This document shows positions 1-64,000 of a stretch of 64,000 nucleotides of DNA, one piece after another. Within the stretch, counting starts at the first letter, position 1, and each line of letters opens with the position of its first letter. The stretch covers positions 25,679-89,678 of the forward strand of contig CANGBK010000002.1 in the NCBI GenBank assembly GCA_947452235.1, read 5' to 3'. The notes under the pieces were generated by a model. That model did no database searches, had not been told where the DNA came from, and was given only the letters and a program-made list of their open reading frames with translations. Origin of the DNA: Micrococcales bacterium. GTDB lineage: Bacteria; Actinomycetota; Actinomycetes; Actinomycetales; Microbacteriaceae. A program made the translations under genes and the position numbers.

Positions 1-5
1 TCTAA

Positions 6-1433
6 CTAATCTGCCTGCAATTGGTTAGCAGAAAGCAAGAACAAAGCCTCAGCAACCATTGCATTTTTCAACCCAACCAGGTGAATCGATTCGTTTGGGC
101 TGTGTGCTCTTGAATCAGCATCCTCAACACCGGTTACCAAAATCTGTGCATCTGGGAACACTTCGGTCAAATCAGCAATAAACGGGATAGATCCACCGAT
201 TCCAATGTCAACAGTTGGGTTACCAAAGGCTGCTCCAAGGCTGTTTTTAGCCAGTTGCGCGGCCCAACCCGAAGAATCTGCCATAAAGGCCTTACCCTCT
301 TCAATCTCGCCCCATTCCAACTGGGCACCAAAAGGCAGGTTTTCCTCGATATGAGCTCTAAGTAGCAAAAGAGCCTCATGTGGGTCCTGCCCAGGGGCAA
401 TTCTCATGCTGATCTTCGCTGAAGCAGTAGGCATCAGAGTGTTTGAAGATGTGGCTACCGAAGGAGCATCGATTCCAATGACTGTGATTGAGGATTTACC
501 CCAAAGCCTAGTCATAATGCCGCCTTCCCCTATTTGGCTAACCTGAGGCAACAAACTGCTGTCCTCCCTTAGGTTGGCATCGGTGTATGGAAGATCTTCA
601 AATTCGTAGGTTTTTAGGCCTTTAACGGCAACATTTCCCTTGTCATCATGAAGTGAGGCAAGGACCTTTACCAATGGAATCAAGGCATCTGGGACCGTTC
701 CACCAAACATTCCGGAGTGAACAGCGTGTTCCATGGTTCTAATGTGAATGACCTGAGCAACCATGCCTCTAAGGCTTACAGTCAAAGCTGGGACTTCCGG
801 TGACCAGTTCATAGAATCCGCCACGATAATCACGTCTGCGGCTAATTTAGCCTTATTTTCATCCAAAAACGCTCTAAAAGTCCTAGATCCAGCCTCTTCT
901 TCACCTTCAATGAAGATAGATAGACCTAGATCGAAGTCTTCACCCGCTAGTTGTTTCAGGGTTTCGATGGCAGTTAGGTGGGTAATAACTCCAGCCTTGT
1001 CATCTGCTGCTCCGCGACCATAAATACGACCATCGCGCGGCGTTGGTTCAAAAGCAGGGCTTAGCCAAAGCTCTGAATCCCCCGGCGGCTGAACATCGTG
1101 GTGAGCGTATAACAAAACATGAGGCTTGCCGTTCTTAGCTGCTCTTGAAGCCAAAACCGCAGGAGCGCCAGGAATTCCATCCAAAACTGCTCGTTTGATC
1201 TCAACTTCATCGAAGATACCTGAATCTCTAAACAGTTGAGCAACTGTGGCAGCACTTCGCTCAAGATCATTGGCATCGAATGCTTCCCAAGCAATACCTG
1301 GTATTCGGACGAGGTTGCCAAGAGTCTCAAGGCGGTCCTCGAACTGATCAGAGACCCACTTCGAGGCTTGGTCAATAAGATCCTGGTTGGGTGTCATGTG
1401 GGCTGAACTGGCTGGCGTCGGCGAGAATGTCAT
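6..1433 (-). CDS. M20 family metallopeptidase (dipeptidase)
   Basis: Probable cytoplasmic zinc dipeptidase of the M20/ArgE-DapE-CPG2 superfamily, hydrolysing small peptides or N-acyl amino acids; the substrate cannot be read from sequence. Metal-binding motifs are visible: YAHHDVQPPGD (about residues 109-119), GRGAADDKAG (139-148) and EGEEEAGS (176-183). The 475-residue length is normal for the family. The first ATG has no Shine-Dalgarno; instead a TAGATT -10-like hexamer lies exactly 6 bases upstream, suggesting a leaderless start. ATG at codon 13 (1397) is the alternative. Divergent from the DUF3043 gene, 40 bp away. The stop lies 5 bases from the window edge. Family sure, specificity unknown. 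Confidence 0.93.
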   Translation of the reverse strand: MTFSPTPASSAHMTPNQDLIDQASKWVSDQFEDRLETLGNLVRIPGIAWEAFDANDLERSAATVAQLFRDSGIFDEVEIKRAVLDGIPGAPAVLASRAAKNGKPHVLLYAHHDVQPPGDSELWLSPAFEPTPRDGRIYGRGAADDKAGVITHLTAIETLKQLAGEDFDLGLSIFIEGEEEAGSRTFRAFLDENKAKLAADVIIVADSMNWSPEVPALTVSLRGMVAQVIHIRTMEHAVHSGMFGGTVPDALIPLVKVLASLHDDKGNVAVKGLKTYEFEDLPYTDANLREDSSLLPQVSQIGEGGIMTRLWGKSSITVIGIDAPSVATSSNTLMPTASAKISMRIAPGQDPHEALLLLRAHIEENLPFGAQLEWGEIEEGKAFMADSSGWAAQLAKNSLGAAFGNPTVDIGIGGSIPFIADLTEVFPDAQILVTGVEDADSRAHSPNESIHLVGLKNAMVAEALFLLSANQLQAD

Positions 1434-1473
1434 GAGAGTAATCTAAATCACATAACCGTGAAAACTAAGGACA

Positions 1474-2028
1474 TTGATGAGCGAGCAGCAAAAAGATTCC
1501 AATTCGAAATCAACCGGTAAAGGTCGCCCAACCCCAACCCGTAAAGAGCGCGAGGCTGCCAACCTACGTCCAATCGTTGGTAACAAGAGTAAAGAGTCAC
1601 TTGCCCAAGCTAGAGCTACTCAGCGTGACGCTCGCCTAAAGGCTAGAGCTGCGATGTTATCGGGTGATGAAAAGTATTTACTTGGTCGCGACCGAGGACC
1701 GCAACGAAAACTAGCACGTGAAATCATCGACAACCGATACACAATCATTGAAGGCCTAATGCCCATGATGGTTGTCTTGCTTATCTTCTCTGCAATGAGT
1801 AATGAAGCTGGCCAGGCGATTGTTACTTTAGTCATGCTGGTGGCACTTTTGATTGTTGCTCTAGAGGCTTCTTTCTTGCACCGCAAGATCAAGAAACTAG
1901 TTCACGAAAAACTTGGTAGCGAAACAAAATTGCAAGCAGGAACTTGGTTCTACATTTTCACACGTGGCATGCAACCTCGCCCGCTAAGAATCCCTAAGCC
2001 AACACCAAGACGTCAACTGAAAAAGTAA
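1474..2028 (+). CDS. DUF3043 domain membrane protein
   Basis: Actinobacterial protein of unknown function. The first ~95 residues are basic and polar (GKGRPTPTRKEREAAN), followed by two hydrophobic segments around residues 95-130 (LMPMMVVLLIFSAM and IVTLVMLVALLIVALE) that form a helical hairpin, then a basic tail ending in PRRQLKK. This is the DUF3043 arrangement. Start ATG preceded by AAGGAC at good spacing. In Microbacteriaceae such genes often sit near pyrD/nrdR; here two metabolic genes lie between. No function is assigned. Confidence 0.85.
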   Translation: MMSEQQKDSNSKSTGKGRPTPTRKEREAANLRPIVGNKSKESLAQARATQRDARLKARAAMLSGDEKYLLGRDRGPQRKLAREIIDNRYTIIEGLMPMMVVLLIFSAMSNEAGQAIVTLVMLVALLIVALEASFLHRKIKKLVHEKLGSETKLQAGTWFYIFTRGMQPRPLRIPKPTPRRQLKK

Positions 2029-2080
2029 CTCACAAGGTCAAATTTCAGCAAAGAACCACAAGTTCACAAAGGAGTCAACT

Positions 2081-3469
2081 GTGGCAGAAAACACTGCTGG
2101 TCATCTACCCCAATTAATCACTCAAGTTGTAAGCGCAATTGAGGAACTCAAGGGAACTTATTCTGGGTTCGATGTTCATTCAAGCTTGAAAGCAAATCCA
2201 GAAGACATCAGTTCAGTTCTTAAAGAACTAACAGATCGACTTGATAATAACTTCCCATACTTCCACCCAAGCTATGCAGCTCAAATGCTCAAAGCTCCAC
2301 ACCCAGTCGCAGTTGCTGCATATCTAGCGACAATGATGCTCAACCCAAATAACCATTCGATAGATGCATCTCCTGCAACCACAATCATGGAACGTGATGT
2401 TCTCAAACAATTCGCAGCGATGTTTGAATATCCAGAAGAATTCTTAGGTCACCTAACCTGGAGTGGAACAACAGCGAATCTGGAAGCACTTTGGATTGCT
2501 AGAGAATTGCAACCAACCAAGAAGATTGCTCATTCCGCTGATGCCCACTACACCCATTCGAGAATGTCTGAAGTACTAGGAACAACCAACGTTTCTATTC
2601 CAACTGAGGCAGACGGACGCATGTCTCTAGACGCTCTAGAAACGGAGCTCAAAAAAGGTGATATTGGAACCATCGTTGCAACAATGGGCACCACAGGCCT
2701 TGGAGCGGTTGACCCACTTGCAGATATTTTGGTTCTGGCTAAAAAATACGGAGCGAGAGTTCACGTGGACACTGCTTACGGTGGTTTCTTCAAACTCATT
2801 GCTGAGAATTATCTATCCCCTGAAACTGCAAGACACTATGCAGCTCTAAAAGATGCAGATTCAATTGTGGTTGATCCACACAAGCATGGTTTACAGCCAT
2901 ACGGTTCAGGCGCAGTGTTCTTTAGAGATATTTCTCTAGGTAAGTTCTATAAGCACGACTCCCCTTACACATACTTCATCTCAGATGATCTTCACTTCGG
3001 TGAGATTCAACTTGAGTGTTCCAGAGCAGGTGCATCAGCTGCAGCTATCTGGGCCACTCTAAAACTTTTCCCACTAACAGAAGACGGCTTGGGTAAAGCA
3101 CTTATCCCAACAAGAAATGCCGCAACCAGTTGGTATGAACTTATAAGCCAGTCTGATTCGCTAGTTGCTTATCAAAAACCAGAGCTGGATATCCTCACAT
3201 ATCTACCAAAAGTTAGTTCAATGTCGAAACTCGATTATGTTTCTCATGAACTTTTGATTCAAGCTGCTCAAGGTGAACGCAAAGAACAGATTCATCTTGC
3301 AACTTATGTAACCAAACCAGAACAACTAAAAACCCGAGGCTTTGATCTAGTTCAGGATGCACCAAATGCAAGGATTCTGCGCAGCGTACTAATGAAACCT
3401 GAGCATGAAACTTGGGTTCCACAGATTCACCAAAAAGTAGAGTCGCTGGCCCGAACACTTATTGGCTAG
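2081..3469 (+). CDS. PLP-dependent group II amino acid decarboxylase family protein
   Basis: Cytoplasmic PLP enzyme of the group II decarboxylase fold (glutamate, diaminobutyrate or aromatic amino acid decarboxylase superfamily). The PLP-binding lysine is in DPHKHG (Lys about 268); the cofactor aspartate is in HVDTAYGG (about 230). TWSGTTANLEAL (about 126) corresponds to the phosphate-binding loop. Starts at GTG after an AAGGAG ribosome site. At 462 residues it is full length with no frameshift. Its wording is richer in AAA, AGA and CAA codons than its neighbours. With the following aldo/keto reductase (23 bp downstream) it forms an accessory pair between DUF3043 and pyrD. The substrate is not identifiable; a decarboxylase-like enzyme of other specificity is possible. 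Confidence 0.85.
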   Translation: MAENTAGHLPQLITQVVSAIEELKGTYSGFDVHSSLKANPEDISSVLKELTDRLDNNFPYFHPSYAAQMLKAPHPVAVAAYLATMMLNPNNHSIDASPATTIMERDVLKQFAAMFEYPEEFLGHLTWSGTTANLEALWIARELQPTKKIAHSADAHYTHSRMSEVLGTTNVSIPTEADGRMSLDALETELKKGDIGTIVATMGTTGLGAVDPLADILVLAKKYGARVHVDTAYGGFFKLIAENYLSPETARHYAALKDADSIVVDPHKHGLQPYGSGAVFFRDISLGKFYKHDSPYTYFISDDLHFGEIQLECSRAGASAAAIWATLKLFPLTEDGLGKALIPTRNAATSWYELISQSDSLVAYQKPELDILTYLPKVSSMSKLDYVSHELLIQAAQGERKEQIHLATYVTKPEQLKTRGFDLVQDAPNARILRSVLMKPEHETWVPQIHQKVESLARTLIG

Positions 3470-3492
3470 TATCAACACATAACTAAGAAGGA

Positions 3493-4500
3493 ATGAACAT
3501 GAAATATCGTTATCTAGGAAACAGCGGCTTTAAAGTCAGCGAAATGGTTTACGGAAACTGGCTAACCCACGCAAGCCAAATTGAGAATGAACGCGCTATC
3601 TCAACAGTTCATGCTGCGCTAGACGGTGGAATTACTTCCTTCGACACTGCAGATGTTTACGCTAACCAGGCAGCGGAATCTGTCCTAGGAGAAGCTCTAA
3701 AAGGTCAGCGTCGTGAAGGTCTAGAAGTCTTCACTAAGGTTTACTGGCCGGTAGCCGAGCGCATGCCTAACGATCATGGGCTTTCTCGTAAGCACATCAT
3801 GGAATCCATCAATGGTTCTCTAAAGCGTTTGCAGATGGATTACGTTGACCTGTACCAAGCTCACCGTTATGACGTTGAGACTCCGCTTGAAGAGACTATG
3901 CAGGCATTCGCTGATGTGGTTCGTCAAGGTAAGGCTCTATACATCGGCGTTTCTGAATGGAACGCTGAACAGATCCGTGCCGGAGTAAAACTTGCTAAAG
4001 AACTTGGCATCCAACTCATTTCAAGTCAGCCTCAATACTCAATGCTTTGGCGTGTAATTGAAGCAGAAGTAATCCCAACTTGTGAAGAGCTAGGCGTCAG
4101 TCAAATTGTTTGGTCACCGATGGCTCAAGGTGTGCTAACTGGTAAGTACTTACCTGGTCAGCCTGTCCCTGCAGGTTCACGAGCATCAGATGAAAAAGTT
4201 AACGGTTCTATTCAGAAACTTCTGACCGATGATGTTCTAACTCGTGTTCAGGAACTAAAACCGCTTGCTGATGAACTTAACCTCACTATGGCTCAGTTTG
4301 CTTTGGCTTGGGTTCTACAGAACAAGAATGTTTCAAGTGCGATTGTTGGGGCAACCTCACCTGAACAAATCACCAGCAACATTGGTGCGGTTGGCGTTGA
4401 GATTCCGCAAGAAATCATGACCAAGGTAACCGAGATTTTGGCTCCAGTAACGGTTACTGACCCAGCTGAAACAAAGTCACCTGAAGGCAGATTAGTTTAA
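3493..4500 (+). CDS. aldo/keto reductase
   Basis: NADPH-dependent carbonyl reductase of the AKR superfamily, closest in appearance to the Kv-beta-like/YghZ group. The tetrad is in place: Asp51 in FDTADVY, Tyr56, Lys82 in VFTKVYW and His124 in YQAHRYD. Late motifs SQPQYS and SSAIVGATSPEQI fit cofactor binding. Starts ATG after GAAGGA; ATG at codon 3 is nearly equivalent. Cotranscribed with the PLP decarboxylase, so it may reduce an aldehyde or ketone in the same route (inference). The TAA stop abuts the stop of convergent pyrD with no base between. Confidence 0.92.
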   Translation: MNMKYRYLGNSGFKVSEMVYGNWLTHASQIENERAISTVHAALDGGITSFDTADVYANQAAESVLGEALKGQRREGLEVFTKVYWPVAERMPNDHGLSRKHIMESINGSLKRLQMDYVDLYQAHRYDVETPLEETMQAFADVVRQGKALYIGVSEWNAEQIRAGVKLAKELGIQLISSQPQYSMLWRVIEAEVIPTCEELGVSQIVWSPMAQGVLTGKYLPGQPVPAGSRASDEKVNGSIQKLLTDDVLTRVQELKPLADELNLTMAQFALAWVLQNKNVSSAIVGATSPEQITSNIGAVGVEIPQEIMTKVTEILAPVTVTDPAETKSPEGRLV

Positions 4501-5499
4501 CTAACGGTTGAGTTTGCGTCCCCAGAAAGGACCAAAGTATATAAAACCGGTGTAACCCTGAACTAGGTTTGCACCTGCATTTAAGCGCTCTAGAACCTGA
4601 TCTTTGGTTTCAACTCCACCTACCGAAATAACGGCTAGGTCTTGACCAAGTGTTTTCCTTAGAAGCTTTAGAACTTCTATTGAACGCAAATTCAAAACAG
4701 GTCCAGATAAACCACCTGCACCCATTGCAGCAACTTTGTCTTGAGGAGTTTTGAGGTTATCTCTGGTGATAGTTGTGTTAGTAGCAATAACGCCAGCCAA
4801 ACCTAATCGTTTAGCCAATTTGGCGACCTCGATGATGTCCTCATCAGATAGATCAGGTGCAATCTTGACCAACACTGGTTTACCTAAAGCTTCTTTTTGA
4901 ACTGCAACCAAAATAGGCTCTAGCGCTTTAACATCTTGAAGTGATCTAAGCCCAGGTGTGTTTGGTGATGAAACGTTTACAGCCAAATAGTCTGCAAATG
5001 GCGCTAGCAACATTGCACTCTTTCGGTAATCAACAACAGCATCCTCAACTGGAGTAACCTTGCTTTTACCTATGTTCACACCGATAACTGGAAGTTTCTT
5101 TCCTGATGCACGAAGGTCTTGAAGTCTTTTCGCAACTACTTCTGCTCCATCGTTATTGAACCCCATACGGTTGATCAGCGCTCGGTCAGCTTTCAATCTA
5201 AATAACCTAGGTTTTTCATTACCTGGTTGAGCTATAGCAGTAACAGTTCCAATTTCAACGTGAGAGAAACCCAACTCGCCCAACGCAACAACTGCATGAG
5301 CGTTCTTATCAAAACCAGCTGCAATTCCAAAAGGTCCATTGAATTCAAGACCAAGAGCTGAAAACTTTTTATTGTTTTTAGGTAAAAGTTTCAGAAGTCC
5401 AAGTGCTGATGCAGTCCTAATTGCGAACATACCTAAATGGTGAGCAGTCTCAGGATTAAGTCTTGATAGGAATACTCGGAAGATAGCCTTATAGAGCAC
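4501..5499 (-). CDS. pyrD: dihydroorotate dehydrogenase (quinone), class 2
   Basis: Oxidises dihydroorotate to orotate in UMP synthesis, passing electrons to membrane quinone. Class 2 is shown by the N-terminal helical region (LYKAIFRVFLSRLNPETAHHLG) that docks on the membrane, and by Ser in place of Cys in NVSSPNTPGLR (about 175-185). FMN/substrate motifs include GIAAGFDKNA, INRMGFNN and GANLVQGYTGFIY. The 332-residue length is normal. nrdR is immediately upstream (11 bp from its stop), so they probably share a transcript. The 3' end abuts the convergent aldo/keto reductase. Confidence 0.97.
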   Translation of the reverse strand: MLYKAIFRVFLSRLNPETAHHLGMFAIRTASALGLLKLLPKNNKKFSALGLEFNGPFGIAAGFDKNAHAVVALGELGFSHVEIGTVTAIAQPGNEKPRLFRLKADRALINRMGFNNDGAEVVAKRLQDLRASGKKLPVIGVNIGKSKVTPVEDAVVDYRKSAMLLAPFADYLAVNVSSPNTPGLRSLQDVKALEPILVAVQKEALGKPVLVKIAPDLSDEDIIEVAKLAKRLGLAGVIATNTTITRDNLKTPQDKVAAMGAGGLSGPVLNLRSIEVLKLLRKTLGQDLAVISVGGVETKDQVLERLNAGANLVQGYTGFIYFGPFWGRKLNR

Positions 5500-5510
5500 G
5501 AATAACCCCC

Positions 5511-5981
5511 TTAAGCCTGTTCAGCTGAATTAGTTTCGCGCTCAACCTTCAAAAGTGTGATTGCATCCTCAAAATCTTCTAGCGTTTCCCAACCCTGGTA
5601 AACGCTCGCATATCTCATGAATGCAACTTCATCGAGCTTTCTCAGTGGTTCAAGGATGGCTAAACCAACCTCTTGAGCTTCAACCTGAGCTGACCCGGTT
5701 GCTCTAACAATTTCTTCAACTGTTTGAGCTAGCATCGCAAGATCAGCTTCTGTGACAGGTCTACCCTGACAGGCCTTACGAACACCGTTGATGATCTTGT
5801 CTCTTCTAAACGGCTCAGTTGTGCCGCCACGCTTTAGAACTGACAAGCTCGCAGTCTCAGTTGTAGAAAATCTTGCACCGCACTCAGGGCACTGACGTCT
5901 TCTTCTAATTGATGAACCATCATCTGAGGTTCTGGAATCCATTACTCGGGAGTCTGGGTTGCGACAAAAAGGGCAATACAT
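5511..5981 (-). CDS. nrdR: transcriptional repressor NrdR
   Basis: ATP/dATP-sensing repressor of ribonucleotide reductase genes. The zinc ribbon is at the N-terminus (MYCPFC...CPECGARF) followed by an ATP-cone domain ([24 protein letters not shown]). I moved the start from the track's 6005 to the ATG at 5981: it gives the family-typical MYCPFC beginning and has AAAGGAG seven bases upstream. That leaves 156 residues, the usual length. No ribonucleotide reductase gene lies in the window. Upstream of pyrD in the same direction. Confidence 0.95.
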
Positions 5982-6093
5982 CAGATGACTCCTTTCAACC
6001 TGCACAAATTCAACATGTAGTGCTCCTAGTCTAATCTGAACCCAGATGTTGTGTTAGGAGGCAAGAAACCTTCAACCCTTACATTAGGGCTGT

Positions 6094-6099
6094 TAGCCT
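6094..6099 (+). promoter_or_regulatory. possible promoter for flavin reductase gene
   Basis: In the 145-bp divergent gap between nrdR and the flavin reductase gene, TTCAAC (6071-6076) is followed after 17 bases by TAGCCT (6094-6099), a plausible actinobacterial -35/-10 pair placing a start site near 6106, about 20 bases before the GTG. TAGCCT/TAGGCT hexamers recur in front of other genes here. The -35 match is weak. Confidence 0.3.
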
Positions 6100-6126
6100 A
6101 TACAAGTACCCCTAGATAGGACCCAA

Positions 6127-6627
6127 GTGCAAGAAATCTTAGACACCTCAGAAGCTCTAAAAGCCGCTTTCAGAAGACATGCTTCAGGCGTTTGCATTAT
6201 TACTTTGAATGACCCTGAAGGTAATCCGGTTGGCTTTACAGCAACTTCTGTGACATCGCTTGGATCTAATCCTGCTCTTGCAACTTTCAACGTTGCTCGA
6301 GGAGCTAGCAGCTGGAATGCTCTAAAGCACGCTGAATATGTAGCTATCTCTATGCTCAGCGAAGAGTCTTTGTACCTAGCGAAGAAAATGTCTCAGGATC
6401 ACACCAAGCGATTCTTGGATGATGACTGGAAACCAGAAGCAACCCATAAGTTACCTGTTTTCGACAAAGTTAACGCCGTACTTATTTGCAAAGTCAGACA
6501 GTGTCTTGAAGTCGAAATGAATGCGGTAATCGTAGTTGAAATTGAAAAGGGCTTACTGCCCGAAGAGTTCGCCAGTTTGCTCTACCACAACAGGGGCTAT
6601 GTCCTCCCCGGGCAAAGGCTCGATTAG
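6127..6627 (+). CDS. flavin reductase family protein (FMN-binding split barrel)
   Basis: Probable NAD(P)H:flavin reductase delivering reduced FMN to a partner oxygenase; the partner is not visible here. The fold is indicated by FRRHASGVCIITL, GFTATSVTSLGSNPALATFNV and the C-terminal LLYHNRGY, all characteristic of the family. 166 residues, normal length. Starts at GTG; AGATAGGA upstream is a mediocre ribosome site. The last 75 bases overlap the 3' end of dnaE on the other strand, yet the family-typical LLYHNRGY lies inside the overlap, so the overlap is coding for this gene. Confidence 0.88.
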   Translation: MQEILDTSEALKAAFRRHASGVCIITLNDPEGNPVGFTATSVTSLGSNPALATFNVARGASSWNALKHAEYVAISMLSEESLYLAKKMSQDHTKRFLDDDWKPEATHKLPVFDKVNAVLICKVRQCLEVEMNAVIVVEIEKGLLPEEFASLLYHNRGYVLPGQRLD

Positions 6628-9600
6628 ATCCACAATTACCGGTGTCTCTAAAACGCTATTGCCGAAGTGTTGTTTCACCTCAGAGATAAGTTCAGGACCC
6701 ACATAAACCTTGTGCTTTATGCGGTATTCAGTTACGCCGGTGTCGGTCTTCAAAAGTAACTGAACCTCGGTTTGACCTGGATACCTTGAAAGAATCTTGT
6801 CTAACTGTTCAATATTTGGTCGAGTGGCCAGATGCTGCGCAATAGCCAGCTTCAACGGACCAACAAAGCCTGATTTGTCTTTCTCTAGAACCACTACATC
6901 ATTTACATTCAAAGTGAAGCTGTCATCTCTAGGACGAAGTCTTCCCCTAACCGCAACAATCGCGTCAACTTTGAGCTTGTCAACATGCTCGAGGTAAGTC
7001 TTACTAAACATCATCAAAGTAATCTCAGCATCAAGATCTTCAATCGTGACGTTGGCATAAACATTTCCAGAAGATCTAGCCGTCTTGACTTCAACGTTAG
7101 TAATCAAACCACTCAGGGTGAGGGCTTCACCTTCAGTAAATGCTGTTCTTGAAGTGAAAGCTGTAATTGATTCAGTTGCCGCAGAACGAATGCTGTTTTC
7201 AGCACCTCTTAATGGATGATCACTAACGTATAGACCCAACATTTCTCGCTCAAGGCTAAGCAGTTGTCTTTGTGGCCATTCTTCTAAGTTTGCAATCTTG
7301 ATATTGCTCTGCTCTTCTTCAAAATCGCCGAATAGATCCATCTCGCCGGTTGACTGGGATTTCTTTTCCTTTAGAGCAGATTCAACCAATTCCTCGTGAA
7401 CTTCATAAAGAGCTCTCCTAGAAACACCGAACGAGTCAAAGGCACCAGCTTTAATTAGCGATTCGATAACCCGCTTGGTGCAAACAGAAGCCGGCACTTT
7501 TGCAACAAAGTCCTGGAAAGATTCGAAACGACCTTCCGAATTGCGAGTGTCGATGATTGCCTGAACGACTCCGCCACCAACGTTACGTATAGCTTCCAAA
7601 CCGAAGCGGATATCTTTACCCACTGCTTGGAAATCGGCAATCGAGTCGTTTACATCAGGTGGTAGAACCTTGATGCCAGCTCTTCTAGCCTCGCTTAGAT
7701 ATGTACTTAAACGATCACGAGAGTTTCTTACTGAAGTTAGAAGTGCGGCCATATATTCCTGCGGGAAGTTGGCTTTCATGTATGCAGTCCAGTAAGACAA
7801 AACACCATAGGCAGCTGAGTGAGCCTTGTTGAAGGCATAATCAGCAAAAGGAAGAAGCGTTGACCAAAGCTTTTCAGTTGCATCAGCGGAGAATGAATTC
7901 TTTGCCATTTCTTCAGCGAAGGTAAGTTTCAGAGCATCCAACTCTTCTTTTTTCTTCTTACCCATAGCGCGACGTAGGTTATCGGCTTGAGCTAGGGAGA
8001 AGTTAGCAACCTTTTGCGCAACAGCCATAACCTGCTCTTGATAAACAATCAACCCGTAGGTTGGGTCAAGGATTTCAGACAGTGGTCCGGCTAACTCAGG
8101 GTGAATCGGGTCATTTTGTTCCAGACCATTCTTACGCTGAGCGTAAGAAGTGTGTGAGCCCATACCCATCGGTCCTGGTCGATACAAAGCAATAGCAGCG
8201 GAGATGTGCTCAAATCTTGATGGCTTCATCAAACGAAGAAGCGATCTCATCTGACCACCATCAAGTTGGAACACACCTAGGGTGTCTCCCCTAGAAATCA
8301 TCTCGTAGGTGTTTGGGTCACCATCTAGATCTAGATCTTCGAGAACAACGTCAACGTTTCTGTTGCTCTTAGCGTTCTCAATTGCTTTATCAAGAACAGT
8401 CAGGTTACGAAGACCTAGGAAGTCCATCTTCACTAGCCCTAGCTCTTCACATGCATGCTGAGCAAAGGCGGTGATGATAGCTCCGTCATCATCTCTTCTA
8501 ATTACAGGGATGACATCCATCAAAGGTTCAGCAGACATGATCACACCAGCCGCGTGAACGCTGGTCTGCCTCTTTAGACCTTCAAGGCCTCGAGCTAGTT
8601 CAAAAGTTTTTAGAGCATCAGCGTCTTCTTCAAGAATCTTTCTAAACTCGGCTGCTTCTTTATAGCGAGAGTTTGAATCCACCGGAGCATCTAGTGCTAC
8701 TGGTTCAAATTCAACCGGCTCTTCATCAAAGTCTTCATCTGTTTCTTCTTGAACTTCCACCTGAACGGCTCTGGCTTTAGGGTCAACTACCATCTCGGTC
8801 AAGGTCATGTCTTTACCCAGAACCATACGAGGCATTGCTTTGGTTAGTTTTTCACCAACCGAGTAATCCATACCCAAAACACGAGCAGCATCTTTAAGGC
8901 TCTGCTTGGCCTTGATAGTTCCATAGGTAATAATTTGCGCAACCCGGTCATCACCGTATTTCTGAGTCACGTACCTAATAACTTCACCGCGACGTCTATC
9001 ATCGAAGTCAACATCGATATCGGGAAGGCTAATACGAGCTGGATTCAAGAATCTCTCAAATAGCAAACCATATTTGATTGGATCTAACGCAGTGATACCG
9101 AGGGCATAAGCAACTATCGAACCAGCGGCAGAACCACGGCCTGGACCAACACGAATACCCTGTTCCCTAGCCCAGTTGATAAAGTCAGCAACCACCAAGA
9201 AATATCCTGGGAAGTTCATACTCTTGATGACTTCAATTTCAAAAGCAACTCGTTGCCGGTATTCGTCAGTTAGATTCTCACCGAATCGTTCCTTGATACC
9301 TTTATTAACTTCGACTTCAAACCATGATGCCTCGGTGTGCCCTTCAGGAACCTGGAATCTAGGCATCAGGTTACGCTTTTCAAACTTGATCTCTGATCGT
9401 TCAGCGATAAGAAGAGTGTTGTCACACGCTTCAGGGAAATCAGCAAAAAGCTCACGCATTGCTTTAGCGCTCTTTAAGTAATACCCAGATCCTTCGAACT
9501 TGAAGCGTCGCTCATCATTTAGCTTGGTTCCAGTTTGAATACAAAGCAAAGCTTCTTGAGCAGCAGAATCCCCAGGATTAGTAAAGTGCAGGTCGTTGGT

Positions 9601-10251
9601 TGCAACCAGTGGGATACCCAGATCTTTTGAGAGTCTGATCAGGTCATCAAAAGTTCTTCTTTCAACTTCAGCACCATGCTGCATTATCTCGATGAAGTAG
9701 TTTTCTTTACCAAAGATGTCTCTGAATTCGGCGGCTGTTTCCAAAGCTTTTTGGTATTGCCCTAAACGCAATCTGGTTTGAACTTCACCTGAAGCACAAC
9801 CAGAAGTTGCGATGATTCCTTTTGAGTATTTGGAGAGCAGTTCCCTATCCATTCTTGGGTTGAAGTAATAACCTTCAAGCCAGGCATAGGAAGATAACTT
9901 GAAAAGATTGAACATGCTCGAGTTATCCGTTGAAAGCATGGTCAAGTGAGTATAGGAACCTTTAGAAATGTCATCCATTCCGCCGTCGGCCCACTGAGTC
10001 TTACTCTTTTCAAATCGGGAACCTGGCGCTAAATAGGCTTCAATACCAATAATCGGCTTTATTCCTTTTTTGGTTGCCTGCTCCCAGAAATCAAAGGCAC
10101 CAAAGTTGTTGCCGTGATCTGTAATAGCAATGGCAGGCATTTCAAACTCAACTGCTTTATCTAGCAGCTCGTTTACTTTGGCTGCACCATCGAGCATGGA
10201 GTAATCAGTGTGCACGTGTAGGTGCACAAAGTTATCGCTCTTGCCAGACAT
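6553..10251 (-). CDS. dnaE: DNA polymerase III alpha subunit
   Basis: Replicative DNA polymerase catalytic subunit (C family). PHP domain at the N-terminus (HLHVHTDYSMLDGA, residues 10-23), polymerase active site with LPDIDVDFDD (about 409-418) and GPGRGSAAGS (369-378), then helix-hairpin-helix and OB-fold regions (LTLSGLITNVEVK). 1232 residues, slightly long; part of the excess is an acidic insert at about 491-527 and a C-terminal extension that overlaps the flavin reductase gene. Start ATG 10251. The preceding gene is an rluD-type gene whose stop is 88 bp upstream, and a candidate -10 (TATGCT) in that gap suggests its own promoter. Confidence 0.97.
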   Translation of the reverse strand: MSGKSDNFVHLHVHTDYSMLDGAAKVNELLDKAVEFEMPAIAITDHGNNFGAFDFWEQATKKGIKPIIGIEAYLAPGSRFEKSKTQWADGGMDDISKGSYTHLTMLSTDNSSMFNLFKLSSYAWLEGYYFNPRMDRELLSKYSKGIIATSGCASGEVQTRLRLGQYQKALETAAEFRDIFGKENYFIEIMQHGAEVERRTFDDLIRLSKDLGIPLVATNDLHFTNPGDSAAQEALLCIQTGTKLNDERRFKFEGSGYYLKSAKAMRELFADFPEACDNTLLIAERSEIKFEKRNLMPRFQVPEGHTEASWFEVEVNKGIKERFGENLTDEYRQRVAFEIEVIKSMNFPGYFLVVADFINWAREQGIRVGPGRGSAAGSIVAYALGITALDPIKYGLLFERFLNPARISLPDIDVDFDDRRRGEVIRYVTQKYGDDRVAQIITYGTIKAKQSLKDAARVLGMDYSVGEKLTKAMPRMVLGKDMTLTEMVVDPKARAVQVEVQEETDEDFDEEPVEFEPVALDAPVDSNSRYKEAAEFRKILEEDADALKTFELARGLEGLKRQTSVHAAGVIMSAEPLMDVIPVIRRDDDGAIITAFAQHACEELGLVKMDFLGLRNLTVLDKAIENAKSNRNVDVVLEDLDLDGDPNTYEMISRGDTLGVFQLDGGQMRSLLRLMKPSRFEHISAAIALYRPGPMGMGSHTSYAQRKNGLEQNDPIHPELAGPLSEILDPTYGLIVYQEQVMAVAQKVANFSLAQADNLRRAMGKKKKEELDALKLTFAEEMAKNSFSADATEKLWSTLLPFADYAFNKAHSAAYGVLSYWTAYMKANFPQEYMAALLTSVRNSRDRLSTYLSEARRAGIKVLPPDVNDSIADFQAVGKDIRFGLEAIRNVGGGVVQAIIDTRNSEGRFESFQDFVAKVPASVCTKRVIESLIKAGAFDSFGVSRRALYEVHEELVESALKEKKSQSTGEMDLFGDFEEEQSNIKIANLEEWPQRQLLSLEREMLGLYVSDHPLRGAENSIRSAATESITAFTSRTAFTEGEALTLSGLITNVEVKTARSSGNVYANVTIEDLDAEITLMMFSKTYLEHVDKLKVDAIVAVRGRLRPRDDSFTLNVNDVVVLEKDKSGFVGPLKLAIAQHLATRPNIEQLDKILSRYPGQTEVQLLLKTDTGVTEYRIKHKVYVGPELISEVKQHFGNSVLETPVIVDLIEPLPGEDIAPVVVEQTGELFGQ

Positions 10252-10283
10252 TAAATACTTATTTCCCTATGTTTTTCTGCTTC

Positions 10284-10305
10284 GGGCAAATAGCATACTT
10301 TGCCC
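10284..10305. promoter_or_regulatory. inverted repeat around putative dnaE -10
   Basis: GGGCAAA and TTTGCCC arms (7 bp, 8-base loop) lie 33 bases upstream of the dnaE ATG. On the minus strand the space between the arms spans TATGCT, a good -10 match. No T-run follows, so it does not look like a terminator; an operator over the promoter is possible. No good -35 was found. Confidence 0.4.
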
Positions 10306-10339
10306 TACCCTCATAAACCTTTACGACACCAACTAAGAA

Positions 10340-11266
10340 CTATTCGCTTCGTAAAATGCCCAAAGAATCAGCCAGATCCTTCGGGTATTCACTCTCAAAG
10401 AGGACATGTTCACCGGTTGTTGGGTGAATGAAACCTAATTTCATGGCATGAAGCCACTGACGCTCAAGCCCCAGTTTGGCCGCTAACTTAGGGTCACACC
10501 CATACAAAGTATCGCCAACCAGTGGGTGTTTGAAAGCCGAGAAGTGAACTCTAATCTGGTGGGTTCTTCCGGTTTCCAATTCGATTTCTAAAAGTGAAGC
10601 AGCTTTGAAAGCTTCAAGAGTCTTGTAGTGAGTAACCGATGGTTTACCTTCATTGGAAACAGTGAACTTGTATTCGTGCTTAGGGTGTCTCCCGATAGGT
10701 GCATCGATGGTTCCGGCACTAGGGTCAGGTCGGCCCTGAACTAGAGCATGGTAAGTCTTATCAACTTTTCGATCTCTAAAGGCTTGCTTCATTCGTGAAT
10801 AAGCAATCTCAGTTTTAGTTAGAACCATTAGACCGCTGGTTCCAACATCCAGTCGACTAACAATTCCCTGACGTTCAGCAACCCCGCTGGTACTCATCTG
10901 AATACCCAGCGCTAGAAGAGCACCGCCAACAGTTGGGCCATCCCACCCAACAGAAGGGTGGGCCGCCACACCTTGAGGTTTATCAACGACAACTATGTCT
11001 TGATCTTGATAAACGATTTTTAGATCAGGAACTAGTTCAGCAACTAGTTCAAGTGGCGCTTTTGGTTTAGGAAGATGAATCCTGAGTTCAGCATCAGCAA
11101 TCAAAGATTCAGACTTACTGATAACAACACTGTTTTGTTGCACTAAGCCATCTTCTATCATTTGGGCAACGCTTGCTCTTGATAGCCCTAGAAGCTTAGA
11201 AATACCTGCATCTGCTCGCACTCCAGCTAACCCTTCAGGAACGCAGACGATTCTTTCCTCAGTCAC
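10340..11266 (-). CDS. RluA/RluD family 23S rRNA pseudouridine synthase
   Basis: Converts specific uridines in 23S rRNA (or tRNA) to pseudouridine. N-terminal S4 RNA-binding domain (residues ~15-70, GISKLLGLSRASVAQMI), catalytic domain with the active-site aspartate in SRLDVGTSGLMVL (~137-149) and the family signature VDKPQGVAAHP. 308 residues, typical. GTG start overlaps the lspA stop by four bases (GTGA), the order lspA-rluD being common in actinobacteria and other bacteria. Exact target site is inferred only at family level. Confidence 0.93.
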   Translation of the reverse strand: MTEERIVCVPEGLAGVRADAGISKLLGLSRASVAQMIEDGLVQQNSVVISKSESLIADAELRIHLPKPKAPLELVAELVPDLKIVYQDQDIVVVDKPQGVAAHPSVGWDGPTVGGALLALGIQMSTSGVAERQGIVSRLDVGTSGLMVLTKTEIAYSRMKQAFRDRKVDKTYHALVQGRPDPSAGTIDAPIGRHPKHEYKFTVSNEGKPSVTHYKTLEAFKAASLLEIELETGRTHQIRVHFSAFKHPLVGDTLYGCDPKLAAKLGLERQWLHAMKLGFIHPTTGEHVLFESEYPKDLADSLGILRSE

Positions 11267-11766
11267 GCTCTTCCGCCTAGTTTTTCGCCACGGATAACTC
11301 GAAGAGTAATCAAGAAAGCTGCAACACAGATAGCTGAGTCAGCGATGTTAAATATCGGGAAATTGAACGGTATTTGAATGAAATCAACCACTTGACCATT
11401 AGGAAAACCAGGTGCTCTGGTTAGACGGTCAACTAAATTGCCGACCACACCACCAAGAGCTAATCCCCCAAGAACCAGCCAGCCTCTTGTTTTGAATCTT
11501 GGAACGAAAAACAATAAAGCCAGCGCTGCAAGAGTTGAAGTTAGTGTGAAAAACCAGGTTGTTGAACCACCAAGTGAAAACGCTGCACGATCATTGAATG
11601 CCAAAGTGAAATTCAACACATTTGGGATAACGGGAACAGGACTAAATGGCGTTAGGAACTCAACGGCTAAGAATTTGGTTAGTTGGTCTAGAAAGATAAC
11701 ACCGACCGCTAAGCCTAAAGACAGAAACGTCTTTGCCTTTGAGCTGAGTTGGCTTGTGTTATCCAA
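11263..11766 (-). CDS. lspA: lipoprotein signal peptidase (signal peptidase II)
   Basis: Inner-membrane aspartic protease that cleaves prolipoprotein signal peptides after lipidation. Four hydrophobic segments, and both catalytic aspartates in conserved context: GGVVGNLVDRL and FNIADSAI. 167 residues, normal. Two bases downstream of divIVA and overlapping the rluD-type gene, so part of the long leftward operon. Confidence 0.96.
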   Translation of the reverse strand: MDNTSQLSSKAKTFLSLGLAVGVIFLDQLTKFLAVEFLTPFSPVPVIPNVLNFTLAFNDRAAFSLGGSTTWFFTLTSTLAALALLFFVPRFKTRGWLVLGGLALGGVVGNLVDRLTRAPGFPNGQVVDFIQIPFNFPIFNIADSAICVAAFLITLRVIRGEKLGGRA

Positions 11767-11768
11767 AA

Positions 11769-12416
11769 CTAGATTTGGAAGGTGTTAGTGCTAATCGCAG
11801 TCGGCATCGTGGTTGGTCTAGCGGCTGCTTCTGCTGCCTCTAGATCGCTTAGCTGACCTTCGATGTAGTTACGAAGCTTTAGACGGTATTCCTTCTCGAA
11901 GTTGATCAGAGTCTGCACCTGGTTTTCAGCAAGAGCTTTCTCTTGCTCTAGACGGCTCATATCTGCCTTGTGCTGAGCTTCAGCTTCACGAACGATACGA
12001 GCAGCAGTTGCGTGACCTTCAGCGATGAGTGCATCGCGCTTCTGAAGACCTTCACGAACGTGCTCTTCGTGCAACTTACGAGCCAACTGCAACAAGTTGT
12101 TGGTGTTGTTTGATTCAAGGTTGCCAAGCGGTGAACCAGCTTCAGGGAACGCAGTGTTAGGTGTGGTTGATTCTGGGATTGAAGCTTCAGCTGAGTTAAC
12201 CTGAGCAACTAGTCCAGCACCACTTCTTTGAAGTTCATTGATACGACCGTCAGCTGCTAATAGACGTTGACGAAGGTCTTCGTTTTCCTGAGTGATGCGG
12301 CGCATCTCAAGAACGATCTCATCGAGAAAATCGTCAACTTCATCCTGGTCGTAACCTTCACGGAATTTGGTTGGCTGGAATCTCTTATTGACTACATCTT
12401 CGGGAGTTAATGGCAT
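11769..12416 (-). CDS. divIVA: polar growth protein DivIVA (Wag31)
   Basis: Coiled-coil scaffold that marks cell poles and recruits wall synthesis in actinobacteria. The N-terminal DivIVA lipid-binding domain is clear (MPLTPEDVVNKRFQPTKFREGYDQDEVDDFLDEI), followed by a coiled coil (~33-70), a Ser/Thr/Asn-rich linker (~72-105) and a second coiled coil (~108-195). 215 residues, somewhat shorter than mycobacterial Wag31. ATG preceded by GAAGGAGC. Last division gene of the dcw cluster. Confidence 0.95.
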   Translation of the reverse strand: MPLTPEDVVNKRFQPTKFREGYDQDEVDDFLDEIVLEMRRITQENEDLRQRLLAADGRINELQRSGAGLVAQVNSAEASIPESTTPNTAFPEAGSPLGNLESNNTNNLLQLARKLHEEHVREGLQKRDALIAEGHATAARIVREAEAQHKADMSRLEQEKALAENQVQTLINFEKEYRLKLRNYIEGQLSDLEAAEAAARPTTMPTAISTNTFQI

Positions 12417-12473
12417 TGCCTGCTCCTTCTATCGGCTTGGGGTCGGCTTAGAGCCAACTTGACTATCGAAAGT

Positions 12474-12486
12474 TAAGGTTACCTTA
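12474..12486. promoter_or_regulatory. palindrome TAAGGT-N-ACCTTA upstream of divIVA
   Basis: A perfect 13-bp palindrome in the 80-bp gap between yggT and divIVA, about 58 bases before the divIVA ATG. It overlaps TAAGGT on the minus strand, a possible -10 hexamer. It may be an operator for divIVA; no T-run follows, so it is not a standard terminator. Confidence 0.35.
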
Positions 12487-12496
12487 CCTTTGGGTG

Positions 12497-12784
12497 CTAA
12501 AGAACTCGCCCTAACAGGGTTTGGAGGAGAATTGTGGCTGCCCAAAGCACTAAAACAGAGACATCTAGGGAACTAGCGCCCATAGGAATGGGTTTAATTA
12601 GCTTCCTGAGGGGTTTCACGGCCCAATCGGTAAGCATGTATGGAACTGTTATTAACGCCAAAGCTATGCCCTTAGGCTTCATGCCAGGTTTAAACACCCT
12701 CACCCAGTCGAGAATGATTCGAGCTAGAAGGGCAATACGAATCGCTCCAAGGATCCCTAGGAGGATTTGAATGAAAATATCCAT
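12497..12784 (-). CDS. YggT family membrane protein
   Basis: Small integral membrane protein (95 residues) with two hydrophobic stretches (residues ~3-25 and ~75-93) separated by LARIILDWVRVFKPGMKPKG and a PLRKLIKPIP stretch, the YggT signature. Typical dcw-cluster neighbour of sepF and divIVA in Gram-positive bacteria; genetic data elsewhere link it to septation and membrane organisation, but its mechanism is unknown. Two bases after sepF. Confidence 0.93.
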   Translation of the reverse strand: MDIFIQILLGILGAIRIALLARIILDWVRVFKPGMKPKGIALALITVPYMLTDWAVKPLRKLIKPIPMGASSLDVSVLVLWAATILLQTLLGRVL

Positions 12785-12786
12785 AG

Positions 12787-13218
12787 TTACGGTCTGATGA
12801 TTAGACGGTTATCATCGCCGTCTTGAGGCTCATCTTGCTCAGACTCGATAGCAATACCAGCTGGTGCAATGACGTAAACATCTGCTGATGCACGTCTAGC
12901 AGTAGCTTGAAGACCTGAAATCAAACCACTTAGAAAGTCCAAGAAGCGCTTGCGGTCATCTCCGTTTAGATCGCCTAGGTCTAGAACCACAGGAACGTTT
13001 TCACGAAGGATTGCAGCTACGTTCTCTGCTTCGGTGTAGCTCTTAGCTCCGTAGGTTTCGATAACCTGAAGACCGCCGTTACCTCGAGAACCAAATGAAC
13101 GTGGTCTTGGACGTGGTTCACTTGCTACTCCACCACGAGGGGCTTTAGGTTGTCTAGGTGCTTTTTCTCCACTGTCTAGCATTAAGAAAGATTTGACTGT
13201 GTCAATGATGCCGGCCAT
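12787..13218 (-). CDS. sepF: cell division protein SepF
   Basis: Membrane anchor for FtsZ in actinobacteria, which lack FtsA. Short N-terminal membrane-binding helix (MAGIIDTVKSFLML), a disordered basic linker (~15-45), then the SepF domain (VIETYGAKSYTEAENVAAILRENVPVVLDL ... RKRFLDFLSGLISGL). 143 residues, normal. Its partner FtsZ lies upstream in the same operon and keeps the C-terminal binding peptide. Confidence 0.96.
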   Translation of the reverse strand: MAGIIDTVKSFLMLDSGEKAPRQPKAPRGGVASEPRPRPRSFGSRGNGGLQVIETYGAKSYTEAENVAAILRENVPVVLDLGDLNGDDRKRFLDFLSGLISGLQATARRASADVYVIAPAGIAIESEQDEPQDGDDNRLIIRP

Positions 13219-13244
13219 GAGTTCTCCTCAAAAAACTTGTTACT

Positions 13245-13949
13245 TCAAGGATATTGGCGTGGGCCACTAATCGCGGTACCTATGCGTAAGTGTGTCGCGC
13301 CAAATTCTATAGCCGTCTCGTAATCCCCAGACATCCCAGCCGAGATGAACTTAGCTTCAGGAGCAATGCTCAAAAGGTTTGAACTAGCCTCGGCTATCCT
13401 CTCAAACTCACTCTCAGGGCTGACATCCAACCCAGCAACTCCCATGACCCCGAGTAGCTCCATCTGCTTATTCCCTAGAACCTTTTCAGCAAAGCTAAGT
13501 AGGTCCTTGGGTTCAATTCCACCTCGGTTGGGATCCCCCGTGAGATTCAACTCAATAAAGACCTTTAAAGAAGAACTCTCGTCTTTAGTTAACTGTTTTT
13601 CTAATTCCTTGAGCAAAGATTCGCGATCTAGCGAATGAAGATAACTTGCATACTGGAGGACAGATTTGACCTTGTTGGACTGTAACTGGCCAACAAAGTG
13701 CCATACCGGTTCTAACCTGAAAGTGTTGTTTTCTTTGACCTGTTGAGCTTTAGGAGCGGCTTCCTGATCACGATTCTCACCAAAGTTACACTCACCGAGT
13801 TCCAGAAGGTCAAGCGGTAACTGAAACGGATGGTTTTTGGTAACAACGATTAATTCAACGTCAGCGCTGCTTCTACCAGCCTTACTGGCAGCGGCATCTA
13901 TGCGTGAACGAACTTCAACTACCCTGGCTTGAAGTTCTGAATTAGTCAT
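13245..13949 (-). CDS. YggS/PROSC family PLP homeostasis protein
   Basis: Single-domain PLP-binding protein that buffers pyridoxal phosphate; no catalytic activity is known for the family. The PLP lysine is in IVVTKNHPF (residues ~34-42); further motifs FGENRDQEA and HFVGQLQSNK are typical. 234 residues. Start ATG overlaps the ftsZ stop by one base (TAATG). In many actinobacteria a laccase-domain gene (pgeF/ylmD) sits between ftsZ and this gene; it is absent here. Confidence 0.94.
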   Translation of the reverse strand: MTNSELQARVVEVRSRIDAAASKAGRSSADVELIVVTKNHPFQLPLDLLELGECNFGENRDQEAAPKAQQVKENNTFRLEPVWHFVGQLQSNKVKSVLQYASYLHSLDRESLLKELEKQLTKDESSSLKVFIELNLTGDPNRGGIEPKDLLSFAEKVLGNKQMELLGVMGVAGLDVSPESEFERIAEASSNLLSIAPEAKFISAGMSGDYETAIEFGATHLRIGTAISGPRQYP

Positions 13950-15202
13950 TACTGGTTTAGGAAATCTGGAAGGTCAAAGCCGTCATCAAACTTCTTTGAC
14001 TCTCTGCGGCGACCAAAGAAACCAGTTTCCTTGCGCTCAGTCGGAGCTGCCACAACTGGCTCTTCATAAACTTCGCTAGGAATCTCGATCTCTTCTTCAA
14101 CTACCAGAGCCACCGGTGAAGTGTTTCCACCAAACCAGTTGGTGACGGCAGGCTCCTCATAGGCTGGCTCTTCAACAACAACGGTCTCTTGAACAATTGA
14201 AATTGGAGTTGACTTAGGTGCAACGAAGTCTGAAACTCTTGTAGGTCTTGGAGTTACTTCATCGAAACCTGCGGCGATAACAGTAATGCGCATTTCATCG
14301 CCAAGTGAGTTATCGATTGTTGTTCCGAAGATGATGTTTGCGTCTGGGTGAACTACTTCCTTGATCAACTTAGAAGCGTTGTTTACTTCAGATAGCAACA
14401 TGTTTGAAGCCGCTGAGAACTGGATCAAAGCACCGCGAGCATTGTCAATGCTTGATTCCAACAATGGGTGGTTGATAGCAGCTTCAGCAGCTCGAACCGC
14501 ACGGTCTTCACCCTTAGCGGTACCGATACCCATAAGAGCTGTTCCGGCTCCCTGCATAACTGCTTTAACGTCGGCGAAGTCCAAGTTGATAAGACCTGGT
14601 TCGGTGATTAGATCTGAAATACCCTGAACTCCAGCGCGTAGAACATCATCAGCCATAGCGAATGAGTCAACCCAACTTAACTCTTCGTTCTTTAGATCAA
14701 TTAGTCTTTGGTTTGGAACAACAATCAGAGTGTCAACTTCTGCGCGTAGTGCATCAATACCTGACTGTGCGTTCTGTGCACGACGGTTACCTTCGAAATC
14801 AAATGGTCTAGTAACAACACCAACAGTAAGTGCTCCAGCTTGCTTTGCAATTCTCGCAACCACAGGTGCAGCGCCGGTACCGGTACCTCCACCTTCACCA
14901 GCAGCGATGAAAACCATGTCTGCTCCACGAAGCACTTCAGCAATCTCATCAACGTGGTCTTCAGCAGCACGTCGTCCAGATTCTGGATCTGCACCAGCAC
15001 CAAGGTTGCGCTTGTCTTCTGAAGCAATCTCCAGCTTCACGTGAGCTTCTGACTTCAGGAGGTCCTGACCATCTGTGTTGATTGCGATAAATTCAACGCC
15101 GCGTAAACCTTTTTCGATCATCTGATTGACCGCGTTACCACCGGCACCACCAACACCAACCACCTTGATGACTGCCAAGAAGTTGTTTAGTTGAGTTGTC
15201 AT
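13949..15202 (-). CDS. ftsZ: cell division protein FtsZ
   Basis: Tubulin-like GTPase that forms the cytokinetic ring. GTP-binding signature GGGTGTGAAPVVA and the N-terminal KVVGVGGAGGNAVNQMI are intact; a long acidic linker leads to the C-terminal peptide DDGFDLPDFLNQ, which binds SepF. I use the ATG at 15202 (MTTQLNN) rather than the track's 15241 because GGAGG lies seven bases upstream and this is the family-typical beginning. 417 residues. The 145-bp gap to ftsQ holds a TTGACA and a leader hairpin, so ftsZ probably has its own promoter as well as read-through from upstream. Confidence 0.98.
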   Translation of the reverse strand: MTTQLNNFLAVIKVVGVGGAGGNAVNQMIEKGLRGVEFIAINTDGQDLLKSEAHVKLEIASEDKRNLGAGADPESGRRAAEDHVDEIAEVLRGADMVFIAAGEGGGTGTGAAPVVARIAKQAGALTVGVVTRPFDFEGNRRAQNAQSGIDALRAEVDTLIVVPNQRLIDLKNEELSWVDSFAMADDVLRAGVQGISDLITEPGLINLDFADVKAVMQGAGTALMGIGTAKGEDRAVRAAEAAINHPLLESSIDNARGALIQFSAASNMLLSEVNNASKLIKEVVHPDANIIFGTTIDNSLGDEMRITVIAAGFDEVTPRPTRVSDFVAPKSTPISIVQETVVVEEPAYEEPAVTNWFGGNTSPVALVVEEEIEIPSEVYEEPVVAAPTERKETGFFGRRRESKKFDDGFDLPDFLNQ

Positions 15203-15230
15203 TTGTTTTCCTCCATGTTGCCCAGAAAAC

Positions 15231-15259
15231 CTAACCTTCAACCTCTAGTTGAGGGTTAG
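15231..15259 (-). promoter_or_regulatory. stem-loop in ftsZ leader (possible attenuator)
   Basis: Arms of 12 bases (15231-15242 and 15248-15259) pair with one G-T-type mismatch and a five-base loop, read on the minus strand as CTAACCCTCAAC/GTTGAAGGTTAG. The stem ends 28 bases before the ftsZ ATG and is followed on the minus strand by GTTTTCT, a short T-run. It may act as a weak terminator/attenuator between ftsQ and ftsZ or as a leader structure. Confidence 0.5.
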
Positions 15260-15333
15260 TGTTCCCTAGTAAATGCTCTAGCGCCAAGAAACTATTAGTA
15301 AAAAGACCAATAGCTCTGCACATTTAGCAGGTG

Positions 15334-15339
15334 TGTCAA
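15334..15339 (-). promoter_or_regulatory. possible -35 of an ftsZ promoter
   Basis: A perfect TTGACA lies on the minus strand just before the end of ftsQ, about 130 bases upstream of the ftsZ start. I could not place a convincing -10 at 16-18 bases, so this is a weak call. Confidence 0.25.
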
Positions 15340-15347
15340 AAGATTTT

Positions 15348-16220
15348 CTAGCGAATAACGCTTGGAGTCAAAGGTGAAGAAACATCGAATGTGGCTCGAA
15401 CAGTTCTAGGTGTCCTTGAAATTAAAGCTTTTAGAACTTTAGATTTCAAAATCGACTGAGATGAATCACCCCAGATTATGGTTTGAGCTGAATAACCACG
15501 AAGTTGCATGGTGACGTTGTCTTTTGTTTTGGCCTGAATATAAGCAACTTTGGTCAGAAGCTGTGCAGGTAAAGCCAACAACACATCAATCGCTTGACGG
15601 TAATTCTTGGAAATCTTCGGATCATCAGCAATCAAAATAGTTGGCAACAACTCGCTACCAGTAGCCCGACCTAGATTCACCCCTGCTGGATCATAAAGGA
15701 ACCTGGTTCCTCCCCTAACCACTAAAGCGATAGGTGCTCTTTCTGAGACATGAATAACTAACGTGTGTGGAGGTTTGCTCTCCAGAGCTATGCTCTCAAT
15801 TAATTTGAATTGCTTTAAATCATCGGCAACAGCAGCATCACTAATCAAGGTGAGTGAACCACCGAGACGATGTTTGACCGCTGCAGATATTGCTTTGGTC
15901 GAAACTCTTGAATTACCAACAATAGAAATCTTGTCAATGGCAAGCATGGGAGTGAACATTGTCGCTAAAACAAATAAAACAAGTGCAACTACGCTAGCTA
16001 GGAGCGAACGAATGAAAATCTTTCCGAATCTTGACTCACGAGTGAAACGCTTGACCTGGCGAGCTTGGTTTCTTCTTTCAGAGAACCTTAGGCGAGGTGT
16101 TTGAGCTTTGACCTTCTTAGCTCTAAGCGGCTTTACACTTATTCTTTTTGGTTTGGCCACAGCTTTGTTCTGTGGCTTACGCGAGGAGTCTTGATATCTG
16201 TTTCTAGGTGCTTGATTCAA
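15348..16220 (-). CDS. ftsQ: cell division protein FtsQ
   Basis: Bitopic divisome protein linking early and late division proteins with FtsL. Basic cytoplasmic N-terminus (~1-70), one transmembrane segment ([21 protein letters not shown], ~73-93), then a POTRA domain ([21 protein letters not shown]) and the beta domain ([23 protein letters not shown]). 290 residues. The start is TTG, overlapping the murC stop by four bases (TTGA); ribosome site weak, so an internal start is conceivable. Confidence 0.93.
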
Positions 16221-17608
16221 TTTCCAAGCTCTTTCAAAATACCCGGTACCTGACGATAAACATCTCCACAGCCCATCGTGATAACAAAATCTCCTGCTTT
16301 AGCTATAGCGGCAACGGCCTTTGGAACATCATCCCAGTTTGGAACGTAATGCATTCTCTGTTGGTCAGCGAAAGCATCAGCAATCAAAGCGCCGGTCACG
16401 CCTGGTTCTGGATCTTCTCTCGCAGCATAAATATCAAGCACAACAACTTCATCACTTGCTGCAAGTGCTTGAGCAAACTCTTTAGCGAAAAGACGAGTTC
16501 TGGAATATAGATGCGGCTGAAAAACAGTAACCAATCTTCCATCCCCAACAACAGCTCTTGCTCCTTGCAATGCAGCACTCACCTCAGTTGGGTGGTGGGC
16601 GAAGTCGTCATAAACCCTCACTCCCCTGATCTCCCCATGAAGTTCAAATCTACGTTCAGTTCCAGCAAATTCAGAAATGGCGATAAGTGATTTCTCTGGA
16701 TCAAAGCCAAGTCCAACTAAGACTGCAAAAGCTCCGGCTGCGTTAATTGCATTGTGTTTACCTGGAATCAACAAACTAGTTGAATACCGACCGCCTTCGT
16801 ATTCCAAAGTGAAACTCACCTGAGCACCAGTAGCGTCTATTTCAACTATTCGAACGTCAGCAGTTGCAGCGAAACCAAAGGTAATCACTCGGTTATTAGT
16901 GATTAGCTTGGTGACTCTAACCGCACCTTCATCATCAGAGCTAATAACAACAAAATCGCCAGCTTGGTTAGCGAATCTTGCAAACTCTGCCTCAAAGTTC
17001 TCCAAAGAACCGTAGTGATCCAAATGGTCTGGATCAACATTTGTAATCAAAGCAACTGCAGTGTCGTAATACAGGAATGAGCCATCTGATTCATCTGCTT
17101 CAATCACAAACAAATCAGAATCACCGCTAGCAGATGAGGAGTTATAGGCGGCAATAACTCCACCATTAACAAATGAAGGATCAACACCTAGGTTCTTAAG
17201 TCCTGTGACCACCATTCCAGTGCTGGTTGTCTTACCATGAGCTCCTGCGACAGAAATAAGCTTCTTACCTAAAGTCAAATACTTGAGTGCCTGGGATCTG
17301 TGCAGAATAGGCAATTTCATTTCCTGAGCCAAAACATACTCAGGATTAGTTGGCCACAGCGCTGAGGTAACAACCACAGTGTCTGCATCGCCCAAGTTCT
17401 TGGCATCGTGGCCAATAACAATCTCTGCTCCTAGAGCACGAAGCTCGAGAATATTCTTAGATTCTCTAACATCGCTACCGGTAACTTTGTGACCAGCTTT
17501 GATAAGCATGCGAGCAATACCGCTCATGCCAGATCCACCGATGCCAATAAAGTGCACCTTGCCAAGATTGCCTGGGATGGCTTGGCTGAAATCCGGTTTG
17601 ATGGTCAT
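16217..17608 (-). CDS. murC: UDP-N-acetylmuramate-L-alanine ligase
   Basis: Adds L-alanine to UDP-MurNAc, the first amino acid of the murein stem peptide, using ATP. N-terminal Rossmann motif ([14 protein letters not shown]), central ATP-binding [11 protein letters not shown] (~118-128), and the ligase motif [10 protein letters not shown]. 463 residues, normal. ATG after AAGGAAAA. A 45-bp gap after murG holds no clear signal beyond a five-base-arm hairpin. Confidence 0.97.
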
Positions 17609-17653
17609 TGTTTTCCTTACAGAAGTTATTTAAGACTAGGTAGCAAGCTTTGC

Positions 17654-18730
17654 TCACTTGCCTTTCAACACGCCATTTACAAGATTCAAAAGCGCTTTAG
17701 AACCATCTGTGACACCTTGAGACTTAGCCTTCTCAGCCATAGCCATCACGCGCTTTGAATCGCTTAGAAGTGGAATCAGAGTCCCTGCAACATAAGCAGC
17801 ATCAAATTTGCTGTCTTCAACCAATAGTGCTCCACCGGCTTCAACCAGGCTCTCAGCATTGAAACGCTGTTCTCCATTACCAACGGGATATGGAACAAGA
17901 ACAGATGGGAGACCAATTGCTGCAAGTTCACAGACTGTTGCGGCACCAGCTCTAGCCACCACGAAATCTGCCGCCGCTAAAGCTAAGTCCATGCGATCAC
18001 AATAGGCAATCCTCGAATATGCACCTTCGTGAATTGGCTCAAGTCCTGCCCTATCGCCAACAATGTGAAGAACCTGGATACCGGCAGCATCTAGCACCTT
18101 GCGGCTAGCCTCAATGGTCTCGTTTATTCGCCTTGCTCCAAGCGAGCCACCGGTTACCACCAGGGTTTTAAGGCTTGGATCAAGACCAAAGTATTTTGCA
18201 CCTTCGAAACGATAATCAGATTTGCTGATTTCTATAATCTCTTTACGAAGCGGCATACCTACGAAGGTTGCTTTAGGAAGCTTAGTGTTTTTGAAAGTAA
18301 TACCGACAGCCGCTGCTGATTTGGCGCCAACTCGGTTTGCATAACCTGGCATGGCATTTGCTTCATGAATAACATAAGGAACTTTCAGTTCTTTAGCAGC
18401 ACGATATGCCGGTGCGCTTGCATAACCACCAAAACCAACAACCACATCGATGTTGTTTGCTGATATGTATTGCTTTACTAGATTTACGCTCTGTTGGAAC
18501 TTAACTGGAAAAGTTAATGCGTAAAGATTTGGCTTTCTAGGCATAGGCAGTCGAGGAACAATAAGAAGCTCATAGCCTCTTTCTGGTACCAATCTCGACT
18601 CGAGGCCTTCGCTGGTTCCTAAGGCCCAAACTTTATTTTCTTTCGAGCTACTAATTATTTCGTCAGCAAGGGCAAGCAGCGGGTTTACGTGACCCGCTGT
18701 TCCTCCGCCAGCTAAAAGATAGTTAGTCAT
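17654..18730 (-). CDS. murG: UDP-GlcNAc:undecaprenyl-pyrophosphoryl-MurNAc-pentapeptide GlcNAc transferase
   Basis: Peripheral membrane glycosyltransferase making lipid II from lipid I. GT-B fold with N-terminal GGGTAGHVNPLLALA, central GGSLGARRINE and donor-site ELAAIGLPSVLVPYP. 358 residues, normal. ATG overlaps the ftsW stop (ATGA), so the two are coupled. Confidence 0.97.
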   Translation of the reverse strand: MTNYLLAGGGTAGHVNPLLALADEIISSSKENKVWALGTSEGLESRLVPERGYELLIVPRLPMPRKPNLYALTFPVKFQQSVNLVKQYISANNIDVVVGFGGYASAPAYRAAKELKVPYVIHEANAMPGYANRVGAKSAAAVGITFKNTKLPKATFVGMPLRKEIIEISKSDYRFEGAKYFGLDPSLKTLVVTGGSLGARRINETIEASRKVLDAAGIQVLHIVGDRAGLEPIHEGAYSRIAYCDRMDLALAAADFVVARAGAATVCELAAIGLPSVLVPYPVGNGEQRFNAESLVEAGGALLVEDSKFDAAYVAGTLIPLLSDSKRVMAMAEKAKSQGVTDGSKALLNLVNGVLKGK

Positions 18731-19995
18731 CGGCTCTTGATTCGACTCGGAACTGCAACAGTATTTCTTTCAAAGGCAAGAACAACACCTAGTGCCATCA
18801 AAACTGCCACCAATGAAGAACCACCTTTAGAAATCAAAGGCAATGGAACACCTAGCACTGGACCTAACCCAACAACAACTGCGATGTTGATATAAGCCTG
18901 CAAGAGAATCCAAACCATGATTCCGATGCTAACAATGTGAACAAAAGGATCTTGGTTCAGGTTTGCGATGCGAAGAATGTATTTTCCTAAAGCAAAGAAC
19001 AAGAAAATAACTGTTATTGCTCCGAGCATTCCCATCTCTTCACCGATGTTTGCAAAGATAAAGTCGTTTTGAATTTCAGGAATCCAACCCCAGTCAAGTT
19101 TTGATTGACCCAAACCGTTACCGGTAACACCACCGAAAGCTAATCCCCAAAAACCGTGCTCGGTCTGCCATCCGAGCCCATCAAGTGAAACGTTACCTGG
19201 ATTAATCCATCGGGTAATGAACTCACCAAAACGTGCTTTACGAGAGTCGCTAATTTGAACCAGAGCAAAACCAAGGACGCCAACTATTCCAACTAATCTC
19301 CACCACCAGTTTCTTGGGAAGCCAATCAAATACAAGATTCCAATTAGAGTCAACACCATAACTAGAGCTGTTCCCATGTCTTTACCGGTGCCAACCACCA
19401 CACCTGCGGTGAGAACGCCCCAACTGATGAATTGAGCTGGCCCGCGTTTGAAATCATCCAACCGGTCTGCAAATGGTGCAAGGTTTGATGCCAACATGAT
19501 GATCATGGTTAGTTTCAAAAACTCAGAAGGCTGCCCTAGCGAAATGTTTCCGATACCAATCCAGTTTGAGTTACCACCGGAAGATCTTCCGATACCTGGA
19601 ACAACAACTAAACATTGCAATCCGAGGAACAACCAAAAACCTCTGCGGCCGAAGTGCTCTATTTGCTCAACGCTTCGATTAGAGATAAAAACCATGAGCA
19701 CCAAACCGATAACTGCCCAAGCGGTTTGAACAATTAAGTCACTGAAAGGATTTCCTGAACTCTTGATAGCGCTAACGTGGCTAGCCGAAAAAACAACAAC
19801 TAAACCAAGTCCTACGATGAACAGAATTAGCATCACCATCAAATAGAACGCACGAGACTGGTGCAAGAAGTAGTTATCGAACCACTGCATAAAACTCTGC
19901 TTAGGATTCATAAAGAAAGACTTGGCTTTGGTTTGTTTAGGTGCAACATTCCTATTTCTAGAAACCCGACTTACATTCTTTTCTCTGGTGACCAT
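18727..19995 (-). CDS. ftsW: SEDS peptidoglycan glycosyltransferase FtsW
   Basis: Polytopic membrane enzyme that polymerises septal lipid II together with FtsI. About ten hydrophobic segments follow a ~45-residue basic N-terminus; the family motif with GLGPVLGVPLPLISKGGSSL is near the C-terminus (~375-395). 422 residues. The ATG overlaps the murD stop by one base (TAATG). Position between murD and murG identifies it as ftsW rather than rodA. Confidence 0.96.
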   Translation of the reverse strand: MVTREKNVSRVSRNRNVAPKQTKAKSFFMNPKQSFMQWFDNYFLHQSRAFYLMVMLILFIVGLGLVVVFSASHVSAIKSSGNPFSDLIVQTAWAVIGLVLMVFISNRSVEQIEHFGRRGFWLFLGLQCLVVVPGIGRSSGGNSNWIGIGNISLGQPSEFLKLTMIIMLASNLAPFADRLDDFKRGPAQFISWGVLTAGVVVGTGKDMGTALVMVLTLIGILYLIGFPRNWWWRLVGIVGVLGFALVQISDSRKARFGEFITRWINPGNVSLDGLGWQTEHGFWGLAFGGVTGNGLGQSKLDWGWIPEIQNDFIFANIGEEMGMLGAITVIFLFFALGKYILRIANLNQDPFVHIVSIGIMVWILLQAYINIAVVVGLGPVLGVPLPLISKGGSSLVAVLMALGVVLAFERNTVAVPSRIKSR

Positions 19996-21449
19996 TACTC
20001 TCGCCCTTCTAAAACAGCTCTCGCAAAAGCATTGCCTCTATCGGCATAATCTTGAAATTGGTCCATCGATGCAGCAGCCGGGGCCAACAAAACAACATCG
20101 CCTGAACTAGCCTTTGCCCTTGCAAAAGCGATGACCTCAGACATAACCAATTCAGGTTTGGTATCTATTTCGATAACTTCACAATCAGGGGCATATTGAG
20201 CTAAAGCATCTAGCACGCTCTGACGCTCAACACCAATAACTAAAGCGGCTTTTAGTTTGGTTGCATGCTTTTGAACCAAAGGCGAAATGTCAACGCCTTT
20301 GAGTAATCCCCCAACAATCCAAATCACCGAATCAAAGCTTGCAAGAGCAGCATCGGCAGCATGCGGGTTTGTCGCCTTAGAGTCATCGACCCAGCGAATA
20401 CCTTCAGCATCTAAAACAAGTTCAATGCGATGAGCATCTAGTTTAAAAACCTGCAGTGCTTTACGAATCTCTTCTGGCTGAACACCAGCTCCTCTAGCGA
20501 TAGCAGAAGCTGCAGCCACGTTCGCTAAGAGATGTGGACTAATCACCGGGATGTTATGAAGATCAGAAATGGTTGCAATCTCATCGGCAACATCAGCCTT
20601 ATCCACGTATGCCCTATCGACCAGAATGTCTTCAACCCAGCCAATTTCATTAGGTGTTGGAGTCATGACAGTAAATCCAACAGCCTGAGCAGATTCAGTA
20701 TTGGTGGATTGCGCTAAAAGCTCTGAGGTTTTGGAATCTAGCGAGTTATAAATGCAGGCAACTTTAGTGTTGTTATAAATCTTGCCTTTATCAGAAGCGT
20801 ACTTATCCAGTGAACCGTGCCAGTCAAGGTGGTCATCGGCTATGTTCAACACAGCGCTAACTAAAGGCTCCATGTGTTGAATGTAATGAAGCTGAAAGCT
20901 ACTTAGCTCAACTACCAGCGCTTCAAACTCAGCTGGATGTCTTATGGCATCGAGAATTGGAACACCGATATTTCCACAAGCACTTGCTCTAACCCCTGCA
21001 GCTAATAGCATGCCCTCAACCAGTTGAGTCACCGTCGTTTTACCGTTGGTACCCGTAATACAAATCCACTCTGCAGCTTTTGCGAATTTATCTCTAACTC
21101 GCCAAGCAAGATCAATGTCAGTCCAGATTGCGATCTCTTTGCCTCTAGCGTGAACTAAAAGTTCATTGGAGGGCCTAATTCCAGGTGAAGTAATCAGGAC
21201 ATCTGGTTCAAAAGAATCCACTCTGGCTTTGTTTTCTTCAAGTGAATTTCCAATAAAGCTTTGAACTTCTAAAACATCTAAAACGTTAACTAAATCTGTT
21301 TCAGCTTTATCTGCGATGACAATAACTTTCGCGCCAAGTTCAACTAACGTGTCTGCAACAGAAAAACCAGATACACCTAGACCAAAAACTACGACTTTAG
21401 TGTTGGACCAATCAGAGTGCCAACTATTTAGAGAATCCAACTTGCTCAT
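19995..21449 (-). CDS. murD: UDP-N-acetylmuramoyl-L-alanine-D-glutamate ligase
   Basis: Adds D-glutamate to UDP-MurNAc-L-Ala. Motifs: VFGLGVSGFSVA (N-terminal nucleotide fold), ITGTNGKTTVTQL (ATP loop), NIADDHLDWHGS, and WVDDSKATNPHAA. I choose ATG 21449 (MSKLDSL) over the track's 21470 because it overlaps the mraY stop as ATGA, matching other junctions in the operon; the protein is then 484 residues. Confidence 0.97.
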   Translation of the reverse strand: MSKLDSLNSWHSDWSNTKVVVFGLGVSGFSVADTLVELGAKVIVIADKAETDLVNVLDVLEVQSFIGNSLEENKARVDSFEPDVLITSPGIRPSNELLVHARGKEIAIWTDIDLAWRVRDKFAKAAEWICITGTNGKTTVTQLVEGMLLAAGVRASACGNIGVPILDAIRHPAEFEALVVELSSFQLHYIQHMEPLVSAVLNIADDHLDWHGSLDKYASDKGKIYNNTKVACIYNSLDSKTSELLAQSTNTESAQAVGFTVMTPTPNEIGWVEDILVDRAYVDKADVADEIATISDLHNIPVISPHLLANVAAASAIARGAGVQPEEIRKALQVFKLDAHRIELVLDAEGIRWVDDSKATNPHAADAALASFDSVIWIVGGLLKGVDISPLVQKHATKLKAALVIGVERQSVLDALAQYAPDCEVIEIDTKPELVMSEVIAFARAKASSGDVVLLAPAAASMDQFQDYADRGNAFARAVLEGRE

Positions 21450-22576
21450 GCCACTGAACCATAAATCCACTCAACATAGAACAAGCCGATACCAGCAAGA
21501 ACCAACAGACCACAGATGATCCAGAACCGAACAACAACCGTGACTTCGTTCCAGCCCTTTTCTTCAAAGTGGTGATGCAGTGGACTCATCAAAATAATTC
21601 TTCGACCGGTTCCAGTAGCCAGTCTGGTCGCTTTGAAAACTACACGCTGAAGAATAACTGAACCGGCTTCAATCGCGAAAAGGCCACCAACAAGAAGCAA
21701 CAGAACTTCAGTTTGAGAAAGGATAGCTAATCCAGCTAGCGCTCCACCTAAACCAAGCGAGCCACTATCCCCCATAAAGATCTGTGCTGGGTTGGTGTTA
21801 AACCAAAGGAAGCCAATAAGAGCTCCAACGATTGCTGCCGCTATGACAGCAAGGTCAAGTGGATCCCTGGTGTTGTAACAGTTAGGTGCGATGTTGGTTA
21901 GATCACAAGCCTGATTGAATTTCCAGAAGCCAATCACCGCAAAAGCTCCTATAGACATAATCAAAGAGCCGGTTGCTAAACCATCAAGACCATCGGTTAG
22001 GTTCACACCGTTAGAAGCGCTGGTAACAAGCAGGAATATCCAAATCAAGAATGCTCCAAAACCTATCCAGATTCCAACCTGTCCCCAGGTACTAGGAGCA
22101 ATCTTGAGAAGGTCAAAGCCTGTGTCACGGAAAATAGAAACCTCAGTTGATGCTGGAGTTAGACCTGCCCCATCAGTATTGGAAATTGCTGCTACGGCAA
22201 ACACAGCTGCAACAACAACCTGACCAATGATTTTGAAAATGCCAGATAGACCTGCGCTGTTTTGTTTTCTAACTTTCAGGAAGTCATCCAGAAAACCAAC
22301 CAGACCAAGACCAACCATCATGAACATCACTAATAGTGCCGAGAATGTTGGAATTTCCCCGTTGAAGCCTTTACCGAGAAAATATGCGGCAATAGCACTC
22401 AAGATAATCGCAATTCCACCGCTTGAAGGTGTTCCACGTTTCGTTAGGTGAGAGTTAGGGCCATCAACACGAATAACCTGACCCCAACCAAGTTTCTTGA
22501 AGAACCAAATCTGCATTGGGGTTAGCACCAAAACTAAAACAAGGCCCAAGAAACCAGCCAAAAGTAAAGCTCTCAT
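21446..22576 (-). CDS. mraY: phospho-N-acetylmuramoyl-pentapeptide transferase
   Basis: Integral membrane enzyme forming lipid I on undecaprenyl phosphate. About ten transmembrane segments; conserved cytoplasmic motifs SGGIAI, GFLDDFLKV (catalytic aspartates), NLTDGLDGLA, FMGDSGSL and MSPLHHHFE all present. 376 residues, normal. ATG overlaps the murF stop (ATGA). Confidence 0.98.
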   Translation of the reverse strand: MRALLLAGFLGLVLVLVLTPMQIWFFKKLGWGQVIRVDGPNSHLTKRGTPSSGGIAIILSAIAAYFLGKGFNGEIPTFSALLVMFMMVGLGLVGFLDDFLKVRKQNSAGLSGIFKIIGQVVVAAVFAVAAISNTDGAGLTPASTEVSIFRDTGFDLLKIAPSTWGQVGIWIGFGAFLIWIFLLVTSASNGVNLTDGLDGLATGSLIMSIGAFAVIGFWKFNQACDLTNIAPNCYNTRDPLDLAVIAAAIVGALIGFLWFNTNPAQIFMGDSGSLGLGGALAGLAILSQTEVLLLLVGGLFAIEAGSVILQRVVFKATRLATGTGRRIILMSPLHHHFEEKGWNEVTVVVRFWIICGLLVLAGIGLFYVEWIYGSVA

Positions 22577-23973
22577 GCATTCACCTCCAAAAGGTCATCG
22601 CCTAGATATCTCAATTTCGCCGACTTGGATGATTTCACCAAGACAATCTCATTACTGGTAAGCATTTCACGGAGATAGGCCAAGGCTTGGGAGATTTCAT
22701 CGAAATACTTTGATTCCCCATCCCATGAGCCTTCCTGACTAGCACCCATGTGAACAAGTTTCGCCCCAGAACCAACGACAACTAACTGATCTATGTTTAG
22801 TCGAACAATCAATCGCCCTATTGAATCATGCTCTTGAGCCGAGAACTCCCCTAGCTCAGCCATCTCACCGATAACTGCAACCGTTGGACGTCCTGTTTGA
22901 CGACCCAAATCCGCCAAAGTAATCAGTGCGGCCTTGGTGGAATCCGGTGAAGCGTTATAAGCATCATTGATTATGGTCAGACCATCAGGACGGTTGTGAA
23001 GTTCCATACGCCAACGTTCGGCTAGCTTCATGTCTTCCAAAGCTCTAATGCTCTTTGCGGAATCAAGTCCTAAAACATCTGCAACAGCCAAGGTAGCAAG
23101 TGCGTTATAAACGTGGTGTTCACCAAGAATCTGAAGATTCACAACCTCACTGGTTGCATCTGATCTGGTCAGCGTAAAACTAGTACCTGAAATAGTTGGT
23201 TTAATTTCCGTTGCTCGATAATCAGCTGGTGAACCAACTGCAAAGGTCTTAATCTTTGCCTTGGTCAAACTTGCCATGTTGATAACTCTTGGATCATCAG
23301 CATTCAAAATTGCAAAATCATTCGAACTCAGTTCTTCAACTAGCTCAGCTTTGATTCTCTCTGTTGTTTCTATCCCACCGAACTCACCAGCGTGCGCTAA
23401 ACCAACTTTTAGTTCGATAGCGATATCTGGTCGACACATTCTGGTTAGATAGCTGATGCTGCCTAAACCATCAGCCCCAAGTTCAACAACTAAGTATTTT
23501 GTTTGCTCATCAACTTTGAGCATCGAGTATGGAGCCCCAACCTCGTTATTGAAAGACTCTTCCGGGGCGACCGTGTTGCCAAACTGGCTTAGAACATTTC
23601 GCAACATGTTTTTAGTTGTGGTCTTACCATTCGATCCGGTTACCCCAACAACAACTAACTGGCCTTTAGATTTGACTTCGGCAACAACAAACGCGGCTAG
23701 TAATCCAAGTGCTGCAACAACATTTTCAACAACAATCTGAGCTATCCCCGATTCAACTCGGTGCTCAACAACAGCACATACTGCCCCTGAATCAAAAGCC
23801 GCATCAACAAAGAGATGACCATCGGTAACTTCTCCCGGTTTTGCAAAGAACAAACCACCAGCTTTAATCAATCTTGAATCGGTTTCAACGCTAGAGGTAA
23901 TGCTTAGCGATCCCTCACCGTAAAGGTCACCACCAATAATTTTGGCAATCTCATCCAAACTCAAGCGAATCAT
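22573..23973 (-). CDS. murF: UDP-N-acetylmuramoyl-tripeptide-D-alanyl-D-alanine ligase
   Basis: Attaches D-Ala-D-Ala to complete the murein pentapeptide precursor. ATP loop GVTGSNGKTTTKNML, EESFNNEVGAPYS, and the late INDAYNASPDSTKAAL motif are diagnostic. 466 residues. Start ATG overlaps the murE stop (TGATG). Confidence 0.97.
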   Translation of the reverse strand: MIRLSLDEIAKIIGGDLYGEGSLSITSSVETDSRLIKAGGLFFAKPGEVTDGHLFVDAAFDSGAVCAVVEHRVESGIAQIVVENVVAALGLLAAFVVAEVKSKGQLVVVGVTGSNGKTTTKNMLRNVLSQFGNTVAPEESFNNEVGAPYSMLKVDEQTKYLVVELGADGLGSISYLTRMCRPDIAIELKVGLAHAGEFGGIETTERIKAELVEELSSNDFAILNADDPRVINMASLTKAKIKTFAVGSPADYRATEIKPTISGTSFTLTRSDATSEVVNLQILGEHHVYNALATLAVADVLGLDSAKSIRALEDMKLAERWRMELHNRPDGLTIINDAYNASPDSTKAALITLADLGRQTGRPTVAVIGEMAELGEFSAQEHDSIGRLIVRLNIDQLVVVGSGAKLVHMGASQEGSWDGESKYFDEISQALAYLREMLTSNEIVLVKSSKSAKLRYLGDDLLEVNA

Positions 23974-25511
23974 CAGTAACCTGCTTCTTTCAAAGCAGCT
24001 CTAGCTTCAGCTCTTGCTGAGTATGGAGTCCTAACGCCTTCAATGTCTCGGTAGTCCTGATGACCTGGACCTGCCCACAGAATCGCATCTCCTGGTTTAA
24101 CAAGTGAAACCGCTAAACGAATTGCAGCTTCAGGTGGTGAAACTTCGTGAATCTCAAGTTCAGGTCTGAAATCTCTAGCTGATTCAACAAGAGTTTTTCT
24201 AATTGAGGCTGGATTCTCAAATCTTGGGTGGTGATCAGTAATAACCAAAATGTCACAACCGGCTGCAGCAACTCTTGCCATCTCAGGTCGTTTACTTGCA
24301 TCACGGTCACCATCAGCACCGAAGAGCATAAGCACTTTACCCTTGGTTACTTTTCTAACAGCAGCTAACGTGTTTAGGAAAGCATCTGGTGAATGACCAA
24401 AATCAACGTAGACGCTTGGTGCACCCTCTGGTGAAACTAGTTCAGTTCGACCTGGTAAGTAGGCTTCAATGCCGTTGCTAAGAGCCTTCTTGATAACTTC
24501 AAATTCGTAGCCAGCTTCAACTGCCATTGCGATAGCTAACCCTGCATCTAAAGCCATGTGCGCGCCAAGTAACGGAACACTACTGACTAGCTTTTGACCA
24601 TCAGGACCTACTAGTTCAAACTCGGTTCGACCTGGAACTTCGTGAGTTACCAGAACTTTCCAATCTGCATCGATTCCAGGTTTACTACTGATAGTAACAA
24701 CTGGAATCTCACTGAGTTCAACGACTCTTTGGCCATACTCGGTATCTAAACAAACAACACCTCTATCGGCCATTGCTTTAGTGAATAGCTTTGCTTTAGC
24801 TTTTAGATACTCTTCAAAGCCTGCATAATCGTCGAAGTGATCGTGGGTCAGGTTAGTGAAGCCAACAACATCAAAATGTAAACCATCAACTCTTAGTTGA
24901 GTTAGTGCTTGAGCTGAAACTTCGATGGCAACATCTGTAACACCTTTTTCACGCATCCTTGCAATAAGGGCATGCATTTCAGTTGATTCGGGTGTAGTTA
25001 GACGGCTAACAATAACTTCACCAGCAATGTGTCTTTCAGCCGTTGAGGTAAGGCCGGTAACTCTGCCTAGCTGTCTAAGGATTCCTTCAAGTAGGTAAGA
25101 AGTTGAAGTCTTACCGTTTGTTCCAGTAGTTCCAAAAAGTAAAGGCATGTTGCCAGGAGTATTTGCATAAACAAAAGCAGCCAGAGCACCTAGGCGTTTT
25201 CTAGGTTCTTCTAGAAGTGCAACAGGAACATCAACCTCACCAATGATATCTTTCCCAGCTTGGTCTGTAATAACAGCAACAGCACCTTGTTCCAACGCCT
25301 TGGCTAGGTAGTTAGCTCCGTGAGTTTTCAAACCAGGCATCGCAACAAAGAGATCTCCAGCTCGAAGATCGCCTGTGTTCATGCTGATACCAGTTAGTGC
25401 TGCATCCTTTGTGGTTCCAGTTAAATCAAAATGTTTGACCAACTCTTGAAAAGAAACTGGCTTGACCTGATCTGGTCTCAAAATAGGCGGAATAGATTGT
25501 TTGATTTCCAT
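23973..25511 (-). CDS. murE: UDP-N-acetylmuramoyl-tripeptide synthetase MurE
   Basis: Adds the third residue (diaminopimelate, lysine or ornithine depending on species) to UDP-MurNAc-L-Ala-D-Glu. ATP loop GTTGTNGKTSTSYLLEG; carbamylated-lysine region and FGHSPDAF/GADGDRDASKRPEM near the C-terminus. The DNPR box that marks diaminopimelate enzymes reads DHHPRFENP here, so the amino acid is uncertain; Microbacteriaceae often use other diamino acids. The track begins at GTG 25520; ATG 25511 has better AGGTGG spacing and is preferred. About 512 residues. Confidence 0.94.
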   Translation of the reverse strand: MEIKQSIPPILRPDQVKPVSFQELVKHFDLTGTTKDAALTGISMNTGDLRAGDLFVAMPGLKTHGANYLAKALEQGAVAVITDQAGKDIIGEVDVPVALLEEPRKRLGALAAFVYANTPGNMPLLFGTTGTNGKTSTSYLLEGILRQLGRVTGLTSTAERHIAGEVIVSRLTTPESTEMHALIARMREKGVTDVAIEVSAQALTQLRVDGLHFDVVGFTNLTHDHFDDYAGFEEYLKAKAKLFTKAMADRGVVCLDTEYGQRVVELSEIPVVTISSKPGIDADWKVLVTHEVPGRTEFELVGPDGQKLVSSVPLLGAHMALDAGLAIAMAVEAGYEFEVIKKALSNGIEAYLPGRTELVSPEGAPSVYVDFGHSPDAFLNTLAAVRKVTKGKVLMLFGADGDRDASKRPEMARVAAAGCDILVITDHHPRFENPASIRKTLVESARDFRPELEIHEVSPPEAAIRLAVSLVKPGDAILWAGPGHQDYRDIEGVRTPYSARAEARAALKEAGY

Positions 25512-25513
25512 GA

Positions 25514-27262
25514 CTACCACCTCACCGGAATATAGGTTGATTTAGTAGTTGCCGGTGGAATCGCATGAGTCTTCAGAACTTGTTTCATAACCGATACGAA
25601 GCCCGGTGTTGCACCTAAAGAGTTGCTAACCGTTCTTGACTTGTATGCGGTAACTGCAACCACATACTTAGGATCTTCAGCTGGTGCAATACCTACGAAA
25701 GATACCGCGTGCAAACGACCATAGCCACGACCTTCAGCAATCTGAGCGGTTCCAGTCTTACCTGCAACTCGGTAACCAAAGATTCGTGCAGTCTTACCAA
25801 TCGGACCTTTTTCAACAACTTTTTCAAGCATGTCCATGGTTTGTTTAGCTGAAGATTCACTAATAACTCGAACAGGATCTGGAACAGAAGTTCTGCTTAT
25901 ATTTCCATTCTTGTCACGACAGCCATCGACCAACACTGGTGACTTGCGAACACCCTTATTGGCAATGGTTTGGTAAATCATTGCGGTTTGGATTGGGGTT
26001 AGGGAAACAGCTTGACCGAACATAACAGTTTCGTTGGACATTCTGTCCCAGTTTGTGTAGTTGGTTAGCACTCCAGAAGATTCACCTTCAAAGTTCACGC
26101 CAGTTTTAGAACCCATACCAAATTTCTGCATGTATGCGTATCTAGTTGCAGAATCAACCTTGCCGGCAATCTGCACGATACCGGTGTTCGATGATTCAAC
26201 CAAAACGCCAGTCAAAGTTAGTTTCCAAGGACCGTGAATTTCGGAGTCATTGATGTATTGACCCCAAGGCATACGTAACTTATCTGGAGCTATCACGTGC
26301 GAAGTTGGTGAAGCCTTGCCAACGTCTATAGCTGTTGCCGCAGCAACCGTTTTCAGAATTGACCCAGGTTCAAAAGCGGCTTGAAAAATTCGTGAGTGTC
26401 TATTTTGAGGCGCAACTCCACCTGGGTTATTTGGATCAACTGAAGGAGCTTCCGCTGCCGCCAGGATACGACCAGTCTTAACTTCAATAACTATGGCGCT
26501 TGCCCAGTCAGCTTTCAATCTTCTAACTGTTGCGGCTACTTCTTGCTGAGCGGCGTACTGCAAATCTGAATCAATTGTTAGAACAACATCTGAACCATTC
26601 TTCACCTGAGTGATGGTTTGAATCGAAGAAGGAATCTTGATCCAGTCAGCACCTTGAACATAAGACTCTTTGCCATCAACACCTGCAAGGCAGGCATTCA
26701 TGGTTCTTTCGATACCAGCCAGTGGAGTTCCATCGGAACCTACGAAACCTAGCAGATTACCGGCAACAGCTCCTTGCGAATACAAACGTGATTGTTGAGG
26801 GTCAAAATACAACCAAGGAATGTCTAGGTTGTGTAACGCGATGTATGTGGAGGCGCCAACATTTTTCTTCAAGTTTGCATAACGACCAACCCCGGTCATT
26901 TTTCCAAGCACACTATCCAAAGGTAGCTTCAACATATCTGCAAGCTTTTGAGCGATCTGCTCTTTACTGAAAGCCACCTGTTGGTTGCCAATGGTCAAGA
27001 CAACGGGACCTACGTTAACGGGGTCGATGTTTACATCCCAGGTAGTAACTTCAGATGCAAGAATGTTTCCTTGGCTGTCTACGATGTTTCCACGAATGGC
27101 TTTAACATCGACAGTCTTATTTAGGTAACTATTAGCCTCGTCTTTGTAGTGCTGAGCATTGACTATTTGAAAGTTTCCGAGCATAAAAACGAATAGGCCA
27201 ATGACGACAAGAATGGCTCGGTTGAACTTTCTCTGCCTTCCGCCAATGTCATCGTTTTGCAC
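25514..27262 (-). CDS. ftsI: septal peptidoglycan transpeptidase FtsI (class B PBP)
   Basis: Membrane-anchored D,D-transpeptidase crosslinking septal murein. N-terminal transmembrane segment (AILVVIGLFVFMLGNFQIV, ~16-34), dimerisation domain, then the penicillin-binding domain with SxxK in FEPGSILK (Ser ~301), SSN around 357, and KTGTAQ (~504). 582 residues. Begins at GTG after AGGGG at six bases. It lies 20 bp after the ftsL-like gene. Confidence 0.96.
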   Translation of the reverse strand: MQNDDIGGRQRKFNRAILVVIGLFVFMLGNFQIVNAQHYKDEANSYLNKTVDVKAIRGNIVDSQGNILASEVTTWDVNIDPVNVGPVVLTIGNQQVAFSKEQIAQKLADMLKLPLDSVLGKMTGVGRYANLKKNVGASTYIALHNLDIPWLYFDPQQSRLYSQGAVAGNLLGFVGSDGTPLAGIERTMNACLAGVDGKESYVQGADWIKIPSSIQTITQVKNGSDVVLTIDSDLQYAAQQEVAATVRRLKADWASAIVIEVKTGRILAAAEAPSVDPNNPGGVAPQNRHSRIFQAAFEPGSILKTVAAATAIDVGKASPTSHVIAPDKLRMPWGQYINDSEIHGPWKLTLTGVLVESSNTGIVQIAGKVDSATRYAYMQKFGMGSKTGVNFEGESSGVLTNYTNWDRMSNETVMFGQAVSLTPIQTAMIYQTIANKGVRKSPVLVDGCRDKNGNISRTSVPDPVRVISESSAKQTMDMLEKVVEKGPIGKTARIFGYRVAGKTGTAQIAEGRGYGRLHAVSFVGIAPAEDPKYVVAVTAYKSRTVSNSLGATPGFVSVMKQVLKTHAIPPATTKSTYIPVRW

Positions 27263-27282
27263 AACGTGCCCCTACCTAGTTT

Positions 27283-27906
27283 TTAGTGTGTCGGTGATGC
27301 TGGGATTACAGCACTAGGCAAAACTACTTTGGCAACTGAAGGATTAGTGCTCTTGACACTCGAAGAAGTGGTTTTCGTTACAGTTGGCAGGTTCATGTGA
27401 GTACTTGAGCCCTTGGTTGGCTTGCTCTTAGCGATCATCACTGAGTTTGCAATTAGATTGTTTGAAACTGAAGTTGAGGTGCTTAGTGAGGCTGGAACAG
27501 CATTACCTAGAACCTTTGCAGTTGCTACCTTCAGGAATACAGGGTTTGAGTTCACGATCATGCCTAGGTTTCTAGCGCTAGTTGCTAAGTTCTGCGGTGA
27601 GCGTAGTGAGTCAACCTGTTGCTGCAAAACCTGGGTTTGGGTGGCTATGGCTTCGCTTTCGTGCTTTAGCTGCGAAATCTGGTAAATCGAAGTGTCGCAT
27701 AGGCTTCCAACAATTGCTGAAGTAATCCAAACACCAAGAATTCCAACTAGTGCCTTACGAGCTAGTGCTCTAACTGCAACATTGCGTGTAGCTGACTGGA
27801 TATTCCGAGACGTGGCAGCACTTCGAACTGGGCTCTGAACCGCTCTTAGGTGTCTTCTAGGTGCGACAACTGGTCTAATCGCTGGTTGTACTGAATAAGC
27901 GCTCAT
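27283..27906 (-). CDS. FtsL-like divisome protein
   Basis: No strong full-length signature, but the position between rsmH and ftsI and the architecture fit FtsL: basic N-terminus (~1-48), one membrane segment (ALVGILGVWITSAIVGSL, ~51-68), a short extracytoplasmic coiled coil (ISQLKHESEAIATQTQVLQQQVDSL), then ARNLGMIVNSNPVFLKV, the leucine-containing element seen in FtsL/DivIC-type proteins. A Ser/Thr/Val-rich low-complexity tail follows (~140-207), longer than usual. ATG overlaps the rsmH stop (ATGA). Confidence 0.8.
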   Translation of the reverse strand: MSAYSVQPAIRPVVAPRRHLRAVQSPVRSAATSRNIQSATRNVAVRALARKALVGILGVWITSAIVGSLCDTSIYQISQLKHESEAIATQTQVLQQQVDSLRSPQNLATSARNLGMIVNSNPVFLKVATAKVLGNAVPASLSTSTSVSNNLIANSVMIAKSKPTKGSSTHMNLPTVTKTTSSSVKSTNPSVAKVVLPSAVIPASPTH

Positions 27907-28862
27907 GCTGCTTTCCTTATCTTCTCGGCAGCGCGTAGGCGCACAGATGCCGATCTTGGATTTGTTTGAATCTCTTTGTCCGAAGCCTTTTCAGCTCCAC
28001 GAACAAGAAGTTTGATTACTGGTGCGTGCTCAGCAAGCTCAATAGGAAGATCTACTGGTGCTGACGATGTTGAAGCCGCAACCAACGCCTGCTTGACAAT
28101 CCGGTCTTCAAGTGACTGGTATGAAAGAACAACTACTCGCCCACCAACTCTTAGAGCATCGATAACCTCAGGGATTGTCTCTTCTAGGATTGACAGTTCG
28201 TTGTTAACTTCAATGCGTAGTGCTTGAAAAACTCGCTTTGCAGGGTGACCTGAACTCTTACCTGGAATAAAAGGAACAATCTTAGAAATAACATCGGTCA
28301 ACTCTTTGCTTCTAGTTAGAGGTGACTTGGTTCTAAGTTGAACAATTTTCTTCGCAATTGGTTTAGCAAATCTCTCTTCGCCATAAACCTTGAAGATACG
28401 AGCAAGGTCTGCTTCGCTGTATTCGTTTAGAATCTGCTCTGCTGTTACCGCAGAGGAGTTATCCATTCTCATATCCAGCGGAGCATCCTGTGAGTATGAG
28501 AAACCTCTGTCTGTTTCATCTAGCTGCATAGAAGAAACACCAAGGTCAAGTAAGACTGCATCCACCTGGTCAATACCAAGTTCATCAAGAACGTCAACAA
28601 TCTCGCTGTAAACGGCTTGAACCAGGTGGATACGGTCTGCGAAAGGAGCTAATCTTTCACCGGCAAGTGCTAGGGCGTTCTCATCCCTGTCGATTCCAAC
28701 CAGAGTTAGGTTTGGAAACTTCTTCAGAAAAGCTTCGCTGTGACCACCAAGGCCAAGGGTTCCATCAACCAAAATTGCATTGTCCGCAGATAGAGCTTCA
28801 CCGAGGATTTCGATACAACGCTCCAAAAGAACAGGTTCGTGAAGTTCAGAAATTTGAGTCAT
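27903..28862 (-). CDS. rsmH: 16S rRNA m4C1402 methyltransferase
   Basis: SAM-dependent N4-methylation of C1402 in 16S rRNA. HEPVLLERCIEIL at the N-terminus, SAM loop DGTLGLGGHSEAFL, DLGVSSMQLDETDRGFSY and HPAKRVFQALRIEVNNEL are diagnostic. 319 residues. No clear ribosome site precedes the ATG, and there is an unusual 101-bp gap from mraZ. Confidence 0.97.
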   Translation of the reverse strand: MTQISELHEPVLLERCIEILGEALSADNAILVDGTLGLGGHSEAFLKKFPNLTLVGIDRDENALALAGERLAPFADRIHLVQAVYSEIVDVLDELGIDQVDAVLLDLGVSSMQLDETDRGFSYSQDAPLDMRMDNSSAVTAEQILNEYSEADLARIFKVYGEERFAKPIAKKIVQLRTKSPLTRSKELTDVISKIVPFIPGKSSGHPAKRVFQALRIEVNNELSILEETIPEVIDALRVGGRVVVLSYQSLEDRIVKQALVAASTSSAPVDLPIELAEHAPVIKLLVRGAEKASDKEIQTNPRSASVRLRAAEKIRKAA

Positions 28863-28963
28863 CAGTTTTGCAGTTAGTTCCTAATCACTGAACCCCATCC
28901 ATCTGCCTCTGGCTTCGGGGAAGATAGCCACAAACGAAATAGCTGGAGATCAGCAATTAGCAA

Positions 28964-29395
28964 CTAGATTTGCTTCACCTCCCCCTCGTTGTAGTTGGCA
29001 AAGTCTTCAGCGCTACCTTCCATAAGAGCTGCGTACTTCTCTGGGTTCCAAATTTCGATAGTTCTACCAACACCGGCAACAACAAGTTCACGACTAAGGT
29101 CTGCCCATGCACGTAGTTCAGCTGAAATAAGGATTCGACCCTGACCATCAGGGGTTTGAGTGTCAGCTAAAGAAAAAAGGTGACGGCTTAGGTTTCGGTA
29201 CTGAGAAGTACCTAACGTTGCAGTTCCCAAGATGGTTTCTGCTCGTTCAAAGAAAGCTTCCTTAGGCATCAATACCAAACAGTTCTCTTGACCCTTAGTG
29301 AGAACTACCCCACCAGCCAGGCTTTCCCTGTATTTTGCTGGCAAGATCAGGCGAAACTTCTCATCAAGTTTGGGGTAGTTAGTGCCGATAAACAT
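28964..29395 (-). CDS. mraZ: transcriptional regulator MraZ
   Basis: Ring-forming DNA-binding protein with two AbrB-like swapped-hairpin domains, usually repressing its own dcw operon. First gene of the cluster. MFIGTNYPKLDEKFRLILPAKYRE and the second copy FSLADTQTPDGQGRILISAELR contain the DXXGR-type motif. 143 residues, exact family length. AAGGAAGGGG precedes ATG. Its promoter region carries repeated GTGG elements (separate entry), likely its own binding sites. Confidence 0.97.
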   Translation of the reverse strand: MFIGTNYPKLDEKFRLILPAKYRESLAGGVVLTKGQENCLVLMPKEAFFERAETILGTATLGTSQYRNLSRHLFSLADTQTPDGQGRILISAELRAWADLSRELVVAGVGRTIEIWNPEKYAALMEGSAEDFANYNEGEVKQI

Positions 29396-29434
29396 TGACT
29401 TCCCCTTCCTTAGGTGAGTAGCGATTAACTATCT

Positions 29435-29478
29435 CCACATTACACCATTTTCATCCACCATTTGTCAAATTAAACCAC
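29435..29478 (-). promoter_or_regulatory. mraZ promoter with three GTGG repeats at 20-bp spacing
   Basis: On the minus strand TTGACA (29468-29463) and TGTAAT (29444-29439) are separated by 18 bases, the best promoter match in the window. GTGG occurs at 29438, 29458 and 29478 (first base on the minus strand), exactly 20 bp apart, bracketing -35 and -10. MraZ operators in other bacteria are direct repeats with a TGGG/GTGG-like core, so these are likely autoregulatory sites (inference). Confidence 0.7.
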
Positions 29479-29494
29479 CAAAATACTATTTTGG
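29478..29494. promoter_or_regulatory. 17-bp perfect palindrome upstream of mraZ promoter
   Basis: CCAAAATACTATTTTGG, two 8-bp arms around one central base, 10 bp upstream of the mraZ -35 on the minus strand. Well placed for an activator or repressor dimer. Not GC-rich and no adjoining T-run, so not a terminator. Confidence 0.5.
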
Positions 29495-29574
29495 CGTGTC
29501 TTGACCAATAAAATCAAGGGGTTATTTGGTGGAGGAAAAATCCTAAGATGTCTCTCAAAAGGGCTATTTTTGGG

Positions 29575-29603
29575 TAAAAAAGAGCCCTGGATCGCTCCAG
29601 GGC
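29575..29603 (-). terminator. intrinsic terminator after DUF3040 gene
   Basis: Minus-strand hairpin GCCCTGGA/TCCAGGGC (29603-29596 and 29591-29584) with a four-base loop, followed by CTCTTTTTT. Lies 26 bases beyond the DUF3040 stop and isolates that gene from the mraZ promoter. Confidence 0.85.
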
Positions 29604-29628
29604 CTATAAAAACAGCTAGATTTGGGGG

Positions 29629-29973
29629 CTAATCCCTTTGATTCCAGCGCTTTTCAAACGGGTTTTCCTTAGATTTTGGCTTAGATGCCTTGTTTTTGGT
29701 TGCTTTTATGCTCTTGGAAGACCACTTTTGGCTTACCAAATACAAGCCTGAAAGCATTATTAGGAAGGCAAGAACCCCAAGCCAGGTCAGGTGGATGGTT
29801 GTGGCGAATATCAGAACACTTAGCCCGATCACCACTAAAAGTGAGCCTGAAACTAGAAGTCTTGAATAGTGCACTGGCGCTTCAGGCTTTGGCTCTTTAA
29901 CCGGTTTCTTCCCGCCGGTAAGTTGGCGTTCTAGCTCCTCGAGCACCTGTTGTTCTTTGTCGCTTAGCCCCAT
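29629..29973 (-). CDS. DUF3040 domain membrane protein
   Basis: Small actinobacterial membrane protein of unknown function. Begins MGLSDKEQQVLEELERQL, the DUF3040 hallmark, then a charged linker (~20-38), two hydrophobic segments (LLVSGSLLVVIGLSVLIFATTI and LGVLAFLIMLSGLYLV, ~40-85) and a basic tail ending KRWNQRD. AAAGGT precedes the ATG. Monocistronic by position: divergent from the polyprenyl synthase gene and ended by its own terminator. Confidence 0.88.
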   Translation of the reverse strand: MGLSDKEQQVLEELERQLTGGKKPVKEPKPEAPVHYSRLLVSGSLLVVIGLSVLIFATTIHLTWLGVLAFLIMLSGLYLVSQKWSSKSIKATKNKASKPKSKENPFEKRWNQRD

Positions 29974-30024
29974 TTTTGCTACCTTTCAGAACCTATGTCT
30001 AAATGTTATTCCTTTGTCGCAAGT

Positions 30025-30030
30025 TAGGCT
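30025..30030 (+). promoter_or_regulatory. putative -10 for leaderless polyprenyl synthase mRNA
   Basis: TAGGCT lies exactly six bases before the GTG start at 30037, the geometry expected when transcription begins at the start codon. The overlapping minus-strand TAGCCT could serve the divergent DUF3040 gene. No good -35 seen. Confidence 0.4.
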
Positions 30031-30036
30031 ATTCCA

Positions 30037-31143
30037 GTGAAGAGCACAGAACAGTTCCTAAACCAAGTCCAAGCCAATCTGGTCGAGTTTTGCAGCAAGC
30101 AAAGATCAGATTTTGAAGCTATCTCTGCAGACCTCGTGCCAGTCGTTGACTTCACCCAGTCCCTTCTTGAAGGTGGCAAGCGCTTCAGAGCACTCTTTGC
30201 ATACTATTCGTGGCTGGCTAGCCTCAAGGATGAAGCCATTGTTGATGAGCAGTTTGAAGCCATTACCGGTATTGGTGCAGCACTAGAGATGTTCCATGCA
30301 GCAGCCTTGGTCCACGATGACTTGCTGGATCAATCTGACACTCGTCGCGGGGCTCCTGCCATTCACAAGAGATTTGAATCAATGCACAAAGCCAAGAACT
30401 GGGCTGGCTCACCTGAACGCTTCGGTGTTGCTGGCTCTGTTTTAGTTGGCGATTTGATGCTGGGTTGGTCAAGTGAGATTTTCGGTCACGCTCTCCTTTC
30501 TTCTAAAGATAAAGAAGTTGAGAGTTCTTGCCGAGATGAATTTAGTTTGATGCGTGTTGAAGTTATGGCAGGACAGTATCTTGATGTGCTTGAAGAAAAT
30601 GCTGCTCAAACCAGAACTATCGCGGAAGCAGTTGGCAGGGCTGAGAAAGTCATTCTCTACAAAACAGCTAAATACAGCATTGAAGCACCGCTTCGTTTAG
30701 GAGCTGCTTTCGCTGGTGCAGATCAGGCTGACTTAGGTGTTTACACACAAATCGGTATTCCTCTTGGTATTGCATTCCAATTGAGAGATGACATTCTCGG
30801 TGTTTACGGAGACCCTAGCGTTACCGGTAAACCTGCTGGTGATGATCTTCGTGAAGGTAAAAGAACTGTGCTAGTGGCTCTAACCAAAGAAGCTCTAGCC
30901 GAAAAGGCACCGTCAATGGTCGACACTTTCGAAGAACTCCTTACCAGTCGAGAGCTAGATGAAAATCAGATTGCCTTCCTGCAAAATCTAATCAAAGATT
31001 CGGGTGCTTACGATAAAACAGAGCGCATGATTGTTGAATTGGGCGACAGATCCCTTGCAGCTTTAGAAGCGGCTGATTTCAATGAGCCTGGTAAGCAGGG
31101 ACTTAAAGCCCTAGCTCTAAAGGTTATGAACCGAGACTCTTAG
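30037..31143 (+). CDS. polyprenyl diphosphate synthase
   Basis: Trans-isoprenyl diphosphate synthase extending allylic diphosphates with IPP, probably for quinone side chains or carotenoids. First aspartate-rich motif LVHDDLLDQSDTRRG (~91-105), second QLRDDILGVYGD (~250-261), and GGKRFRA (~46-52). 368 residues, typical of actinobacterial IdsA-type enzymes. The position beside the Rv2175c/PknL genes mirrors idsA2 (Rv2173) in M. tuberculosis. GTG start without ribosome site. Product chain length is not determined. Confidence 0.92.
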   Translation: MKSTEQFLNQVQANLVEFCSKQRSDFEAISADLVPVVDFTQSLLEGGKRFRALFAYYSWLASLKDEAIVDEQFEAITGIGAALEMFHAAALVHDDLLDQSDTRRGAPAIHKRFESMHKAKNWAGSPERFGVAGSVLVGDLMLGWSSEIFGHALLSSKDKEVESSCRDEFSLMRVEVMAGQYLDVLEENAAQTRTIAEAVGRAEKVILYKTAKYSIEAPLRLGAAFAGADQADLGVYTQIGIPLGIAFQLRDDILGVYGDPSVTGKPAGDDLREGKRTVLVALTKEALAEKAPSMVDTFEELLTSRELDENQIAFLQNLIKDSGAYDKTERMIVELGDRSLAALEAADFNEPGKQGLKALALKVMNRDS

Positions 31144-31487
31144 AGAGCTAAAGACTGAGCCAGTCTTCTAACTTCTGCTTTACGGCCAGAAATCAACGCT
31201 TGAATAGGTGTCGTCTTCAAACTATCCTCAACGCTGTATAGCCAGTTGATTGCTCCATCAAGAGAGAAACCATCGTCAAGCAGAACAACGATTGTTCCGC
31301 GAAGTGATGCCAAAGGCTCACCGTCAAGAATTAGTTCAGCAGGGATTCTCTGAACACCATCTCGTTTGATAGAGATTAGGTGGTGCTCTTCAATTAGACG
31401 TCGAACTTTGCCAGGTTGAATGCCTAACAGCTCTGCAGCCTCGGTAATGGTTAGCCAGGAAGATACTTGATCTAAAGGTTCAGTCAC
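31140..31487 (-). CDS. Rv2175c-type helix-turn-helix DNA-binding protein
   Basis: Winged-helix/HTH protein: WLTITEAAELLGIQPGKVRRLIEEHHLI is a clear HTH, followed by a domain with LRGTIVVLLDDGFSLDGAINWLYS. Matches the Rv2175c family, whose M. tuberculosis member is a substrate of the kinase PknL encoded alongside; the same neighbourhood is kept here. The ORF track start (31670) runs back through the LysM gene; I choose GTG 31487 (VTEPLDQVSSWL), giving 115 residues, though no strong ribosome site precedes it. Stop codon interlocks with the convergent polyprenyl synthase gene (TTAG). Confidence 0.8.
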   Translation of the reverse strand: MTEPLDQVSSWLTITEAAELLGIQPGKVRRLIEEHHLISIKRDGVQRIPAELILDGEPLASLRGTIVVLLDDGFSLDGAINWLYSVEDSLKTTPIQALISGRKAEVRRLAQSLAL

Positions 31488-31573
31488 AGTGTTAACATTG
31501 CCACACCATAGCCATTCCGCATAACTATAGGCTCGACGTGGCACGATATTCATGCCCAACAACTTTAGGACCA

Positions 31574-32485
31574 ATGAACGCAGGATTTGACCCAGGCCAG
31601 AGTGCCTCGTCAGGTCAACCCTTAATCCACGTTTTTCGACCAAACGAGACTTTGGCTGAGATAGCCGCAAAATACGGTTTAGAACTCACCCAGTTGATGG
31701 AAGCAAATAACCTCAACTCATCTAGTTTTATATTTCCTGGCCAGAAGCTAGTTATCCCAGGTAAACGACTTACTCCGGTAGTTCCAGTAGTTCCTGCAGA
31801 GCATTTGGTGACTAGAGGCGAAACTCTATTGAGCATCGCGAACAAATACGGATTGAAGGTCCATCTCATTCAAGAGATCAATGACCTTCATTCAGGGTCG
31901 ATTCTATTCCCAGGAACAACCCTCCGACTTGTCTCTGATAAATCTAAAGAGCCTGAGCTGTCACAGGACTCCCGAGCACCAAAGCATTGCCTGGTTCATG
32001 GCTATCACAAGATCAAACCAGGAGATCAACTAAGTAGAATTGCTGCTTTTCATGGAGTTAGCACCCAAGCTCTTTTGATGGCCAATGATTTGAGTTGGAA
32101 CTCGGTGGTCTCCCCTGGCTCAAAGCTGATTGTTCCTATTTCACACACTCCCTATAACTGCCCAAGCCTTGTCGAATTAAGCACCAGTTCATCTGATATT
32201 GCTCAAGAACTAATTTCGGTTGGTGAAAAACTTTGGTTATCTGAATTTCAACTTGTAGTTGCACTCTGTCTTGAAATGCAACGCAGTGGTTTGCAAGCAG
32301 ATCTTGGAAGTAAACAACTTACCGAAGAACTTTTAGTAAAACTTTCAGAACTCGAAGACCATGACCTTACCTCAGTTAGAGAAACACTAAAACAAATTGG
32401 TTTTGAACAACTTGCTGAAGGCGCATCGCTTTGGGAGCCTTCAGCTTGGTATTGGCTCTATCGGCTAAAGTCGAAGAATGAGTAA
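31574..32485 (+). CDS. triple-LysM protein without signal peptide
   Basis: Three LysM glycan-binding repeats are visible: ~18-62 (HVFRPNETLAEIAAKYGLE), ~75-118 (HLVTRGETLLSIANKYGLK) and ~143-190 (KIKPGDQLSRIAAFHGVST). The remaining ~110 residues (IAQELISVGEKLWLSEFQLVVALCLEMQRSGLQ) resemble the start of actinobacterial transglycosylase-like domains but lack the usual glutamate and the rest of the fold. No signal peptide or membrane segment. I prefer ATG 31574, with AGGA upstream, over GTG 31538, so 303 residues. Overlaps the PASTA kinase gene by eight bases. Role unknown, probably linked to wall sensing. Confidence 0.75.
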   Translation: MNAGFDPGQSASSGQPLIHVFRPNETLAEIAAKYGLELTQLMEANNLNSSSFIFPGQKLVIPGKRLTPVVPVVPAEHLVTRGETLLSIANKYGLKVHLIQEINDLHSGSILFPGTTLRLVSDKSKEPELSQDSRAPKHCLVHGYHKIKPGDQLSRIAAFHGVSTQALLMANDLSWNSVVSPGSKLIVPISHTPYNCPSLVELSTSSSDIAQELISVGEKLWLSEFQLVVALCLEMQRSGLQADLGSKQLTEELLVKLSELEDHDLTSVRETLKQIGFEQLAEGASLWEPSAWYWLYRLKSKNE

Positions 32486-34283
32486 TTTAGTAGGTTCGGT
32501 GCTGGCAAACCGCTACCAGCTAACAGAACTTATTGCTCGTGGTGGTATGGCAACCGTTTATCAAGCCAAAGATCAAAAACTTGACCGCATGGTTGCTGTT
32601 AAAGTTATTCACCCCCACCTAGCCGAAGATCCTGTTTTCAGAGACAAGTTTTTCCGCGAAGCCAGAATGCTTGCCAAAGTTAATCACGCTAATCTTGTGA
32701 ACATTTATGACCAGGGCGATGACAACGGTAGAGCTTTCATAGTTTTAGAGCTGGTCAAAGGGATAACACTTAGACAAGCACTCAATGACTTTGGAAAATT
32801 ATCAACTGAACAAATAACTCAAGTTAGCAAAGCGGTTCTCTCCGCTTTAGCTCAAGCTCACGAATCCGGAATTGTTCATCGCGACCTAAAACCTGAGAAC
32901 GTGTTGTTAGCAGATGATGGTCGCATCAAAGTTACTGACTTTGGTTTGGCTAGAGAACTAACAGCGGATACCGACACTGGTTCATTAGTTGGAACTGTTG
33001 CCTACCTAGCACCTGAGGTAATTAGGCGTGGAAAAACTGAAGCGACTAGTGATATTTATAGCTTTGGCATCATGCTCTTTGAAATGCTAACCGGCAAACA
33101 GCCATACCAAGGCGAAGACGCCATGCAGATTGCTTTCAAGCACACTTCAGAGAGAGTTCCTTCTGCCCTGGTAACTAACCCCTATGTTGATGCCAATCTG
33201 AATTCACTGATGTTGGATTGCACTCAACCAAGCCCTGCTAACCGCCCGCAGAACGCTTCTGCAGTATTAGCCTTACTTCAAGGTTTGCCTAAACCACAGG
33301 TTGATCTTGCTCAAACTTTAGTGATGCCTGAAAACACAAACTTCACTGAAGTTATTGGCGATCTTGAACCTGAAGTTTCACCTTTGGGCAAACACGGCTC
33401 ACGTTATGCTGCTCTTCGCTGGCTAGTTGCAAGCGTTCTTGCTCTAAGTCTTGGTTCACTCGATGGATGGTGGTTTGGTTCAGGACCTGGAGCACTTATT
33501 GCTGTTCCAGCAACCGCAGATAAATCTCAGGTGCAGGCAACAAAGACTCTTTCAACTATTACGTCAGAGGTAATCGTAAAAAGTGTTTATAGTTCAGATT
33601 TTCCTGAAGGGACAGTTATTGGGACTCAACCAGCTGCAGGAGTTCTAGTTCCAAGGAATTCACAGATAACCATCCTGATTTCTAAAGGTAAAGAAACAGT
33701 TTCAGTTCCAGATATACAAGGTTTAGATCTGGTCACGGCCAGTGCAAAGGTGATTGCTGGAAGATTATCGGTTGGTAAAGTCACCGAATGGTTCAGCTCT
33801 GACTACCCGATTGGAACTATCTATTCATACACCGGCATGACTGGTGCTAGGTTACCTGTTTCATCACCTGTTGACCTAAAGGTCTCACTTGGATCAATAC
33901 CAGTGATTCAAGGTTTGCAACTCAACGTTGCTAAAGCAGCTCTGGAAGCTGCTGGGCTAAATGTTCGTAAGGTGAAATACAAATACTCAAACACCTTCGC
34001 TAAAGGTGAAGTCATAGCACTCTCACCTGATGAGAAAGAAGTTGGCAAAGGTTCCACGGTTGTTATTGAAGTTAGCAATGGGCCTAACACAGTAGTGATG
34101 CCAAAGGTTAAAGGCGAAACTATTTTGGCTGGTAAATCACTACTTGAATCTCTGGGTCTAAGAGTTGTGATTGACACAAAGTGGTTAACCAAGGACTACG
34201 GAATTAAGAGAATCACCGGTGCATCAGAGAACCAAGGCGTCACCTTACATGTTGGTGACACAGTGATTATTCGTTCCAGATAA
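32478..34283 (+). CDS. pknL: PASTA-domain serine/threonine kinase (PknL-like)
   Basis: Membrane receptor kinase. Kinase domain residues 1-270: glycine loop IARGGMATVYQA, Lys42 in AVKV, HRDLKPEN (134-141), DFG (154-156), activation-loop threonines near 162-173 and APE. One membrane segment (~311-334), then about four extracytoplasmic PASTA repeats (~338-601), which in relatives bind murein fragments or lipid II. Next to the Rv2175c homologue and upstream of a convergent class II DAHP synthase, as pknL in M. tuberculosis. It could instead act as the PknB-type kinase if no other PASTA kinase exists in the genome. Confidence 0.9.
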   Translation: MSNLVGSVLANRYQLTELIARGGMATVYQAKDQKLDRMVAVKVIHPHLAEDPVFRDKFFREARMLAKVNHANLVNIYDQGDDNGRAFIVLELVKGITLRQALNDFGKLSTEQITQVSKAVLSALAQAHESGIVHRDLKPENVLLADDGRIKVTDFGLARELTADTDTGSLVGTVAYLAPEVIRRGKTEATSDIYSFGIMLFEMLTGKQPYQGEDAMQIAFKHTSERVPSALVTNPYVDANLNSLMLDCTQPSPANRPQNASAVLALLQGLPKPQVDLAQTLVMPENTNFTEVIGDLEPEVSPLGKHGSRYAALRWLVASVLALSLGSLDGWWFGSGPGALIAVPATADKSQVQATKTLSTITSEVIVKSVYSSDFPEGTVIGTQPAAGVLVPRNSQITILISKGKETVSVPDIQGLDLVTASAKVIAGRLSVGKVTEWFSSDYPIGTIYSYTGMTGARLPVSSPVDLKVSLGSIPVIQGLQLNVAKAALEAAGLNVRKVKYKYSNTFAKGEVIALSPDEKEVGKGSTVVIEVSNGPNTVVMPKVKGETILAGKSLLESLGLRVVIDTKWLTKDYGIKRITGASENQGVTLHVGDTVIIRSR

Positions 34284-34284
34284 G

Positions 34285-35652
34285 TTATCTAGTAGCCAGT
34301 TCTTCAGCCACTAGGAACGCTAGTTCCAAGGACTGTGAATGGTTCAAACGTGGATCACAAAGACTTTCGTAACGTGATTCCAATGTGATCTCATCAATGT
34401 GTTCTGAACCACCAAGACATTCAGCAACGTCATCACCAGTAAGTTCAACGTGAACGCCACCAGGGAAAGTTCCAAGCTCACGGTGAACTTCGAAGAATCC
34501 GCGAACCTCATCCATCACATCGTCAAAACGCCTTGACTTATAGCCATTCTTTGTTGTGATGCCATTACCGTGCATAGGGTCAGTTATCCAAAGGGGTTTA
34601 GCCTCAGATTTCTTAACGGCTTCAACCAGCTTTGGGAGTGCTGCTCTAATCTGTGAAGCTCCCATACGGGTGATGAAAGTTAGCCTGCCTGGTTCACGAT
34701 TTGGATCCAGTTTTTCAATCAAAGCCAAAACATCATCAACGTTGGTTGAGGGACCAAGTTTCACACCGATAGGGTTTCTAACTCTTGACAAGAAATCAAC
34801 GTGAGCGCCATCGAGCTGCCTGGTTCTCTCACCAATCCAGATGAAGTGACCTGAAGTGTTGTATGGGGTTCCGGTTCTTGAATCGATACGAGTCATAGAT
34901 CTCTCGTAGTCAAAGAGCAATCCTTCATGTGAAGTGTAGAACTCAGTTGTTCTAAGCTCATTGAAATCTGCACCGCAGGCAGCCATGAACTTGATTGCTC
35001 TATCGATATCCCTCGCCATAACTTCGTATCTTGAGTTAGCCGGATTATCGGTGAAGCCTTTATTCCACTCGTGGACTGAACGAAGATCAGCAAAGCCACC
35101 CATAGTGAAAGCTCTGATTAGGTTCAAAGTTGAAGCTGAAGTGTTGTATGCCTGAAGCATGCGCTCAGGGTTAGGTGTTCTAGATTCCAAAGTGAAATCG
35201 TAACCGTTAACTGCATCTCCACGGTATGCAGGAAGAGTTAGCCCTTCTCTAGTTTCAGTGTCTGAAGATCGTGGCTTAGCGAACTGACCAGCCATGCGCC
35301 CCATTTTGATAACTGGCATTGAAGCACCGTAGGTAAGAACAACTGCCATCTGCAACAGTGTTTTCACTCTTGCTCTGATCCGGTCTGCTGTTGCATCAAC
35401 AAAAGTTTCTGCACAGTCACCACCTTGCAAAAGGAATGCCTTACCTGAAGCAGCTTCTGCTAAACGGCCTTTCAGAATGTCAACTTCACCAGCGAAAACT
35501 AGTGGCGGGTATTTAGCCAAAGTCTCACGAACTGCCTTAACAGCGTCAACATCAGGCCAAGTTGGCTGCTGGGCTGCAGTTAGGTTCAGGTAGTTGTCCA
35601 AGCCTGCTAAAACTTTAGGGTCTGCTTGAACTACTTGTTCTCTCGATGACAC
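34285..35652 (-). CDS. aroG: class II 3-deoxy-7-phosphoheptulonate synthase
   Basis: First step of the shikimate pathway: PEP plus erythrose 4-phosphate to DAHP. Plant-like/class II family, 455 residues: QGGDCAETF, RMAGQFAKPRS, GDAVNGYDF, YTSHEGLLFDYE, THFIWIGERTRQLDGAHV-type segment and TDPMHGNGI are all diagnostic. Same family and neighbourhood as Rv2178c in M. tuberculosis. Last gene of the glk-plsC-aroG leftward operon; one base separates its stop from that of the convergent kinase gene. Confidence 0.97.
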   Translation of the reverse strand: MSSREQVVQADPKVLAGLDNYLNLTAAQQPTWPDVDAVKAVRETLAKYPPLVFAGEVDILKGRLAEAASGKAFLLQGGDCAETFVDATADRIRARVKTLLQMAVVLTYGASMPVIKMGRMAGQFAKPRSSDTETREGLTLPAYRGDAVNGYDFTLESRTPNPERMLQAYNTSASTLNLIRAFTMGGFADLRSVHEWNKGFTDNPANSRYEVMARDIDRAIKFMAACGADFNELRTTEFYTSHEGLLFDYERSMTRIDSRTGTPYNTSGHFIWIGERTRQLDGAHVDFLSRVRNPIGVKLGPSTNVDDVLALIEKLDPNREPGRLTFITRMGASQIRAALPKLVEAVKKSEAKPLWITDPMHGNGITTKNGYKSRRFDDVMDEVRGFFEVHRELGTFPGGVHVELTGDDVAECLGGSEHIDEITLESRYESLCDPRLNHSQSLELAFLVAEELATR

Positions 35653-35655
35653 TTT

Positions 35656-36345
35656 TTATGCTTTCTTAGGGGTTGGAGTTTTCTTCATGGTTGATGCATA
35701 AACGTCTATGTATTCTTGTCCGCTTAGCTTCATTAACTCATACATAATCTCGTCGGTGACTGCTCTAAGAACTAGACGATCACCTTCCATCCCTGTAAAA
35801 CGAGAAAAATCTAAAGGTTCACCAACTACAACACCAATTCTTCTAATTCGCGGAAGTCTTCGGCCAATTGGTTGAACTTTCTCTGTGTCAATCATGGCAA
35901 CTGGTAGAACTGGAACCTTGGCTTCAAGCACCATTCGAGCAATGCCTGTTCTGCCTCTGAAAAGTCTTCCATCTGGAGATCTGGTTCCTTCAGGGTAAAT
36001 ACCTAGCAGCTGACCTTGGCTTAGAACTTGAAGACCGGTGTTAAGTGCAGCCTCAGAGGCCTTACCGCCACTTCTGTCGATAGGTAGCTGACCAGTTCCT
36101 TTGAAGAACCAACGGTTCAGAGTTCCCTTGATCCCTTTGCCGGTGAAGTACTCACTCTTAGCAAGGAATACAACAGGACGTCGAAGCATCAAAGGTAAAA
36201 AGATTGAATCCGAGAAGGAAAGGTGATTGCTGGCAAGGATGGCGGCACCATCGGTTGGTACGTTTTCCACTCCTCTAATCCAGGGACGGAAAAGAACCTT
36301 AAGTAAAGGTCCAAGAACAATGTTTTTCAGCAGAAAATACCACAT
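35656..36345 (-). CDS. 1-acyl-sn-glycerol-3-phosphate acyltransferase family protein
   Basis: PlsC-type membrane acyltransferase, likely making phosphatidic acid or acylating another lipid. HX4D motif in SNHLSFSDS (~40-48), and YPEGTRSPDG (~118-127), with KVPVLPVAMI later. N-terminal hydrophobic anchor. 229 residues. M. tuberculosis keeps an acyltransferase (Rv2182c) in this neighbourhood. Three bases upstream of aroG. Substrate not certain. Confidence 0.88.
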   Translation of the reverse strand: MWYFLLKNIVLGPLLKVLFRPWIRGVENVPTDGAAILASNHLSFSDSIFLPLMLRRPVVFLAKSEYFTGKGIKGTLNRWFFKGTGQLPIDRSGGKASEAALNTGLQVLSQGQLLGIYPEGTRSPDGRLFRGRTGIARMVLEAKVPVLPVAMIDTEKVQPIGRRLPRIRRIGVVVGEPLDFSRFTGMEGDRLVLRAVTDEIMYELMKLSGQEYIDVYASTMKKTPTPKKA

Positions 36346-36375
36346 GGTGCACCTCCTATCAGTTGAATACCAAGT

Positions 36376-37326
36376 TTATCTTGACTGTGAACCATGGCGA
36401 GCCAGGTCTGCCGCACCGATAGCGCCTGCTTCGTTTACAAGCTCTGCTGTTACCAGTTTGATCTCTGGTCTAAAGCCTCTAGCTGGCAGATGTTCTAGGT
36501 AGGCATCACGGATTGGTGCCAAAAGGGTCTCGCCTAGCACACTCACTCCTCCACCGATAACCACGATTTCTGGATCTAATAAAGCTGAGATTGAAGCAAT
36601 TGCAGTTCCTAAGTTCTTTCCCAGTTGGTTCAAAATGCTTAGCGCACCCTCATCACCATCGAGAATGGCCTGATAAACCATTGCGCCGGTTAGCTCATCC
36701 GCTGAACCGCAGAGGTCGGTAAGTCTTTTCGCTTCTGGTTTGCCTGAACGAACTAGATCTTTGCCCATGTTCAGTAGTGCTGTTCCTGAACCGTATTGCT
36801 CAAGGCAGCCTTTTTGACCACAACCGCAATCTTTACCGTTTGGAATGAAGTTCATGTGACCAATTTCGCCACCGATACCAAAGCCACCACGCATCAACTT
36901 GCCGTTAGTAACGATCGCTCCACCAACGCCGGTTCCAACTGTCACCATGACCATGTTCTTTGAACCTCGGCCAGCACCAAAACGGTATTCAGCCCAACCT
37001 GCAGCGTTGGCATCATTTTCAATAAAAACTTCACCTGAGACACGTTCTTGGATTTTTGCTTTAAGTGGTTCATTACGGAAGCTCAGGTTAGGTGAATACC
37101 TAACCATCGAACCCTCGGCATCAATAAACCCAGCGGCAGCAACACCAACTGAAGAAACCTCGTCGTCGACCTTCAAAGAGTTGATCATGGCAACTACAGC
37201 ATCAACCAGAGCTTCAGTGTCCTGGGCTGGGGTTGGGACACGCTCCTCGCGAAGAACTTTCGCGTCACCGTCGATTAGACAGCCAGCGATCTTGGTGCCA
37301 CCTATGTCTATACCTATGCTCAACAT
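36376..37326 (-). CDS. ROK family glucokinase
   Basis: ATP- or polyphosphate-dependent phosphorylation of glucose. N-terminal phosphate loop GIDIGGTKIAG, catalytic ENDANAAGWAE, glucose motif GEIGHMN and the zinc-binding CGCGQKGCLEQYGSG identify a ROK sugar kinase; lack of an N-terminal HTH makes it an enzyme, not a repressor. 316 residues. AAGGAAA precedes the ATG. First gene of its operon, divergent from the acyl-CoA ligase. Confidence 0.92.
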   Translation of the reverse strand: MLSIGIDIGGTKIAGCLIDGDAKVLREERVPTPAQDTEALVDAVVAMINSLKVDDEVSSVGVAAAGFIDAEGSMVRYSPNLSFRNEPLKAKIQERVSGEVFIENDANAAGWAEYRFGAGRGSKNMVMVTVGTGVGGAIVTNGKLMRGGFGIGGEIGHMNFIPNGKDCGCGQKGCLEQYGSGTALLNMGKDLVRSGKPEAKRLTDLCGSADELTGAMVYQAILDGDEGALSILNQLGKNLGTAIASISALLDPEIVVIGGGVSVLGETLLAPIRDAYLEHLPARGFRPEIKLVTAELVNEAGAIGAADLARHGSQSR

Positions 37327-37465
37327 GCTTTTTCCTTGATTTGACTAACTTTGTAAGTTTACCGCCCGAGATAGGCTCTGCGGAAAGTGCTTTAGAGGTA
37401 AAAATACCCCTAAACCTTGGGTAGAGTAAGTGAAAGTTTGATTTCCAGACAAAGGTGGTGGAGTT

Positions 37466-39304
37466 TTGAAGGTTTTCGAGGTCCCAAGCATGGTCACTTC
37501 CCCCGACCATTACAACATCACGGATTTGCTCATTAACCGAGTAAATAAAGATCCTCAGCTTCCTTTAATGTCGAAGCAAACTGCCCCAAATGTTTGGGAA
37601 GAAGTAACAGCTGGTGATTACCTAGCTGAAGTTAAAGCTCTTGCTAAAGGTTTTATAGCGGCCGGTATTGAACCAGGTCAACGTGTTGGCATCATGAGTC
37701 ACACCAGATACGAGTGGGCTCTTTGCGATTTTGCTTTATGGTTTGCTGGAGCATGTTCAGTTCCTATTTATGAGAGCTCAGCTCCATCCCAGATGGAGTG
37801 GAATCTGAGTGATTCAGGTTCAGTTTCAGTAATTCTTGAAAACAAAGAGATGGCAGCTTCATACAAATTCATCGAAGGTTCATTACCTCAGGTGAAGAAC
37901 GTTTGGATTATCGAAGGTTCTGACCTTAGTGATCTAGTAGATCAAGGAACAAAGATTTCTGATGAGATTCTTGAAGCCAGAAGAACTTCAGCAGGTTTAG
38001 ATTCTCTTGCAACAATCATCTACACATCTGGAACTACAGGCAGGCCTAAAGGCTGTGAGCTTCTACACAGAGGTTTCGTAGATCTTTGTGAGAATGCTCA
38101 GGCAGTTCTTCCGGAAGTTGTTTGCCCTGGTGGTTCAACTGTTCTGTTCCTTCCTATGGCTCACGTTTTTGCAAGATTTGTTTCAGTGCTGTGTGCAGCT
38201 TCCGGTGTTCAGGTTGGTCACCAGCCAGATGCTAAGAATGTTGCTCCTGCTATGCAGAGCTTCCACCCAACTTTCCTTCTTGCCGTTCCTCGAGTTTTTG
38301 AAAAGGTTTACAACTCTGCAGAACAACGAGCAGAATCTGGCGGTAAAGGAAACATCTTCCGTAAGGCAGCAGAAACTGCTATCGCCTGGTCTGAGGCTCT
38401 GGACACACCTAAAGGTCCTTCACTTTCACTGAACATCAAGCACAAACTCTTCGATGTTTTGGTCTATAAGAAACTCCGCGCAGCTATGGGTGGAAGAGTC
38501 AAGTATGCGATTAGTGGTGGTGGACCGCTAGGAACTAGACTCGGTCACTTCTATCGCGCTATCGGTCTTATTGTGTTGGAAGGTTACGGACTAACTGAAA
38601 CAACTGCACCGGTAACTATTGGAAGACCAGGAAACCTAAAGATTGGCAAGGTCGGTTTCCCACTTCCAGGATGTGCTGTTCAGATTGCTGAAGATGGTGA
38701 AATCTGGCTGAAGGGTTCTAACGTTCTAAAAAGCTATTGGAACAACAAGGATGCAACCAAGTCAACTTTCGAAGGTGAATGGTTCAAAACCGGTGACATC
38801 GGAACTCTTGACGAAGATGGCTTCTTAGCTATCACCGGCCGTAAGAAGGAACTAATTATCACTGCTGGTGGTAAGAATGTTGCTCCAGCTCTACTTGAAG
38901 ATCCACTTCGCGCTAATCCATTAATCAGCCAGGCTGTTGTAATTGGGGATGCGAAACCGTTCGTCTCTGTGTTGCTTTCCCTGGATGAAGAAATGCTTCC
39001 TATGTGGCTAGAGAACAACGGTGTTAAAGACAAACTCACTTTAGATCAGGCAAGAAATAATTCACTAGTTCTAGCTGAAGTTTCTAAGGCCATTGAAGCA
39101 GTAAACAAGAACTTCTCAACTGCAGAGTCGATTAGAAAGTTTGCTATCTTGCCTCAGGATCTAACTGAAAAGAGTGGTCACCTAACTCCTTCACTAAAGA
39201 TCAAGCGAAGTGTTGTGAATGAAGATTTCGGCAACTTGGTAGACGACATCTATGCAGATAGCGCCAAGTCAACCTGTCACAACATCGGCGATTACCGAAT
39301 CTAA
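37466..39304 (+). CDS. long-chain fatty acid-CoA ligase (AMP-forming)
   Basis: Activates fatty acids to acyl-CoA via acyl-adenylate. ATP/AMP signature YTSGTTGRPKG (~189-199), GYGLTETTAPVT (~369-380), hinge and TGDIGTLDEDGFLAITGRKKELIITAGGKNV (~443-473). 612 residues, FadD15-like length. TTG start at 37466 has AAAGGTGG seven bases upstream and is preferred; ATG at 37490 is the alternative. The 139-bp divergent gap to glucokinase must hold both promoters; only weak candidates seen (TAGAGT at about 37422). Stop interlocks with convergent def (CTAA). Confidence 0.93.
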   Translation: MKVFEVPSMVTSPDHYNITDLLINRVNKDPQLPLMSKQTAPNVWEEVTAGDYLAEVKALAKGFIAAGIEPGQRVGIMSHTRYEWALCDFALWFAGACSVPIYESSAPSQMEWNLSDSGSVSVILENKEMAASYKFIEGSLPQVKNVWIIEGSDLSDLVDQGTKISDEILEARRTSAGLDSLATIIYTSGTTGRPKGCELLHRGFVDLCENAQAVLPEVVCPGGSTVLFLPMAHVFARFVSVLCAASGVQVGHQPDAKNVAPAMQSFHPTFLLAVPRVFEKVYNSAEQRAESGGKGNIFRKAAETAIAWSEALDTPKGPSLSLNIKHKLFDVLVYKKLRAAMGGRVKYAISGGGPLGTRLGHFYRAIGLIVLEGYGLTETTAPVTIGRPGNLKIGKVGFPLPGCAVQIAEDGEIWLKGSNVLKSYWNNKDATKSTFEGEWFKTGDIGTLDEDGFLAITGRKKELIITAGGKNVAPALLEDPLRANPLISQAVVIGDAKPFVSVLLSLDEEMLPMWLENNGVKDKLTLDQARNNSLVLAEVSKAIEAVNKNFSTAESIRKFAILPQDLTEKSGHLTPSLKIKRSVVNEDFGNLVDDIYADSAKSTCHNIGDYRI

Positions 39305-39798
39305 CGTAAGAACCAATCACTATCACGAAGTGTTGCCATAGCCTTCTTACGCTCTTCCGGGCTCAGTCGATCTAGATAAACAAACCCGTTTAGGTGATCA
39401 AACTCATGCTGCAACGCCTGGGCTAATAATCCCTCGCCAGTTATGGTGATGTAACTTCCATCAAGCTGGTAACCAGATAAAGAAGCCTTTGGATATCTAA
39501 GAGTTGGGTGCCACAAACCCGGAACTGATAAGCAACCCTCTTCAACAAGCTCTGGTTCACCAAAAACTTCTAAGTTTTCTGGATTGATTAGATAACCCAG
39601 TTCACCATTGCAGTTAAAACTGAATGCTCTAAGGCCAACGCCTATTTGATTAGCCGCCACACCAGCACGACCAGGAACCTGAGTTGTATCTAAAAGGTCT
39701 TTTACTAAATCCCCTGCGCTTTGACCAAAATCTTTGATTGGGTCGCAAACACTTTTTAGAACGGGATTGCCATAAAGGCGTATCTCTCTGACTGCCAT
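39301..39798 (-). CDS. def: peptide deformylase
   Basis: Removes the formyl group from nascent N-terminal methionine. Three signature motifs: GVAANQIG (~46-53), EEGCLSVPG (metal cysteine, ~88-96) and QHEFDHLNG (HEXXH metal helix, ~131-139). 165 residues. Three bases downstream of the MinD-like gene on the same strand. Confidence 0.96.
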   Translation of the reverse strand: MAVREIRLYGNPVLKSVCDPIKDFGQSAGDLVKDLLDTTQVPGRAGVAANQIGVGLRAFSFNCNGELGYLINPENLEVFGEPELVEEGCLSVPGLWHPTLRYPKASLSGYQLDGSYITITGEGLLAQALQHEFDHLNGFVYLDRLSPEERKKAMATLRDSDWFLR

Positions 39799-39801
39799 AA
39801 G

Positions 39802-40989
39802 TTACTTAGAGTTCGCTAGACCTTCAACAACCAGAGCCGCTAACTCACGAGCAGCTGCCTTGGTGTTTTTGTGTAGTTGGTCAAACTTGATAACTGATCC
39901 GGCTGCTAGAGCTGGGTCATAAGGAATCTTCACAACTGCACGAACACGAGATTTGAAGTGAGCTTCAATCTCGTCAAGCTTAACCAAGTTTGTTCCCTGA
40001 GTTGCAGTGTTTAGAGCAACGACAGAGTTACGAACAAGATCCCCATAACCGTTAGCTTCAAGCCAGGTTAGAGTCTCTGAAGCCAGCCTTGCTTCATCAA
40101 CTGAACCACCAGAAACGATAACTAGTCCGTTTGCTCTTTGCAAAGTTGGACGCATTACTGAGTGAACAATACCTGTTCCACAGTCAGTCAGGATGACGCT
40201 GTAATAACGTGCAGCCATGTCTGCAACAACGTTGTAGTCACCTTCATCGAAAGCTTCTGAAAGCATTGGGTCGCTATCTGAAGCAAGAACGTGTAAACGT
40301 GTTGCATCTCTTGAAACCATGGTTGCAAAGTCAGTGAATCCATCAATTGCAGCTGCACGGTTAACAACATCTCTAACAGTGAAACGAGTTGACTTACTCA
40401 CACGTTCAGCAAGTGTTCCACGGTCAGGGTTAGCGTCGATAGCGATAACGCGATCTTCACGCACTAGAGCCATAGCCATACCCAAAAGAGTTGAAACTGT
40501 TGTCTTACCAACACCACCCTTACGGGTTAGCACTGGCACGAACTTAGCTCCACCTTCAAGCGGTGCACCAATACGCGCATCAATTGCTTTACGCTCACGA
40601 ACCTTTAGAGAATCGCCTAGGTTCACGCTCTTGAAAGTTAAGAAGTAGAAGAAACGTCTGAAACCTGATTCAGGTGCTGGCCGGTTGCGAGGAGAGACAT
40701 CGATCAGGCGATCAGCTGTTAGCATCGCAGCTGGCTCTGGCTGTTCAAAAGCATCGCCACGAAGAGAATCTCTTCTGGTGTATCCAGCAGAAGCGTTAGC
40801 TAAAACGTCGGTTTCAGATGCACCACCTGAAGCAACGATGGATGTTGATTCGGTAACCACACGAATAGATGAAGTGGTTGGGCTTAAGTCAACTGTTCCA
40901 GCATCTAACACCACTTCGGTTAGGTCGGCTGTAACTTTAGGCTCGGCATTTCTGCGACGAGAGAGTCCTTTTTCTGGCTTATCAGACAC
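39802..40989 (-). CDS. MinD/ParA-like P-loop ATPase
   Basis: Deviant Walker ATPase with TRKGGVGKTTVSTLLGMAMA (~155-172), DANPDRG and a LTDCGTGI switch region. A ~145-residue disordered N-terminus rich in Ser/Thr/Val and acidic residues precedes it, typical of actinobacterial MinD-like proteins of unsettled role (division site, secretion or flagella-like systems). GTG 40989 (VSDKPEKG) has AAAGG seven bases upstream, better than the track's TTG at 41016; 395 residues. A strong promoter and a short upstream ORF precede it. No partner gene identified. Confidence 0.85.
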   Translation of the reverse strand: MSDKPEKGLSRRRNAEPKVTADLTEVVLDAGTVDLSPTTSSIRVVTESTSIVASGGASETDVLANASAGYTRRDSLRGDAFEQPEPAAMLTADRLIDVSPRNRPAPESGFRRFFYFLTFKSVNLGDSLKVRERKAIDARIGAPLEGGAKFVPVLTRKGGVGKTTVSTLLGMAMALVREDRVIAIDANPDRGTLAERVSKSTRFTVRDVVNRAAAIDGFTDFATMVSRDATRLHVLASDSDPMLSEAFDEGDYNVVADMAARYYSVILTDCGTGIVHSVMRPTLQRANGLVIVSGGSVDEARLASETLTWLEANGYGDLVRNSVVALNTATQGTNLVKLDEIEAHFKSRVRAVVKIPYDPALAAGSVIKFDQLHKNTKAAARELAALVVEGLANSK

Positions 40990-41020
40990 TTGAAGACCTT
41001 TTCCTAATTCCGGCAAACAT
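40982..41020 (-). CDS. possible leaderless 12-codon upstream ORF
   Basis: ATG at 41020 lies exactly six bases after the -10 TAGCCT, so an mRNA could begin at its A. It encodes MFAGIRKRSSSV and its TGA stop overlaps the downstream GTG start of the MinD-like gene in another frame. Speculative; could be a translational coupler. Confidence 0.3.
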   Translation of the reverse strand: MFAGIRKRSSSV

Positions 41021-41026
41021 TCGTAA

Positions 41027-41055
41027 AGGCTAACCTTTACAACTACGTAAGTCTA
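41027..41055 (-). promoter_or_regulatory. promoter of the MinD-like gene
   Basis: Minus strand TAGACT (41055-41050), 17-base spacer, TAGCCT (41032-41027). The -10 is held in a GTAAAGG/CCTTTAC inverted repeat (41023-41029 and 41034-41040, four-base loop). The site lies in the 70-bp gap after pyruvate carboxylase. The repeat lacks a T-run, so it may be an operator. Confidence 0.5.
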
Positions 41056-41059
41056 TTCG

Positions 41060-44000
41060 CTAGAGCGGTTCAATAACGAGAATCAGGTCCCCGGCTTCAA
41101 CTGATTGGGTCTTTGATATAGCCAATCTGCGGACAGTTCCCGCTAAATTAGCGGTAATCGTGGCTTCCATCTTCATGGCTTCAATGGTGGCAACCGGCGC
41201 TCCAGGCTCAACCAATGCGCCTTCGAGTACCTGAAGTGTGACAACACCGGCAAAAGGTGCCGCTACTTCCCCAGGCTTAGAAATATCAGCTTTCTCGGCT
41301 GAAATCACGTTTGTGGCTATCTTTCTGTCCCTAATGTTAATCGGTCTTAGCTGACCATTTAGGGTTGCCATTACGGTTCTAAAGCCCTTGGCATCAGCAC
41401 TAGAGATAGCTTCAAGCCCGATAAAGAGTTTGACACCTTTACTAATCTCAACTACATGCTCTTGGCCATGTTCAAGCCCATACAAATAATCAATAGTTTC
41501 AATTGGATCAAGGTTTGAATACTGAGCGCGGAACTTATCAAATTCGGCAGTTGGACCTGGGAAAAGCAATCTGTTTAAAGTTTTTCTTCTGGTCTTGCCA
41601 TCATCAGAAGCAAGTGCCTCTAGTTCCTCTGTTTTTAGTTCAGCAACGCCAAACTTAATGTTCTTACCAGCTAAGACTTTGGTTCTAAAAGGTTCTGGCC
41701 AACCACCTGGCAAATCACCAAGTTCACCGGCCATGAAACCAACCACAGAATCTGGAATGTCATAGTTCTGCGGATTTTCAGCAAAGTCTTTAGGGTCTGC
41801 GTTAACCGCTACCAAGTGCAGGGCAAGATCGCCTACTACTTTTGACGACGGGGTCACCTTTGGAGGTCTACCCAGAATCTGGTTAGCAGCTGCATACATG
41901 TCTTCAACTTTTTCAAACTGGTTACCCAGCCCAAGTGAAATAGCCTGCTGACGAAGGTTGCTTAGCTGACCTCCCGGAATCTCATGTTTATAAACACGAC
42001 CGGTTGGGCCTGACAAACCAGACTCAAATGGAGCATAAAGTTTGCGAACACTCTCCCAGTAAGGCTCCAGAGCAGTAATTTGGTTCAAAGTAATACCTGA
42101 ATCAAATTTGGTGTGTTCAAGAGCAGCTATCAGCGCAGACGCTGCTGGCTGGCTTGTTGTTCCAGCCATTGGAGCTGAGGCAACATCAACTGCATCAACA
42201 CCAGCTTCAATTGCGGCCATCAGGGTGGCTAATTGACCACCGGCTGTGTCATGGGTGTGCAAATGAACTGGCAGAGCAAATTTTTCTCGGAGAGCTGATA
42301 CGAGAGTTCTAGCAGCCTCAGGTCTGAGTAGTCCAGCCATATCTTTGATTGCAAGAATGTGTGCACCGGCAGCAACAATCTTCTCGGCAAGAGCTAAGTA
42401 ATACTCAAGGGTATATAGATCTTCTTTTGGATCTAGTAAGTCGCCTGTGTAACAGATGGCAACTTCAGCAACAGCAGTCTTAGTTTCTAGAACTGCTTCA
42501 ATCGCTGGAAGCATTTGGTTTACATCATTTAGAGCATCAAAGATTCTAAAGATGTCAACGCCACTTGAAACCGCTTCCCTAACGAAAGCCTTTGTTACTT
42601 CAACCGGGTAAGGTGTGTAGCCAACAGTGTTTCTTCCACGAAGCAACATTTGAATACAAATGTTTGGCATTGCATCTCGAAGTTGGGCTAGGCGATCCCA
42701 AGGGTCTTCACCTAAGAATCTAAGCGCAACATCGTAGGTTGCTCCACCCCAAGCTTCAACCGAGAAGAGCTCAGGAAGAATTCTTGCCTGGTATGGAGCA
42801 ACTTCGACCAAATCTCTGGCTCGAACCCTGGTTGCCAGAAGCGATTGGTGAGCATCTCTGAAAGTCGTATCGGTAATCGCAACAGCCTGCTGATTGCGAA
42901 GTTTTTCTGAAAAGGCTTTGGGCCCAAGGGTAAGTAGTTCTTGTCTTGAACCACTTGGTGCAGGCTGAGCTAGATCCAACTTAGGAAGTTTGCTCTTAGG
43001 TGAAACAAGACTTCCCCTTGACCCATAAGGCTGGTTCACTGTGACATCAGCTAACCAAGTTAAGATTTTGCTTCCGCGGTCCTGTGAAGGATAAGCGTTG
43101 AGAAGTTGCGGACGCTCTTCAATAAAAGCAGTGCTTAGCTCCCCTGCCATAAAACTTGGGTCGGATAGCACTCCTTGCAAGAATGCGATGTTAGTTGAGA
43201 CACCTCTAATTCTGAACTCCGCTAGCGCTCTTTGAGCACGAAGTGAAGCTGACTTGAAATCTCTGCCACGTGCAATCAGTTTGACTAATAGAGAATCAAA
43301 ATGCGGATTGATCTCGCTTCCAGTTGCTGCTGTTCCACCATCCAGACGAATACCTGCGCCACCAGGTGAACGGTAGGTGGTTATTTTGCCTGTGTCTGGC
43401 CTAAACCCAGCGGTTGGATCTTCTGTTGTAATGCGGCATTGAATAGCAAAGCCGTGCATTTCAATTTTGTCTTGAGTGAGCCCGAGTTCTTCAAGCGATT
43501 CACCAGAAGCTATCCTCATTTGAGCTTGGACTAAATCAACCTCAGTGATTTCTTCTGTGACGGTATGTTCAACTTGAATACGTGGATTCATTTCAATGAA
43601 CACATGCTTACCGGCATTAGGTCCAACCGTATCAATCAGGAATTCAACAGTTCCTGCGTTCACATAACCAACCTGTTTAGCAAATGCAACTGCGTCGCGA
43701 TAAAGCTCTTGACGAAGATTTTCTTCTAGGTTAGGCGCAGGAGCAATCTCAACAACTTTTTGATTTCTTCTTTGAACAGAACAGTCACGTTCAAAAAGAT
43801 GAACCACATTACCTTGAGAGTCAGCAAGGATCTGAACCTCAATGTGTCTTGGTCGAAGAACTGCCTGCTCTAAAAAGACTCTTGCATCACCAAAAGCACT
43901 CTCCGCTTCACGGCTAGCTTCATTAAGAGCAGCTACTAACTCGGTAGGTTCAGCAACACGACGCATTCCACGTCCGCCACCACCGGCAACAGCCTTCACA

Positions 44001-44467
44001 AAAAGTGGGAATCCGATCTTGTTGGATTCAGCAACTAATTCATCAACATCGGCGGATTGGATTGAAGATTTGAGAACAGGAACTCCCGCAGCAATAGCAG
44101 CTTCCTTAGCGTTGACCTTGTTGCCAGCTAGCTCTAAAACTGCTGAACCAGGACCGATAAAAACTATTCCGTTTTCTTTGGCTGCTTCAGCTAGTTCTGG
44201 GTTTTCAGAAAGAAACCCGTATCCTGGGTAAATCGCGTCAGCCCCAGATTCTTTGGCGACCCTGATGATTTCTTGAATATCCAGATAGGCGCGAACTGGA
44301 TGACCAATTTCACCAATCTGGTAAGCCTCATCGGCTTTTTGACGGTGTAAAGAGTTTCGGTCTTCATAGGCAAATACAGCAACTGTTTTAGCGCCAAGCT
44401 CATAGGCAGCACGGAAGGCACGGATGGCTATTTCGCCACGGTTAGCAACCAAAATCTTCTTAAACAC
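41060..44467 (-). CDS. pyc: pyruvate carboxylase
   Basis: Biotin enzyme carboxylating pyruvate to oxaloacetate, the main anaplerotic route. Biotin carboxylase domain (KILVANRGEIAIRAFRAA; GGGGRGMR; FIEMNPRIQVEHTVTEE), carboxyltransferase domain (ITDTTFRDAHQSLLATRVR; HTHDTAGG), and C-terminal biotinyl domain with EAMKMEA (Lys ~1099). GTG 44467 is preferred over 44512 because AAGGA lies upstream and the protein then starts at FKKILVANRG. 1135 residues, typical. Divergent from the ParA-like gene, 65 bp away. Confidence 0.97.
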   Translation of the reverse strand: MFKKILVANRGEIAIRAFRAAYELGAKTVAVFAYEDRNSLHRQKADEAYQIGEIGHPVRAYLDIQEIIRVAKESGADAIYPGYGFLSENPELAEAAKENGIVFIGPGSAVLELAGNKVNAKEAAIAAGVPVLKSSIQSADVDELVAESNKIGFPLFVKAVAGGGGRGMRRVAEPTELVAALNEASREAESAFGDARVFLEQAVLRPRHIEVQILADSQGNVVHLFERDCSVQRRNQKVVEIAPAPNLEENLRQELYRDAVAFAKQVGYVNAGTVEFLIDTVGPNAGKHVFIEMNPRIQVEHTVTEEITEVDLVQAQMRIASGESLEELGLTQDKIEMHGFAIQCRITTEDPTAGFRPDTGKITTYRSPGGAGIRLDGGTAATGSEINPHFDSLLVKLIARGRDFKSASLRAQRALAEFRIRGVSTNIAFLQGVLSDPSFMAGELSTAFIEERPQLLNAYPSQDRGSKILTWLADVTVNQPYGSRGSLVSPKSKLPKLDLAQPAPSGSRQELLTLGPKAFSEKLRNQQAVAITDTTFRDAHQSLLATRVRARDLVEVAPYQARILPELFSVEAWGGATYDVALRFLGEDPWDRLAQLRDAMPNICIQMLLRGRNTVGYTPYPVEVTKAFVREAVSSGVDIFRIFDALNDVNQMLPAIEAVLETKTAVAEVAICYTGDLLDPKEDLYTLEYYLALAEKIVAAGAHILAIKDMAGLLRPEAARTLVSALREKFALPVHLHTHDTAGGQLATLMAAIEAGVDAVDVASAPMAGTTSQPAASALIAALEHTKFDSGITLNQITALEPYWESVRKLYAPFESGLSGPTGRVYKHEIPGGQLSNLRQQAISLGLGNQFEKVEDMYAAANQILGRPPKVTPSSKVVGDLALHLVAVNADPKDFAENPQNYDIPDSVVGFMAGELGDLPGGWPEPFRTKVLAGKNIKFGVAELKTEELEALASDDGKTRRKTLNRLLFPGPTAEFDKFRAQYSNLDPIETIDYLYGLEHGQEHVVEISKGVKLFIGLEAISSADAKGFRTVMATLNGQLRPINIRDRKIATNVISAEKADISKPGEVAAPFAGVVTLQVLEGALVEPGAPVATIEAMKMEATITANLAGTVRRLAISKTQSVEAGDLILVIEPL

Positions 44468-44532
44468 GATTTTCCTTACTGCTTTACGAACAAATACGGG
44501 GTTGCACTTCAATCAAAAGGTAGCCTAGGTAG

Positions 44533-45570
44533 GTGCACGTATTAAGCATTAGCGCCTTGAAGGGCGGAGTTGGTAAGACCACCATTACTTTGGGCCTTGC
44601 CTCTTCCGCCATGCAACGTGGCCTGCGAACTTTGGTGATAGACCTCGATCCGCAATGCAATACAAGCAATGGTTTAGGTGCAGTTGGGGATTTTGATGTT
44701 ACAGCGGCGGAAGTAATCAAGAAACCCCGGCACAACACTGTGTCTGAGGCAATTCTAGTCTCATCTTGGGCTAAGGGACAGACTGGCAAGTTAGATGTCA
44801 TGGTGGGTCATTCAAGACTTACCGCAGCCAATGTGACCAACCCCTCATTCAAAAAACTTTGGAACCTAGAACAGGCTTTAGCTAAGGTCGAGCCTTCGTA
44901 CGATCTTGTTTTGATAGACACACCCCCATCCATAAACGCTCTAACCCGTATGGCCTGGGTTGCTAGTGACCGCGTTTTGCTGGTTACCGAACCAACTATC
45001 AACTCGGTTCTAGCTGTTGAATCTGCCACTAAGGCTTTGACTGAATTGCGAAAGCAAGTTAATCGAAATGTCACACTGATGGGTATCGTAATCAACCGTT
45101 TAAGAACAACGGTTGCTGAGCACCAATTTAGAATCAATGAACTTGAAGAGCTTTATGGTTCTCAACTTGTTGACAGCGTCTTTGAAGAAAAATCAGTTAT
45201 TGCTCAAGCACAGGGCTCAGGCAGAGCAATCCACTCCTTCCCTGGACAAGCAGCTGCCAAAATTGCTGCTCAATTTGATTTACTTTTAGAAAAAGTTCAA
45301 CAGTCTTTTGCATACGATGACATCAGAAGAATTGAACAATCCGGAAGAAACGCTAAGAATCGCCATTCAAAGCGCAGCCACGATGCAGAACCTAAACGTT
45401 CTGGCAGAAGATCTGCTGAGCCTCGAGCAAATGCTGGTGAAAGAGTTGAACTTGTTAAGACAGCCCCTGTTGCGCCTGAATACCAGGATCAATTTAGCGA
45501 GGCTTTACGGCAAACACTGACCAGTAAGCAAATCAAAGCTATTACTGAAAGTGATTCAGAAGAGGACTAA
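44533..45570 (+). CDS. ParA-family ATPase with basic C-terminal tail
   Basis: Deviant Walker A KGGVGKTTITLGLA (residues ~10-23), DLDPQCNTSNGLG and LVLIDTPPSINAL are canonical ParA motifs. After the ATPase domain (~255) comes a charged, probably disordered tail of ~90 residues (RNAKNRHSKRSHDAEPKRSGRRS). No ParB adjoins it, so it is not an obvious partition pair; partner unknown. Start GTG has TAGCCT six bases upstream, the leaderless arrangement. Stop interlocks with the convergent MerR gene (CTAA). Chromosomal parA with scpAB is a separate gene at 53895. Confidence 0.87.
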   Translation: MHVLSISALKGGVGKTTITLGLASSAMQRGLRTLVIDLDPQCNTSNGLGAVGDFDVTAAEVIKKPRHNTVSEAILVSSWAKGQTGKLDVMVGHSRLTAANVTNPSFKKLWNLEQALAKVEPSYDLVLIDTPPSINALTRMAWVASDRVLLVTEPTINSVLAVESATKALTELRKQVNRNVTLMGIVINRLRTTVAEHQFRINELEELYGSQLVDSVFEEKSVIAQAQGSGRAIHSFPGQAAAKIAAQFDLLLEKVQQSFAYDDIRRIEQSGRNAKNRHSKRSHDAEPKRSGRRSAEPRANAGERVELVKTAPVAPEYQDQFSEALRQTLTSKQIKAITESDSEED

Positions 45571-46145
45571 CCAGCGTTCTTTTTTAGACGACGAAGAGTT
45601 AGTTCGTCCATCTCTTCAACGTGGCTAGGGTCGATGCTGGTAAGAGTCGCTTCAACTTCACCAAATACCTTGCCAACAGAAATACCAAAAACGCCTTGAC
45701 CTTTATCCAATAGGTCAATTACTTCATCCATTGAGGTGCAAAGGAACACTTTTGCTCCGTCACAAATCAAAGTGATCTTGGCTAAGTCTTTGATACCCGC
45801 GTCGCGTAGTTCACCCATAGCAATACGAATCTGTTGAAGGGTAACTCCAGCTTCCAATAGACGCTTAACTAGCTTTAGAACCAAGATGTCTCGGAAAGAG
45901 TAAAGTCGCTGTGAACCTGAACCTGCTGCGCCTCTTACAGAAGGCTTCACCAGTGCACTGGAGTCCCAGTAATCAAGTTGACGGTAAGTAATACCTGCAG
46001 CAGTTGCAGCTGAGGTGCCTCGGTAACCAACGTTAGGGTCGTGCCAAGGTTGAGATTCTGCGAAAAGGTCGTCGGCTAGGTATGCAAATTCACTTGCTCC
46101 GCTAATGTCGATACGGCCAGTTTCAGTTGTTGGCTCTTCGTTCAT
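45567..46145 (-). CDS. MerR family transcriptional regulator
   Basis: HTH_MerR: GYRGTSAATAAGITYRQLDYWDSSALVKPSVRG (~41-75), YSFRDILVLKLVKRLLEAGVTLQQI (~85-110). The effector part resembles the Rv1830/cg1633 group, which lies beside garA/ftsR in other actinobacteria. 192 residues. An AGGAGGT ribosome site and a perfect AAAGATT-N-AATCTTT palindrome precede it. Target genes not known from sequence. Confidence 0.88.
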   Translation of the reverse strand: MNEEPTTETGRIDISGASEFAYLADDLFAESQPWHDPNVGYRGTSAATAAGITYRQLDYWDSSALVKPSVRGAAGSGSQRLYSFRDILVLKLVKRLLEAGVTLQQIRIAMGELRDAGIKDLAKITLICDGAKVFLCTSMDEVIDLLDKGQGVFGISVGKVFGEVEATLTSIDPSHVEEMDELTLRRLKKNAG

Positions 46146-46174
46146 AACTCACGACCTCCTCTCAAGGTTCAAGT

Positions 46175-46189
46175 AAAGATTGAATCTTT
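46175..46189. promoter_or_regulatory. palindrome AAAGATT-N-AATCTTT before MerR gene
   Basis: Perfect 15-bp palindrome 30 bases upstream of the MerR-family ATG, in the 105-bp gap after ftsR. A possible operator for autoregulation. I could not place -35/-10 elements with the long spacer usual for MerR promoters. Confidence 0.4.
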
Positions 46190-46250
46190 TCTTAATTCTT
46201 GTGCTTACTACCGACTATGTCCGGTTAATATTCTTCTTCGGCGTGTCGTA

Positions 46251-46934
46251 TTAGTCAATCTTGTCGATTACAGAGCGAATGATCTCTGCTCGAATGACTG
46301 CAAACTGGGCTTCAATTTCAGCGGCATACTGGGCTGCACGGGATTTAGCAGCTGGGTCACGCTGCTTTTTGATGGTTGTAACCACACCTTGGATTAGACC
46401 CAAATCACGATCGGCAGCAGTCTTAATGCCTCTGAGGTGCCGTGCTGAAATTCCAAAACGTTGAAGGTTGACTAGTGCTCTAGCAATCTCAATGTCTGAA
46501 TACTCAAACGGCTCCACCCCAATTAGCTTGTGTACCTGAGCCTCAGCCAGAAGTGTTTCGTTGATGCCAGATTCAGCAATAAGTTCAATTTTCTTGAAAC
46601 GACTGTTAACGCTTGGTCTTCTAGTTTCAGTTGGCAGAACCGGTTGTTTACCTGCATCTAAATCTTCTAGATACTGTCGAATGACCTTTAGCGGTAAGAA
46701 CTTATCTCTCTGGAGTTCAAGCACTAATCGAATGCGCTCAATGTGCTGGTCTGAATATTTTCTATATCCTGAAGCAGTTCTTAGCGGAGAAATCAAACCC
46801 TGCTCTTCAAGGAAACGAACCTTTGAAGGTGAAAGATCCGGATAGTCATTCTTAAGAATTTCAATAACCCGCCCAATGGTGTGTAGTTTGCCACTCGGTG
46901 CAGGATAAATCTGGCTAGCTTGATTTGATGCCAC
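46251..46934 (-). CDS. ftsR: MerR-type regulator FtsR
   Basis: HTH_MerR at the N-terminus (HTIGRVIEILKNDYPDLSPSKVRFLEEQGLISPLRTASGYRKYSDQHIERIRLVLELQRD) and a ~140-residue C-terminal domain. Matches the Rv1828/FtsR family, which activates ftsZ expression in Corynebacterium; it is next to garA as there. 227 residues. GarA's stop lies just upstream (start and stop share one base). The nuclease gene (Rv1829/cg1632) usually found between the two MerR genes is missing. Confidence 0.88.
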   Translation of the reverse strand: MASNQASQIYPAPSGKLHTIGRVIEILKNDYPDLSPSKVRFLEEQGLISPLRTASGYRKYSDQHIERIRLVLELQRDKFLPLKVIRQYLEDLDAGKQPVLPTETRRPSVNSRFKKIELIAESGINETLLAEAQVHKLIGVEPFEYSDIEIARALVNLQRFGISARHLRGIKTAADRDLGLIQGVVTTIKKQRDPAAKSRAAQYAAEIEAQFAVIRAEIIRSVIDKID

Positions 46935-47368
46935 TAGCTTGCCTTCTTAGCTGAATAAAAAGTGAAGTGATACTTCCCTACCTGTAACTCAGCAGCATTT
47001 ACTAAAACCTGTGAGTCAACTCTTGAACCCTGGTAATAGGTTCCATTTAGTGAAGCCAAATCCTTGATTGTGAACTTACCGTCAGCTCTGCTGATTTCAG
47101 CGTGACGACGAGAAACTGTTACATCATCAAGGAAGATGTCCGCGTTAGGGTGTCTACCCACTGTGACCAAATCCTGATCAAGTAAGAAACGTGAGCCTTT
47201 GTTTGGGCCTCTACGAACAATCAACAGAGCATTGCCGGCTGGCAGTGCATCAACGGCTGCCTGCTCATCGGCACTTAGCGCAAAAGGATCTTCGGCGATC
47301 AGGTCAGCCGAGAAGTTACGAGTAGCATCTAGCTCTTCACCTTGGTTCTGTTGGTTTTCGTTAGACAT
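46934..47368 (-). CDS. garA: FHA-domain regulator GarA/OdhI
   Basis: Phospho-switched inhibitor of 2-oxoglutarate dehydrogenase and regulator of glutamate enzymes. C-terminal FHA domain: GSRFLLDQDLVTVGRHPNADIFLDDVTVSRRHAEI (~57-92), LASLNGTY. The N-terminal phosphorylation motif ETTS of GarA reads DATR (residues 14-17), with one threonine only (Thr16). 144 residues. Cotranscribed with ftsR; adjacent to the CDP-alcohol phosphatidyltransferase. Confidence 0.93.
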   Translation of the reverse strand: MSNENQQNQGEELDATRNFSADLIAEDPFALSADEQAAVDALPAGNALLIVRRGPNKGSRFLLDQDLVTVGRHPNADIFLDDVTVSRRHAEISRADGKFTIKDLASLNGTYYQGSRVDSQVLVNAAELQVGKYHFTFYSAKKAS

Positions 47369-47986
47369 CTACTTCTCCTGTTCGTTTATAAGAATAGTGG
47401 AACTGGATAGGGCTGATTTTCTTAAGTTATGAACTTGAAGTAAATAGACTGCCCCGGTCCACCAGTAGAGCCAGATTCCCCAGAAGGCAAAAGCCCAGGC
47501 TATTGGGTAGATAACCACGGCATAGCTTTCGGGCAAAACCTGAGGTAGCAACAGTAGCGGAAAGGCATATAGCAAAGCAAAGGTTCCAGCCTTACCCGTG
47601 TAGTTCACAGGAAGTGGTCCATATCCGATTTGAGCTAAGAATGGCAGGCTGAAAAAGAGCACTAGGTCTCTAGAAACAATAACTATTACTAACCACCATG
47701 GCACCTGCTGGGTGATAGCCAAACCTAAAAGCGAAGCCAATATAAACAATCGGTCAGCAGCAGGATCTAGTAATTGCCCTAAGCGAGACATCTGATTTAG
47801 TTTCCTGGCTAGATAGCCATCAAGCCAGTCGGTGAAACTAGAAAAAGCTAAAACAGCAAAGGCAATTAGATTCTGATCTATAAGAATCAACCAAAGAAAA
47901 ACTGGTACTAATAGGAGCCTGAGTGCACTTAACAGGTTCGGTAAGGTAACCACCTTTTCCGATAACTGTAAGTTCTTCTCTGCCAT
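47369..47986 (-). CDS. CDP-alcohol phosphatidyltransferase (PgsA-like)
   Basis: Membrane enzyme transferring a phosphatidyl group from CDP-diacylglycerol to an alcohol, probably glycerol 3-phosphate. Signature DGYLARKLNQMSRLGQLLDPAADRLF (~54-79) holds the D-G-x2-A-R-x8-G-x3-D-x3-D pattern. Several membrane segments, 205 residues. pgsA2 lies near garA in M. tuberculosis, consistent with the context. The actual headgroup is unproven. Confidence 0.88.
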   Translation of the reverse strand: MAEKNLQLSEKVVTLPNLLSALRLLLVPVFLWLILIDQNLIAFAVLAFSSFTDWLDGYLARKLNQMSRLGQLLDPAADRLFILASLLGLAITQQVPWWLVIVIVSRDLVLFFSLPFLAQIGYGPLPVNYTGKAGTFALLYAFPLLLLPQVLPESYAVVIYPIAWAFAFWGIWLYWWTGAVYLLQVHNLRKSALSSSTILINEQEK

Positions 47987-47995
47987 GTGGTGCCT

Positions 47996-49504
47996 TTAGC
48001 GCTTGCGCTTTTCTCTAACTCGCATGCTGAGTTCAATAGGGGTTCCTTCAAAACCGTATGCTTCACGCAATCTACGAATGATGAATCTTCGGTAACCAGG
48101 ATCAATAAACCCAGTAGTAAACAAAACAAACTTAGGCGGCCTTGAGCTAGCTTGAGTTGCAAACAGGATTCTAGGTTGCTTACCACCACGAACCGGGTGA
48201 GGGAATTCCATAGCCAGTTCTTGAATAAATGCGTTCAGTTTTCCAGTTGGAATGCGGGTATCCCAAGATGCAAGGGACACTTCAAGTGCTGGAACAAGCT
48301 TCTCTAGGTGTCGACCAGTCTTTGCAGACATATTCACTCTTGGGGCCCAAGCTACGTGTGCTAGATCCTGCTCAATTTCACGCTCTAGGTATTCTCTGCG
48401 ATCTTCATCTAGGTCATCCCATTTGTTGAATGCTAGAACCATTGAGCGACCAGATTCCAAAGCTAAATCAACAATACGAATATCTGCTTCGCTGATCTTC
48501 TGAGTAACATCAAAAACGATTACTGCAACCTCAGCACGTTCAAGTGCTGCAGTTGTTCGTAGCGATGCATAAAAATCGGCACCCTGAGCCATGTGTAGTC
48601 TTCGTCTGATACCGGCAGTATCAATGAAGCGCCAAATTTTGCCACCTAGTTCAACCTGCTCATCAACTGGATCTCTCGTAGTTCCCGCCAAATCATTTAC
48701 AACAGCTCGCTCACTACCAACAGCCTTGTTGAGAAGTGAAGACTTACCTACGTTAGGTCGACCAATGATTGCAACTCTTCTAGGTCCACCAAACTCTTGT
48801 TTAGCAACCGCAGAAACTTCTGGAAGAACCTTCATGGCTGCATCTAAAACGTCAGCAACACCACGACCGTGAACAGCTGAAACCGGGTGTGGCTCCCCTA
48901 GACCTAAAGACCATAGCGCTGCAGCATCTGATTCTTGACGCTCGTCATCGACTTTATTTGCTAGAAGCAACACCGGCTTCTTTGAAGCTCTGAGCATCTT
49001 CACCACACGCTCATCTGTGGCTGTTGCACCAACAGTTGCATCAACAACAAACAAAACAGCGTCAGCTAGTTCAACTGCGATTTCAGCTTGAATCGCTACT
49101 GACTTATCAATACCTTTAGCATCGTGCTCCCAACCTCCGGTATCAACCAGAGTGAACTTACGTCCATTCCATTCAGCTTTATAAGAAACGCGGTCACGGG
49201 TAACCCCAGGCTTATCTTCAACCACAGCTTCTCGACGGCCAATGATGCGGTTCACCAGAGCCGACTTACCCACGTTAGGTCTTCCAACGATAGCTAGAAC
49301 AGGAAGCGCAGGTAAGAGAACTGGCTGGCCATCATTCTGGCCCATCTCTTCAAGAATGCGAACATCGTCTTCATCAAGGTCATAGTCAGCCAGCCCAGCA
49401 CGAAGAGCATTCTCGGTGGCCAATGCTTGGTCATCAGAAAGCGAATTAACGCGTTCGATGAAATCAGAATCCAAAGATCCTGGTTCAAACTCTTGCTCTT
49501 CCAT
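47996..49504 (-). CDS. der: ribosome assembly GTPase Der (EngA)
   Basis: Tandem-GTPase needed for 50S assembly. Two G domains, each with GRPNVGKS (~73 and ~247), DTGG/DTAG switch II and NKVD/NKWD G4 motifs, then a KH-like domain ending [11 protein letters not shown]. An acidic N-terminal extension of ~65 residues precedes domain 1. 502 residues. Six bases after cmk, the usual cmk-der pair of actinobacteria. Confidence 0.97.
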
Positions 49505-49510
49505 ACTTCC

Positions 49511-50158
49511 CTAACTCAAATCTCTAACTAAATGGATAACTGCGTCAACTGTTTCATCAAAACTAAGTTCAGTTGAATCTAATAATGTGACACCAGCACT
49601 TGGGGTCATAAAGTCAACAACTTTAGAGTCTGTTTGATCTCTCTTGGTCACCATTTCAGTGATAGAAACACCGGCTGGTAATTCAGCGGAACGCCTACTA
49701 AGTCTAACTTCTTCACTAGCAGTTAGCAGAATGCGAGTTTGAGCATCAGGGAAGATAACTGTTGTGATGTCTCGACCTTCAACAACAACACCTGGCAACG
49801 AACTACCAGAAACAAGCGTTCTAGTTAGCTCCTTCATATAGAGTCGAACTTCAGCGTCTTTAGCTACTTGGCTAACCGCTTCGGCTACCACAGGCAGCCT
49901 AATCGCTTCTGTTACATCAACCCCAAAAGATTTAACCCAGTAGTTCTCAGGGTCTAAAGATATGGAGTATTCAAATTTCTGTGCAATCTCAGCTGCCAAT
50001 AAACCATTGATGTCCATTTTGTTTTCGAGAACAGCCCAGGTTAGAGCTCTATAAGCAGCTCCAGTGTCTAGATAACCAAAGCCAAGCTTCTTAGCTGCAG
50101 CTTTAGAAACACTCGATTTCCCTGATCCCGCTGGGCCATCAATAGCAACGATATGCAT
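49511..50158 (-). CDS. cmk: cytidylate kinase
   Basis: Phosphorylates CMP/dCMP. P-loop IVAIDGPAGSGKSSVSKAAAKKLGFGYLDTGAAYRAL (~2-37), VVEGRDITTVIFPDA. Start ATG 50158 (MHIVAIDG) overlaps the tyrA stop (TGATG) and has GGAAG seven bases upstream; the track's TTG at 50176 is less likely. 215 residues. Confidence 0.96.
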   Translation of the reverse strand: MHIVAIDGPAGSGKSSVSKAAAKKLGFGYLDTGAAYRALTWAVLENKMDINGLLAAEIAQKFEYSISLDPENYWVKSFGVDVTEAIRLPVVAEAVSQVAKDAEVRLYMKELTRTLVSGSSLPGVVVEGRDITTVIFPDAQTRILLTASEEVRLSRRSAELPAGVSITEMVTKRDQTDSKVVDFMTPSAGVTLLDSTELSFDETVDAVIHLVRDLS

Positions 50159-51237
50159 CAGCCAGCCAACTTCCAACCGTTGGTTTGCAGCAGCTCAACC
50201 AATGCAGATTCGATGCTCGGCAAGACGGAGATTTCAACTAAGCCAACCTGGGCGCCGGTAGCGTGATCTAGTTTTAGATCTTCAATGTTTAGCCCAGCAT
50301 TACCAATTTCGTTTAGCAATCTCGCAAGCTCACCAGGCTTGTCATCGATCATCACAACAAGAGTTGCGTAGGATGTGTTTCTTGAACCGTGCTTACCTGG
50401 GATACGAGCTATACCCTGATTTCCTGACTCTAAAGCTTTAGCCAAAACACTTAGTGAACCGTTGCTGTTGATTTCTTTCAAAGCGTGAATCACTTTGTTT
50501 AAATCATTGGAGAACTCTGTTAGAACGGGTTCCAATGACTCGGCATTAGCTGAAAGAATCTGAAGCCAAAGCTTAGGGTCGCTAGCTGCAATTCTTGTGG
50601 TGTCTCTAAGTCCTTGACCAGACAGAGCTAGATCTGCATCGAGGCCATCAACTAATCTTGCAGCCAACAAAGATGAAATCACCTGGGGTGCATGAGATAC
50701 CAAAGCTACTGCCCTGTCGTGCTCTTGAGCGCTCATCCTGATTGGGCTTGCCCCAAGATCCAAAGCAAGCTTTTCAATTAGTTCAGCTGCCTGAGCATCG
50801 GTGTTTTTCTCAACAGCGATAACCCAAGGTCTTCCAACAAAAAGATCAGGGCGACCAGAAAGTGCTCCACCTTTTTCTCGACCAGCCATCGGGTGTGAGC
50901 CAACATATCGACTGGTTTCGGCATCGCTTGACTGAATTGCTTCTAGAACCGAACTCTTCACACTCGCAACATCAGTAACGATCGCTTTAGGGAATCTATT
51001 CAAAGCAGAAATAACTGTTGCTGCTGTGACATCGGGTGGGACACAAACAACAACCAAAGAAACTTTGTCTTCGGCAGTTTGTGAACGCCCGGCACCAAAA
51101 TCTATTGCAAGTTTTTGGACTTGAGGGGAAATATCTTCTAGCGAAACATCAACGCCAAGGTTAGACAAAGTCAAGCCGATGCTGGTTCCTAATAAACCTG
51201 CACCGATGACATGAACCTGGCCTGATGTTCTAGACAT
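50158..51237 (-). CDS. tyrA: prephenate dehydrogenase
   Basis: NAD-dependent oxidative decarboxylation of prephenate toward tyrosine. Rossmann motif VHVIGAGLLGTSIGLTL (~8-24), GSHPMAGREKGG (~115-126), SHAPQVISSLLA, and a C-terminal ACT domain (LVVMIDDKPGELARLLNEIGNAGLNIEDLKL, ~290-320) for likely allosteric control. 359 residues. Follows aroH directly (start and stop share one base), giving a chorismate-to-arogenate/HPP pair. Confidence 0.95.
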   Translation of the reverse strand: MSRTSGQVHVIGAGLLGTSIGLTLSNLGVDVSLEDISPQVQKLAIDFGAGRSQTAEDKVSLVVVCVPPDVTAATVISALNRFPKAIVTDVASVKSSVLEAIQSSDAETSRYVGSHPMAGREKGGALSGRPDLFVGRPWVIAVEKNTDAQAAELIEKLALDLGASPIRMSAQEHDRAVALVSHAPQVISSLLAARLVDGLDADLALSGQGLRDTTRIAASDPKLWLQILSANAESLEPVLTEFSNDLNKVIHALKEINSNGSLSVLAKALESGNQGIARIPGKHGSRNTSYATLVVMIDDKPGELARLLNEIGNAGLNIEDLKLDHATGAQVGLVEISVLPSIESALVELLQTNGWKLAG

Positions 51238-51599
51238 TACTGGGCAATGTCCAATCTGAGAGCAGCTGCTCCACGAAGGTAAACATGTTGAACTTCACTT
51301 CTAGGAACATCCAACTCGGCATTGATCATGACTCTAACCACTCGAGGCAAAGCACCTTTAACGTTCATCTCAACAAAACATAGAAGAGGAACATCACCAA
51401 GCCCTAGTTCTCTTGCAGCTAATGCAGGGAACTCACTTGTGATGTCCGGTGTTGCTGTGAACAGAATGCTAACTAACTGGTCGGTGTGAAGATTGTTCGC
51501 GTGCAACATCTTGGCCAACAGCTCTGCAGTTAGCTTTAGTAAGTGTTCGCGCTCATCAACATCAAGCTGAATTGCCCCACGGATAGCTCTAATTACCAT
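51237..51599 (-). CDS. aroH: chorismate mutase (AroH class)
   Basis: Converts chorismate to prephenate. 120 residues with RAIRGAIQLDVDEREHLL (Arg near 7), ILFTATPDITSEFPALAAR and the late VQHVYLRGAAALR, the AroH trimer signature of Bacillus type rather than the AroQ helical type. Overlaps rluB by seven bases and supplies substrate for the adjacent TyrA. Confidence 0.95.
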   Translation of the reverse strand: MVIRAIRGAIQLDVDEREHLLKLTAELLAKMLHANNLHTDQLVSILFTATPDITSEFPALAARELGLGDVPLLCFVEMNVKGALPRVVRVMINAELDVPRSEVQHVYLRGAAALRLDIAQ

Positions 51600-52393
51600 T
51601 TACGCTTTCCCCTTGGCTTAGGACCTGACTTCACGCCAGAAGTTGGTGGTTTGGTTGCTGACGTTTGAGCGGCCTTAAGGAGGGCTCCAACTTCAACTTT
51701 GCTTAGCAATCTAGTTTGACCGGGCTTTAGTGGACCTAGCTGAATAGGGCCGAACTGCCTTCTGACTAGTTCAGTTACCGGGTGACCGATTGCTTCAAAC
51801 ATTCTTCTAACCACGCGGTTCTTACCTGAGTGAATAACAATCTCAACCAAAGATTCCATGGAATTTCCATCCATGAGGTTAGCTTTGTCTGCCTTCATCT
51901 GGCCATCTTCTAACTCAACACCGTTGAGCAACTTGTTGATGTCCTGAGCAGTGACCTGACCTTCAACTTTGGCAACATAAGTCTTGGTAACACCGAACTT
52001 TGGGTGAGCCAACATGTTTGCTAGCTCGCCATCATTGGTAAGAATAAGCAATCCAGAAGTATCGGCATCTAGTCGACCAACGTTATAAACGCGATCATCT
52101 CTAAGTGCATATTGACTTAAGTCTGGTCGTCCAAACTCATCTGCCATCGAAGAGATAACACCAACTGGTTTATTCAAAGCAAGGTAAACCCGAGAAGCAT
52201 CAAGTTGAATAGGGGTTCCCTTAACTGAAACCTTGTCGTTTTCAGGATCAATCCTGGTTCCAAGTTCCTTGACTACCTTGCCGTTGACCTTCACCGAACC
52301 AGCAACAATAAGTTCCTCGCTGGCACGTCTAGAGGCTACGCCGGCATTGGCTAGCACCTTTTGAAGGCGCACGCCTTCGTTATTTTGAGTCAT
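51593..52393 (-). CDS. rluB: RsuA/RluB family rRNA pseudouridine synthase
   Basis: S4 domain at the N-terminus (VRLQKVLANAGVASRRASEELIVAGSVKVNG, ~8-38) and catalytic GRLDADTSGLLILTNDGEL (~101-119). Basic C-terminal tail PRGKRKW. 266 residues. Position after scpB matches Rv1711. Target is probably 23S U2605 by analogy with RluB. Confidence 0.92.
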   Translation of the reverse strand: MTQNNEGVRLQKVLANAGVASRRASEELIVAGSVKVNGKVVKELGTRIDPENDKVSVKGTPIQLDASRVYLALNKPVGVISSMADEFGRPDLSQYALRDDRVYNVGRLDADTSGLLILTNDGELANMLAHPKFGVTKTYVAKVEGQVTAQDINKLLNGVELEDGQMKADKANLMDGNSMESLVEIVIHSGKNRVVRRMFEAIGHPVTELVRRQFGPIQLGPLKPGQTRLLSKVEVGALLKAAQTSATKPPTSGVKSGPKPRGKRKW

Positions 52394-52395
52394 TA

Positions 52396-53103
52396 CTACT
52401 GTCCTGTCGAAGCTTCAAAGTCAGCAGTGGCATCAGGAAGATACGGGCTGATTAGCGGCAGATCTTCTAGAGCATTAATGCCCAAAGTTTCTAAGAAGGT
52501 TTCTGTGGTTCCATAGTTGATTGCACCGGTCTCACTGTCGGTAAACAACTCTGTGATCAAACCTCTAGAAAGTAAGGTTTTAACAACTGTGTCAACGTTC
52601 ACGCCGCGGATAGAAGCGATCTGTCCACGGGCAATAGGTTGGCGATAGGCGATAACTGCAAGAGTTTCCAATGCGGCTTGCGAAAGTTTGGTTGGATTTT
52701 CATTAGATATGAATTCTCTAACCGCCCACTCGTATTCTTCACGAACGAAGACTCTCCAACCTCCCCCAACTTCACGAATCTCAAAGCCTCTAGGTCTTGA
52801 ACCATCTACCCCATCAAAGTCAGCTTTCACTTTCAAAACCGCTTCCTTGATCAAAGGAACAGGTGTGTTGAGAGATGTCGCCATGTGAACGAGTGAAAGT
52901 GGAACTTCAGCAACCATCAAGATAGCTTCAACCGCTCCCTGAAGGGAATCAGGATCTAGCTCCTCTTGCAAAGCTAAAGCTTCGCGTGGGTCCTGAGACT
53001 CACCCGATTCAGAAACTTCTTCGTCGATGACTTCAGCGTTCTCGATAACCGTTTCTTCGACTGTTAATTCAATGTCTGGTTCTTGATTATTCTCAAGAGT
53101 CAT
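52396..53103 (-). CDS. scpB: segregation and condensation protein B
   Basis: Winged-helix partner of SMC-ScpA condensin. ~55-residue acidic N-terminus, then AVEAILMVAEVPLSLVHMATSL and KLSQAALETLAVIAYRQPIARGQIASIRGVNVDTVVKTLLSRGLI. 235 residues. Overlaps scpA by 11 bases. Confidence 0.96.
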   Translation of the reverse strand: MTLENNQEPDIELTVEETVIENAEVIDEEVSESGESQDPREALALQEELDPDSLQGAVEAILMVAEVPLSLVHMATSLNTPVPLIKEAVLKVKADFDGVDGSRPRGFEIREVGGGWRVFVREEYEWAVREFISNENPTKLSQAALETLAVIAYRQPIARGQIASIRGVNVDTVVKTLLSRGLITELFTDSETGAINYGTTETFLETLGINALEDLPLISPYLPDATADFEASTGQ

Positions 53104-53911
53104 AGTCGGCTCCTAACGCTGACAATAGTGATTCATCAAAACTTTCTGCACGCCAAGTGATCTGCAGTGGACCTAAGGATTCGTTCTGCTCAAAACTCAC
53201 AGCCCCTAGACGATAAAGCTCAAGAACAGAAAGGAATCTTGCGATCAGAACTCCCCTGTCTCTAACGGAGGCAATAAGTTCACTGAAGCTCAAGGTAGTT
53301 GCAGAGCGCAACATTGCAACAACTTCATAAGCCTGCTCACGGATAGAAACTCTTGGCGCGTGCAAATGAGTTAGCCCCACCATAGGTATTTCCCTAGGGG
53401 TCATCGTCTCTTGAGCAAGTCTTGCGAAATCTTCGAGAGATAAAGTCCAAACCAATTCAGGTTGCTGGGCTTTAAAACGATCTTCTAAACGAACTGAACG
53501 ATAAATACGTCTGGCTTCCAAAGCAATTGAAGTTTGGAACCAAGAAGAAATCTCCTTAAAAGCTCGGTATTGAAGTAAACGAGCGAACAAAAGATCTCTA
53601 GCTTCTAGAAGTGCAACATCCTCAGGATCAACAACTTCACCTTTAGGCAGTAGTTCGGCGATCTTAATATCCAACAGCGTTGCAGCAACCACCAAGAATT
53701 CACTGAACTCTTCCATCTGGTCTGTTTCTTCAAGAGTTCTCACATAGGTGATGAAATCGTTGGTGACCTGGCTAAGCGAAATAGAGGTGATATCTAGTTG
53801 GTGCTTAGAGATAAGTGAAAGAAGTAAATCGAAAGGACCTTCAAAGTTACCTATGTTTAGCGAGAACCCTGAACCTGAAAGATCGTCAACATCGTTATGG
53901 AGCGCAGCCAC
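53093..53911 (-). CDS. scpA: segregation and condensation protein A
   Basis: Kleisin bridging SMC heads. N-terminal FEGPFDLLLSLISKHQLDITSISLSQVTNDFITYV is diagnostic, and a C-terminal winged helix (TLSFSELIASVRDRGVLIARFLSVLELYRLGAVSFEQ). Track start is TTG 53932; I choose GTG 53911 because GGTGG lies just upstream, but neither site is strong. About 272 residues; the 5' end overlaps the parA stop. Confidence 0.93.
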   Translation of the reverse strand: MAALHNDVDDLSGSGFSLNIGNFEGPFDLLLSLISKHQLDITSISLSQVTNDFITYVRTLEETDQMEEFSEFLVVAATLLDIKIAELLPKGEVVDPEDVALLEARDLLFARLLQYRAFKEISSWFQTSIALEARRIYRSVRLEDRFKAQQPELVWTLSLEDFARLAQETMTPREIPMVGLTHLHAPRVSIREQAYEVVAMLRSATTLSFSELIASVRDRGVLIARFLSVLELYRLGAVSFEQNESLGPLQITWRAESFDESLLSALGADYDS

Positions 53912-54728
53912 GATCCACCATCTCTCTTGCAACTGCTCGATACAACTCAGCTGCTTCAGAGCTTGGAGCGTATTGCGTTACCGGTCTTCCCTTTTCAGAG
54001 GAGTCCTTGAACTTAACTGTCATCTTGATAACAGATCTAAAAACTGTTGCCCCATACTTTTCATTCAATTCGTTGAGCATGCTTCTGGAGTGAAGAGTTC
54101 TCGGGTCAAACATGGTGGCCAAGATTCCATCAATCTTCAAAGATTCGTTTAGGCGCTCACGAACCAGCTCAACGGTGTTGTTGATGAGAAGTTCAAGACC
54201 TTTGAGGGCAAAGTAGTCACAGGCAACTGGAATCATTACGCCATGAGCTGCTGTTAGGGCATTCACTGTTAGAAGTCCTAATGAAGGTTGGCAGTCAATC
54301 ATCACAACGTCGTAGTCGCCAAGGATTGGTCGTAATACACCAGCCAAAATCTTTTCACGGCCAGGTTCAGCAACCAACTGAATTTCTGCAGCAGAAAGCT
54401 GAATGTTTGCAGGAATAAGGTCTAGGCCTTCAACTTCGGTGTGAACAATAACTTCTGATGCGCTCATCTTGCGATTGAGCAACAGTTCGTAAACTGTTTT
54501 CCCATCTTCAGGTTCAACACCTAAGCCTCTGGTTAGAGCACCTTGAGGATCAAAATCTACGAGCAGAACCTTACGTCCATACTCAGCTAAAGCTGCAGCT
54601 GTGTTAATGGTGGTTGTTGTTTTACCAACGCCACCTTTTTGGTTACATAAAGCAATAACGCGAGCTGGTCCGTGGCTAGTTAAGCGTTTCGGGATAGGAA
54701 ACCGGTGGTCGGTGTTTCTACCTGCCAT
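53895..54728 (-). CDS. ParA-family ATPase of the scpAB operon
   Basis: Soj/ParA-type ATPase: ALCNQKGGVGKTTTTINTAAALA (~25-47), LLVDFDPQGALTRGLG, DYDVVMIDCQPSLGLLTVNAL. 277 residues. Matches Rv1708, adjacent to scpA and xerD in many actinobacteria; no ParB here, so it is distinct from the origin-proximal parAB. A 70-bp gap from xerD carries a TATAAC -10-like element and a hairpin. Confidence 0.93.
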   Translation of the reverse strand: MAGRNTDHRFPIPKRLTSHGPARVIALCNQKGGVGKTTTTINTAAALAEYGRKVLLVDFDPQGALTRGLGVEPEDGKTVYELLLNRKMSASEVIVHTEVEGLDLIPANIQLSAAEIQLVAEPGREKILAGVLRPILGDYDVVMIDCQPSLGLLTVNALTAAHGVMIPVACDYFALKGLELLINNTVELVRERLNESLKIDGILATMFDPRTLHSRSMLNELNEKYGATVFRSVIKMTVKFKDSSEKGRPVTQYAPSSEAAELYRAVAREMVDRGCAP

Positions 54729-54764
54729 AGTAAGGCTTCCTCTCTGGCTTCACAGCAGTAAGTG

Positions 54765-54782
54765 TTGGTGCTTAGGCACCAA
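54765..54782 (-). promoter_or_regulatory. stem-loop in leader of scpAB-linked parA
   Basis: TTGGTGC/GCACCAA, 7-bp stem with a four-base loop, 37 bases before the parA ATG and about ten bases after the minus-strand TATAAC. No T-run, so it would lie near the 5' end of the transcript or act as an operator. Confidence 0.35.
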
Positions 54783-54797
54783 AGTTCTAGTTATAGT

Positions 54798-55730
54798 CTA
54801 ACGCTGTGCGCGGGGGTGGCTACTCGCGTATATCTCCCGCAGTGCATCAACGGTAACCAAGGTATAAATCTGGGTGGTAGCCACCGAAGCATGGCCTAAA
54901 AGCTCCTGCACCACCCTCACATCAGCCCCACCTTCGAGTAAATGGGTGGCAAAAGAGTGCCTGAAGGTGTGTGGTGAGACTTCTTTCTCAAACTTGGCAG
55001 CATGGGCGGCATCTGAGATTATTTGCCAAATACTCTGCCTAGACAGTCTTGTCCCCCGTTGATTTAGGAAAAGGGCTGGGGTCCCTTTGGAAAGTATGGC
55101 TAACCCAGGTCTGACCCTCACCAGATATGCCTGAAGTGCTGCCTGAGCATACTTACCAACTGGGACGATACGCTCTTTGGATCCTTTACCAAAAAGGCGA
55201 ATAATCTCGGGATCAACCAGGTCATCCAGGTCAATATTGACGACCTCTGAAACTCGAGCACCAGTGGCATAAAGCAATTCAAGTATTGCTCTGTCTCTAA
55301 CTCTTATGAGGTCTCCTGCCAACCCACCTGAATCATCCGGGTCAGGTCCTGAAGCTTTTAACAAGGTTTCGATTTCAGAGACAGATATGGCTTTGGGTAA
55401 TCGTTTAGGAGCCTTGGGTGGCTTCACTGATGCCGAAACATCGGTTTCAACCATACTTTCCAATAATAGAAACTTATGCAATCCTCGAACAGCAGCTAGC
55501 ACTCTCGCAACTGAAGATGCGACTAAACCTTTAGTGAGAACGAGATATTGCGAGAAATCTCGAATAACAAGCTCTGTTACTCGGCTGACATCTTCGATGC
55601 CACGATCTTCTAAGAACTGAGAATAGATACCCAGGTCTCTTCGGTACGCCAAAATAGTGTTCTTTGCCATTCCACGCTCAATTGTTAAATGACGTAGGTA
55701 TGCATCAATAGCAAAACTAGTTTTGGCCAT
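54798..55730 (-). CDS. xerD: tyrosine recombinase XerD
   Basis: Resolves chromosome dimers at dif with XerC. N-terminal core-binding SAM-like domain (~1-95) and catalytic domain with Arg in ATGARVSEV, HTFRHSFATHLLEGGADVRVVQELLGHASVATTQIYTLV (His-x2-Arg, His, Tyr nucleophile). 310 residues. Syntenic with Rv1701. Overlaps the Nudix gene by 14 bases. No integrase-associated mobile element nearby, so a housekeeping Xer is favoured. Confidence 0.95.
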   Translation of the reverse strand: MAKTSFAIDAYLRHLTIERGMAKNTILAYRRDLGIYSQFLEDRGIEDVSRVTELVIRDFSQYLVLTKGLVASSVARVLAAVRGLHKFLLLESMVETDVSASVKPPKAPKRLPKAISVSEIETLLKASGPDPDDSGGLAGDLIRVRDRAILELLYATGARVSEVVNIDLDDLVDPEIIRLFGKGSKERIVPVGKYAQAALQAYLVRVRPGLAILSKGTPALFLNQRGTRLSRQSIWQIISDAAHAAKFEKEVSPHTFRHSFATHLLEGGADVRVVQELLGHASVATTQIYTLVTVDALREIYASSHPRAQR

Positions 55731-56298
55731 GCTTACGTCTCTGCGCTAAAGCCAACATACCAACAACAAGAGTTGGGCATTTAAGTCTCGAATCTAGAAC
55801 TCCTTGAAGCACATCATCAAAAACAACCCAGCTGCTCTCCATGTGTTTTTCTTCACCGGTTCTATCAAACACATCAGTGCCCTTTTCAAGACCAGTTGCC
55901 AAATAAATAGTTATGGCTTCACTGCTAGAACCAGGAGTCGTATAAAAAACTTGCAACACCTCCCAGTGTTCTGCCCGGTAATCAGTTTCTTCAAGTAGCT
56001 CTCGCTTAGCTGCATCAAGCTTGCCTTCACCTGCAACATCTAATAAGCCGGCAGGGATTTCAAACAAAAACTCATTCACCGGTGCTCGGTATTGGTTTAT
56101 TAACAAAACTTCGTCGTTATCGTTTATTGCGATAACAGCTACCGCTCCCGGGTGCTCAACATACTGACGGGTAAGTTCTTGATCGTGAAATCTAAAAGTC
56201 TTAGAAATGATATTCCAGATGGCACCTTTGAAGACAACGTCTTTATTAGTTATAGAACTATCGTCTAGCCCTTTTAGGTCAGCTAAAGAATCTGACAT
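55717..56298 (-). CDS. Nudix hydrolase, ADP-ribose pyrophosphatase type
   Basis: Hydrolyses ADP-ribose or a related nucleotide sugar. Nudix box AGLLDVAGEGKLDAAKRELLEETDY (~81-105): the REUXEE core (RELLEE) is intact, but the following conserved glycine is Asp. The extended EIPAGLLDV start fits the ADPRase subgroup. 193 residues, syntenic with Rv1700 next to pyrG. Nine bases after pyrG. Confidence 0.9.
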   Translation of the reverse strand: MSDSLADLKGLDDSSITNKDVVFKGAIWNIISKTFRFHDQELTRQYVEHPGAVAVIAINDNDEVLLINQYRAPVNEFLFEIPAGLLDVAGEGKLDAAKRELLEETDYRAEHWEVLQVFYTTPGSSSEAITIYLATGLEKGTDVFDRTGEEKHMESSWVVFDDVLQGVLDSRLKCPTLVVGMLALAQRRKHGQN

Positions 56299-56307
56299 TG
56301 CTAACTA

Positions 56308-57990
56308 CTAGTTGCTGTTCTGAGAGAAAAGCTTGCCTTCAAGAGCTGCCTTGATTAGACCATGGAACAAAGGATGAGCCTTAGTTGGTCTTGAAAGGAA
56401 CTCAGGGTGAGCTTGAGTTGCAACATAGTAAGGGTGAACATCTTTAGGAAGTTCAACAAACTCAACTAGATCGCCGTTAGGTGACATTCCGCTAAAGCTA
56501 AGACCCGCAGCGGCAATCTGGTCACGATACTTGTTGTTTACCTCGTAGCGGTGACGGTGACGTTCTTCAACGGTTGTCTTGCCGTAGGTTTCTGCAACTA
56601 CGCTACCTGGAGTTAGCTTGGCTTCGAAAAGTCCTAGACGCATGGTGTGTCCCATGTTTCCTGATTCAAGAATGTCAACCTGCTCCGCCATCGTTGCAAT
56701 TACCGGATACTTGCTGTCACTATCAAACTCTGTTGATGATGCACCTTCAAGCCCAACAACGTTTCTTGCATATTCAATAACCATGCATTGAAGACCCAAA
56801 CATAAACCTAGAGTTGGGATGCCGTTTTGACGAGCAAACTTTAGAGCACCAAGTTTTCCTTCAATACCGCGAACACCGAAACCACCAGGAACACAAATAG
56901 CGTCAACATCGCTTAGGTGAGCCCTGGCACCTTCATCTGTTTCACAAAGATCGCTGGCAACCCACTTGATGTTCACTTTGACTTGCTCGGCAAAACCACC
57001 GGCACGAAGAGCTTCAGTGACAGAAAGATAAGCATCTGGAAGGTCAATATATTTGCCAACCAAAGCAACATTCACTTCAGCAACCGGTGAGTGAACAGCG
57101 GTTAGGACACTTGACCATCTGGTCCAGTCAACTTCTTTAGCATCAAGTTCAAGCTGTTTGATGATATATGAATCTAGACCTTCGTTGTGAATAACGGTTG
57201 GAATGTCATAAATGCTGTTGGCATCTGCTGCATTCACTACAGCTTCAATGTCAACATCACACATCAACGCAATCTTCTTCTTGATGCTTTCACCAATCGG
57301 ACGATCGCTTCGGCAAACAATTGCATCTGGCTGAATACCGATAGAGCGAAGGGTTGCAACTGAGTGTTGAGTTGGTTTGGTCTTTAGCTCACCCGACGGT
57401 GCTAGGTAAGGAACTAGCGATACGTGAACGAAGAAGACCTTGTCACGACCAATTTCATGTCTAACCTGACGAGCTGCCTCAATGAAAGGTTGAGATTCAA
57501 TATCTCCAACAGTTCCACCAATTTCCGTGATGATCACATCTGGTGCTGGATCTTGCATGGCCTGCATGCGCATTCTGCGCTTAATCTCATCGGTGATGTG
57601 AGGAATAACCTGAACAGTGTCTCCCAGGTAATCACCGGCACGTTCACGTCGAATAACTTCGCTATAAATCTGACCTGTGGTCACGTTAGCTGCTTGAGAA
57701 AGGTTGATGTCTAGAAAACGCTCGTAATGGCCAATGTCTAGGTCTGTTTCAGCGCCATCATCGGTAACAAAAACCTCACCGTGCTGGAAAGGGTTCATGG
57801 TTCCTGGGTCGACATTTAGGTATGGGTCTAGTTTCTGCATAACAACAGAAAGGCCACGTGCTCTAAGGAGATTACCTAGGCTAGCTGCAGTCAAACCTTT
57901 TCCGAGAGAGGAGGCGACACCGCCGGTGACGAAAATTTGTCTTGTTTTACCGGAATCCATCGCATCTGCCATGGAATTTAACATTAGCAC
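56308..57990 (-). CDS. pyrG: CTP synthase
   Basis: Amination of UTP to CTP with glutamine. Synthetase domain: [28 protein letters not shown] (~19-46), [11 protein letters not shown]; glutaminase domain with the Cys nucleophile in LGLCLGLQ (~395-402) and the GQHRYEVN-like [11 protein letters not shown]. 560 residues. GTG 57990 has AGGGGA about seven bases upstream; ATGs at 57984 and 57972 are alternatives. Follows recN after a 51-bp gap. Confidence 0.97.
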
Positions 57991-58041
57991 TAGCCGTCCC
58001 CTAGAGCCAAAATGAGCCCTTGCGACATGCCTAAAAGGCTA

Positions 58042-59730
58042 TTAAATGTCTTTAGCTAGACCCAAAAGTTCTGTGGCATGACCTCGGGCCGAATCAGAGT
58101 CTTGAAGACCTGAAAGCATTCGAGCAAGTTCGGTAACCCGATCTTCGCCGCTCAGATTCCTAACATCGCTAGATGTGAAACCTTCAGATGTCTCTTTAAT
58201 CACTGAAAGATGATTATCAGCAAATGCCGCTACCTGAGCCAGATGCGTCACAACAATAACCTGGGCACCTTTGGCTAGCTTTGCCAGCCTGCGACCAACC
58301 TCAATGGCTGCCGCTCCACCAACACCCGCATCGACCTCATCAAAGATAAAAGTGTTAGCAGATTCACTTTCAGCCAAGATAACCTCTATAGCCAACATGA
58401 TTCGGCTGAGTTCACCACCAGAAGCTGACTTCCCAATAGGTCGAGATTCTGCGCCTTCGTATGAACGCATCAAGAAACTAATTTGATCTAAACCAAAAGG
58501 ACCCAAATCCGGTAGTTGCTCAACCTCAACTTGAACACTTGAACCTGCCATCGCCAATGCTTTGAGCTCCGCTGTGATACGTGAACCAAGTTCACTCGCA
58601 CTGATTTGTCTTTCAGCTGAAAGTCTTTTAGCTAATTCCAAGGCTTGCTGGTGCTGCTCCCCGGCAAGCGCCTCAAGTGATTCAATGCTTTCTGAAGAAG
58701 AATCGAGTTCCAAAAGTCTCTGAGCCGCAGTTTTTTCAAAAGCAAAAACATCGTCAAGCGAAGGGCCAAATCTTCTAATGGCCGTTGAGATTTGAGCACG
58801 ACGGTCTTGAATTTCATCAAGACTCATCGTGGTCTCTGACTCAAAACCGGCTAGGTAACCCGCAAGATCAGCGGCAACGTCATTTAGCTGCTGAGTTAAT
58901 AATCTCAGCGCTTCAACCTGGTTATCTAGTTTCGCGTCGTAGGTTGTTGCTGATTCCAACGCCTTACGTGCTTTACCAAGTTGTCCGATAGCGTCTAAGG
59001 TATCGAAACTTTCTGAAGTTAAGGCTTCATGAGCCAAGGTTACAGAATTACGCAATTGTTCGGTGTGGGTGAGTTTTTGAGCAAGCTCTGCTAATACAAC
59101 ATCCTCATTTGGCTGAATTTGCAACTTGTTGAGAAACTCTAGATTCTCGGTTAGCTCAGCAATTTCACGTTCACGATTTAAGGTTCCATTCTTGGAATCC
59201 TCTAGAGCTCTAAGCGTGCTCTGCCAAGCTTTATAACCCTCCATGTATTGGCTAAGCAGCGCAAGGTGTTCTGGGCCAGCATATTTATCTAGAGCAACTC
59301 TTTGAGCCACCGGAGATTTCAACCTGATTTGATCCGATTGACCGTGAACGATAACTAAGTCTTGGCCTAATTCACTGAGCAAACCAACCGGAATGGATCT
59401 TCCGCCTGCTACAGCTTTGCTTCTTCCATCAGAGCCGACTTGCCTTGAAAGTATCAGCTGGCCTTCATCAACAATGGCTCCAGCTTCCTCAATACGAGTC
59501 AGAACAGGATGATCAATAGGCAGATTCCAGGTTCCTGAAACAAATGTTCCCTCTGAGCCAGCGCGAATTGCACCAGAATCCGATCTTTCACCAAGGAGCA
59601 ACCCAAGTGCGGTTAGCACCATAGTTTTACCTGCACCAGTTTCACCAGTTAGAACTGTGAAACCTTTAGCAAAGGTGAGCTCGGCATCGCTAATGACACC
59701 TAAATCTCGAATCTGAATATCTTGAATCAT
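58042..59730 (-). CDS. recN: DNA repair protein RecN
   Basis: SMC-like ATPase in double-strand break repair. Walker A TVLTGETGAGKTMVLTALG (~30-48), long coiled coil in the middle, then the signature SGGELSRIMLAIEVIL and Walker B FIFDEVDAGVGG (~455-470). 562 residues. Between nadK and pyrG as in M. tuberculosis (Rv1696). Confidence 0.97.
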   Translation of the reverse strand: MIQDIQIRDLGVISDAELTFAKGFTVLTGETGAGKTMVLTALGLLLGERSDSGAIRAGSEGTFVSGTWNLPIDHPVLTRIEEAGAIVDEGQLILSRQVGSDGRSKAVAGGRSIPVGLLSELGQDLVIVHGQSDQIRLKSPVAQRVALDKYAGPEHLALLSQYMEGYKAWQSTLRALEDSKNGTLNREREIAELTENLEFLNKLQIQPNEDVVLAELAQKLTHTEQLRNSVTLAHEALTSESFDTLDAIGQLGKARKALESATTYDAKLDNQVEALRLLTQQLNDVAADLAGYLAGFESETTMSLDEIQDRRAQISTAIRRFGPSLDDVFAFEKTAAQRLLELDSSSESIESLEALAGEQHQQALELAKRLSAERQISASELGSRITAELKALAMAGSSVQVEVEQLPDLGPFGLDQISFLMRSYEGAESRPIGKSASGGELSRIMLAIEVILAESESANTFIFDEVDAGVGGAAAIEVGRRLAKLAKGAQVIVVTHLAQVAAFADNHLSVIKETSEGFTSSDVRNLSGEDRVTELARMLSGLQDSDSARGHATELLGLAKDI

Positions 59731-59742
59731 GCTCAGTAACTC

Positions 59743-60675
59743 TTATTTGATTTCGGATGTCTCTGGGCCACGCCAGCCTGCAACAGGAAGAGCAAATTTG
59801 TTAACCAGACGATCGGTGAAAGGACCTTGACGCAATCTTGCAAGGCGAACCGATTTCTCTGAGCGGCTAACCTCAACACGCGCACCAACAGGAAGATCAT
59901 GAGTCCTTCTACCATCACACCAAAGAACACCAGTCCCAGCTGATCGGTCCAAAACTTCAACAGCAAGAAGCGATCTTGGACTAATCACTAACGGTCTAGC
60001 AAAAAGTGCGTGAGCTGAAAGCGGAACCATCAAGATTGCTTCAACGCTCGGCCACACAACAGGGCCACCAGCACTAAAGGCATATGCAGTTGAACCGGTT
60101 GGAGTTGCCATGATGACACCATCACACCCAAAACTAGATAGTGGACGCGAGTCAACTTCTAAAACCACTTCGAGCATTCGCTCGGCTGCACTCTTTTCGA
60201 CGGTCGCCTCGTTCAAAGCCCAGGTTCTATAAACTTCTTTGCCAGCTACAGTTACCTTGACATCTAGAGTCAAACGTTCTTTAACCAAATAATCTTTAGC
60301 AACCACACGTGCAACAGCGTGAGAAAGCCCTTCTCGCTCGCTCTCGGCCAAAAAGCCGACATGACCTAAGTTGATACCCATCAAAGGGGTTGCAGTCTCT
60401 CGAACGATTTCGGCGGCTTTCAAAATGGTTCCATCGCCACCTAAAACCATAACTAGCTCAAGATCCTGCTCTGCTATTTCAACAGAAAGTTCTTTGACCT
60501 GAGCGAAGATAGGGCTTACGGTGCCCAAGAACTCATGGAGTTCAACCAACTGTTCTGGACTCATCACAGGAGTTAGCCCTGCCGCAAGAAGTTGTTCAAC
60601 GGTTTCTAAACAAGCATTAACAGCATCTTCTCGACGTGTGTGAGCGACCACCAAGATGTTTCTTGATTCAGCCAT
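59743..60675 (-). CDS. nadK: NAD kinase
   Basis: Phosphorylates NAD to NADP. GGDGTILKAAE (~78-88), NLGHVGFLAE, and TPTGSTAYAFSAGGPVV (~187-203) are diagnostic. 310 residues. Twelve bases before recN, 28 bases after tlyA; synteny Rv1694-Rv1696. Confidence 0.97.
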   Translation of the reverse strand: MAESRNILVVAHTRREDAVNACLETVEQLLAAGLTPVMSPEQLVELHEFLGTVSPIFAQVKELSVEIAEQDLELVMVLGGDGTILKAAEIVRETATPLMGINLGHVGFLAESEREGLSHAVARVVAKDYLVKERLTLDVKVTVAGKEVYRTWALNEATVEKSAAERMLEVVLEVDSRPLSSFGCDGVIMATPTGSTAYAFSAGGPVVWPSVEAILMVPLSAHALFARPLVISPRSLLAVEVLDRSAGTGVLWCDGRRTHDLPVGARVEVSRSEKSVRLARLRQGPFTDRLVNKFALPVAGWRGPETSEIK

Positions 60676-60703
60676 ACTTCAAACACCGCCTTCGATAACT
60701 AAT

Positions 60704-61528
60704 CTAGCCTTTCGCTTTGGCTAGTTCTTCAATTCTGCCAGACCAGTCAATACTCCAGTTGGTCTCCACAGAATTGAACCATGCCAAATACTCAATGTTT
60801 CCGTGGGTGCCAGGCAAAGGAGATTTGATTAACCCATGAAGACCCAGCCCGATAGCCTTGGCTTCGGTGATTACCTGGTTCATAGCGAACGCTCTGAGCC
60901 TGTAGTCATTCACGATTCCAGAAGCATCCAAAGATTGCTTACCAACTTCGAATTGAGGTTTGATAAGGACAACAACATCAGCATTTGGAGCAGTTTCATG
61001 AATCTGCTTTAAAACCAAAGTTAATGAAATGAAACTTAGGTCCGCTACCACGATACGAATGGTGGCGTCAGTGATCTTGCCACCAACAGCTTTGCCCAAT
61101 GTTTCTTGAGATAGCTCACGAGCATTGAAATTCTCAATGTTATAAACCATGCGATTATCCAACAAAGGTTCGGCTAACTGAGAATGTCCAACATCTAAAG
61201 CGAAAACAGTGCGTGCTCCCCTCCTAAGCAGAACATCGGTGAAACCACCAGTTGAAGCGCCAACATCTAGACAGGTTTTCCCTTCAACATCGATTTGAAA
61301 TTCTGTTAGAGCAGCCGAAAGTTTATGCCCTGCTCTCGAAACATAATCAGTGGCTGGTAAGACAACTATCTCTTGGTCATCTGCAACAAGTTGAGAGGAC
61401 TTTCTGGCTTCTTTGCCGGCAATGAAGACTCGACCAGATTCAATAAGTTGCGAAGCCTGATTTCTGGATCTTGCTAATTCTCGTTCAACTAAAGCAAGGT
61501 CTAGTCTGATTTGATTGTCTGCGCTCAC
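60704..61528 (-). CDS. tlyA: TlyA family rRNA 2'-O-methyltransferase/hemolysin-type protein
   Basis: N-terminal S4 domain (RLDLALVERELARSRNQASQLIESGRVFIAG) and an FtsJ-like SAM domain (KTCLDVGASTGGFTDVLLRRGARTVFALDVGHSQL, ~84-118; LIKPQFEVGK). In mycobacteria TlyA makes 2'-O-methylcytidines in 16S and 23S rRNA, which capreomycin needs for action. 274 residues. GTG start overlaps the stop of the small ORF upstream (TAGTG). Confidence 0.94.
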   Translation of the reverse strand: MSADNQIRLDLALVERELARSRNQASQLIESGRVFIAGKEARKSSQLVADDQEIVVLPATDYVSRAGHKLSAALTEFQIDVEGKTCLDVGASTGGFTDVLLRRGARTVFALDVGHSQLAEPLLDNRMVYNIENFNARELSQETLGKAVGGKITDATIRIVVADLSFISLTLVLKQIHETAPNADVVVLIKPQFEVGKQSLDASGIVNDYRLRAFAMNQVITEAKAIGLGLHGLIKSPLPGTHGNIEYLAWFNSVETNWSIDWSGRIEELAKAKG

Positions 61529-61674
61529 TATTGGTCGCTTGATTCCTGGTTGCCAGGATTTAGTTGCTGCTCGAGTTCTGCATGCAATTTGGCGAAAGCC
61601 TCAGGCTGTTCTGCAAGATCCAATTTGGTAATCTCAGCAAGTTGTTCTTGAAGCTGTTGTATTTTGTCGTTCAT
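61528..61674 (-). CDS. small conserved protein (Rv1693-like), 48 aa
   Basis: Too short for the ORF track. Encodes MNDKIQQLQEQLAEITKLDL...ELEQQLNPG, a mostly helical, acidic peptide likely to form a coiled coil. AGAGG lies six bases before ATG, and the TAG stop shares a base with the tlyA GTG, so it is translated in the operon. A similarly small gene lies between the HAD phosphatase and tlyA genes in M. tuberculosis (Rv1693). Function unknown. Confidence 0.75.
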   Translation of the reverse strand: MNDKIQQLQEQLAEITKLDLAEQPEAFAKLHAELEQQLNPGNQESSDQ

Positions 61675-61683
61675 CCTAAACCT

Positions 61684-62670
61684 CTATTCGAACAAATCTT
61701 TCTGGACATCTAAGAAATGGATATGTTTATCCGCATTCCAGATAACTTTACACGCAGCCCTCAGCGCATCTACGGAGCTTGGCTCCCCTTGAACCACTAG
61801 GACCTTATCCCCTAACAATTCAACTTCAGTTTTATTGCATTTCCAGCCACGTTTAGTCTGTTTTAGCTCAGGGTAATCCACCAATAGATCTGCCAAGGTC
61901 TCCAAGATATAATCTGGACGTTCATCGACTTTGGCTGCTAAAACATCCTTTTTAGTTGAAATACCAGTAAGGACTAAAGCAGATTTGATGCCGGCTTTAG
62001 ATGCGCCAAGCATGTCTGTCTCGAGGCGATCACCAACAAACAAAGCTGTTTTATTTTCAAAAACATTCAATGCGGTTCTAAAAATCGCTGGGTCAGGTTT
62101 TCCGGCAACGATTGGGAACTGACCAACAGCGGTGTGAACAGCTGAAACTAAAGTTCCATTACCTGGCGCTATTCCTCGCTCTTGAGGCAGAGTCCAGTCG
62201 TTATTAGTTGCAATCCATATAGCGCCATTTTGAATCGAATACGAGGCTTCAGCTAATTCTTTCCAGGAAACTTCAGGAGTGAAACCTTGAATAACTGCAA
62301 CTGGTTTATCTTCACTTGACGAAACTAATTCAAAACCTTCAGCTTCAACTCTTGAACGTAAACCTTCACCACCAACGACATACACCTTCGAACCGGAAGG
62401 AACTTTAGTTTGAAGAAGTTCAACTGCCGTTTGAGCAGAAGATATAACATCATCGGCAGCAACAGATAAACCAAAACCGTTTAGCTGATCTGCAATTGTT
62501 TGAGATTTTCTTGAAGAGTTATTGGTGACATAACCAACTCGGACTCCTCGAGAAGTTAACTCGTTGACCGAATCAACTGCATTAACTAAAGCTTTTGATC
62601 CCGCGTAAATAACGCCATCAAGATCAGCTAAAAGTAAATCGAATTGGTTCCAAAAGGAACTAGCGACCAC
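61684..62670 (-). CDS. HAD-IIA family phosphatase
   Basis: NagD/UmpH-type HAD hydrolase: catalytic LLADLDGVIYAG (~10-21; first Asp nucleophile), YVTNNSSRK, VAGKPDPAIF and FVGDRLETDMLGA. The M. tuberculosis syntenic gene Rv1692 is a glycerol 3-phosphate phosphatase, so that activity is possible. GTG 62670 (VVASSFWNQFD) with GAGG eight bases upstream is preferred to the longer 62706 start. About 328 residues. Confidence 0.88.
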   Translation of the reverse strand: MVASSFWNQFDLLLADLDGVIYAGSKALVNAVDSVNELTSRGVRVGYVTNNSSRKSQTIADQLNGFGLSVAADDVISSAQTAVELLQTKVPSGSKVYVVGGEGLRSRVEAEGFELVSSSEDKPVAVIQGFTPEVSWKELAEASYSIQNGAIWIATNNDWTLPQERGIAPGNGTLVSAVHTAVGQFPIVAGKPDPAIFRTALNVFENKTALFVGDRLETDMLGASKAGIKSALVLTGISTKKDVLAAKVDERPDYILETLADLLVDYPELKQTKRGWKCNKTEVELLGDKVLVVQGEPSSVDALRAACKVIWNADKHIHFLDVQKDLFE

Positions 62671-62812
62671 GACCTGGTCCTCGGCTTCGACCCTTCGGTG
62701 GACCACCGAAACCTTTACCGTTTGGACCTTTACCGTTTTTTGGTGGAGGTCCGAAACTATTTTTCTTAGGTTCGAAGATTGGACGCTTTGGCTTTTCTGG
62801 TTTTTCTTCCAT
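62660..62812 (-). CDS. 50-residue Pro/Gly/Lys-rich small protein
   Basis: ATG 62812 lies four bases after the stop of the TPR gene; the ORF ends 11 bases inside the HAD phosphatase gene. Sequence is basic and disordered: MEEKPEKPKRPIFEPKK, then repeats of PPPKNGKGPNGKGFGGPPKGRSRGPGRGR. No strong ribosome site, so coupling to the upstream gene would be needed. RGG/GRGR elements suggest RNA or ribosome contact (inference). Could be a spurious ORF, but its fit in the operon speaks for it. Confidence 0.55.
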   Translation of the reverse strand: MEEKPEKPKRPIFEPKKNSFGPPPKNGKGPNGKGFGGPPKGRSRGPGRGR

Positions 62813-62816
62813 GATT

Positions 62817-63785
62817 CTATTTTCTACCCTTAAATGAGGATTCCCGAGGTGTCCCGGTCGCGCCATCATGCTGGGATTTTGAGTACCGCGCCGGATCCGA
62901 CACCTCGGGAATCTGTATCTCCTCTATTAAAGAGAAGACCTCGTTCTCGGGGTTATTAAGCCCGAGGAAGTGTTGCTCAGCTCTGTCAGCTAAATCGCTC
63001 CAGCGCTTCGCTTCACTTTCTCTGTTCCCGATTATAAGGGTATCTGCGTACGCGCGGAAGAGACTTGTGGAAAATTCATAAACTTTTGTTGGATCTAATT
63101 CTGGAATCTCTAGTTCAGCCAAAGCCATGTCGTTCTGACCTAGATCCAAACGTGCTCCAGACATCACAATCGCAAGGTTGACCCTAACCGAAACTGGCAG
63201 CTTGGTTCTATCAACCGATCTACCCAATTCCAAAGCCTTTTCAGGTCGGCCAAGACCTCTTTCGCAGTCCACCATCAAAGGAATCTGGTCATTTGAACCA
63301 GATAACCTGCGATATGTGGTTAATTCTCTAAGCGCTAACCCGTAGTCACCCACCTGATAGGCAGTAATTCCAAGGGTTTCGCGAACAATAGCAATACGTC
63401 CAGCACGTCGGGCAGCTGCCAGAGCATGCCTGTGTGCTAGTTGTGGATCCTGGTCATGCAAGAGGTTTACCATCGCTAGATGTCTAGCTGTCCACTCTGC
63501 ATTCTCAGCAGTTAAAGTCTTTAGTTGAACTCGAATACCAAGTTCCAAGTCCTCTTCAGTTATTTCATCAGGAATCATCGGGGATTTCACTACATCGGGC
63601 TTAGGCGGTCTAGAAACACGCTCCTGCCATGCAGGACGGCTCTCACCGCCACCAGAGCGACGTTCAGAGTCATTACCTGAAGGTCTTCTAGCTGGACGTG
63701 AATCATCCCTAGGAGGACGACGCTCCGAAGATCGGCCATCAGGCTTTCTGCCTGGGCCGCTTTTACGTTCCGGTCGATCTGACAT
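62817..63785 (-). CDS. tetratricopeptide-like protein (Rv1691 type)
   Basis: N-terminal ~85 residues are low-complexity, Arg/Ser/Pro-rich (ERRPPRDDSRPARRPSGNDSERRSG), then an alpha-helical TPR-like domain (LAMVNLLHDQDPQLAHRHALAAARRAGRIAIVRETLGITAYQVGDYGLALRELTTYRRLSG ... CERGLGRPEKALELGRS). First gene of the tlyA-recN-pyrG series; corresponds by order to Rv1691. ATG has AGGAGA at five bases. 322 residues, function unknown, perhaps a scaffold. The Arg-rich tail is unusual and could be longer in this lineage. Confidence 0.83.
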   Translation of the reverse strand: MSDRPERKSGPGRKPDGRSSERRPPRDDSRPARRPSGNDSERRSGGGESRPAWQERVSRPPKPDVVKSPMIPDEITEEDLELGIRVQLKTLTAENAEWTARHLAMVNLLHDQDPQLAHRHALAAARRAGRIAIVRETLGITAYQVGDYGLALRELTTYRRLSGSNDQIPLMVDCERGLGRPEKALELGRSVDRTKLPVSVRVNLAIVMSGARLDLGQNDMALAELEIPELDPTKVYEFSTSLFRAYADTLIIGNRESEAKRWSDLADRAEQHFLGLNNPENEVFSLIEEIQIPEVSDPARYSKSQHDGATGTPRESSFKGRK

Positions 63786-63818
63786 GTCTTCTCCTAAAAA
63801 GAGTTTATGGTTTAAATA

Positions 63819-63849
63819 AAAATGGCCACCTAGATTAGGTGGCCATTTT
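63819..63849. terminator. bidirectional terminator after 5S rRNA
   Basis: Hairpin with 14-bp arms (63819-63832 and 63836-63849), core TGGCCACCTA/TAGGTGGCCA and a three-base loop, with A-tracts on the left arm and T-tracts on the right so that both strands give a T-run. On the minus strand it lies 13 bases after the 5S rRNA end and 33 bases before the TPR gene start. Confidence 0.85.
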
Positions 63850-63861
63850 CACTAAATTAAG

Positions 63862-63978
63862 TCCGGCGGTGTCCTACTCTCCCACAAGGTCCCCCTTGCA
63901 GTACCATCGGCGCAGAGAGTCTTAGCTTCCGGGTTCGGAATGTAACCGGGCGTTTCCCTCTCGCTATGGCCGCCGAAA
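63862..63978 (-). rRNA. rrf: 5S ribosomal RNA
   Basis: Minus-strand sequence begins TTTCGGCGGCCATAGCGAGA and ends AGAGTAGGACACCGCCGGAC; 117 bases, the normal length, with the conserved CCGAACCCGGAAGCTAAG interior and complementary ends (TTTCGGCGG/CCGCCGGAC). The 16S and 23S genes would lie to the right of the window. Followed by the bidirectional terminator. Confidence 0.93.
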
Positions 63979-64000
63979 CACTATTGAGTTATGTGAATCG

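Follow-up and report, generated by a model that had tools for sequence, protein, structure and literature searches.

MraZ is a ring-shaped repressor that regulates the division gene cluster and is widely conserved in bacteria. MraZ boxes, and the MraZ operator of the mra/dcw promoter of Escherichia coli, were reportedly described by Eraso and colleagues in 2014. The MraZ site of Mollicutes is given as (AAAGTGKN3)3 (Fisunov et al., 2016, via PMC5282649 and PMC8475190). In M. genitalium, the remaining genes of the mraZ operon are expressed more strongly when MraZ is lost (PMC8475190). The Burkholderia cenocepacia promoter PmraBc carries four 7-nt repeats separated by 3-nt spacers, and binding of MraZ was detected by gel shift (PMC7761207). 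The MraZ sites of B. cenocepacia and E. coli are described as being downstream of the −10 element (PMC7761207). The number of boxes needed and the way in which the ring protein sits on them are still being worked out in the field.

In the window, which is the whole 64-kb stretch of DNA that was analysed, an array of GTGG elements is found directly upstream of mraZ and over the mraZ promoter. The array is predicted from its sequence to be the MraZ operator of the dcw operon that starts with mraZ, where bound MraZ would exclude RNA polymerase and so bring about autorepression; the probability of this reading is put at about 0.9. On the minus strand, GTGG starts at 29478, 29458 and 29438 and ATGG at 29448. 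The minus-strand decamers that start at 29478, 29468, 29458, 29448 and 29438 are GTGGTTTAAT, TTGACAAATG, GTGGATGAAA, ATGGTGTAAT and GTGGAGATAG, respectively. TTGACA is at 29468–29463 and is followed by an 18-bp gap and TGTAAT at 29444–29439. The GTGG coordinates, the 20-bp distances and the TTGACA-18-TGTAAT sequence given in the initial annotation are all exact on re-reading. A GTGG triple at 20-bp spacing occurs once in the window with both strands counted, 30 simulations of one strand under a first-order Markov model produced none, and RTGG-N6-RTGG-N6-RTGG has a single match in the whole 1.2-Mb genome, which is the array ahead of mraZ. The array is therefore not due to chance.

Sequences upstream of mraZ were compared in 57 genomes of the same order (36 of which, counting the window, are from its genus) and at 60 loci from the class at large. 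The usable regions numbered 117 and were registered on the array, with offsets counted from box 1. The conserved unit is GTGG-N6-GTGG-N6-GTGG, i.e., a 10-bp step. Box 1 (GTGG, 29455–29458, minus strand), whose start is 63 bp ahead of the mraZ ATG, is found as GTGG in 90 of the 117 loci; box 2 (29445–29448, minus strand) reads GTGG in 107 loci and NTGG in 116 but is degraded to ATGG in the window; box 3 (GTGG, 29435–29438, minus strand) is present in 111. Boxes 1 and 3 are invariant in the seven nearest relatives. Perfect 10-bp GTGG triples number 80 in the 117 loci, compared with none in dinucleotide shuffles. As registration had relied on the triple consensus, raw genomes were also searched. 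GTGGN6GTGGNGTANNGTGG matched 37 of the 59 genomes in the set of relatives, and the reversed control pattern gave one match. The matches fall at mraZ upstream coordinates, except for a second match in genome G023, which is on contig C14 and has the identical sequence. The conserved 10-bp lattice makes it very probable, on sequence grounds, that an MraZ operator overlies the mraZ promoter and that its boxes all face the same side of the DNA, as had been proposed. Two outgroup-class loci, L180 and L186, display forward arrays with at least one 11-bp step (e.g., GTGGagtacaaGTGGcataaaGTGG), as opposed to the strict 10-bp step elsewhere.

The central box was compared in an alignment of eight sequences, the window and its seven nearest relatives, of which the closest is G033 with an MraZ 80% identical to that of the window. 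The box is GTGG in all seven relatives and ATGG in the window alone. As read from this alignment, the ATGG at 29448 is the conserved middle box, altered by a single G-to-A substitution; with its GTGG lost, a spacing of 20 bp is what is left in the window. The initial annotation had listed this ATGG as a degenerate half-phase copy; the element is there, but it is the central box of the array and not a half-phase one. Likewise, comparison with relatives, proposed as a check for GTGG at 20 bp, reveals conserved GTGG repeats at 10-bp steps but not at 20-bp steps. The array of the window thus has three direct GTG(G) repeats at a 10-bp step, where at least three characterize an MraZ operator; one is degraded, and the TG core is intact in all three (GTGG, ATGG and GTGG). 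As the substitution in box 2 keeps this core, it would probably weaken the site and not abolish it, and the affinity of MraZ may be lowered. The mutated central box represents a natural test of box tolerance.

The mraZ gene (28964–29395, minus strand) encodes 143 amino acids with two MraZ domains (PF02381, E = 7.5e-27). It begins ∼40 bp downstream of the array and is followed by rsmH/mraW (PF01795). The protein matches the solved MraZ chains 1n0e, 9qlr, 9sx6 and 9qlg, and its translation contains both DxxxR motifs, DEKFR and DGQGR, one per domain. This intact, two-motif MraZ is encoded by the single MraZ locus of the genome. A looser two-box pattern, GTGGNNNAAGTGG, produced three matches in the genome of the window vs 13 for the reversed control, and mraZ appears from sequence to be the sole visible target there. 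Upstream of mraZ on the same strand is a DUF3040 gene, and a hairpin resembling an intrinsic terminator (29583–29604, minus strand) follows that gene and separates it from the mraZ promoter. The first DxKGR motif of the protein (DEKFR) has F at a position where most relatives carry G; close relatives likewise have F, with AAGTTC or AAGTTT codons at that place in the DNA alignment. This F and the degraded box 2 both count against the operator reading. PF02381 is present in 135 of 148 genomes of the class and absent from all 12 listed genomes of genus g41 (family f35), whose genomes are large (6–10 Mb).

The probable −10 hexamer, TAATGT (29437–29442, minus strand), is situated in the spacer between boxes 2 and 3 and has its GT in common with box 3. 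Positions +16 (T), +17 (A) and +21 (T) hold these bases in 96–100% of the 117 loci, and because of this near-invariance the −10 is read as TAnnGT. In the proposed mechanism, the MraZ ring would contact the boxes at 29458, 29448 (weakened) and 29438, one per turn of the DNA and all on one face. As the nearly invariant −10 overlaps boxes 2 and 3, bound MraZ would block RNA polymerase, and mraZ would repress itself together with the dcw operon. The reverse-oriented box at 29529–29532, and possibly the GTGG at 29478, might provide in-phase auxiliary contacts that stabilize binding; the reverse box could serve as a second MraZ contact, by looping or by ring-ring contact.

The outermost GTGG (29475–29478, minus strand; offset −20), which the initial annotation had included in the array, is a possible auxiliary box, but a coincidental origin is slightly more likely than a function. 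In the former case the GTGG would be part of the palindrome CCAAAATAgTATTTTGG, beside a conserved CACGCC element, and would make no contact with MraZ. It does lie in this local inverted repeat, and it is absent from all seven of the nearest relatives aligned. Against coincidence, offset −20 falls on a helically phased auxiliary peak. In loci throughout the class, forward GTGG words occur upstream of the triple and cluster at −10, −21, −31 and −42; the peak at −20 to −22, one of several that are phased, comprises 15 loci in 13 families. In the stretch from −58 to −12, GTGG displays helical phase with R = 0.60 at 10.5 bp (permutation p 2e-4), and with one locus per family the median p is 5e-4. 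The control words GGCG, GGGT and GGAA show helical phase too, so part of the GTGG signal may reflect phased promoter composition and not boxes alone.

Other words are found in the same region. The ACACGCC part of GACACGCC (29493–29500, minus strand) does not vary among the window and its seven aligned relatives, and a GACAC word recurs near offset −40 in many loci of the genus. GACAC in mraZ upstream regions resembles the WhiA core word. Other loci of the genus have GTTAC words, similar to the MtrA site, in the stretch ahead of the triple; MtrA has been tested by gel shift on the mraZ promoter of Dietzia (PMC9602371).

A box of MraZ type in reverse orientation, GTGG within GGTGGAGG, is present on the plus strand at 29529–29532 (offset −74); the partner box that usually lies 10 bp beyond it is degraded. 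The sequence CTCCACCA, which contains this GTGG, is invariant in all eight aligned sequences. In loci that had not been selected for a reverse box, CCAC at −73 to −77 is found in 34 of 36 loci of the genus and in 26 of 81 others, with backgrounds of 4% and 6%, respectively. Reverse-box loci are related to each other, so that binomial p-values overstate independence and family counts are safer. Outside the genus, the 26 loci represent 19 of 45 families; 26 of 45 families have a reverse box in any of three lattice zones (−63 to −66, −73 to −77 and −84 to −87), a more generous figure since the zones were taken from the same data. Where reverse boxes are paired, the spacer is N6 in 28 non-genus pairs as compared with 0–9 pairs for other spacers, and 27 N6 pairs were observed vs a shuffle mean of 0.8. 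The distances of reverse boxes from the triple are mainly near 60, 72 and 82 bp, steps of about one turn, and the lattice positions are ∼−65, −75 and −86. The reverse box is a conserved GTGG of opposite orientation at a fixed and helically phased distance. An antisense promoter at the reverse pair is not favoured: T is third after the second box in 3 of 31 listed pairs, compared with 96–100% at forward +16. Two loci of the genus, in G003 and G024, are without the reverse box; a terminator-like inverted repeat occupies that position, and both loci carry one more GTGG in forward orientation, at offset −31.

These data are compatible with a two-part MraZ operator in the class. Its parts would be the forward 10-bp triple, covering the −10, and a single or paired inverted box ∼75 bp upstream in helical register, with rings that interact by looping or ring-ring contact and produce tighter repression of division. 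This model is tentative, and its chances are put at somewhat below even. The reverse box might instead be the site of another regulator or a remnant, with MraZ acting via the forward triple alone. Most outgroup loci, from other classes of the phylum, keep the forward array and are missing the reverse box, which is absent or rare in the outgroup sampled, and its presence in 26 of 45 families, not in every one, also fits another regulator or a remnant. The reverse pairs, on the other hand, mostly resemble the MraZ signature GTGGAGnAAAGTGGAG and have the same N6 spacer, and the reverse box is in helical phase; a different regulator or a remnant is regarded as less likely than not. A literature search of limited reach, with some key MraZ work outside it, found no description of a reverse box. 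A phased and conserved reverse box provides a specific prediction, cheap to test, on the assembly of MraZ on actinobacterial DNA.

The promoter itself was initially annotated as TTGACA-18-TGTAAT. These sequences are indeed there, and as a promoter the pair has a perfect −35 match, an acceptable gap of 18 bp and TGG directly ahead of TGTAAT. The candidate −35 (29463–29468, minus strand; offset −10), however, has its position in common with G033 alone among the seven aligned relatives. In 35 of 81 non-genus loci TTGAC is at offset −6, directly upstream of box 1, with a 16-bp gap. The −35 of the window is thus uncertain, as its TTGACA is 4 bp further out than in other families and shared in place only with G033. 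The conserved −10 lies two bases downstream of TGTAAT, its TAnnGT pattern is nearly invariant in the 117 loci, and the TTGACA-TGTAAT pair is missing from the promoter-scan output. It is less probable that TTGACA-18-TGTAAT is the promoter than that one with TAnnGT as its −10 is.

A true unit of 20 bp, with GTGG at 29478, 29458 and 29438 two turns apart as a lineage-specific spacing variant, is very improbable: the spacing is exact and unique within the window, but G033 and the six other relatives have GTGG at box 2 and no counterpart of 29478, and the 10-bp triple is class-wide and also found in E. coli.

The predicted MraZ operator can be compared with several described sites. The HsdC controller sites of Mollicutes also cover the −10 with direct repeats that have a TG core, but their spacing is one base off that of the MraZ site and the protein is a different one (PMC5282649). 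The Mollicutes MraZ site has in common with the actinobacterial sites a 10-bp repeat and a GTG core after A-rich bases (AAAGTGG in actinobacterial box 2); the window differs in having GTGG copies, a degraded box 2 and an extra reverse box. PmraBc of B. cenocepacia displays the same 10-bp step, but it has four repeats, which are described as downstream of the −10 and overlapping the start site, whereas the boxes of the window flank and overlap the −10. As the sites in both B. cenocepacia and E. coli are placed downstream of the −10 (PMC7761207), the exact overlap with the promoter differs between groups.

The sequence upstream of mraZ in E. coli K-12 MG1655, read directly, is GTGGGaaattGTGGGgcaaaGTGGG and has a 10-bp lattice. 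Like the array of the window, the E. coli mra/dcw operator has three direct repeats of GTGG type immediately ahead of mraZ, one every 10 bp. The differences are that box 2 of the window is ATGG, that the boxes of the window are without the fifth G of the E. coli GTGGG, and that the actinobacterial reverse box was not seen in the E. coli upstream stretch that was read. The core array ahead of mraZ is an ordinary member of the known kind of MraZ operator, with 10-bp repeats and a GTG core.
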